Part shown: in pieces, positions 1 to 9,541 of the stretch
Position numbering within the stretch: position 1 is the first letter of the stretch
Layout of the letters: every line of letters starts with the position of its first letter
Assembly: GCA_019313025.1 (NCBI GenBank)
Contig: JAFDCA010000639.1
Span: 1 to 9,541, forward strand
Reading direction: 5' to 3'
Source of the DNA: Deltaproteobacteria bacterium
Lineage (GTDB): Bacteria; Desulfobacterota; Desulfobacteria; Desulfobacterales; UBA11574
DNA length: 9,541 bases
Notes under the pieces: model-generated
Told to the model about the DNA's origin: nothing
Database searches by the model: none
What the model saw: the letters and a program-made list of their open reading frames with translations, nothing else
Translations under genes and position numbers: made by a program

Positions 1-305
1 TAGCGGCCCAAAAATACCTGACCGAACGGCTCGATGAACTTTGCAAACAAAACGGTTTTAAATACAACAGGGTATTTGTGAAAAACCAAAAAACCCGATG
101 GGGAAGCTGCTCCAATAAAAATAATATCAACTTGAATGTAAATCTGATGCGACTACCTGGTGAATTGATCGATTACATCATTTTGCATGAACTGGTCCAT
201 ACCCAGATCAAGGATCACAGCAATCGGTTTTGGGAAGAGTTGAACAAGTTTGTGAAAGACCCAAAGGGCCTCGATAAAAAACTCCGTCAATACACGTTAG
301 GTTAG
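1..305 (+). CDS. YgjP/DUF45-type zinc metallopeptidase, 5' end outside window
   Basis: This is the C-terminal part of a predicted M48-like metallopeptidase of the YgjP/DUF45 (WLM-like) group. The reading frame is open from base 3, so the gene starts upstream of the window; the GTG at 78 is internal. The family signature is intact: K-T-R-W-G-S-C-S (about 90-120), then the zinc-binding HELVH at 186-200, and a third metal-ligand candidate histidine in D-H-S-N-R-F-W at 216-218. About 100 residues are visible, ending with TAG at 303-305. Family members are soluble and usually of unknown substrate, sometimes found next to type I restriction genes; nothing here tells which substrate applies. The stop overlaps the stop of the convergent ATPase gene. 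Family assignment is confident; the physiological role is unknown. Confidence 0.88.
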
Positions 306-1117
306 AAAATATCCTCTATCAGATCATTCAGAGTTTCCTGAAGCCGAACATCATCGGTTAACGGAAAACAAATGGCACTTCGGCAGGCATCGTGAACAGG
401 TATCCCTCGACCGATGAGCTGGGCGGCATAAATCAGCAACCTGGTACTCGCCCCTTCCGTCAACCCATGCTCCCTTATGTTCCTTATTTTTCCGGCAAGA
501 GACACCAGTTTAAAAGCGATTTCTATGTCGATATTCCCCTCATGGGCAACAATTTCAGCCTCCTTTGAGACTTCGGGATAATTGAACTCAAGAGAAATAA
601 ACCGTTGCCGCGTACTTTGCTTGAGGTCTTTCAAAACAGATTGATACCCCGGATTATAGGATATCACCATCATAAACTCCGGATGCGCCTGGATCATTTC
701 GCCCTTTTTGTCGATGGAAAGTGTCCTGCGTGTATCGGTTAGAGGATGGATAACGACCGTTGTATCTTTACGGGCTTCTACAATTTCGTCCAGATAACAG
801 ATAGCGCCCATGCGAACCGCCCGGGTTAATGGGCCATCCACCCATACGGTCTCATCCTTTTTCAAAAGGTAACGTCCCAGCAGATCGGAAGCAAACAAGT
901 CTTCATGACAGGCCACGGTAATCAGAGGACGTTTGAGCTGATACGACATGTACTCAACAAACCGGGTCTTACCGCATCCTGTGGGACCTTTCATCATCAC
1001 CGGAAGTCTGGCATCAAAAGCAGCTTCAAACATTCTAACCTCGTCTCCGGTGCTAATATAATAAGGTTCTTTTTGAATTAGGTGCCCGATAGTCTCGGTT
1101 GAAATCTTCGGTGACAT
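302..1117 (-). CDS. CbbQ/NirQ/NorQ-type MoxR AAA+ ATPase
   Basis: A 271-residue AAA+ ATPase of the MoxR branch, CbbQ/NirQ/NorQ type, normal length for the family. Visible motifs are Walker A G-P-T-G-C-G-K-T (residues 44-51), Walker B I-C-Y-L-D-E (106-111), sensor 1 asparagine in S-Y-N-P-G (about 155), arginine-finger candidates in S-T-R-Q-R-F (168-173) and a sensor 2 arginine in G-A-S-T-R (about 226). Known members remodel or activate metalloenzymes (Rubisco, NO reductase) together with a von Willebrand A partner such as CbbO or NorD. No such partner is visible: the gene on one side is a convergent peptidase and on the other a divergent marR, so it is an orphan here and its target cannot be named. 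The ATG is preceded by GGAGG at a spacing of 10. Its TAA shares two bases with the TAG of the convergent gene. Confidence 0.9.
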
Positions 1118-1208
1118 GGACGTAGAACCTCCAAAAAGCGCTTCATTTTTTTAAAATTTTGAAAAATGAGAATATGCATAATCGAGTCTGCCAGAAATAT
1201 ACATTTTT

Positions 1209-1237
1209 TATATCTCATTTATTATCATATTTTTCAA
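1209..1237 (-). promoter_or_regulatory. Weak candidate promoter for the CbbQ-type ATPase
   Basis: On the minus strand TTGAAA (1232-1237) is followed after 17 bases by GATATA (1209-1214), about 90 bases upstream of the ATPase ATG. The stretch is very AT-rich, so a chance match is likely. This is an inference from hexamer fit only. Confidence 0.28.
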
Positions 1238-1477
1238 GTTTAGGAATCAATCGAGGTCAAAAACCCCGTGAGCTTGAAGCAGTCACATACATCAACGATA
1301 TACAGATGTTTTATTTTGTAACATGTTTGCCGAATAAGATGTGTCGTGCGATTTCAAGAATGATATCCGTCAGGTCGAACAAAAAAATAATCAGGAAGAC
1401 AAATTGTTGCACATAAATGGTCGTTAAGCTTTACTTTCGTCTCCCATCATAAATAAAACAAATTTAATAAAAAAGAC

Positions 1478-1505
1478 TTGACATATGTTATTTCCATGAT
1501 ATAGT
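1478..1505 (+). promoter_or_regulatory. Sigma-70-type promoter of marR
   Basis: A perfect -35 TTGACA (1478-1483) and a good -10 TATAGT (1500-1505) are 16 bases apart. The expected transcription start is at about 1512, directly at the marR ATG (1513), which would make the message leaderless or nearly so. The -10 lies inside a 25-bp palindrome-like site (1499-1523), so binding there would block the promoter. Confidence 0.72.
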
Positions 1506-1523
1506 TCACACCATGAATCATAT
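1499..1523. promoter_or_regulatory. Candidate MarR operator, copy A
   Basis: ATATAGTT-N9-AATCATAT, an imperfect inverted repeat of 25 bases that overlaps the marR -10 hexamer and the marR start codon. It matches the site at 2007-2031 in length and in 18 of 25 bases, including 7 of 8 in each half. Its position suggests autorepression by the MarR protein. The pairing of sites is seen directly; the protein that binds them is inferred. Confidence 0.55.
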
Positions 1524-1992
1524 TAAAGGAAATAATCCCTCAGAAATTTCGAAGTATCAGATTCAACAATTTCAAACGCTCGTGACCAAATTATTTCAAT
1601 GCTGCCAAGAGCGCGTCCAGTATCAATGCGAACGCTTTGAGTTGCCCGATGCAGAACTCAGATGCTTGATGCTTTTTGATGAGGAGCGTTATCTAACGTC
1701 CAAGGGCATCGCTTATAAGATGAATGTGGTCAAGAGCAGGGTGACCAAAATCATCAACGGGTTGGTTAAGAAAAAATTTGTCCAACGAGTTCCGGATCCC
1801 GAAGACTCCAGAATTACATTGCTCAGCCTGACACCTGAAGGGCAGCGAAAATTAAATGATATTAAATCGTTTTATGATTATGTTAATTATCAAGTCTTGA
1901 TGCAGATGGAGCCCGAACAAAGAAAAACCATGCTCACCAACCTGGATCTTCTCAAGGCATCCATGGAAGCGGTTAAAGAAATGATGGTATAA
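1513..1992 (+). CDS. MarR-family winged-helix regulator
   Basis: A 159-residue cytoplasmic transcription regulator. The winged helix-turn-helix is clear: the recognition region spans residues 61-89 and the wing carries the family pattern D-P-E-D-S-R (95-100) followed by L-T-P-E-G. Flanking helices would form the dimer interface. Four cysteines lie in the first 51 residues (30, 31, 39, 51) and none after, including an adjacent C-C pair, which could make it a thiol- or sulfane-sulfur-responsive repressor; this is inference. No ribosome binding site precedes the ATG, which coincides with the predicted transcription start. An in-frame GTG at codon 24 is the only early alternative start. It lies directly upstream of dsrE and tusA, with matching palindromes at its own start and in the downstream gap, so it probably controls itself and that operon. 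Confidence 0.88.
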   Translation: MNHIKGNNPSEISKYQIQQFQTLVTKLFQCCQERVQYQCERFELPDAELRCLMLFDEERYLTSKGIAYKMNVVKSRVTKIINGLVKKKFVQRVPDPEDSRITLLSLTPEGQRKLNDIKSFYDYVNYQVLMQMEPEQRKTMLTNLDLLKASMEAVKEMMV

Positions 1993-2006
1993 TATATTTT
2001 TTGCCA

Positions 2007-2031
2007 ATATGGTTCATAGTGTCAACCATAT
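2007..2031. promoter_or_regulatory. Candidate MarR operator, copy B, before dsrE
   Basis: A perfect inverted repeat, ATATGGTT-N9-AACCATAT, in the marR-dsrE gap. It has the same 25-base architecture as the site on the marR promoter. A perfect TATAAT hexamer (2029-2034) overlaps its right half. The nearest -35-like TTGCCA (2001-2006) is 22 bases away, too far for a normal promoter. A separate regulated promoter for dsrE-tusA is therefore possible but not shown. Confidence 0.6.
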
Positions 2032-2106
2032 AATCGGCATTCTAATCTTAACAGATTTAATTTCAATCGATTTAAAAGGTTTAATAAATAACACAGGAGG
2101 TAAATC

Positions 2107-2652
2107 ATGAATAATATTGAGGCGCAAATTGAAGAGTTGAAATCTCAGATTGCAGCAATAGAAAAAAAAAGTCCATCCGACAAGATTTCTATGATCGTAT
2201 TTAGCGGCGATATGGACAAAGTCCTGGCAGCCTTTGTCATCGCCACGGGTGCCGTCGCCATGGGTATGGAAGTTGTGATGTTTTTCACATTCTGGGGAAC
2301 GCCAATACTGAGAGACAAGAAAAAAAAGGCCGGCGGAAAAGATACCATTGGCAAGATGTTTGGGGCCATGCTGCCCAAGGGGACTTGTGAGGTCAAACTA
2401 TCCAAAATGAATATGGGCGGTATGGGAACGGCCATGATGAAATCTCTTATGAAGAAAAAGAACGTCGCATCCTTGGAGCAGATGATAGAAATGGCCCAAG
2501 AATTTGGGGTTCAAATTTACGTTTGTGAAATGTCTATGGATCTCATGGGATTTAAGCGGGAGGAAATGATCGATTATTCCAAACTGTCTTATTGCGGTGT
2601 CGCAACATTTTTAGAACAAGCCAATGACAGCCGAATACAGCTTTTTATATAA
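2107..2652 (+). CDS. DsrE2-like sulfur-carrier protein (DsrE/DsrF/DrsH family)
   Basis: A 181-residue protein of the DsrE/DsrF/DrsH-like family, closest in pattern to DsrE2. An N-terminal helix likely to form a coiled coil (residues 4-22) is followed by the family core starting S-G-D-M-D-K (33-38), a hydrophobic stretch 39-64, and the conserved segment Y-V-C-E-M-S-M-D with the candidate sulfur-binding Cys140. Cys93 and Cys163 are also present. In sulfur oxidisers and archaea, DsrE2 is encoded with TusA and a rhodanese and carries sulfane sulfur on the conserved cysteine. TusA follows here after 25 bases, with AGGAGG ribosome binding sites for both (2095-2100 here), so they form an operon. Direction of sulfur flow cannot be told from sequence. 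No partner YedE-type transporter is visible. Confidence 0.85.
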   Translation: MNNIEAQIEELKSQIAAIEKKSPSDKISMIVFSGDMDKVLAAFVIATGAVAMGMEVVMFFTFWGTPILRDKKKKAGGKDTIGKMFGAMLPKGTCEVKLSKMNMGGMGTAMMKSLMKKKNVASLEQMIEMAQEFGVQIYVCEMSMDLMGFKREEMIDYSKLSYCGVATFLEQANDSRIQLFI

Positions 2653-2677
2653 AAAATATAACTATAGGAGGTTTATC

Positions 2678-2920
2678 ATGAATGAAGAAATCAACGTCGA
2701 TAAGGTAATGGATTTGAAGGGTCTGCCCTGTCCCATGCCGATTTTGAAAGTGACTAAAGGGATTAAAGAAATTGAGATCGGGCAGGTTATTGAGGTTTTG
2801 TCAACAGATCCCGGGTCAATAAATGACTTCCCGTCCTGGGCCAGAACCCGGGGACACGAAATTCTGAAAACAGATCAGAATGGAGAAGTTACAAAATTTT
2901 ATATCAAACGCCTGGTATAA
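2678..2920 (+). CDS. tusA: TusA-family sulfur-transfer protein
   Basis: An 80-residue TusA/SirA-family protein, full length. The signature L-K-G-L-P-C-P-M-P-I (residues 13-22) contains the sulfane-sulfur-carrying Cys18, and the later D-P-G-S / W-A-R-T-R-G-H segment fits the two-layer alpha/beta fold. TusA proteins pass persulfide sulfur between rhodanese, DsrE-type proteins and acceptors in the cytoplasm. I chose ATG 2678 because AGGAGG lies at 2666-2671 with a spacing of 6; an open frame reaches further upstream into dsrE without a ribosome binding site. Co-transcription with the dsrE-like gene is very likely. This version is probably dedicated to sulfur metabolism rather than tRNA thiolation, judged by its context only. 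Confidence 0.92.
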   Translation: MNEEINVDKVMDLKGLPCPMPILKVTKGIKEIEIGQVIEVLSTDPGSINDFPSWARTRGHEILKTDQNGEVTKFYIKRLV

Positions 2921-3131
2921 AAAATAAACCGTATGTCCTTTCAGATGGGTTTCTATGACCATCGCAATCCGAAAATAAACGAAACATTCCTGACTTTTAG
3001 AGTCATAGATACCTTGATTATGCAGTCTTGGATGATGCCTTGTCCAGCGGCCATCCCTCTAAAATGAAAGCAAGCAATCGTCTCATGAAATACATTATTA
3101 ATGCCACAAAAAAACAGAGGAGGAAAAGCTG

Positions 3132-4430
3132 ATGAAAAAATTATTTACGGTTTTGGTAATTTTTTCCCTTATATTATTGTTAACGCCTGCTGCCTTTGCC
3201 ACCAATGGAGATAATTTGATTGGTGTCGGTCCCATTTCAAGAGCCATGGGAGGCGTTGGTATCGCCCAACCAATGGATGCCATTAGTGCGGTTTTTGCCA
3301 ACCCGGCAGCCATGTGCTTTGGAGAATATTGCCCTGGTTCAGAATTTAATTTTTCTGGAACGCTGTTCATGCCCAAGGTGGAAGCGAAAGTTACAAATGC
3401 CGGGACACCAGGATTAACTGCCGCGGGAACTTTTAGCGCCGATAGTGAGGATAACATCTATCCTATTCCTGCAATCGGTTTTTCAGTCCCCATAAGTTCG
3501 GAACCTAAGAATTGGAGGTTCGGACTTGCGGCATATGGCGTCACTGGCCTTGGTGTTGACTACAGGGACACTTCAATTGACAATTCAACGTATTATCCAG
3601 CGCCCCCCTTTCCTGCTCCTGGAGCCCCTCTGATCAGCGGAGACTATACCCAACTTCAAATTATGAAGTTTGCACCGTCGATTGCTTTTCAGCCTTCTCA
3701 AAATTTCTCTGCCGGTTTAGCCGTTCACATCAACTACGGCAACCTGGACCTTAAAAATGGTGGTTCAAGTGGCTTCGCGTTTGGTTTGCAGCCCGGAATT
3801 ATTTTCAAACCGATTGACAATTTATCGCTGGGTTTAACTTATGTCTCAGCCCAGAAGATCACTCATAAAAATGTGACCGATTTTGACCAAGACGGGACTG
3901 ATGATGATCTGGACCTGGAATCCCCCCAGCAATTGGGTCTTGGTCTTGCTTATGATTTTTTTGGGGCAGGATTGCTGGTGGAAGGGGACGTGAAGTGGAT
4001 AAACTGGTCAGACGCGGACGGATACCAGGAGTTTGACTGGGATGACCAGTGGGTTTTGGCCATTGGTGCCCGGTACAAAGCCACCGACAAGCTTACTTTG
4101 CGGATCGGATATAACTACGGTGAAAACCCGGTGAAAGAACATCCTAACTTTAATGGTTTAACAACAACAACCGTACAGGGAAAAACGCTACCTTCCACTT
4201 ACTATTACGAAACTTTTCGAATTATCGGCTTCCCAGCAATAGTTGAGCATCATATTACAGCGGGTATTGGATATAAATTCACCGATTCTTTTTCCCTTGA
4301 TCTTGGATTCGTGTATGCCGTTGAAAACTCGATTTCAGAAAGTGGTACAGACCCGTTTGGAACGCCGGTAACTATTGAATCAACACTGAGTGAAACCAGC
4401 TTAGATTTTGGGTTGACATATAGATTTTAA
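3132..4430 (+). CDS. FadL/OmpP1/TodX-family outer-membrane channel
   Basis: A 432-residue outer-membrane beta-barrel of the FadL/OmpP1/TodX family. A Sec signal peptide (basic start, hydrophobic core, likely cut after Ala23 in P-A-A-F-A) is followed by the N-terminal hatch region with G-V-G-P-I-S-R-A-M-G-G and the family motif A-N-P-A-A-M (56-61). Alternating strands make up the rest, and the protein ends in Y-R-F, the usual barrel C-terminus. An unusual C-F-G-E-Y-C pair (62/67) sits just after the hatch motif and could form a disulfide. Known members let hydrophobic compounds (fatty acids, aromatics) diffuse across the outer membrane. Ligand is unknown; the sulfur genes on both sides make zero-valent sulfur a candidate, which is inference. 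GAGGAGG at 3117-3123 supports the start. Confidence 0.88.
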   Translation: MKKLFTVLVIFSLILLLTPAAFATNGDNLIGVGPISRAMGGVGIAQPMDAISAVFANPAAMCFGEYCPGSEFNFSGTLFMPKVEAKVTNAGTPGLTAAGTFSADSEDNIYPIPAIGFSVPISSEPKNWRFGLAAYGVTGLGVDYRDTSIDNSTYYPAPPFPAPGAPLISGDYTQLQIMKFAPSIAFQPSQNFSAGLAVHINYGNLDLKNGGSSGFAFGLQPGIIFKPIDNLSLGLTYVSAQKITHKNVTDFDQDGTDDDLDLESPQQLGLGLAYDFFGAGLLVEGDVKWINWSDADGYQEFDWDDQWVLAIGARYKATDKLTLRIGYNYGENPVKEHPNFNGLTTTTVQGKTLPSTYYYETFRIIGFPAIVEHHITAGIGYKFTDSFSLDLGFVYAVENSISESGTDPFGTPVTIESTLSETSLDFGLTYRF

Positions 4431-4449
4431 GCATCATTCAATCGAATTT

Positions 4450-4496
4450 GGATACATTTGACGGATAATAACGGCGGTTGACGGTCAAGTGTATCC
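4450..4496. repeat. Long inverted repeat between fadL-like and rhodanese genes
   Basis: Arms GGATACATTTGAC (4450-4462) and GTCAAGTGTATCC (4484-4496) match at 12 of 13 positions around a 21-base loop. TTGACGG occurs twice, 20 bases apart (from 4458 and 4478), and the second copy forms its own small palindrome TTGAC-G-GTCAA. No T-tract follows, so it is not a classic terminator. It could be an operator, an attenuator or the ends of a tiny mobile remnant. Confidence 0.6.
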
Positions 4497-4673
4497 ATTA
4501 AAACATCAAGAAGAATCTTTTATACGTGTGAAAGATATTATTGACAGAACTTATCCGTCGCTCAATCTGGGAATCAAGTCAGACAGACTGGCTATGGAAA
4601 GCGAAATTTTGCATTCGTTTATTTGCATAGACATTGGTAGTTAAAGGCCTTCAACAATAGGTTCGTAAATTCA

Positions 4674-4692
4674 TGATATTGCATTAATATCA
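4674..4692. repeat. Hairpin just upstream of the rhodanese ribosome binding site
   Basis: A perfect 7-base inverted repeat, TGATATT-GCATT-AATATCA, ends a few bases before the AGAGGTGAG ribosome binding site (from about 4696) of the selenocysteine rhodanese gene. It may be an operator or an RNA element; the arms are AT-rich so chance is possible. Confidence 0.4.
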
Positions 4693-4707
4693 AAAGAGGT
4701 GAGTAAT

Positions 4708-5130
4708 ATGGACACCAGACAATGCGTTATTTGGATCATCATTCTTTACCTTTTCATGTTGGGTATTGTTGGTTGTGCAATGACACCGGAGAAATCATCT
4801 AATGCTAAATTTAGAATATCCAAAGAGGAACTAAAAGACCGTCTCGACGATCAAAACCTGATCATATTAGATGTTCGACGACCTCAAGATTGGAAGAAAA
4901 GCGGCATCAAAATCAAAGGGGCTATTCAAGAAAATCCATACAAATTCGAAAGCTGGCATTCTCGCTATCCCAAAACAAAGACGATTATACTCTACTGAGC
5001 ATGACCCAATGAGCATACCAGTGTCAGTTTGGCACGGAAAATGATGGACAAGGGATTTACAAAGATTTATGTTCTTAAAGGTGGATGGAATGAATGGATA
5101 AGAGCTAAATATCCTACCGAGACGCAATAA
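4708..5130 (+). CDS. Rhodanese lipoprotein with two in-frame TGA (selenocysteine) codons, U-x-U active site
   Basis: A predicted 140-residue exported rhodanese (sulfurtransferase). The N-terminus is a lipoprotein signal with lipobox I-V-G-C, so it should be anchored in the periplasm. One rhodanese domain follows: I-S-K-E-E-L (37-42), L-D-V-R (about 54-57) and K-G-G-W-N-E-W (124-130). At the catalytic loop the frame reads Y96-TGA-A98-TGA-P-N-E, where family members have Y-C-x-C-P-N-E. TGA codons are at 4996-4998 and 5002-5004, and after them the domain continues in the same frame with normal conservation to TAA 5128-5130. A SECIS-like hairpin lies at 5018-5037. I therefore read Sec97 and Sec99 rather than stops. 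A decayed gene is the alternative, but two chance nonsense codons exactly on both cysteines are unlikely. ATG 4708 is preceded by AGAGGTGAG. A gene caller would stop at 4998. Confidence 0.85.
5018..5037 (+). promoter_or_regulatory. bSECIS-like hairpin in rhodanese mRNA
   Basis: CC-a-GUGUC pairs with GGCAC-GG around the loop AGUUU (5026-5030), with one bulged A at 5020; one U·G pair is included. The loop has a G in its first two bases. It starts 27 bases after the first TGA and 21 after the second, both inside the 16-37 range described for bacterial SECIS elements, so one element could serve both codons. E. coli fdhF also has a single bulged base in this stem. Confidence 0.7.
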
Positions 5131-5318
5131 AACCGATTCTCAGCCAGCCTAAATATGCTGTGGCCAAAAACATCCAGTGAAAATCGGCATAAATTTGTCG
5201 TACTGATTAATGAATGGGCTATTCACCAGAACGATCGTTTTTAAAATCAGAATATTTCTTTCTCAATACGTCTGAGCTATCCAACACACAGACTGATTGA
5301 AGGACCGGATATGGACAT

Positions 5319-5894
5319 ATGATGGGCAACGCGATCAGGCTTCGAGTAAAAATCTACAAAATGATGTTATTTGTTTTTGTCTATGGAATCGTGGCAGTTT
5401 TTTTACCTTTGTCATCAAACGCTCTTTCCAAGAATCCATTGTCTAATGCAAATTTTCTGGAATTTAAGGATAAAAATACCGCCCCAGATTTCATGTTGAA
5501 CGATTTAGAAGACAACCCTATTCAATTAGAAGCCTTTCAGGGTAAGGTTGTTTTACTCTATTTCTGGACTACCTGGTGAGTCTGGTGCCGGAAGGAGGTC
5601 TCTTCCTTAATCAAACTATACAATGAATTCAAAAGTGAGGGATTTGTTGTTATTGGTATCGATGTGCGAGAGGGAAAGGAAATTGTAAAAAAATATGTTG
5701 ATAAGTACAAGATAACCTTTCCAATACTTCTGGATATTCACGGAAAAGTTGAAAAAAGTTATGGTGTTCGAGCCCATCCCGAGCATTATCTTATCAACAG
5801 GCGCGGAGAATTGATAGGCAAAACATTGGGCCCTAGGAACTGGATGAAAGGTATAAATCTTGATCTGATCCGGTTTCTCCTCGATCAAGATTGA
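5319..5894 (+). CDS. TlpA/AhpC-like thioredoxin-fold protein with in-frame TGA (selenocysteine), U-x-x-C motif
   Basis: A predicted 191-residue exported thioredoxin-fold protein of the TlpA/ResA/AhpC-TSA type. An N-terminal hydrophobic segment (about 15-30) ending near S-N-A is a signal peptide or anchor. The domain begins A-P-D-F-M-L-N-D-L (55-63) and K-V-V-L-L-Y-F-W-T-T-W (76-86). TGA 5577-5579 then replaces the first cysteine of the W-C-x-x-C motif, giving W86-U87-V-W-C90-R-K-E. The frame continues through V-V-I-G-I-D (110-115) and the cis-proline region A-H-P-E (152-155) to a final TGA at 5892-5894, which lacks a GC-supported hairpin. A SECIS-like hairpin follows the internal TGA directly. 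It would act as thiol-disulfide reductase or peroxidase beside the Sec rhodanese. The start is uncertain: ATG 5319 or 5322 have a poorly placed AAGGA. Confidence 0.85.
5590..5606 (+). promoter_or_regulatory. bSECIS hairpin in TlpA-like mRNA
   Basis: GGAAGG pairs with UCUUCC around AGGUC (5596-5600), the last pair being G·U. The loop starts 16 bases after the TGA at 5577-5579. The loop segment AGGUCU and its distance match, as I recall it, the E. coli fdhF SECIS (AGGUCU about 17 bases after UGA), whose GU is contacted by SelB. Confidence 0.82.
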
Positions 5895-5932
5895 CGCTTA
5901 TATGAAATAACACACTTATGCATTATTATCGT

Positions 5933-5971
5933 GGACCCGACTTTTGTTAATATGCGCGGTCTGTTTTTTTT
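5933..5971 (+). terminator. Candidate terminator after the Sec TlpA-like gene
   Basis: GACCCG (5934-5939) can pair with CG-c-GGTC (5955-5961) with one bulged C, closed by wobble pairs, around a 15-base loop. Eight T residues follow (5964-5971). It sits about 40 bases past the TlpA-like stop and would end the + strand sulfur block before the convergent genes. The stem is modest, so the call is tentative. Confidence 0.42.
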
Positions 5972-6524
5972 AATCCAGCCATATGGGATGCACTTCCTCC
6001 ACCGTCTCTTTCACAGATTTGAGGGCCTGAAGCAGACGTATATACATTAAAGCAAGCCCGATATTTCCTGTGAAAACCATCAAAGAATCAAGGTCCCGTT
6101 CAGAAACATTCCATTGCTCGTAGTGATACAGTCTAAGAACACCAATGAGCTTGCCATGCAAGCTGATGGGAAGTGATACAATTGCTTTAATCCCCTCTTT
6201 TTGGGCATCTTCCGGATACTGAAGACGGTCGGATGTTGTTACATCTCGAATAACAATCGGTTCTTCTCTTAACTGATGATCGAGACTTTTTTTAACTAAA
6301 ATCGGACCTTTATTCATATAGTTAATGCTTAACCCAAAACTGGCAAGAGCTTCAAGTTCTTCTGTAGCAGGGTTGAGTACAAATATGGTACTGCCTTTAA
6401 TTCCCAAGGCTCCAACCAAAAGTTGAGTCAATTGAGTTGCCATATCCTCGAGATTATCGGATGCAGCAATGGCTCGGGTAACCACCTTATAAATGTCCAT
6501 ATTGATTCTGTCTTCGGCAACCAT
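5970..6524 (-). CDS. GAF-domain protein
   Basis: A 184-residue soluble protein with one GAF domain (about residues 25-160). Typical features are the start helix with D-N-L-E-D-M-A-T (23-30), the strand pattern G-S-T-I-F-V-L (44-50) and the core G-I-K-A-I-V-S-L-P-I to G-V-L-R-L-Y (111-133). No output domain (kinase, HTH, cyclase) is attached, so it is a stand-alone sensor or regulator. GAF domains bind small molecules, haem or iron-sulfur centres; only the ligand pocket fold is recognisable here, not the ligand. I chose the ATG at 6522-6524 because AGGAGG lies 7 bases before it; the frame stays open 24 codons further upstream without a ribosome binding site. It lies 78 bases downstream of the UspA gene in the same direction, so the two are probably co-transcribed. 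Confidence 0.85.
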   Translation of the reverse strand: MVAEDRINMDIYKVVTRAIAASDNLEDMATQLTQLLVGALGIKGSTIFVLNPATEELEALASFGLSINYMNKGPILVKKSLDHQLREEPIVIRDVTTSDRLQYPEDAQKEGIKAIVSLPISLHGKLIGVLRLYHYEQWNVSERDLDSLMVFTGNIGLALMYIRLLQALKSVKETVEEVHPIWLD

Positions 6525-6602
6525 GGGATTCCTCCTTATATATTCAAAACGTTTATAAATGATAATGTTTTTTCGGTTTCGCACGAATGGATGCAAAGGT
6601 AT

Positions 6603-7067
6603 TTACGAAACAATACAAACCGTCGTGTTTTTTAGGGCCGCCACAACTTTGCTCGAAACGCTTCCTGCAAAAAAGCGCGCAATTTTTCCGGGCTTTCGAT
6701 TTAATACAACCACATTAAACTGGCCATCTTGTGCCAGATCAATGATATCTCCGGCAATGTCCCTTTTTTTCGGTTCAAAGACAACATCAATGTTATTTTC
6801 TGAAAACCCCTTGCCCAACAAATGGGTTTTAATTTTTTTAAGTGCATCTTCTTGTTCCTTAACCTTTTGTGACAGATAACTCAGCGTGTCCTTCATCTGT
6901 TCCATAATAGGACTGCCGCGCATTTCAATGGTGGGAACCGGAGCATATGCATAAAACAAGGTAATTTTCGCTTCCTTCTTATCGGAAAAAGTACGGCAGA
7001 CAAAATCCAGTGCTTTTTTATCATGGTTGGTAAAATTATAGGGTAATAATATTTTAGGGGTGTCCAT
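6603..7067 (-). CDS. UspA-family universal stress protein
   Basis: A 154-residue single-domain universal stress protein, normal length. The start P-K-I-L-L-P-Y-N-F-T (4-13) and the strand I-T-L-F-Y-A-Y (35-41) fit the family. So does the C-terminal segment A-G-S-V-S-S-K-V (134-141), which carries the GS that binds ATP phosphates. The glycine-rich part before it is altered: the family G-x2-G-x9-G-S pattern has N and P at the two early glycine positions and a spacing one shorter. Nucleotide binding may therefore be weakened. UspA proteins are cytoplasmic and induced by starvation or stress. The ATG at 7065-7067 follows GGAGG at a spacing of 5. It is the first gene of a likely two-gene unit with the GAF protein. 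Confidence 0.88.
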   Translation of the reverse strand: MDTPKILLPYNFTNHDKKALDFVCRTFSDKKEAKITLFYAYAPVPTIEMRGSPIMEQMKDTLSYLSQKVKEQEDALKKIKTHLLGKGFSENNIDVVFEPKKRDIAGDIIDLAQDGQFNVVVLNRKPGKIARFFAGSVSSKVVAALKNTTVCIVS

Positions 7068-7121
7068 ACAGCCCTCCTTTCACCCTGTTATGGGCTCCTT
7101 GGTATATTATCCGGCACAACC

Positions 7122-7150
7122 CAGCATAGACGGATCAAATTCGTCTGCTG
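7122..7150. repeat. Inverted repeat upstream of uspA-like gene
   Basis: CAGCA-ta-GACG pairs with CGTCTGCTG around a 9-base loop (7133-7141), a nine-pair repeat with a two-base bulge. It lies 55-83 bases upstream of the UspA start, where a promoter or operator would be expected. No good sigma-70 pair was found near it. Confidence 0.4.
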
Positions 7151-7325
7151 TCTTCTGGAAAGTGTTAAAATTAAAAAGGTTTAAAAAAGATGATTCACGC
7201 GAACACAAAATTTGAATTTATCCTTTATTCAGTGCTTGCTTTAAATTTTCTTTTTTAAATTTATTGCTACGGGTTAGAAATCAGGATTATTTTTGAGTGG
7301 AGAGCGAAACAGAAAGAGGAACACC

Positions 7326-7421
7326 ATGGGAAATCATCCGAATCTGGTGAACAGGCTGCTTAAGTCTGTAGCTATGTTTTTAATTTTAAAAAATGAACAC
7401 CCTATTTGTCAACAATTATAA
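7326..7421 (+). CDS. Possible small protein, 31 residues
   Basis: ATG 7326 is preceded by AGAGGA at a suitable spacing and opens a 31-codon frame ending TAA. The product starts M-G-N-H-P-N-L-V-N-R and has a short hydrophobic segment (S-V-A-M-F-L-I-L, 14-21) and a single cysteine near the end. I recognise no family. The good ribosome binding site is the only support; it could be chance or the remnant of a longer gene. Confidence 0.25.
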   Translation: MGNHPNLVNRLLKSVAMFLILKNEHPICQQL

Positions 7422-7424
7422 ATT

Positions 7425-7444
7425 TAGTATTGCAGACAATACTA
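7425..7444. terminator. Inverted repeat past the membrane-protein gene, possible weak terminator
   Basis: TAGTATTG-CAGA-CAATACTA, perfect 8-base arms with a 4-base loop, 15 bases beyond the minus-strand stop at 7459. There is no T-tract immediately after it on either strand, so terminator function is a guess from position. Confidence 0.35.
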
Positions 7445-7458
7445 TCGTTGATTTTTTT

Positions 7459-8067
7459 CTATTCTCCTGTTAAGGGCGCAGGGCTTGGAGGTGGTCCAGG
7501 CGGTGTCTCAGGTGCCGACTTTCCGAGACTGTCATAGACTGACATCAAAAAGAGTGTGGCCAAGGGTTGGGTAAAAAGAGCGCCGATAAATACAGAGCTT
7601 CCAATGGCAGATATTCCTATAAACAGGATAAAAACCACAACGTGATCCACGAGCTGCTCTTTGGTTACCATTGAAAAGCTCTCCTTAATGGCATCAATGA
7701 GACCCAGATTTTTGTCTGTCATGAGCGGCAACATGTAGATACAACAAAATGAAACCGATAGCACAAAAAGTAAGCCTGGCAGAAAAAGAAGCATCATTCC
7801 AACCAAGGTTATGATAAACACAATGACACCAAAGAGAAGAAGTGGGAAAAAAAGCCGCATATGCGAAAAAATATCCTGTATTTTGGGCTCTCGTCCTTGT
7901 CTAATCAAAAGAAGAGTGGCGTGCATATAACCGGCCAGAACAACCGGCCCCAATATACCCAGAGTAATGAAACTTATGACAATCATGGCAAGGGTCATAA
8001 ATATCAATGGGGCAATATGCTGTAGCGTCAGTTTCCAGGCGGTTTCGAGGTGATACTTAAAATCCAT
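7459..8067 (-). CDS. Multi-pass inner-membrane protein, DUF975-like, unknown function
   Basis: A 202-residue inner-membrane protein with about five hydrophobic segments (near residues 18-40, 72-93, 95-113, 142-165 and 167-180). The pattern G-P-V-V-L-A-G-Y after the first helix, L-P-G-L-L before the third-helix region, and D-A-I-K-E-S-F-S (125-132) in a loop fits a broad family of poorly characterised membrane proteins (DUF975/YciC-like). The tail (about 185-202) is proline-rich and probably disordered. No transport or catalytic motif is visible. ATG 8065-8067 follows AAGGAG, and a good promoter is present at 8117-8145, so it is likely transcribed alone. Function cannot be assigned from the sequence. 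Confidence 0.75.
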   Translation of the reverse strand: MDFKYHLETAWKLTLQHIAPLIFMTLAMIVISFITLGILGPVVLAGYMHATLLLIRQGREPKIQDIFSHMRLFFPLLLFGVIVFIITLVGMMLLFLPGLLFVLSVSFCCIYMLPLMTDKNLGLIDAIKESFSMVTKEQLVDHVVVFILFIGISAIGSSVFIGALFTQPLATLFLMSVYDSLGKSAPETPPGPPPSPAPLTGE

Positions 8068-8116
8068 TGACGGCTCCTTAATTGAGGTTGTGGATTGTTG
8101 CTCCGTAGGTTATGAA

Positions 8117-8145
8117 AATATAGATATGCAGAAACTCCAAGTCAA
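8117..8145 (-). promoter_or_regulatory. Sigma-70-type promoter of the membrane-protein gene
   Basis: On the minus strand TTGACT (8140-8145) and TATATT (8117-8122) are separated by 17 bases. The expected transcript would have a leader of about 40 bases before the ATG at 8067, with a clear ribosome binding site. Confidence 0.68.
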
Positions 8146-8280
8146 GTTCTGTCATCCCAAAAACAGTGTATCTGGTCTGTTTTGACATCTATCTTGTATT
8201 CATACCACAATTTATCCTTTAAACCACGGTGATTTTTTTTAAACCATCAACCAGGAATTTACGATGCCTTAATTGGTTCA

Positions 8281-8315
8281 GGGGATGCTCCGCCCCTTAG
8301 GGTGGGGAGGCTTCA
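8281..8315 (+). repeat. GC-rich hairpin, possible IS200/IS605 right-end relic
   Basis: CTCC-g-CCCC (8288-8296) and GGGTGGGGAG (8300-8309) form an imperfect hairpin with a TTA loop, followed by GCTTCAAAA. The order GC hairpin with a TTAG-like tip, then GGGGAGGCTTCA, resembles right ends of IS200/IS605 elements, which are also the 3' ends of omega RNAs. No tnpA or tnpB is present, so it would be a solo remnant. There is no T-tract, so it is not a terminator. The IS reading comes from resemblance only. Confidence 0.35.
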
Positions 8316-8390
8316 AAAAAAGCATTATCCATGGAGCAATTGAAAAAATAACACTTCTCGAACCCTGAGTTATTTAGACACAAGATTCAC

Positions 8391-8419
8391 TTGACTTGAT
8401 AATGACATTTATACATTAT
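8391..8419 (+). promoter_or_regulatory. Candidate promoter of the thioesterase gene
   Basis: TTGACT (8391-8396) and CATTAT (8414-8419) are separated by 17 bases. TGACA (8403-8407) and TGTCA (8426-8430) flank the -10, which could be an operator. The leader to the chosen ATG would be about 235 bases, rather long. Confidence 0.4.
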
Positions 8420-8660
8420 AGCTATTGTCAGAATAACATTCCGTTTCATCGCCGGATAATTTCGTTGAGATCTGCAAGAACTAGCAAACCAAAGCGCGTA
8501 AAAGAGAACATGTCCATGGCTTTTTAGAATATCGTTCAGTGGTTAAAATTTCCTCCTGCCTTGGTCTTGAACAACATTGAACATTTTTCAAAGGTCTCAG
8601 ATTGTTGTAAATTCTGAGCCGAGTCTAAACAAATCACCAACTAAAACAATAGAAAACGAT

Positions 8661-9134
8661 ATGACCGCTAAAGCCTTTCAAGAATACTATACGGATGAAT
8701 TCGCAAGTTGCTATGGGTGTGGAAGACTGAATAAACATGGCCTACAAATAAAAAGCTATTGGGATGGAAAAGAAAGCGTGTGCCATTTCCAACCCAAACA
8801 TTATCATACCGGTGGTTATCCAGGTTATGTTTATGGCGGATTGATCGCATGCCTGATAGATTGTCATGCCGCCGGGACAGCTTCAGCAACGATATATCGA
8901 AATAACGGAAGGGAAATGGGCTCTGATCCACCTGTTCGCTTTGTAACAGCCTCTTTACATATAGATTATTTGTCCCCAACTCCTATTGATGCAACCCTTG
9001 AACTACGGGGCATCATCAAAGAAATCAAGGGCCGAAAAGTTATTGTCGACATTACCCTGTCAGCCAAAGGTAAAGTCTGTGTCAAAGGTGAAGTGGTGGT
9101 TGTACAAATACCTGAAGATTTTTCTCATCGTTAA
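8661..9134 (+). CDS. PaaI-like hotdog-fold acyl-CoA thioesterase
   Basis: A 157-residue hotdog-fold protein of the PaaI/4HBT group. The N-terminal C-Y-G-C-G-R-x-N-x-x-G-L segment (17-28) and V-Y-G-G-L-I (57-62), in the position of the usual H-G-G with the catalytic-type aspartate Asp67 nearby, fit the subgroup. So do the strands R-F-V-T-A-S-L-H-I-D-Y (93-103) and the final beta strands. These enzymes hydrolyse acyl-CoA thioesters in the cytoplasm, for example phenylacetyl-CoA or related dead-end products; substrate here is unknown. I chose ATG 8661 because homologous proteins typically begin near this point. The frame stays open to a TTG at 8577, but neither start has a good ribosome binding site. 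A small lipoprotein gene follows after 41 bases. Confidence 0.82.
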   Translation: MTAKAFQEYYTDEFASCYGCGRLNKHGLQIKSYWDGKESVCHFQPKHYHTGGYPGYVYGGLIACLIDCHAAGTASATIYRNNGREMGSDPPVRFVTASLHIDYLSPTPIDATLELRGIIKEIKGRKVIVDITLSAKGKVCVKGEVVVVQIPEDFSHR

Positions 9135-9175
9135 AAAAATGTGATGTTGGGGATAAATTGCAGGAGGAAAAACAA

Positions 9176-9454
9176 ATGAAGCGAGTCATGCTGATAATTA
9201 AATTGATGGTGTTGGTGATATGTATGTTCTCAATACTGGCACTTACCGGCTGCAGTAAGGTCAATAAAGAAAATTATGATAAAATAAAAATCGGGATGGA
9301 CTTCGAGGAGGTCGTCGGGGTTCTGGGAAAACCAGACACTTGCGAAGAACCGGTACTGAAAACGAAAAGCTGCATATGGGGTTCATCTGACAAGCAGATC
9401 AAAATCAAATTTGCAGGTGATATCGTTGCGTGGCGGTCAAGCAAAGGCATCTAA
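9176..9454 (+). CDS. Small lipoprotein, DUF3862 / BamE-like fold
   Basis: A 92-residue exported lipoprotein. The signal peptide is followed by lipobox L-T-G-C with lipidated Cys26. The mature part has the DUF3862/SmpA-BamE-like pattern: Y-D-K-I-K-I-G-M (34-41), V-V-G-V-L-G-K-P-D (46-54), W68, I-K-I-K-F-A (75-80), then a short C-terminal strand ending G-I. Two cysteines (56 and 66) could form a disulfide in the periplasm. Proteins of this fold are often envelope assembly or stress factors, but no function is shown for this subgroup. ATG 9176 is chosen for AGGAGG at 9162-9167; an upstream in-frame TTG at 9158 overlaps that site and is not credible. It probably shares a transcript with the thioesterase gene. 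Confidence 0.85.
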   Translation: MKRVMLIIKLMVLVICMFSILALTGCSKVNKENYDKIKIGMDFEEVVGVLGKPDTCEEPVLKTKSCIWGSSDKQIKIKFAGDIVAWRSSKGI

Positions 9455-9541
9455 CTATTGATTCAATGTTATTTTGTTAAAGCAGTTTGGGTGGCAACTT
9501 AATACGAGCGACATGCTTTAATGATACCTTCTGATTTTGAA

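Follow-up and report, generated by a model that had tools for sequence, protein, structure and literature searches.

Two in-frame TGA codons in the loop of an NF041203-type rhodanese gene from a deltaproteobacterium: a probable Sec-x-Sec selenoprotein

A rhodanese-like reading frame from a contig of an uncultured deltaproteobacterium that resembles sulfate reducers carries two TGA codons, one codon apart, at the positions that an initial annotation had taken to be the active-site cysteines. The question raised by this locus is whether both codons specify selenocysteine (Sec), so that the gene encodes a U-x-U selenoprotein, or whether one or both have another meaning. The DNA analysed, a stretch of 9,541 nucleotides, is referred to throughout as the window. 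The features of the gene itself were as follows.

4708 to 5130, plus strand: rhodanese frame of the NF041203 type, 140 codons plus TAA, with two in-frame TGA codons
4996 to 4998, plus strand: UGA1, at residue 97, the first of the two predicted Sec; all 106 family members have UGA or a Cys codon here
5002 to 5004, plus strand: UGA2, at residue 99, the other predicted Sec; 101 of 106 family members have UGA here
5018 to 5037, plus strand: SECIS-type hairpin, CC A GUGUCA (GUU) UGGCAC GG
5021-5026 paired with 5030-5035, plus strand: upper stem of 6 bp, with the apical loop GUU at 5027-5029
5018-5019 paired with 5036-5037, plus strand: outer pairs of the hairpin, part of the same stem

The loop DNA, from position 4993, was TAC TGA GCA TGA CCC AAT GAG CAT ACC AGT, and the two TGA codons were the sole interruptions of the frame between the ATG at 4708 and the TAA that ends at 5130. 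When TGA was translated as U, the product had 140 residues and contained the loop Y-U-A-U-P-N-E-H-T-S, followed by K-G-G-W-N-E-W. Translation without recoding would give a 96-residue stub from the ATG, or 99 amino acids if begun at an upstream GTG. A lipobox-like sequence, LGIVGC, judged by eye, was found at residues 18-23 and suggests that the rhodanese is located in the periplasm. Several other frames of at least 90 codons in the window were also open under TGA read-through, so that mere openness proves nothing and the proof must come from homology. TGA was used as an ordinary stop in the window by the TlpA-like gene described below, and the other 12 genes checked ended in TAA or TAG. A tRNA scan of the window found none.

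The read-through product matched the NCBIfam profile NF041203 (rhodanese_LYCAU, 'rhodanese-related (seleno)protein') with a score of 170.2 bits and an E value of 1.3e-50, the cut-off being 115, and Pfam PF00581 with 62 bits. All 37 members of the family alignment matched NF041203 with an E value of 0.001 or better. A 2026 review (PMC13188914) lists NF041203 as 'rhodanese-like domain-containing protein form 3', CxU, with one Sec and the accession TKB26178.1, and PMC9312934 lists the same accession as 'COG0607 form 2', also CxU. The window protein belongs to the same profile family and has the same loop with a predicted Sec at the second position, but its first loop position is also UGA, giving UxU and two Sec. 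The initial annotation had mentioned single-Sec rhodaneses; as the single-Sec family is already known from the two sources, the second Sec is the question.

The table in PMC13188914 also contains TsoB, a rhodanese/DsbD fusion selenoprotein (NF045694) with two Sec in a UxxxxU motif. A rhodanese domain with two Sec is common to both proteins, but the window protein scored 29.3 bits against an NF045694 cut-off of 805, and both the spacing and the architecture differ. A UxxU selenoprotein family with a diselenide bond was reportedly described by Shchedrina in 2007, which we take to be SelL, with a thioredoxin-like fold and an i,i+3 spacing of the Sec residues. Two nearby Sec that could form a diselenide would be found in both families; the window protein differs from the UxxU proteins in its rhodanese fold and i,i+2 spacing.

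Canonical rhodanese sulfurtransferases have one catalytic Cys in a C-x4-R loop. Compared with the canonical rhodaneses L038 and L039, the window loop was two residues longer, had two chalcogen residues and not one Cys, and in the alignment had Thr where their loop has Arg. The description of Y-C-x-C-P-N-E as the common rhodanese loop in the initial annotation was appropriate for NF041203 but not for rhodaneses generally, since the aligned canonical sequences have a single Cys and a loop two residues shorter. The solved relatives found by profile included 6mxv, GlpE (1gmx) and BH2092 (3nhv), and the available text of a rhodanese-fold paper (PMC10135228) gave no loop lengths. The alignments disagree on which predicted Sec takes the canonical catalytic position, and the register, compared by sequence, is ambiguous. 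MAFFT alignment with the two canonical rhodaneses placed residue 97 opposite their Cys and left a two-residue insert, and the first loop position was aligned with the Cys place of BH2092 and of one domain of 6kvy-type chains, whereas an ungapped match to 6mxv placed residue 99 opposite its Cys.

Contigs of GTDB genomes were scanned and yielded 41 loci, of which 35 were of the NF041203 type (10 UxU and 25 CxU); the remaining six (L036-L041) were different rhodaneses and were dropped. Further members came from a search of 15 locus genomes and of 389 genomes from the class to which G003 belongs. In the class search at most 10 candidates of each genome were scored, so that members may be missed, and 14 UxU were found among its 75 listed matches of at least 110 bits. 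Removal of nine duplicates, identical over the last 200 nt, from 115 family matches of at least 100 bits left 106 distinct members. The loops of these were 21 UxU (the window included), 80 CxU, one CxC (L057), three CxS or CxT (CxS in L082 and L090, CxT in L081) and one UxR (L087, with a short frame). L080, L087 and one L092 copy were assigned to their loop classes by hand. L088, in which the frame is split by a TAA, was left out of the 106, and G279, listed with one TGA in the class search, was left out of the regions examined.

Besides the window, 20 family genes spread over 18 genomes had the two-TGA loop, and a two-Sec loop, which the initial annotation had considered unusual, is not rare in this family. 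The homologues, which had been proposed as a check, had in every case either UGA or a codon for Cys at the first column, and UGA at the second in all but five; whenever the first loop codon was not UGA it was Cys (84 of 84 members) and never Trp. The other copies were also looked at for decay, and most were intact, with damage in L088 (a TAA in the loop) and L087 (UxR, short frame), whose genomes both hold several other copies. One of these genomes, the Nitrospiraceae MAG chromosome G021, had four copies, L021 and L085-L087, of the types UxU, CxU, CxU and UxR. At L092, two different CxU rhodanese genes lay near each other in one genome, one with C-C-D-U in place of Y-C-x-U.

In a set of 5.8 billion proteins, 52 of 61 matches, including the window's own entry (P0003), ended exactly at the first loop codon, although these records show where a product ends and not which stop codon is responsible. 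Five of the remaining nine ended at the second loop codon, one had W-A-W, one C-A-C, and two were of other kinds. Among viral contigs, 28 stretches fitted a pattern, and none encoded a relative.

In the tree of 37 members, the window clustered with L001-L004, all UxU, with a support of 100/100. The UxU label required six changes on this tree, two of which were forced by well-supported branches. A quick, weakly resolved tree of the 106 members, with the loop residues masked, required at least 12 changes at the first residue, and within supported groups, for example L073/L063 and L025/L026/L028, UxU and CxU genes stood close together. UxU genes lay among CxU genes in both family trees, and the second residue was kept as UGA in 101 of 106 members while the first residue switched. 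The relatives sharing both TGA codons included ones 63-69% identical to the window.

The initial annotation had also stated that conservation continues in the same frame to K-G-G-W-N-E-W. The frame was open to its TAA, and pN/pS, pooled over the 10 pairs formed by the window and L001-L004, was 0.297 for codons 30-96, 0.251 for codons 100-140 and 0.193 for codons 112-140; for the same DNA in the shifted frames, the values were 2.5 and 1.5. The region 3' of the UGA codons evolves as coding sequence in the rhodanese frame under purifying selection, and the statement was borne out.

A bacterial SECIS, according to section 5 of PMC13188914, has a loop of 3-9 nt that carries G within its first two places, a stem of 4-16 bp, a spacing of 16-37 nt and a minimum free energy of at most -7.5. 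The window hairpin conformed to this model in its 3-nt loop starting with G (GUU), its 6-bp stem, its distances from UGA2 (22 nt) and from UGA1 (28 nt), and its energy of -7.9 kcal/mol over the 42 nt after UGA2. It differed in that one hairpin lies within range of two UGA codons six nucleotides apart. Folding energy of the window segment alone was unremarkable (z -0.96, with 33 of 200 shuffles equally good), and Rfam at its gathering scores gave no match in the window, so that the hairpin call rests on the covariation found here.

The loops of 36 sequences aligned over 75 nt with zero gaps. The stem had 83.3% of its cells paired, compared with 24-46% in slid versions, 20 two-sided changes and a covariation score of 0.248, values that none of 500 shuffles reached; the number of further pair types was reached by two of 500, and the number of pairs with two-sided changes, four, was equalled by 43 of 500. 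Two pairs were especially informative in the larger set. Pair 30-42, which joins the third positions of a Ser and an Ala codon, was paired in 21 of 21 UxU and 80 of 80 CxU members (U-A in 75, C-G in 22, U-G in 4), and pair 33-39 was paired in all 101 UxU and CxU members (C-G in 95, A-U in 6). Over the 102 UGA-bearing members, phi was 0.90 for pair 30-42 and 1.00 for pair 33-39, while the next best of 276 third-position pairs reached 0.31 and the median was 0.04, which argues against G+C content as the cause. Because both pairs join third codon positions, they are also not easily explained by amino-acid constraint.

Across members, pairing was poorly kept at the two outer positions of the stem and at its innermost pair. 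Three of the 21 UxU members (L021, L079 and L080) had a different best fold for the 42 nt after UGA2, and in another, L076, the best fold after UGA2 had only -6.1 kcal/mol. The stem was broken in the CxS and CxT relatives L081, L082 and L090. The CxC relative L057, with TGT where others have TGA, retained it, as would be expected if Sec had recently reverted to Cys. No separate hairpin for UGA1 could be shown. As the distance between the stem and UGA2 was fixed in CxU and UxU genes, one SECIS serving both UGA codons is the simplest reading.

Sec machinery in the window's organism is predicted from the genomes of relatives, where SelA was present in 18 of 18 and SelB in 16 of 18 UxU genomes. 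All 10 UxU locus genomes had SelA above the cut-off, as did all of 10 other genomes, eight of them UxU. For SelB, 34 of the 35 locus genomes exceeded the cut-off, the exception being G019, a CxU genome, and so did two of 14 control genomes. Six of eight further UxU genomes also had SelB (E 1e-60), and none was found in G402 and G337; G033 belongs to both SelB sets, its UxU copy having been recognised later. A tRNA-Sec above the Rfam cut-off was found in 32 of 35 locus genomes, a cut-off that five of 14 control genomes also passed, and one of at least 55 bits in 29 of 35. Matches of that strength were present in eight of 10 genomes with a UxU first locus and in G033, making nine of the 11 UxU genomes tested; they were absent in G002 and G021. 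In G021, where SelA and SelB are present, a search of 16 kb around selA/selB found no tRNA-Sec.

The genes around the rhodanese bear on its possible function.

5319 to 5894, plus strand: TlpA/ResA-like thioredoxin-fold gene, a second selenoprotein candidate (W-U-V-W-C)
5577 to 5579, plus strand: TGA at the CxxC position of the TlpA-like gene (UxxC), TGA in three of the three relatives that cover it, L002-L004
3132 to 4430, plus strand: FadL/OMPP1-type outer-membrane protein gene, directly upstream also in L001-L004 (partial in L002)
2678 to 2920, plus strand: TusA-type sulfurtransferase gene, in the same order in L001, L003 and L004
2107 to 2652, plus strand: DsrE2-type gene, in the same order in L001, L003 and L004
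302 to 1117, minus strand: CbbQ/NorQ-type AAA protein gene, upstream of the MarR-DsrE2-TusA genes, and upstream of MarR in L003 too

The order FadL-rhodanese-TlpA was kept in L001-L004, the contig of L001 ending within TlpA, and was preceded by DsrE2 and TusA in L001, L003 and L004. In these three loci the interval between TusA and FadL was longer than in the window by about 2 kb and contained an extra open frame common to them. As for other neighbours, MarR was found in L001 and L003, CbbQ only in L003, and GAF and Usp only in L004. At an E value of 1e-8, the TlpA partner was present in L001-L004 and in none of the 37 other scan loci. The clade of the window would thus have two adjoining selenoprotein genes, and their predicted Sec would number three. 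For the TlpA-like gene, a stem downstream of its UGA was possible in the four sequences compared, but the predicted folds differed and no SECIS is claimed for it.

In two other members, the UxU rhodanese was fused to a multihaem c-type cytochrome (PF13447): L080:855-2483 on the minus strand in G244 and L089:1914-3593 on the plus strand in G033. A gene of the amino-acid-permease type lay directly before the CxU rhodanese on the same strand in 34 loci, with PF13520 in the representative L008:8519-9829 (plus strand), and is likely an operon partner of the CxU rhodanese. It was rejected as a general partner of the family, the cluster consisting of 34 loci that were all CxU and included no UxU gene, many of the flanks being short.

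Taken as a whole, the locus is probably explained by a genuine exported, probably lipid-anchored, single-domain NF041203 rhodanese with two Sec, in which Cys-x-Sec has become Sec-x-Sec. The initial proposal that an exported, lipoprotein-like rhodanese is a selenoprotein with a U-x-U loop was upheld at the sequence level by the profile score of 170 bits, the 20 further genes and the hairpin. Several other explanations were considered. The two TGA codons could be lesions or sequencing errors in a former CxU or CxC gene, as the damage in L088 and L087 might suggest, but the same two codons recur in 20 other genes, some only 63-69% identical, pN/pS downstream is 0.19 and the hairpin covaries, so that decay is very improbable. 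Reading of UGA as tryptophan (code 4 or similar) would be in line with the database relative P0004, which has W-A-W at the two positions, though P0004 is most likely a code-4 gene call. With Cys and never Trp at the first column of the 84 non-UGA members, a TlpA-like gene in the window that terminates in TGA, and SelA and SelB in relatives, this reading can hardly be credited.

A further alternative is that only UGA2 is efficiently decoded as Sec, and that UGA1 mostly acts as a stop, a brake that responds to selenium, or is decoded by a near-cognate tRNA, the protein being mainly CxU-like or truncated. The spacing between UGA2 and the hairpin, fixed in CxU and UxU genes alike with UGA1 6 nt further off, is in its favour. 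So is the exchange of Cys and UGA at the first residue, seen in several branches, with at least 12 changes on the weak tree and six, two of them forced, on the 37-row tree. However, 28 nt falls within the limits of 16-37 nt that section 5 of PMC13188914 sets for bacterial SECIS elements, and the non-UGA first codon is Cys in all 84 members, as expected if UGA1 is Sec. This alternative is considered unlikely.

If both codons are Sec, SelB bound to the single hairpin would decode the two UGAs, which precede its apical loop by 28 and 22 nt. Residues 97 and 99 could then form a reversible diselenide, or a selenenylsulfide with substrate sulfur, in the periplasm. One selenol would accept sulfane sulfur of the thiosulfate or polysulfide type, or an oxidant, and the other would resolve the intermediate; the adjacent TlpA-like UxxC selenoprotein would re-reduce the Sec centre. 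Residue 97 is favoured as the nucleophile in the CxS and CxT relatives, where the first Cys is kept and the second is absent. The TusA and DsrE2 neighbours fit a sulfur relay, and the TlpA neighbour together with the cytochrome fusions would agree better with an electron-exchanging centre than with a plain sulfurtransferase; gene neighbourhood is the basis for the idea that TlpA is the redox partner. A sulfane-sulfur or redox role of the Sec pair is put forward only tentatively. A real UxU selenoprotein might instead handle metals, metalloids or oxidants or deliver selenium, as could be suggested by a loop two residues longer than in the aligned canonical rhodaneses and lacking their Arg, and by the two UxU members fused to multihaem cytochromes. 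The neighbours in the window's clade are, on the other side, of the sulfur-relay (TusA, DsrE2) and thiol-redox (TlpA) type, and this other role is likewise a possibility to which we give less than even weight. With respect to the full Sec-x-Sec proposal, we incline slightly to the view that one SECIS decodes two UGAs one codon apart and so produces an i,i+2 Sec pair, with a strained diselenide or a selenenylsulfide, that the first residue has switched repeatedly between Cys and Sec while the second stayed Sec, and that the centre is wired to a UxxC partner or, by fusion, to a multihaem cytochrome.

A bacterial selenoprotein with a rhodanese fold was known, and what appears to be new is an i,i+2 Sec pair within that fold. 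No report of a UxU rhodanese was found in open-licence main texts, and an earlier report may exist; none appears in the available portions of PMC13188914, PMC9312934, PMC1794560, PMC8318568, PMC2398784, PMC7539508 and PMC11227280. The literature found to combine UxU with selenocysteine concerned metal binding by SELENOP, apart from an unrelated paper on Salmonella.

The occurrence of CxC, CxU and UxU in one fold provides a natural series that could reveal what a second selenium adds to one active site, and the family is also a natural test of how closely spaced two UGAs can be and still be decoded by one bacterial SECIS. Since 52 of 61 matches in the protein set end at the first loop codon, most of the two-Sec subfamily may exist in databases as short stubs. 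Concrete redox hypotheses follow from the TlpA partner and the cytochrome fusions, for a family that the reviews cited list among the predicted selenoproteins.
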